Origin: Hysterium pulicare CBS 123377
Taxonomy: Eukaryota; Ascomycota; Dothideomycetes; Hysteriales; Hysteriaceae
Assembly (NCBI GenBank): GCA_000467715.1
Contig: AJFK01000297.1
Coordinates: 1 to 21,873, forward strand
DNA length: 21,873 nt
Direction: 5' to 3'
Numbering within the stretch: position 1 is the stretch's first letter; each line of letters begins with the position of its first letter. The translations under genes were made by a program, and so were the position numbers. Shown here one piece after another: positions 1 through 21,873 of the stretch. The notes beneath the pieces were generated by a model. That model worked only from the letters and a program-made list of their open reading frames with translations, made no database searches and was not told the DNA's origin.

Positions 1-187
1 CTACGGTTCCGAGATAGGAGAACATGCCACCGGAGAAGGGGCTTGCTGTTAGTCCAGGTATTGCAGCTTCGGAGTAGCCTTGCAGTCCCATCGGTTCGTT
101 GAAGTGCTCATCTTGTGTAGCATGACGCTTTAAGGGCACTGTATGCCCTCGCGGTTTTGCTTTGGCCTTGCTTCCTTTTGCTCTCAT
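1..187 (-). CDS. Partial ORF running off the left edge, unknown product
   Basis: On the minus strand an ATG at 187-185 opens a frame of 62 codons that has no stop before the window edge. An in-frame TAA lies upstream of this ATG, so it is the natural first Met. The N-terminus is lysine-rich (MRAKGSKAKAKPRG), followed by a polar stretch and then PGLTASPFSGGMFSYLGTV at the edge. The Ser/Gly/Phe run before the edge faintly resembles what precedes the first membrane domain of fungal ABC-C transporters, but that is a guess. I do not recognise the protein. It may be a real 5' exon or a chance open frame; most of the gene would lie outside the window. Confidence 0.35.
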   Translation of the reverse strand, partial: MRAKGSKAKAKPRGHTVPLKRHATQDEHFNEPMGLQGYSEAAIPGLTASPFSGGMFSYLGTV

Positions 188-1299
188 CACATGCGATCGT
201 ATTTATTTCCGCACCTGGGGGTCTAGGTTGTGTTGCAGAGTACTGGCATTGACGAAGGTCAAGGGCTGACTTGATTTCTTATCATCCATAGTAGACGGGA
301 TTGGTTTTTGTCTCGGTGTAGAGTTTGTTACTGAATCCGGATCTGGTACGGATGTCTCAACCGTATGGCATTCCTCGGCGGTGGATCGAAGCGCTGAGCG
401 CTCAATGGGCCTCGTCTAGGTTGCTTTTGACGATTCCGGTTCCGTTTGGACGAATTGAAGGCTCGATAGACCATCATTGTAGGTCCACTGGGGGTCAGGA
501 GATGCTCCTTATCCATGTTGACAGCTACAGAGTGGAAGGAATTCGGGAGGAATAGGGAACCGGGCCTAAAAATGGTTCGAAGGACCCTTGGAAGTGGAAC
601 CCTAATTACAAGACCGTATGTAACAACAGGCTGCTGAAATTGGATTCCGGGGTATTTCTTGCGGTCTGATATACGGATCCTTTCAGTAATTCGATCGTGC
701 TATGCGCCTGTAGCTACTTAGTCAATCCCTAGGATTTTGCTCGAGACAGACCAAAACTTGAGACGCAAATCGATTTCCTACATGAATGCCGCAGAGTATT
801 ATCACAGGTCTGTGGATGACACCAATTCGCAGAGGATTAAGGGTGGAGTGACGTCAAGTCTTGGCAGAAATAAGATCATTACTAATCTAAGTAGTAGAGT
901 CCCTGCATACCTGATATCCAGCAAATCACCTCTACGCGATGATACAAGGCGAATGAGCTCAACTGCCCAGTGTTCCCGTAGATTTGATCAAAGTATTCAC
1001 TAGGCTTATCATACTTCTGGACATCCTACGAAGAGAGTAATACTTGCCTTGATTGGTGCGTCAGAGCCGAAGATTGATGAAACAGGAGCAAGTCAAGGTT
1101 CCTCCACGATGATGAACAAGATGCATCTGGGACCGTTTGCTTTCCTTTCTAGGTCTGTGACTTCGGGGGATGCGGAGGGGTCAATTGCGGAGAGCTGGAA
1201 GTGATGTCCGGATACTACTATCAAGTCATCGTCTCAATACTTTCGCCTCATATGCCGCTTAAATAGTATTCGAGAGAGAAACACACCAGAGGCGCCGAA
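188..1299. other. Gene-poor stretch, nothing convincing
   Basis: Short open frames exist on both strands (for example plus 325-555 and 737-1003), but none has recognisable motifs, protein-like composition or credible splice sites. The first part presumably contains the upstream region of the left-edge ORF. I see no RNA gene or clear repeat here. Confidence 0.5.
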
Positions 1300-1730
1300 G
1301 GACAAAGCGGGCTTTGGCAGTACTCAAAACTTTTTTTCATAGCTCATGCTATTTGTACTCCAACCCCAAGGTTATTACCGGATCGAGGAGGGAAGAGTGG
1401 TGGCCAAAGCATCGTGGAAAAGGGCCATTGGCGGCGAACCGATGACCCTCGCCATTCCACAGTGTGAAGGATGGCGAGAAGCAGACGAAGGCGTTGACGG
1501 ACTGGGTTGTGCGGAGTCCGAACAACTCGTAACGACGCATGGGAGGGTTGAAGATGCCGGTGCTGATCGCTAATTGCGATAATGACCTCCTCGCATTTTC
1601 GTACCATAGCTAGATCTTAGTGAACAGAATCCCAAACGCCCAGCTGATCATCTATCCCATGGTCGGTCATGACTTCCTGTATCAACATGCCGATCTATCC
1701 GCGAGACACGTCCGTTTATTCTCCATGGGG
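1300..1730 (+). pseudogene. Relic of an alpha/beta-hydrolase (C-terminal part)
   Basis: Plus-strand translation gives, in one frame, LKMPVLIANCDND followed after a short gap by NRIPNAQLIIYP, VGHDFLYQHADL and ARHVRLF. This matches the C-terminal part of fungal and bacterial alpha/beta-fold hydrolases, where the usual pattern is QPVLVVNG-x-ND, then IPNAQLIIYPDSGHG and the final HVRLFLD helix. The acid residue (ND) and the catalytic His (GHD) are still visible. The same frame upstream gives KQTKALTDW, the preceding helix, and in another frame AKASWKR, the lid region. The copy is dead: in-frame stops occur at about 1529-1531 and in the Ser-TAG-Ile-Leu segment at about 1612-1614, the frame changes near 1440, and no nucleophile elbow (GxSxG) or N-terminal half is visible. 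The level of decay suggests an old loss rather than a sequencing error. Confidence 0.7.
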
Positions 1731-2751
1731 ATTCGAAAGGGCAGAGTGAGCTGGAGTCGAGATTGTAGTCGGTTTCGGATCGGAAGGAAAAATTTCTGGG
1801 GAAATGAAGCCAGATTAGCGATCGTACTGTTCCTCCCACCACGATGATAATCCACTAACCAGTATGCCAATGTCACAAAGCCGTATCCACCACAATACTT
1901 CTTGCTTCAACGAGTACTTTCATTATTCGTCCATTGTACGTATCCTGATCCATAGGAAAAACAGAACTACCGATCACAAAGGGAAAAGGAATGTGTGACC
2001 CATTCGAGACTGGGGCTAATCCGCTGTGGTGCGTTCTGACCGATCTACATAGTATCTCTAGACTTTGTAAGAGCGTCCAATGCCAGTTCGTGTCTTGAGG
2101 GTGATCTGGAAATTGTAGTGCCAGTGGCTGAGCCTCGATGTGGAAGGTTGGAAAGGGCAAGGTTTGGAGGTCCGCAAAGTTCTTGGACATTTGCCTGCTC
2201 GAAGAGCGGCTTGTCCTAAACTACAAAATAAATCCAGGCCGAAGATAAGCTATTCAATAGCGTAAAAAATGGGATTTACCGTAATCAGCGATGGCAATTG
2301 GCCGCTCCTTCATAGAAATCGCGAATCTTTGGTTTCTGTTGCAAGTTGCGACGGCTCGCTAGGTGGAGAAGAGCCGAGCCCATCACGTGAGATAGAGGGA
2401 AACACCTAGGATAGTAACCTGGGCAGATGATGAAATGCGACTACTGGTCTTAAGAAATTAGACCTTTTTTCTGGGTATTTTCTAGGGCACACATGTATAT
2501 TTTGCTATTCTATAACCTTGCCGCCTTACCCAAAGACCGGCCCGCAATTCAAACCGCAGCTCCGCACCGATAACGCCAATTGTTTCCAGGCGGTATCACT
2601 TGTCGAGCCAACCTTTTCTGTGTCGCTTTTGGATCGCACATCTACTAATGGAAGCTGGTGACATTATAAGTTTAGTCATTAGGAAGATTGACTGCGCGAT
2701 ATTTGGAAATTAGAATTCGTTAGCAGATTAGAGAGCACTTGACGACAACTT
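1731..2751. other. Mostly empty stretch with one weak minus-strand ORF
   Basis: A minus-strand frame at 2190-1873 could encode 105 residues starting MSKNFADLQ, with a proline- and hydrophobic-rich middle (SHIPFPFVIGSSVF). Its composition is more protein-like than a random frame, but it has no motif I recognise and no evident splice sites or neighbours, so it may be another relic. Positions 2191-2751 hold nothing I can support. The downstream flank of the F-box-like pseudogene lies just before 2752. Confidence 0.3.
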
Positions 2752-4319
2752 TCAATCGGAAGTTGGCTCACGCTCGTATCTCCGGAAGAACCCATCTATC
2801 CCGCCGGGTATATTGTAATTTTCGTTTCTAAAATCATCCCAGTCATCCTTCCACCTCTCCACAGACCAAGTCTGGCGTGTTTGAACGAGGTCCTCTATGG
2901 TCCACAATTCACCTGCATAGCCGTCAAAACTGATGGGTGAAGTCCCTTGTATAATATCCCTCATTGCTTGGGGGAATGACTCCGGAAGGTGACATGGCAA
3001 CGGGAATGGTACGACTCGATAGCCCGTGTGAATCCAAACGCGTGTGTCTTGGAGGGTAGGGAGGGAGATTCCTCGACAGCGATAGCACTCAACCATTGCT
3101 TCTTGATAGCCTGCGGCCTTCTTCAGCATTTCCCATATGTCCAACGTCTCGGCTATACTCCCTTCAAGGACCAGCGATAGGGGCTGCGAGAGCGGTCCAT
3201 AAGACTGTAACTCCGTTGCTTCGTTTATCCACTCAATGAGAGCCAGAAGAGATTCTGTGCTCTGTCACCCGCACAATGAGGGGATGACCGACTTCTCTTG
3301 CGAAAGCCTGGCGGATAAAGGTTGCTCCATAAACCAATATGTCTATCAATGCGAAGCCTTGGATTTTCACTGCAGAAGAGCATCAGCCCACGCGCGTGGC
3401 GTTCTGGACAAGACACGGATTGATTGTCTTCCTTAAGAACAATTTTTCTCAACTGCTTCCTGTTCTCGCTTGAGAGACGGTGTAAGAAGTCGATGGCCAT
3501 GGCAGTCGCTGAGAAGTACCACTTTCTCTTTTTCATCGTCTTCAAGAAGTCAATGTCAGAATCCACGGGTTCGGTCAAGAGAGCTTCCATAGAAGAAAGT
3601 TCGGCCTCACTAGGAATGGACCACAGCGGAGGCCGCCACGAAAGCACCTTCTCGAGAGATCCTTCCATAAAACAGTTTCGCTTAATGATGCAATCTGTAT
3701 AAAGAGGGCTAACGAGGGAACGAAATGCCTTGGAGGCTAAAGCTTTGAAACCTGTGGGGTTGTGGTCTAGGCAAAGCTCAAAGGCATACGAACGAGCCTC
3801 CTTATAGTCTTGAGAATTCTCCTGGTCATTACCAAATTGCCAATATCCTTCAAACCAAATCCAATTGTTGTTACAATTGGTTTGCAATGTTTCCCCGAAG
3901 AGGTGGCATACGGTTGGATAATGCTGAGCCAATTCGTCCAGAATTTCCGGTGTAATGCACTTCGCAGCATGGAGAAGCATTTGATCCTGGGCCAAACTTG
4001 AATACTTCAAGAGGCATCTGAAGCGGCCGGCATTGTCCGAGCATGCAGTAGCGAAGGTGATTTTGTTTATGCGAAGTGCGACCCCTTTCATCTCTTCTGC
4101 TGCCCTTTTGCAGGCATACATCTAATCCATGGGGCCAGTCTTCAGCTTGCCCGATTCGAAATCGTAGAAGTATCCATCTTCTTCGAAGACGTAGTGTTCA
4201 TAGATCTGGTCGCGCAGTTCAAGCGGAATACGGAAGAGCGGAGATTGCTGTTGGGAGAAGTCGACGGTTGGAATGGAGTCGGCAACGGGAAGTGGCAGGA
4301 TGCCGGGTGGAGAAGTCAT
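2752..4319 (-). pseudogene. Broken F-box-like conserved fungal protein gene
   Basis: The best start is the ATG at 4319. It is followed by a short proline-rich leader and FRIPLELRDQIYEHY, the F-box-like motif that opens a large family of ascomycete proteins of unknown function, then the family segment EEDGYFYDFESGKLKT. After 65 codons an in-frame TAG (4124-4122) interrupts just before MYACKRAAEEMKG; both sides are in the same frame and belong to one protein. The body (4121 to about 3320) runs well to SENPRLRIDRHIGLW. The frame then appears to shift into one reading GHPLIVRVTEHRIS and again into IEWINEATELQSYG. The last part (to the stop at 2752) carries the family C-terminus, with LPESFPQAMRDI, SPISFDGYAGELW and VERWKDDW. 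One nonsense codon plus two apparent frameshifts, and no credible introns at those places, mark this as a pseudogene. These proteins are often proposed substrate adaptors; no specific role can be assigned. Confidence 0.8.
4122..4124 (-). other. In-frame TAG interrupting the F-box-like gene
   Basis: The codons on both sides (GGC CCC ATG GAT before, ATG TAT GCC TGC after) are in one frame and belong to one family. By my memory of the family, a short hydrophobic linker (Asp-Leu-x-Leu-Met) normally sits here, so the stop may accompany a small in-frame deletion. That last point is from memory and has not been aligned. Confidence 0.7.
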
Positions 4320-5237
4320 GTCGATGGTAAGTGGGGAGCATGGTGAGCGCGGAGGCGGATATTTAAATGCGAAAAGCGCACGAAAGATGTGTTGAGTCAT
4401 TATTCGCGCAAGGCGTTGAGTCATCGCCCAAATAAAGTACGTAGGTGTACGGATAATGCAGCAGCATGATTTCAAACAACAGGAGCGACAATCCATGGAT
4501 AGCAAGAACTGGATCGGTTGACTATCTATACACTACATAGGTATGACTAATACATGCGTTTCTGCCATTGGCTCTGCCACAGTAGTGTGAGCAGGTTCGT
4601 AGCCCTCGCCGCGTACAGGCTGCAGAATCCGTCTTCGGAGAGCCGCCCACGCTCGAGAGGGGGCCCGCGTAAACTACTCGCGGAGTTTCTTGAAAAAGAG
4701 TTTGATTAAGCTCAACCACGCGTAAGCGGTGATTATGTTTAAAGCTCTCATTTATGGTTGATTTCATTGAATAATGTAGCGGTGTTGCTTTGATTTTGCG
4801 TTGAGTTCTCGTTGGTATTTGGTTTCTTTGGTTCTGGTCTGCCACAGAATAGTGAGCAAAGCGCTGTACAGCACCGTGCAAGAGACTACTGACTTACACG
4901 CTATCGTCACCGTTGACGACAAAAAGAGTCAATGAGTCGAACATGATCTCTGGGTCTACCGCGGAGTCAACTATTATCAATGACCTGCCGTTAAGTTTCC
5001 TCACCTACCATTGAGTCAACATTGACTCATCGCGTACTGGGTGGAAGTAAAAATGCGCTGCTCCAACTCAAAGTTAGCGTCCTACTAAGTTAGGTTTAGC
5101 CACATATCACTTACTTCGATCGATCTTCCTGCAACACTCTCCAACACTCTTCTTTCATCGATACTGCTACCTTCAACACCAATACACTATAGGTCAGCAA
5201 GGCGCATCTTAACTTAAGTGAGCTGTATAACGTACAC
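4320..5237. other. Intergenic region with several TGASTCA motifs
   Basis: No protein frame here looks real. The region upstream of the F-box-like pseudogene contains TGAGTCA at 4393-4399 and 4417-4423, and an 8-bp perfect inverted pair TGAGTCAA-CA-TTGACTCA at 5012-5029. TGASTCA is the core bound by Gcn4/CPC-1 and AP-1-type bZIP factors in fungi. Two sites lie about 75-105 bp upstream of the ATG at 4319, a plausible promoter position. Whether any is functional cannot be judged from sequence. Confidence 0.4.
5012..5029. promoter_or_regulatory. Palindromic pair of bZIP (TGASTCA) motifs
   Basis: TGAGTCAA and TTGACTCA are exact reverse complements separated by two bases, so two AP-1/Gcn4-type cores face each other. 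The site lies 209 bp before the ATG of the possible decayed gene at 5238 (plus strand). A regulatory role is inference only. Confidence 0.3.
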
Positions 5238-6012
5238 ATGGCAAACACCTGCCCCTTGCCAATGCTAGGGACTAGTGTTAAGATTCTCCCAGCACCAATA
5301 CCCAATCGTTTGTCAAAGGATTCGCTCTTCTTTTATGCGCACGTACGTCCTGCTCAACAAGCTTGGAAGGAAGAGAAGGACCTAGAGAAGAAGAGACTCC
5401 CTATTAAGGCTATTTAGTAGCTATTACACATATATGTTTGTGCACTTACTCTGGATGATCCTGGAGTGGGATTTGTTCCAGGGTAAGATTCTTCCATGGC
5501 CTGGCTACCAATCTAACTACTACAGGCTGTAAGTGAATCTATGTCTAATAATGATTTCAACAAGACAGCATACCTTATAGTCGACTACATCTTTGCGAAA
5601 TGTGAATTGGCGACGCGTGAGGGAGATCGTGTCAAGAAACTGCTGGCCAAAGTAACAAGGAAGGAGGATCTGTCGGCTAAGGAAGAGGATTACATGGTCG
5701 ATATAACGTGGTACCTATGTAAGATTATAATCAGCGATACTGAGATAAATCTACTATCTGTAAAACTTACATAATGCTATCCAGCAGTTCTCGAAGCGAC
5801 GCGATCGGAACGGATTGAGGAAGCTATATGCATAATCAGTATTCTATTCTTAGCCCAAGGGGCACTACTTATGACAAAGGTTGGCCAGCCGGGCTTACGC
5901 GGAGGAAGCTGCTGGGAATGAAGGTTGGCTGAAGGAAGATTCAGAGGCAGCTGTAAGCGGACTTGTCGGAGAGGGACGTGAGCATAAGGATGTTGGGTAA
6001 GCAAAACTTACG
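5238..6012 (+). pseudogene. Possible decayed gene of unknown function
   Basis: An ATG at 5238 opens 59 codons of protein-like sequence (contains NRLSKDSLFFYAHVRPAQQ and a charged KEEKDLEKKR stretch) ending in two consecutive TAG codons at 5415-5420. The same frame beyond them reads YVCALTLDDPGVGF. A good fungal intron signal follows: donor GTAAG near 5485, CTAAC near 5516 and acceptor CTACAG ending at 5525. Next comes an open frame with NNDFNKTAYLIVDYIFAKCEL, GDRVKKLLAKVTRKEDLS and DITWYLCKIIISDTEINLL (to about 5757). From about 5786 another frame gives VLEATRSERIEEA, and a third gives GTTYDKGWPAGLTRRKLLG. Segments of consistent, amphipathic, charged composition spread over three frames with internal stops suggest one decayed gene. 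I do not recognise the family, and chance frames cannot be excluded. Confidence 0.4.
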
Positions 6013-6462
6013 AGGATTCGATCGACTCGTGGTTCTGCTACTAAAAACCATTAGTAGATGTTAAAAGTGGACTCTGGAACGCTAGAGAAGGGGATAAGTT
6101 CGAAAGAAACCCAGCACTGACGAAGCCCTGATATCGCGAGAGGCGGGGGAGAGAAGCTGGGAATGGGTTAGGTAGATGGAGGATGATATGGGAAGGCAGG
6201 AAGTGGATTTCGCACCGTTGGGTAGTTGCGCAACAACTGCTGACGATGTTAGTGGTTTCAGACGATGAGGGAAGGAACGGCAGCAGGCTTACTAACTCTG
6301 AATTCGTCGTTGCTTTGATCATTGATTGTCTCATTGTGATTGTGGTCCAAGGACCTAGAGAAGGAAAACGGTGTTCAATTTGAGATGCTGCTTGTACAAG
6401 AACTAGCTACCAACAAACATAGTACCAAACGCCCACTCCCTGCCCCAACGCCCTTCTGGACA
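6013..6462. other. Downstream flank of the LINE, no gene seen
   Basis: This lies 3' of the LINE stop codon in the element's orientation and probably includes its 3' UTR. I see no poly(A) tail (poly-T on the plus strand) and no clear simple-repeat tail, so the 3' boundary of the element cannot be fixed. Confidence 0.4.
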
Positions 6463-9400
6463 CTACAACACCGACAAATGCTTCCTCGACCAGTCGAAAT
6501 GTTCATTAGGAAAGTTCTGAAAGGCAAACCTCGTAGCAATCTCAGCGTGAGTAGTCAACAAGTTATCCCAATCATACGCAATTTCCCGACCAAGAGCCGC
6601 TCGCTCACGGGATAGAGCAGGGCAGCGTCGATACAGATGATACACGGTTTCGAAATGATTTCTCTCACATTTCCTGCAGAAACTACTTCGAATGCCCTGT
6701 TATAGAAGGGAAAATCAGTGCTTTGCAACCATGGTGGGGAGACAGTGGTTCTTACCTTAGCTTTCTTGCGGTAAAGATATTCTCGGAGGCCAATGTGACC
6801 ACTTCTTACCTGAAAGAGTAAACTGCTCAATGGGCGCTTCAAGCTCGTGTAAAACTTCAATCTGCTACCGCCCAAATCCTCTTCTAGGCTTGCCGGTAAG
6901 GGAATCCTAGGGTTCAGACGTCGAAGTGTTTGCATTTTACTGATTCGGTAGGCATTGAATTGGGACGACATTCTGTCCCTCGCCTTTTTAGTAGTGATAG
7001 CCCTGATAGCCAACTTCATTTTTGCGGGCTTGGATGCTCTAGACTGGCTAGTGCGCCCTCCTTGCACTTTCCTCTCTGCCATGTTTCTCAACTGATCTAC
7101 CATCTGATCGGTTGGATAATGTGTGGAAGGGTGAATTGCGCAGAGATCTCCTGGTACGCGACACAAACTTTTCCACTGCCCGCCTCGCGTTGACAATGGT
7201 TTTCCACACTTTAGTATCGCGTAGACTAGTATGTGTAGCCAAACTGATGCGATCCATGAAAGTTTCTAGACTTTCAAAATCCAGTTCTTTTCGAAGGATT
7301 GGGATTGGGGTTTGCTGAAACGCTCCCGCGATGAGTCGGAGGAAGTCGTTTTGTCGCGACTTAAGCTTTTTGATCATAGAGGAAGAACTGGAGGAATGGT
7401 GTGGCACATACTGGGGGTCGGGCGTAAAGTCATCCATAGAACAATCCATGAAATCATTTGAAGGGATATGCCATGCAGCACAAGCGGCGATCATCGACGG
7501 CCGATACTTTGTCTTATAGAGGCGCAAAGCATCTTTCAGAGAAATGCCCCACGTCGTCCCAACAAGCCTGCGCAAATCGGCGAGATGGTTCGTAGCTTTC
7601 TTGCTGATGTAGTCGTAGTGGGCGTCCCATTTAAGTTGACCATCTCGGCCAGCCTCGATGAAAACACCCAATATCTTGAGCTTCGAAACTTCGTATTCAT
7701 CATTGAAACCGGAGATGTAATGAGACAAAGGTAAGCCCCCGCCCCGTTGACCTTGGGAGCAGAAATGGATAACCTTGTACTTCTCCATTGAGAACGACGC
7801 ACAAGCCCTGTGCGCCTATTCCAAACAACGTTTATGTTCCCTGGCAAGTAATTTTTTGTTTTGATCAAGCGTGTCGGAGACGGCGATAATGTAGGTATCG
7901 TCAGAATAGCCCATCTTGAAAATCAGACCGTCTTCATGGGCATCTTCGAGCGAGTCAGGGAGACCCGACGCAGATGGATCATCCTCGTTGGGTGATTCAT
8001 GGAGATCTGATGCAGATTGTTGACTATCGTTGGATGAGTTAAGGAGATCCGACGCAAAGAAATTAAACAATATTGGCGAGAGTGGACTGCCTAAGGGGAT
8101 TCCGGTACAACGTACATCGAACTCTGTATGCCCGGGGATTTCAACCGTTGATAACCGATCACTAAGAAAAGATTTGATTAAATCGATCATCCATCACGGC
8201 GGAGAAGGACCCTAAAGAGTTCGTCAGAATTCACGCGATTGAACGCCCCCAACATATCAAGGCTCAATATGCTGACAACCTTTCCAGAACTCGTAGCCGC
8301 TTGGATGATGACAAGGATATAGAGAATTGCGGTAATAGTTGAGCGGCCTCTTAATGATATTTGTGTTTTTGGGAGGAGATTGTGCGTGACAGCCAGTTCC
8401 GAAATGCGGCGCGCCAAGATCGAATCCAACATTTTTCCCGTAGAAGGGAGCAGTAAAATCAGCCTCCATCTCCCGAGCTAGCTATATGATTGTCCCTCAG
8501 CTAACGGTTTGCGAAGGGCAATTGTTTTAACGTTCTTGAACACGGCTGGATAGCATGGATGCTCCAAACAAGCGGTAAATAGATGAGCAAGATAGGGCTC
8601 CAAGATTGATTGGCATATCAAGAGACATGGAGGACCGATGCCGTCGTCACTTAGAGCTTTCCTTTCTTTCAGCATTTTGAAAGTTGTGATGAGTTCTACC
8701 TGATTAAGCATCTGGGGCGAGAAGAGCTCCATGGACATTTCGTGAGAAGTCTTTAGAGGGGTGTTACAAATGGAACAATTGGGAGCGGCACACGGGTTGA
8801 CTTGCGGCCACCATTGTTTCACAAGCCCGTTGACTTTCTCTTTGCCTGTGGATAGCGTGTCTTGGTTGTCAATCAAATCTGGCATATGGGGCGGAGTCCT
8901 TGGCTTGCCCCGTTTTGTGGACCATTTCGACAATGCGTAAATGGCTAAATCTAGAGTGAAGAAAGAAGCCCTCCAGACTTTCCGGAACTCCGTTTTCTGC
9001 AGCTTGTTTAGTCTCTCCTGGAGTTTGGTCCAGTCAGCCTGTTTGCACATGGTAGGCCCGAAAATCGTGGCTTTGAGCTCGGGATCATCATCACCAAACT
9101 CGAACATCAAACATTCTTTCACCGCTTCGCCAAGAGTATCATTGAACTCTTTACAAGCTTTGTTCACGGCAGTCTTCAACTGCCTGAATGCAGGTATCAC
9201 AATGCTGAATCGAGCTTTCGGGGGCCGTGGCTGGAGGTCAGGGACGTCGGTAGCAATACTGGATGATAGTTGATTTACCAACTCCGTTGCCCAAATGTTG
9301 GTTTCGGCTTTATTCTTGAGGGTTGGAAAGCCAATCTTTTGGAGCAAACGCTGGACATGTCCTGAAAACACCTCCTTGTCGACAAGCTTCCACGCCCGCC

Positions 9401-10200
9401 TGGTCGCGCATTGTGTATCCATGCCTAGCATTAAGATAATTTCAATAGGTGTATGGTTATTATGTGCTTGCATAATATTGTCTAAGATCTTGTATGAAGC
9501 AACAGAGTCGTAAAGGTCCTTACTGATCCAGGTGAGGTCAATGGTAGAGTGTCGAATGGTAGAACCATATTTACGGCGAAACGTGCTGATGCCGGCGACA
9601 TTAAGAAGATCTAAGGTGTGGCTGAAAGCGTTGTACAGTTTGACGGCTTTTCTATTATTCTTTCTCACGGGCCTGGCTCCCCAGGCACTGTGATGGAGGT
9701 TGAAATCCCCCGCGATAACATGCACTCCTTGATTCTGGAGAACGGAGGTTAGGCAGTTGACTGGTAGTCTCGCGTGCTAATTGTAAAGATTCGTGACGTA
9801 GAGGAAGGTTGTATTAAGGAATTTGAACCTAACAGTATTAATATGTCGTTTGTGCTCTGTAACCAGGTCAGAGAAGTTGCAGTTTATAGGAATTGCGCGA
9901 TATGTCTTAATGGGGATGGCTTGCGAGACATACACGCACAGTGACTTCGAATCTTCGGAGTCGGGGGCCGGGTAGCACCAAATAAGTTTGTATCCGGTGG
10001 AGGAAAGCATGGGGGTATGTAGGCAAGGCTCTTGTAGTAGGATAACATCCCATTTGTGTTTGGTCCTGGCCAGACAGTATGTGCCTTTAATAGCGTCTGC
10101 TTCCGTTCAAGTTCGCGTGCAAGATCTTGAAAGCTACTGGTTGCACTGCTTCGGACATTGGGCTGTATTGTTGCTGATGATGTGCCGGCAGAAGCGGATA
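6463..10200 (-). pseudogene. LINE ORF2-type polyprotein (EN-RT), disabled
   Basis: Endonuclease motifs: WDVILLQEP (catalytic Glu), AGDFNLHHSAWG and TIDLTWIS; the usual Ser-Asp-His motif reads NNHTPI (9453-9461), so the catalytic Asp is missing. Reverse transcriptase motifs: LLPSTGKMLDSILARRI, GRSTITA, SILSLDMLGAF (first Asp), GIPLGSPLSPILF and GYSDDTYIIA (the Asp-Asp pair). Then come KYKVIHF, LKILGVFI, LRLIAGAF and LFQVRSGHIGLREYLYRKK. The tail is C-x2-C-x4-H-F-E-T-V-x-H-x5-CP. In-frame TAG codons lie at 9779-9777, 8480-8478 and 7818-7816, with family-consistent protein on both sides in the same frame. Frame changes occur near 10110, at about 8190 and at about 7160. One further frame change, near 6755, is explained by a 59-bp intron. 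The protein cannot be made in one piece, so this copy is not autonomous. Confidence 0.92.
6697..6755 (-). other. Candidate spliceosomal intron inside the LINE ORF
   Basis: Reading the minus strand, exon codon AAG is followed by donor GTAAGA at 6755. A CTGAT branch-like motif, a pyrimidine-rich run and acceptor AACAG ending at 6697 follow, total 59 bp, the same size class as the introns in the intact genes of this window. Removing it joins EYLYRKKAK to GIRSSFCRKCERNHF in frame and produces the expected Cys/His tail with normal spacing. Without removal the frame reaches a stop at 6555 and the tail is lost. Splicing itself is inferred. Confidence 0.7.
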
Positions 10201-10246
10201 TTTTTGGTAGGTTAGTGACAGTCTCCCAACAGCAAGCTGTCCCAAA

Positions 10247-10570
10247 CATACCTACGGACGCTGAATTGAAAGATTGGAGTGAAAAGAACTGGCGAAGAGG
10301 GTGATTGCCAAAGTTGTGAGCTGTAGACTGGGATCCCGGGGCGAGAAGAGCTGGTGGGAGAGGTATGTGTTGGAGCTGTGAGCGATGAATTGAATGACTG
10401 AAGCGAATAAGTGGCAACGAAGATGAAAGCCAAAACTGTGAACGATAGATTGGATGCGCACGGTAAATAGAGCTTGTAATGGAAATAAGAGGTAAAGCTG
10501 TAAGCCGTAGAGTGGATGTCCAAAGTAAGAGAAGCTGGCGATGGAGGGGAGTGTCAAAGTTATGATTTCG
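10247..10570. repeat. About five degenerate 62-bp tandem repeats
   Basis: Anchors of the form CAAAG-x-TGTGAG recur at about 10309, 10371, 10431, 10493 and 10555, spaced 62, 60, 62 and 62 bp. Each is followed by a GAT-x-GA-x-TGGA-like segment and then a purine-rich GAAGCTGG-like segment. A further weaker unit begins near 10247. Units differ by substitutions and small indels. The array lies directly upstream of the LINE endonuclease in the element's orientation and is bounded by the TATA-like run on its far side. Confidence 0.75.
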
Positions 10571-10584
10571 TGGACCTTCAGACT

Positions 10585-10592
10585 GCTTTATA
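10585..10592 (-). promoter_or_regulatory. TATA-like motif upstream of the LINE repeat array
   Basis: On the minus strand the sequence reads CATATATAAAGCAG just upstream of the tandem repeats, in the right orientation to drive transcription through the repeats into the LINE. LINE promoters are usually internal and TATA-less, so this may belong to the flank or be chance. Confidence 0.25.
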
Positions 10593-12326
10593 TATGTTGG
10601 GAGGCGCTATGTTTGTAGCGAACATGTAAAATTTCACAAATGAGCTTGTATTGCGGAGTCGGATTCTCGGCGCTCCCGAATGTGACAGAATAAAGGAGGG
10701 GAGGAGGGGTGGAGGGGGAAATAACTAAAAGTTCCACTTTCTACTTTCAGCACCTTCCTGACCGCACAATGAACGACGTCTTCCCGTCAACAATAGACCC
10801 CGCTCCAGCAGAGCAAGACTTACTCTTGACAACTTCTCTCCTGAATTCTACTAAAACGGCCTTGACTTTAACATCAACGATGCCGGAAAAGGGCTGCACA
10901 AATCATTCTTAAGCCTTTTGGCTGGATTGTGCAACAACCTCGCACCAATCATACAGCCTGTCAAGATGTTGTACATCCGTAAAGTTGTTGAGCGAGCGTG
11001 CTAGGGGGTCCGTCGTCGACCATTTTGGCAGACAAAGTCGACAACCTTTGTACGCTTTCCTCGGCGGACCAAGTCCAGAGTTCTAATGAAATCTGTCTCG
11101 TCTCACTTTGTGGACTCGAAGCATCATTTTGGTTGAAAAAAGTAGGTACATGCCGGATCCGTTTTACTTGATGTCCGCCTCCAGCCGTTGTTCCTCCCGC
11201 TCTCTTCTCTGAGTCTTCTCTACCAATTGTCATCGTGTTGAATGAATGGTCTTGCCTACCAACAACCTGTTAATACTTAATACATTTCGTTGCACTTATT
11301 CTTATTTGATGTATATGCACTTCTTTTTCCAAACTTCAAATTATCTCTTATATGCTTTTATTCTCATTTCAAAGTATAATACAAATGCTGAGGCGAACAA
11401 GTATTCGTTGTCTATAGCACTACAATAGCACCGACAAAGGCTTTCTAAAGCAAATGTATTCTTCCTACCATCCGCCTAGATGAAGTAGGCAGTAATGCAC
11501 TGTTCAAAATCTCTAGCAAAGTTCCAACACGGCCACATTTGGTTGGGCGTCTTTCACACGCTCATACTTTGTATCTTCCCGTCCTCGATCTAACGGCCAA
11601 GTTCTTTTCTTTCCGTGCGATTGTCTATCTCGTTAAACCCCGGCCGCATCTTAATTCAAGCTGATTGATAAGTCTTCTCATTTAGAATCCCGGAGAATGT
11701 CCGCCTATTCCCCTCTACGCATATTGGCTATACTCATTGTTGCGATTTCAGATCCTAGTTAACGGGCATTCCGAAGAGATGAGATTTGAGCTCGCGGTTT
11801 CTAGGCTCCAAGAGCTGTAACAACGTTGTAGGCTACGGATGCGAAGTGACATCATCTAAACCCTCCTCCATCCGAATCCTTACGACGAAAAGGTGCCGCT
11901 TTGCCCCTGCTGCTTCACCGCCGATTCATATGACGTATCAGCTTTCCCGGAAAGATTGTGATGTCCCACTTACCGGTGAAACCTACGTCAGTAGTTCAAG
12001 GGGGAATTACGAAATGTACTTTCCCGAGCCCGTAAGGACAAACGCTAAAGAAATGGAGTGGATAAGGCTTGAGTACTCACACTGCTATACAGCGTATACA
12101 TTATTGAATCTTTTTCTTGCAGCGACTCTAAGCCGTTGGGGGGAGAGAGCTGATATATTTGTGAAAATGGTTTCAGGAATGTTGGTACGACAGAAGCGAT
12201 GCTGCATAAAAGGCGAGACGAAAAGACCTTGGGAGGCCTTTGTGCTAGAACGATATGGATGCTGCGGCAGAACATGATAGGAGCATGCGTAGGGCCGTAT
12301 AAACGCTCCGATCATAGTGATCCTAC
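10593..12326. other. Gene-poor stretch with weak ORFs and an AT-rich core
   Basis: I see no supported gene. A plus frame at 10709-10912 (67 aa), a minus frame at 11233-10961 (90 aa, starts MTIGREDSEKR, basic and Ser/Gln-rich) and a plus frame at 11786-12277 (163 aa) lack motifs and splice signals. The minus frame is the most protein-like, but an overlapping frame in the same stretch looks equally plausible. Positions 11270-11450 are strongly AT-rich with no coding character, as in RIP-affected or intergenic fungal DNA. The end of this stretch presumably holds the 3' flank of the oxidoreductase gene. Confidence 0.4.
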
Positions 12327-14210
12327 TTAATCCTGAATCCCATTCTCCTCCTTCCAAGTCAATCGTTCCTCTCCCACAACTCCCGGGCCTTGATACACAC
12401 TCCCATAAACCCCACTCGCCCAATGCTTCCCCTGGCCCTCCTTCGCCGCCTTCCTTCGATACCACTTCCCATACGTCAAAAGATAATACAATCTGAAGCT
12501 CAACAGCGCAAACCGATCCCTCTCCAAATCCTCCGGATACCTAGCCCCGAGGTCCACAGCCGCCGCAATCCCACTGATGACAGCCGTCTCATGCGCATTA
12601 ACAAGCGTCCAAGCAGCCGCAAACCTCGTATGCCTCCGCCCCTGCAACAACCACATCCACGGCACCACGAACAGGTAATGCGTGAAAGAATGGCAGAGCT
12701 GGTGCCACCAATCCTTCCTGATGATCTTGTCGGGATCGATTTCGTCAATCGACCACAAATGCCCATCGCGCTTCTTATTCAAGAAAATCGTTTGGAAAAC
12801 ATGCTTATCGAACTCCACCTCTGGTGGGAACTGCGACTGGTAGTTTGTGCAGTCGAAGCACATTTCTAGCTTTGTGCGGTCCGCAGGGTACGTTTTGATC
12901 ATGTACATTGGCTTGAATGATTCCTGGCCGAACTTGGTGCGCGAGCTTTGGTCTGTGCCGGAGAGAGCGGTGACGGCTTGAGAGTCGTTGTAGAAGTTTT
13001 CGTAGTTGTTTCTCATGTATTCTGCGTCCCAGTGCGTGACTGTGATGTCGTCGGCGAATTTTGCGGAGCCGAGGACGCGCTTTTCGCGGAAGCTGGAGGT
13101 CGGTTCGAGAATGCGTTTGGCGACGTCGGCGCTGGATGCCTTGGTAAGGAGGGGTTTTGATATGAAGATACGAAACTTGTGGGTGGGACTTACAGTACAC
13201 ATAGAACTAGTTCGTCGTAATGCTCTTCGAATTCTTTAGCTTCTGTATCTGCACCGTTCTGAGGATTCGCCCATGTACTGTCCGGATTATGGCTGTCAGG
13301 AACCGGCGTACGTTTAATAAGTCTCACAACGACGCCACTCTTATCTCTCTTCATTACACGAGTGAGTTCGGTGGATAAACGAACATTTACACCTTTTGAG
13401 ACTAGATCTTTTCTCCAATTCTCGTAGAATACACTGAAGTTTGGAAATACGACCATGGGTGGAAGGTTGCTGGCAACACTGTGCTGATCCGCTGGGTACC
13501 ACATGCCATACGTAGGACTCGTGCATAGTCGTTCTAGAATAATGCTCGGTACTTCGGGGGTGTAGTTGCCTGTCCCGAGGAATAACGCCACCATAGGCAA
13601 CACGATTGTATTGGCGAACTCATCCGAGAAGAAGAAAATCTTCATCAGATACTTGATCGGTATGAGGGCAAAGAAAAGCTCAAACCATCGGATGATTGTG
13701 AGCATTCTCTTGAATCTCTTGATCTCTTTCTGATGCTTCGCGAGCAGCTCTGTAGGGAAGACGTTTGTCCAGAAAAGGTCATCTTTGCCAAATGATACCT
13801 AACGTGACAGATTTAGTCTTGCTCGAGGTCTGAATACATCCAAGGTACTGGCACTTACCTGTAGCTTTACGGGATCCGCATGATGCCCCTGTCTTGCAAA
13901 CATGGTCATAGTATGATGGAAGATATAACTCCCACCTTGAACACCCTGGTTCAGCCATCCAGCTCCATGCCTCTCCTTGTCGATCGGTATAGAAAATGCT
14001 TGTCCTCCACAATAGTCTACGGAATCTATCAGGGTTACCTCGAATTTATCTGGATGTTCTGCGAGATGATGGGCGCATGACATTCCTATCGTACTCCAGT
14101 TAGCACCATTCTTATTCTACTAGTTAAATCTGGAATGTACCTGCAGCTCCAGCTCCAACTACCAAAACCTTCTTCCTCGGCGGACTGTTCTTCCCGTTAG
14201 TCGCCGCCAT
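12327..14210 (-). CDS. FAD-dependent (amine-oxidase-like) oxidoreductase
   Basis: Four exons on the minus strand: 14210-14141, 14085-13859, 13798-13194 and 13131-12327, giving 568 residues with phases 1, 0 and 2 that join cleanly. Introns are 55, 60 and 62 bp, with branch-like TGCTAAC in the first. The N-terminus has a basic leader and the dinucleotide-binding motif VLVVGAGAAG (Gly19, Gly21, Gly24), with Asp44 at the end of the second strand, typical of FAD binding. GWLNQGVQGGSYIFHH and the hydrophobic helix at about 131-153 are features of a fungal family related to amine oxidases and to COG2907-like predicted FAD/NAD(P)-binding proteins. FADDITVTHWD and HSFTHYLFVVPWMWLLQG follow in the C-terminal half. 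The ATG has A at -3. The substrate is unknown; membrane association is possible from the hydrophobic segments. For intron 3 an earlier AG breaks the frame, so the AG at 13133-13132 was chosen. Confidence 0.9.
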
Positions 14211-14941
14211 GTTTATTGTCGGTAGCAATGGGTCTGACGAAGGGCACACGGAAATGATAGAAGGGGAATTTCAGGCTGCCTTAAGGAGGGTGAAGTATTT
14301 CGAGCAGTATGCCATGACTGCGACGTTAAATTTGGGTTTGACATGGCTTCTTGGATGGCTCGACGTTCAGAGAAGTGCGTCATGACAATAAAGGAATGGC
14401 TAGGGCCCTAATGCACAGACCCACATCTCAGCCCCTAGATCGGGATCGAGATCGAGATCGAGAGATTGGCGAGGCATGCTAGGCCTCTTCCAGACTCAAC
14501 ACCAGAATCTCATCCTCAACTCTCACAACTCTCACTTTTAGACAACCTTCGTCATGTGACATTCCTATCGAAGGCGACAATGGGGGATTTTTAGATGAGC
14601 CTTTCCGGCTAATGTCTCATTTCCCGGAAGCCATTTGTCAGGCATCTATTCCGGGCATATGACGATCATATACCCCGGCTAATTAATATCTCCCAAACCA
14701 CGATGCCAGGGAACGTCCCGAGGCTTGGCCTTAGATTGGCGCGAATGCGTCCGTACTTCTCTACATAAATTGTCCCACCCACTGCGCAAATTGCGGTTCG
14801 GGATGCGGCTCTGGGGTTTCCAAATTATGGATATTTGGATGTGGATACGTTAAAGATGGCCTTTTCGTTTTTTCTTCATCGCTCGACCAGCTCCTCTCCA
14901 CTTGTAATCGTGCTTTCGATTGGTTAGAGTGCATCTACATC
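14211..14941. promoter_or_regulatory. Shared upstream region of divergent oxidoreductase and esterase genes
   Basis: This 731-bp non-coding region separates two divergent starts. It contains a GATCGA-type microsatellite (14437-14462), a pyrimidine-rich run before the esterase start (14864-14900), which is common in fungal core promoters, and CTAACCAATCG on the minus strand at 14917-14927, a good CCAAT-box match but only about 15 bp from the esterase ATG. No open frame here looks coding. Confidence 0.5.
14437..14462. repeat. GATCGA hexanucleotide microsatellite
   Basis: About four imperfect units of a GATCGA/GATCGG repeat occur in tandem in the intergenic promoter region. Because the unit is nearly palindromic, the array can fold on either strand. 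It would be polymorphic between isolates if typical of microsatellites. Confidence 0.7.
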
Positions 14942-16392
14942 ATGTTTGGAAGTCAATCCAAGCTCCTTACTGCCGCGCTCGCGGCAGTCGTGCTCCTCTC
15001 CTCTAGCATCAATGCTCGCGCGATAGACATAGAGTCAGTGGCAAAGCGCCAAACTGCAGGGACCCATTGGATAGATGCTTGGACCTCGATGCCACAGCTC
15101 GTAGAGCAGAGCAACATGCCTCCATCACAATTCGTACGGTTTCCCTCACCACAGTTATTGCGCTCTCAATCCAGAATTAACGAGAGGTTGCGCAGGTATC
15201 AGGAGGCGTGTTCAAGGATGCAACCCTCCGCCAAACCCTCCGCATGACCGTCGGCGCCGATAAAATCAAAATCGCCATCTCCAACACCTTTGGTGGCAGC
15301 GACCTTCCCATCACCGCCGCCAGCGTCGGACTTCCAGCAGGCGGGGCAGCAGGCGGGAGCGGGATTGAAGCTTCACCGCTCGTTGGGATAACTTTTGGTG
15401 GGAAAGATTCCGTCACGGTGACAAAGGGCCAGGTGGTGGTGTCTGATGAGATTGCTTTTCCTATCAAGGCACAGCAAATGATCACTGTCAGTTTGTATTC
15501 GCAGGCGGGACAGTCTGGAAGTAGCATTACGGGACATCCGGGGAGTAGGACTTCAAGTTGGATGCAATCTGGAAATCATGTTAATGCTACAAGTATGAGC
15601 GGGTCAAGTACTAAGCACTGGTACGGTAACTTCGTTTCCACTCCAGAGGCGAAGAGCTGATTCTTCGTGAATAGGTACTTTGTCAGTGCTGTTCAGGCAT
15701 CTGTTCCAGCCGACACTAACGGTCTGATCATTCTCGGAGACAGCATCACTGATGGTCGCGGAAGTGACGATGATAAGAACAACCGGTATATAAACTTCTT
15801 TCCAGATTGAGAATCTCCAGACTTACCTCCCATATGTAGATGGCCCGATCTCGTCCTTAATCGCATGCAAACAAGCTCTGTCACCAACGTTGGCATCGGC
15901 AACCAAGCCGCGGGAGGCAACACCGTTCTAACAGGGGGTCTCGGCCCCACTCTCCTCTCGCGCTACACCCGAGATGCCATTCAACAACCCGGCGTCAAGT
16001 ATGTAATGATCTTTGAAGGCGTCAATGACATCGGGGGTGGAGCCAATTCAGCTAGCACCCAACAAGGTATCGCAGATAACCTCATCAAAGCCTTTACGCA
16101 AATCGCCAGCGACGCCAAAAAACAGGGGATGAAAGTCTTTGCGGCCACCATTACGCCATTCGGTGGGAACAGTTATGCGGGAACGGAAAGGGAGAAGGCG
16201 AGACAGAAGGTTAATAATTGGATTTTGACCAGTGGCACTTTTGATGCGACCGTGGATTTTGCGAAGATTCTGGCAGGCTCGGATACTGCGAGTACTTTGG
16301 ACACAAAGTATAATTCGGGAGATGGATTACATCCAAATGTTGCTGGGTATCAGGCCATTGCGGATGCTTTCCCGATGGACATCTTCAAGTGA
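14942..16392 (+). CDS. Secreted GDSL/SGNH-family hydrolase (lipase/esterase)
   Basis: Four exons on the plus strand: 14942-15133, 15196-15620, 15675-15785 and 15840-16392, giving 426 residues. Introns are 62, 54 and 54 bp, and the joins restore KHW-YFVSAV and NNR-WPDLVL exactly as in the family. A signal peptide is clear (positive start, hydrophobic ALAAVVLLSSS, small residues at INARA). A beta-rich N-terminal domain (TLRQTLRM, GGSDLPITAASV, SITGHPGSRTSSW) precedes the SGNH domain. Catalytic blocks are GDSITDGRG with nucleophile Ser229, NQAAGGN with oxyanion Gly268 or Gly269, GVNDIG with Asn305, and DGLHPN with Asp404 and His407. Such enzymes act on acyl or acetyl esters outside the cell, often on plant polysaccharide or lipid substrates; the exact substrate cannot be told. 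The gene diverges from the oxidoreductase and converges on the symporter. The ATG has A at -3. Confidence 0.95.
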
Positions 16393-16609
16393 GCTGATAT
16401 TAGGGAAGCTTCAATCTGTACTGGTAGGATACTACCGAGAATATAACCTCATGACTGTATTCTCAGTTCTTCTACGTGGGTAAGAAAGCAAACATAGACC
16501 ACTTGGTTTAGTGGCCTTGTAATGTGCAAAGTAGATGGGGAAAGTAACCAACCCTTTTAGCGAGCCTGCCTATTGGGGTCAAGCTCTTCGAATAGATCAA
16601 AGTGAGCAC

Positions 16610-18940
16610 TCACTGCTCATGTTTAGCCTCCATATTCAGCCCCTTCTCGCTGCCTTGCAACACTCCCTGTTCTCCTTCACTGGCGTTATCCATCCCCTGC
16701 ACTATCTTCGTAGGCTTCTTTCCCAAAGCGAATCGGATGAAAAGTGCAATCGTTTTCCTCCCTTCAACAAGTGGCATAACCGTGATCACAAGAGCAGCAC
16801 CCCAAGCCCAAAAGAAAGTGATAGCGACCCAAAAGCGGAAAAAGCGCTTTGAGAAGACGTAGTTCGTTCCATACATCGGCATTGGCTAGTGATAGTGTCA
16901 ACAGTGACAGATCCTAAAAGTGTTTGATGGGATATAAGGAGGTTACGCACCCAGATAATCACGAAAATAGCGCAAAGAATACACGCGATAAGAATCGCAT
17001 GCATCTTGCCTCTCTTTAACGCCCTCTCTGCTTCTGGCGTCAAATGCTCGACTCGATCCTGCTCGGCCAATTGCTCCGCTGTCAGACCTTTGATATCACT
17101 ATCATCGACAACCGCAATATCTGTTTTCAAACGAGCCCAGTCGAACTGATCGGCGCCGAAGAGAAATGTGCATATAATGGAGTACAGAGCGCCGCTGAGG
17201 AGGGAGACTCCATTTCCAATAACAAGTGGTATAGTCTCACTCGTCGTGGCAATCGTGACTTTGCCTGCAAGAGCATGCGCACTCCCCAGCCAACAAGCAA
17301 TCCCAGTGATACTGCCGAGAACGGGTGCCACTACAACAGCCACCTTGTTCTGCCGTTTCCAGAGAACGGTGCTATAGAAAGGGAATACAGCACAGCTGGT
17401 GAAGACGCCCATGCAAGTTACGAGGTAATTAACGCCGATGGTTGTACGAGTAATTCCGGTCGCGATTACGGCCATGCAAACGGACCAGACTATGACGGCA
17501 ATGTGGGACATGCGGAGCAGTTTGCCGCCGGAGGTCGTAGGATTTATGTAGGCGCCATAAATATCATAAGTGTATACTGCAGCAACAGAGACCTGACAAT
17601 CATTAGCATTTCGCTTAATAAAACAAACATCAGCGTCATACAATGTCAGCAGAGAACCCAGAGGTACAAGCCATGAAAGTCATAATCAGCACAAACACCG
17701 ATCCCCCGGTTCCCATCAAAGCCTGGGCTGCATACGGTAAAGCCAAACCTCTCGAAACATCCAACTCCGAAAGCGTATGCATGACTGGGGAGCCTTGCAA
17801 AGCTCTCGCCGCAAGCCCGAAAGTCGTCGCAAGGCAGAATGGTATGGAGAACCACGAAAGGCCTCCGATCATGTATCCAGGAAGCGTGCTGGCCGGATCA
17901 GCAGTGATAGCTTTTTGAAACAGCTGAACGTCGATGGTGGTACCAAAGACGGCGCACCAAAAGACTACACCAAGAAGGACACCTCCTTGGGAACGCATCG
18001 TAACGTACTCACCACCAGCATTGCCCGATACAGGACTAACTTTGGCGGCTTCGCGGAGGAGATCGTACACCTTGTCTGGGCTTCCGAGAACATCGCTGCG
18101 AGTGTATGTAATGAAAAGCCCCGCGAGAACCATGGCATAGATAATTACTGCGTAATGTTAGTTTTCATGATTCTAAACTGATTGCCCAATGCAGCTCGCA
18201 TAGGAAGAGTTTCCCTGCTGAATCCAGACTTCTTTGGTTTTCATACTTACTAGTATGCGAGTAATCGGTCAATATTGTGGCCTTGATTCCGCCAGTTAGA
18301 GTGTAGACAACCACCCCGACTGGAAGTAGCCAGACACCTGCAACAACGTTCATCCCCGTCAGAGCGGTGAACACAGCGGATCCCCCAACCAAGATGTTTA
18401 CACAATTAATGATGGCGTAGATTGTCGAGTATATGATGAAAATGATGTGTCCAAGTTTTCCATATCTGATCCTCGCGACCTCAAGAAACGTATGCGCTCC
18501 AGGGGCTCTTCTCTTAAGTTCGATGGCTGCAACGGCGAAGACAAATATCTGAACTGTCGCGCCCGCGCCGTAGTAATAGGCGCCAGAGACGCCGTACAAA
18601 TAAGCCCAGCTAGTGGATGTGAGTAATGTGGCTGCGATCGTCCAGGAAGACACTACAGCGGATGCTACGAGTCCGGTATGAATGGAGCGTTTTGCCGTCA
18701 TGAACATTTCAGATCCCTGGACTTCATTTTGGAACTTTGCGAGCAGTACAGCAAGCCCTGCGTGCAGTCAGAATATCGCGGGAGAACGGGAAAAATCCAG
18801 GGGTTCTAACACCACATTCCCAGAGCAAATGCTGCTCCAAATCCGATGATTATGCCATATCCAGCACCTAGACTGTCAACGGAAGCCCCTACGTGTAGCT
18901 CGCGCGGAGTCTAACCTTGCGAAAGAACTGTGTTTGCCAT
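16610..18940 (-). CDS. DUR3: DUR3-like sodium:solute (urea) symporter
   Basis: Six exons on the minus strand: 18940-18916, 18867-18811, 18757-18251, 18147-17642, 17592-16951 and 16885-16610, encoding 670 residues. Introns are 48, 53, 103, 49 and 65 bp, and all phases (1, 1, 1, 0, 0) join without stops. It is a polytopic membrane protein of the SSS family with many hydrophobic helices. Segments typical of DUR3 include YGIIIGFGAAFALGM, GLVASAVVSSWTIAATLL, AIELKRRAPGAHTFLEV, VGVVVYTLTGGIKATILTDY, FGTTIDVQLFQKAI and FMACTSGFSADIVSV. DUR3 imports urea, and in yeast also polyamines, with cation coupling at the plasma membrane. The length is a little shorter than yeast Dur3. The first exon of only 25 bp and the GTGCGT donor of the last intron are the least certain points. 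The paralogue identity, and so the substrate, is inferred from family resemblance. Confidence 0.93.
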
Positions 18941-19565
18941 GTTCAACTATAAGTGGATACCAGAATTTCTCGCGATGGAAACATGTAAAGAAGATGGATG
19001 GGGACTGCTAGTTGACGGATATCCTATCGTGAAATACTTGAAAGGCGGCAAAGGAAGGTGAAACGTAACAATCGGCAAACTACATAATCCAAATTCTTAT
19101 CTGAGTGACGTTTTGTTTGGCCTATCAACCGTTATCCCGCCTCTTACATGGGGTCGCCTCAGGGTCTGAAGCTACCAGACCCGCATTCTGGCATGGAGTC
19201 GTTGCCGTCATTGAAAGTTTTACGGCGGAAAAGGAATATTCCTTGTACCTAAGAGCCGATAGCATTTAGGCTTCCAGTGCTTGAACGTGCCTGACAGTAA
19301 GAGGTAAGAAGACGGAGATTTTTCTGGTGCAGATAAGACTATGGGAAACAAGAAAAGATCGGCATCCTCGCCGTTGATCTCAGCGTGGTGAGCAAATGCC
19401 GATTTGACACGGGAAACGGCCGCTAGTAGTTGGCAAGTCTGGGAGGGAACAGAGAGTACCTAAGCATCCCACTTTTGCTTCTGAAGATGCGGAGAAGGTG
19501 GAGGAGAGACGGTTGTCGTAAATCTTACGTAAGCCATTTATTACCTTAGTGTGTTTCATTCGACG
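18941..19565. other. Symporter upstream region and dehydrogenase 3' flank
   Basis: Non-coding by all frames. It holds the promoter side of the symporter (ATG at 18940, minus strand) and, towards 19565, the 3' flank of the dehydrogenase. Potential GATA-factor motifs occur at 19096-19103 and 19132-19136. No other gene or RNA is evident. Confidence 0.5.
19096..19136 (-). promoter_or_regulatory. Pair of GATA-factor motifs upstream of the symporter
   Basis: On the minus strand CAGATAAG lies at 19103-19096, a strong HGATAR match, and GGATAA lies about 33 bp further upstream. They are about 156 and 190 bp from the ATG. AreA/NIT2-type nitrogen regulators bind such paired sites, and urea transporter genes in fungi are commonly under nitrogen control. 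Function here is inference. Confidence 0.45.
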
Positions 19566-20679
19566 CTAAGTCTTTCCTATCAAATGCTGGTTTACAGGAG
19601 TCAGTGCTTGGCCCTTCAACAAAAAATTCTCAATATTCTCCATCGCAAGGCTTTCAAACCCGCTAGCTGTATCCCACGCTCCACCTGCATTATGGCAGGT
19701 CAGGGTGACGTTTCTCATTTTGCAGAACTCCGGGTGCACATGTGGTTCGTTCTCGTGCACATCTAGCCCTGCCGCAAATAAATGCCCCGAATTCAGGGCC
19801 TCTACCAGGGCATCTTCATCCACAAGAGCACCCCGAGCAATGTTGACAAATCGAGAACCTTTTTTGAATTTCGAGAGTCTTTCGGCATTGATCAACTTCT
19901 CGCCGAAGAACGGTGTCGCCAGCACAACGCAGTCGGACCCGCCAAGTAAGTCGTTCATATTGTCAACATAGGTCGCTTTCACAGCTTCTTCCTGCTCCTT
20001 GCTTTTTTGAACTATATCATAGTAGTACACGTTCATGCCGAATCCGAGCCAAGCCTTTTGGGCAATCGTGTACCCAATATTACCGAGCCCAATGATGCCT
20101 AGGTTTCGGCCTCGCGGATTATACGCAGTATCTTGTTGATGTGCGTGAGCATCCTTGAACTGCTCTACATCGCCTGATCTGGCAGCAAGATGAGACCATG
20201 TCAAGTTGCGGAAGACGGAGAGAATGTGAAAAATAGCCATGTCCGCGACGGCTTCCGAAGATGCTCTAGCGCCATTACAATATATGATACCTGCAGAACC
20301 GTTAGGATCATTTTGTCAGGCTTTGTTTTGCAACACGATGTTCCGTTCTGTACTTCATACCGTATTTTGACAGAGTAGGTATATCCGCCCAATCATATCC
20401 AGCTCCAGCACTTGCGAAGATCTTGACGGATTGCGGAAGCAAGGGAACCAATTCGCTATCCCATCTCCCCATTTCACCCCCAGATATCCAAAATGGTCGG
20501 AAGATGGCATCAAAGTCACCCCATTTCTTGTCTTTCAACGCCTGCATGAATGCAGAACGCTGCCGTTCCTTAGGCGAGGGCTGGATGATGGTGAATTCAG
20601 AGCAGAACCTTTTGTATACATCCGGATTGAATTTTATATTGTCTCCGATGTGCAAGACAACTGGCTTGCGGGTAGACAT
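19566..20679 (-). CDS. NAD(P)-dependent D-2-hydroxyacid dehydrogenase
   Basis: Two exons on the minus strand (20679-20361 and 20290-19566) joined across a 70-bp intron with donor GTATGA, branch-like CCTAAC and acceptor TGCAG, giving 347 residues, the normal family length. The N-terminal substrate-binding half contains VKIFASAGAGYDWADI. The nucleotide-binding half contains LGIIGLGNIG (Gly174, Gly176, Gly179), with YYYDIV ending in an acidic residue after the second strand, which favours NAD over NADP. Catalytic residues are Arg259 in NIARGALVDE, Glu288 in GLDVHENEP and His306 in CHNAGG. The family reduces 2-keto acids such as glyoxylate, hydroxypyruvate or related compounds to D-2-hydroxy acids. 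The exact substrate is unknown. It is probably cytosolic, as no clear targeting signal is seen. The ATG has A at -3. Confidence 0.95.
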
Positions 20680-21873
20680 TTTCGATCTCAGAGGGAAGCG
20701 TGAGAGTATGTATTATCACATTCCCCGGAGGATTCTTATGCATAGAAATCGTTCCTGCATCAATTTCAAAAGATCCCCAAAGATCTACCGTTCTCTCGGG
20801 AACCGGCGAGAAGCCCGCACGGTAAACTCAATTCGGTCCGGTTCCGTCCGCAACACGCTCGATTCAGCATAGCTTAGCCGACCCGTATCCGCACTCCACC
20901 ATTCGTGCCTTTCTTTTCCACACTGAAAACAACGGGAAACGATACGAAGGCCAGTCATGGGCGGTTAGAGCATGCTACTAAGACCGAATCCAGAGTGCTA
21001 AGGCTAGCCATGTATACTTGATTCATTGGTACGGGAGATGTGAGTTTCCTGTCCGCCCTTATGCTCATGGTGTTCCCCAAGGCTAGAACAAATATCAAAA
21101 ATCAAGGCCGAGAAGCATATCTCATTACCACGTTCTCCTTCAAATTATGTCTCCAGCAAACAAGATCTTCGGTTCCCATGAGGTTTTACGTTGAAGTTCG
21201 TTTTGATTTCCCTTGTGTGCTTTACATCATGGAGGACCACAAGATGAGGACAAGGCCTATCCACCTTGAAATAGCAGTTGTCGATGTTGCAGTGGATGAA
21301 GTATTTGGAAATATTCCGAAGAAGAAGAGACATTCCTTATTTGGGAGGTTGACCTACGGATGATGTCGCTAGTCAGGTTGATATGTATGTATCACCTTTC
21401 TTTTCGCCGTCCAGTTCCTTATTGATAAGTTCAGACGTTCCGAACTATTGTAACCGCAATAATATGACAACGAAAATATTAGGTTCGTAAGAAGAAGCAC
21501 ATATGACACTATGACCCAGGGAATATATTGATTCTCCGAAGAACGATTTAAGACGATATCCCTTACGTTCTCAGGGTATATTATGCCTATTAAATGACAT
21601 TGAAAGCATTCTAACTACCTTACAGAACGCGGCACTACAATGATGGTCTTGTCAGCCTTCCTGCATCCTGTGTCCATTTGCGGCAATTGAGACTTTACAT
21701 TATCCGCTCAACTTTCAGCCTTACCCTTACATATCAGAGCCAGTCAAGGCAGCACGTAAGGCAACCGCTGTAGATTAATTCATAATCAATACTCGCTCTT
21801 CTTAGTTCCACATCCTGTCAATTCTTGATTGTAGTCTTCTTCAAAACCCGATAGCTTCTCCTCCTCCTCCTCC
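20680..21873. other. Right-end stretch without a convincing gene
   Basis: The first few hundred bases are the upstream region of the dehydrogenase (minus strand). A plus frame at 21040-21363 (107 aa) has a protein-like end (MEDHKMRTRPIHLEIAVVDVAVDEVFG), and an opposite frame at 21333-21145 is equally open; neither has motifs, so I do not call a gene. The window ends in a TCC microsatellite. Confidence 0.45.
21855..21873. repeat. TCC trinucleotide microsatellite at the right edge
   Basis: At least five TCC units run to the window end, so the true length is unknown. Such tracts occur both in fungal 5' regions and in codon repeats; which applies here cannot be told. Confidence 0.7.

Follow-up and report, generated by a model that had tools for sequence, protein, structure and literature searches.

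A probable U2-type spliceosomal intron in a decayed APE-type LINE of Hysterium pulicare

A retroelement that multiplies through an RNA copy is expected to carry no introns, and to our knowledge intron-bearing retroelements are known chiefly among Penelope-like elements. Homing endonuclease genes of group I introns spread as DNA, so spliceosomal introns in them pose no such paradox. In an excerpt of PMC3846280, Pen5 of Adineta vaga is described as a divergent, transcribed copy that has two stops and a frameshift and whose ORF holds a spliceosomal intron, and an excerpt of PMC9548176 describes spliceosomal introns that interrupt, in some fungi and protists, the homing endonuclease genes within nuclear group I introns. 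Among the literature matches listed, which took in few subscription journals, no title or abstract opening described a fungal LINE with a spliceosomal intron, and the word ‘intron’ does not occur in PMC3783388. If true, splicing within the frame of a LINE would point to the gain of an intron by a sequence that its life cycle makes intron-free at the start.

The window analyzed here is the whole stretch of 21,873 bp, one complete contig of the Hysterium pulicare CBS 123377 genome, which was searched in full (37.2 Mb, 596 contigs). By its short introns and gene content the genome would be placed with the filamentous ascomycetes; a 5.8S rRNA query matched nothing in it. The window carries a LINE that runs from about 10158 down to 6463 on the minus strand, with an endonuclease followed by a reverse transcriptase, a region without a Pfam match and a Cys/His tail. 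The order of endonuclease (PF14529) and reverse transcriptase (PF00078) is that of an APE-type LINE. The parts of the element, all on the minus strand, are as follows.

10099..10158, minus strand: likely ORF2 start, ATG at 10158, MSEAVQPVAFKILHANLN (from the translation), which we take to resemble LINE endonuclease starts
9780..10106, minus strand: earlier endonuclease part (from translation and position; alone without a Pfam match), with what are presumably endonuclease motifs
8481..9776, minus strand: later APE-type endonuclease part and linker to the reverse transcriptase (PF14529, E 1.1e-10, 41.8 bits, above cut-off)
8199..8477, minus strand: reverse transcriptase, first part (PF00078, 33.1 and 35.3 bits, above cut-off)
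7819..8193, minus strand: reverse transcriptase, second part (PF00078, E 3.3e-5, 24.1 bits, under the cut-off of 29.6)
7048..7815, minus strand: what we take to be the post-RT region of ORF2 (open frame; no Pfam match)
6756..7091, minus strand: coding piece upstream of the putative intron, ending SGHIGLREYLYRKKAK, with SGHIGL starting at 6803 (open frame; the frame containing it had no Pfam match)
6697..6755, minus strand: intron-like segment, 59 bp (splice signals; 21.8 bits on the host splice model)
6463..6696, minus strand: last coding piece, with the Cys/His tail CRKCERNHFETVYHLYRRC at 6678-6622 (77 open codons, then TAG at 6465-6463; no Pfam match)

We assume the Cys/His tail, and the tail spacing expected of it, to be LINE features; a PDB search with the tail gave three weak matches (E 0.29 to 2) that were judged unrelated. 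Among the repeats of at least 14 bp listed, one pair has the LINE between its two members, which lie at 6150-6166 and 10528-10544 and match imperfectly (88%); it may be due to chance. Upstream of ORF2, at 10190-10660 of the window, a degenerate tandem array with a unit of about 62 bp was observed (autocorrelation 0.40 at lag 62), together with a 25-nt repeat, 80% alike, at a spacing of 124; the units may be monomers of a 5′ leader that belongs to the LINE. Elsewhere in the window, positions 19566-20315 (minus strand) hold a host-gene exon for a D-2-hydroxyacid dehydrogenase, whose best PDB match was D-mandelate dehydrogenase 2w2k (E 3.2e-56).

On the minus strand, the segment 6755-6697 reads GTAAGA...CACTGATTTTCCCTTCTATAACAG. 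The sequence-only reading had placed a 59-bp intron here, and its coordinates and strand proved right: the GTAAGA donor lies at 6755-6750, the AACAG acceptor ends at 6697, and a branch-like CTGAT motif (within CACTGAT) occupies 6718-6714, its A (6715) lying 18 nt upstream of the final base of the segment. The pyrimidine tract that it named was also present, at 0.74 pyrimidine over 19 nt versus a mean of 0.53 in 56 host introns. The upstream frame runs to SGHIGLREYLYRKKAK at the edge of the segment, and the downstream frame opens with GIRSSFCRKCERNHFETVYHLYRRC and extends to the TAG at 6465-6463. When the 59 bp were removed, the two joined in frame between K and G (YLYRKKAK + GIRSSFCRKC), as had been proposed. 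When they were retained, the upstream frame continued without a stop inside the 59 bp and was shifted to an unrelated end (...ITC*). The segment has the host-like GT donor, the branch motif and the AG acceptor of a U2-type intron, and its removal restores the frame; it is best read as probably a U2-type spliceosomal intron, one that was likely spliced.

For comparison with host splice signals, intron candidates were drawn from two sources, 209 kb of other sequence of this genome and those parts of the window that flank the LINE. Strict matching gave 147 candidates, of which 105 were left without overlaps and 56 had at least 150 open codons and a length of up to 82 bp. Donor, branch and acceptor matrices were built from these 56 motif-picked introns with a length range set at 42-90 bp and then at up to 82 bp, and the length match of the 59-bp segment says little, because the range was set beforehand. 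The segment scored 21.8 bits (training median, 20.8), higher than 64% of the 56 introns, a rank that is partly circular because the training introns were chosen by their donor, branch and acceptor motifs. Its GTAAGA was the second commonest of the 105 motif-picked host donors (8, vs. 15 for GTAAGT). Motif-free intron finding in the host yielded 46 clusters and no consensus.

The alternative that survives best is coincidence, in which the 59 bp are coding, as a linker of about 20 residues, and one small indel beside the tail shifted the frame; we consider this unlikely. Frame fit alone is weak support for an intron. When the 89-bp interval containing the break was shuffled 5000 times, a frame-restoring GT-AG pair of any score arose in 3213 shuffles, and the real interval has four, so the ease with which such pairs arise speaks for coincidence. 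The same can be said of the upstream frame, which is open through the 59 bp, and of the hexamer score, which is undecided: the 59 bp (-0.137) were not separated from the tail exon (-0.145), with host introns at -0.357 +/- 0.295 and flanking exons at -0.013 +/- 0.192 as references. A good decoy also exists in the endonuclease frame, where a 77-bp intron-like pair at 9933-9857 (minus strand) scored 21.5 bits and an overlapping pair 20.9 bits. This pair is probably a chance decoy, and it could matter as a cryptic splice site.

Against coincidence stands the position of the signal, since the best of the 547 sense-strand GT-AG pairs of 42-90 bp in 10700-6300 is the 59-bp segment, which falls at the tail break and in the right frame. 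On the antisense strand, none of 871 pairs reached 21.8 bits (best, 18.9). In whole-length shuffles (n = 60), pairs as good averaged 0.017, and the shuffled 89-bp interval contained one in 1 of the 5000 cases. Real host frames are a better control than shuffles, and here too pairs as good were rare, with 0 of 4844 where the frames had 400 codons or more, 2 of 9353 with a minimum of 250 and 6 of 16838 with a minimum of 150. Over all host stretches and both strands, 45 of 78,617 pairs were as good, a count that may include real introns. Coincidence would further need an indel confined to about 25 bases before the Cys/His motif, because a stop closes the tail frame immediately upstream of the acceptor.

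The sequence-only reading had also argued that no such break occurs in the other conserved domains. That argument fails, because six other breaks were found: three in-frame TAG codons (9779-9777, 8480-8478 and 7818-7816, minus strand) and three frame changes (within 10098-10062, 8231-8173 and 7242-6951, these being intervals between chosen anchors). The LINE copy is dead, unless assembly errors produced several of these breaks, and three other frame changes in the same dead copy are a further point for coincidence. Each of the six breaks was checked for a frame-restoring GT-AG pair with an intron of at least 35 bp inside the interval between anchors. Four of them had none, a weak comparison because their intervals of 37-60 bp hardly fit an intron. 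The TAG at 7818-7816 had two such pairs, the best at -1.0 bits, and the frame change within 7242-6951 had 72, the best at 9.1 bits. A host-like frame-restoring pair was thus present at the tail break only, among seven LINE breaks, four of them in these short intervals.

The extent of decay was estimated from the stops. Single substitutions that yield a stop made up 4.18% over 3540 bases, and three nonsense changes correspond to about 2% neutral change (0.4-6%). At about 2% decay, the probability that 12 key intron bases would be untouched is about 0.78 (0.49-0.95); therefore, an intron that once functioned might show no damage today. RIP was rejected as the cause of decay, the indices of the LINE being host-like (TA/AT 0.67 vs. 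0.70; composite -0.62 vs. -0.55). All three in-frame stops of the LINE are TAG, as is one (4124-4122) inside the neighboring frame 4532-3225 on the minus strand. No sign that TAG is a sense codon was found in 209 kb of the host genome: frames of at least 200, 300, 400 and 500 codons numbered 75, 32, 17 and 12 with all stops active, 117, 43, 21 and 13 without TAG as a stop, 105, 42, 21 and 13 without TAA, and 205, 75, 27 and 15 without TGA.

A comparison with other copies of the element had been suggested by the sequence-only reading. When the 37.2-Mb genome was searched with the DNA of 6450-7265 (816 bp) and with proteins of 432 aa and 189 aa, no other copy was found, in a search that scored the best candidates of a draft assembly, from which collapsed or diverged copies could escape. 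A single copy in the genome fits an intron gain that was not spread by retrotransposition. Three candidates from the Pfam search were set aside. The first, on contig C128, is another degenerate LINE in which no tail was seen and which by eye is RNase H-like; the second, on C305, is an endonuclease fragment; and the third, on C376, reads by eye as telomerase. The C128 element (36500-43079, locus L011) is the remnant of a LINE distinct from the first, its endonuclease and RT pieces being spread over several frames, and it adjoins a frame that looks cupin-like by eye. Protein scans of viral_contigs and genome_contigs revealed no LINE relatives elsewhere, and no related tail against which the 59 bp would stand out as an insertion; this counts against the intron reading. 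A degenerate tail pattern matched one locus in viral_contigs, rejected since its frames look phage-like by eye. An introner-like origin, which the sequence-only reading had raised, found no backing, as a DNA search of the 37.2-Mb genome with the 59 bp and its flanks detected no relative at E up to 10, and two stretches of the segment (27 and 29 bases) had no second match in the genome with up to 3 mismatches. Introner-like elements are marked by numerous near-identical introns spread over other genes, and no such family was seen in these searches.

Taken together, these results make it likely that the 59 bp were at some time a spliced intron, and a gain by the LINE copy holds the larger part of that likelihood. 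The favored account is that of a host-type U2 intron in a degenerate APE-type LINE, acquired in place or inherited as DNA while the element was still coding, and we judge it somewhat more probable than all else combined. The intron would lie 77 codons before the stop of ORF2, and its removal from a sense transcript would put the Cys/His tail in frame. On this account the copy would have been coding when the intron arrived and would later have died by point and frame mutations, with no descendants found in the genome. The splice signals, the frame fit, the lack of a second copy in the genome searched and the death of the copy were observed directly, and from them we infer the time and the route of the gain as well as splicing. 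A gain after insertion is the simplest route, because retrotransposition of the spliced mRNA would yield a new copy with the intron gone. In a lone dead copy the meaning is more modest, namely that a retrotransposon probably gained an intron before it decayed; if common to several copies, such an intron would show that a LINE was copied from unspliced RNA.

The last possibility leads to a second alternative, that a LINE lineage carries the intron and copies itself via RNA that was left unspliced or kept the intron, perhaps with two protein products, of which one has the Cys/His tail and the other lacks it. It is doubtful. The signals are well kept despite the decay of the copy, retention leads to an open alternative end and not to an immediate stop, and intron-bearing retroelements do exist among Penelope-like elements, according to the excerpt of PMC3846280. 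However, no second intron-bearing copy was found in the genome, and Penelope elements are a different class. The more specific version, that the lineage kept the intron through rounds of retrotransposition by way of intron-retained RNA and that retention decides whether ORF2 has its Cys/His tail, appears slightly more doubtful still. A non-intron insertion of 59 bp into an already dead copy, merely resembling an intron, would agree with the death of the copy, but the splice signals and the frame would have to arise by chance and no direct repeat of at least 14 bp overlaps the 59 bp; we rate it as highly improbable. Least probable of all is the insertion of an introner-like element, for although Pezizomycotina, to which we assign the host, are named as an introner-bearing group in an excerpt of PMC9860276, it is made unlikely by the lack of any relative of the 59 bp in 37.2 Mb and by the description, in an excerpt of PMC4457414, of fungal introner-like elements as long, with regular introns of 50-55 bp.

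Compared with described systems, the locus resembles Pen5, a Penelope-like element, in being a decayed retroelement copy with an intron in its ORF. Penelope elements have a GIY-YIG endonuclease, whereas the LINE here matches PF14529, and the Pfam scan of the LINE pieces, taken to E 1, listed no GIY-YIG family, which argues against a Penelope-like element. Homing endonuclease genes share with it a mobile-element frame with spliceosomal introns, but they are not retrotransposons. Fungal introner-like elements create spliceosomal introns, are multi-copy and are long, whereas the candidate here is 59 bp and had no relative in the genome searched. Fungal Tad-like LINEs, such as LINE-Tad-RtPc5 of Paracoccidioides, likewise have an endonuclease and then an RT in ORF2. 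RtPc5 has an RNase H and a 572-aa ORF1, as given in an excerpt of PMC4427930; the LINE here, in contrast, had no RNase H match by Pfam, and no ORF1 was noticed in the translations up to 10700. The short U2-type introns of the host have the same GTAAG-type donor, CTRAY branch and YAG acceptor as the 59 bp, but they sit in host genes, whereas the candidate sits in a retrotransposon frame.
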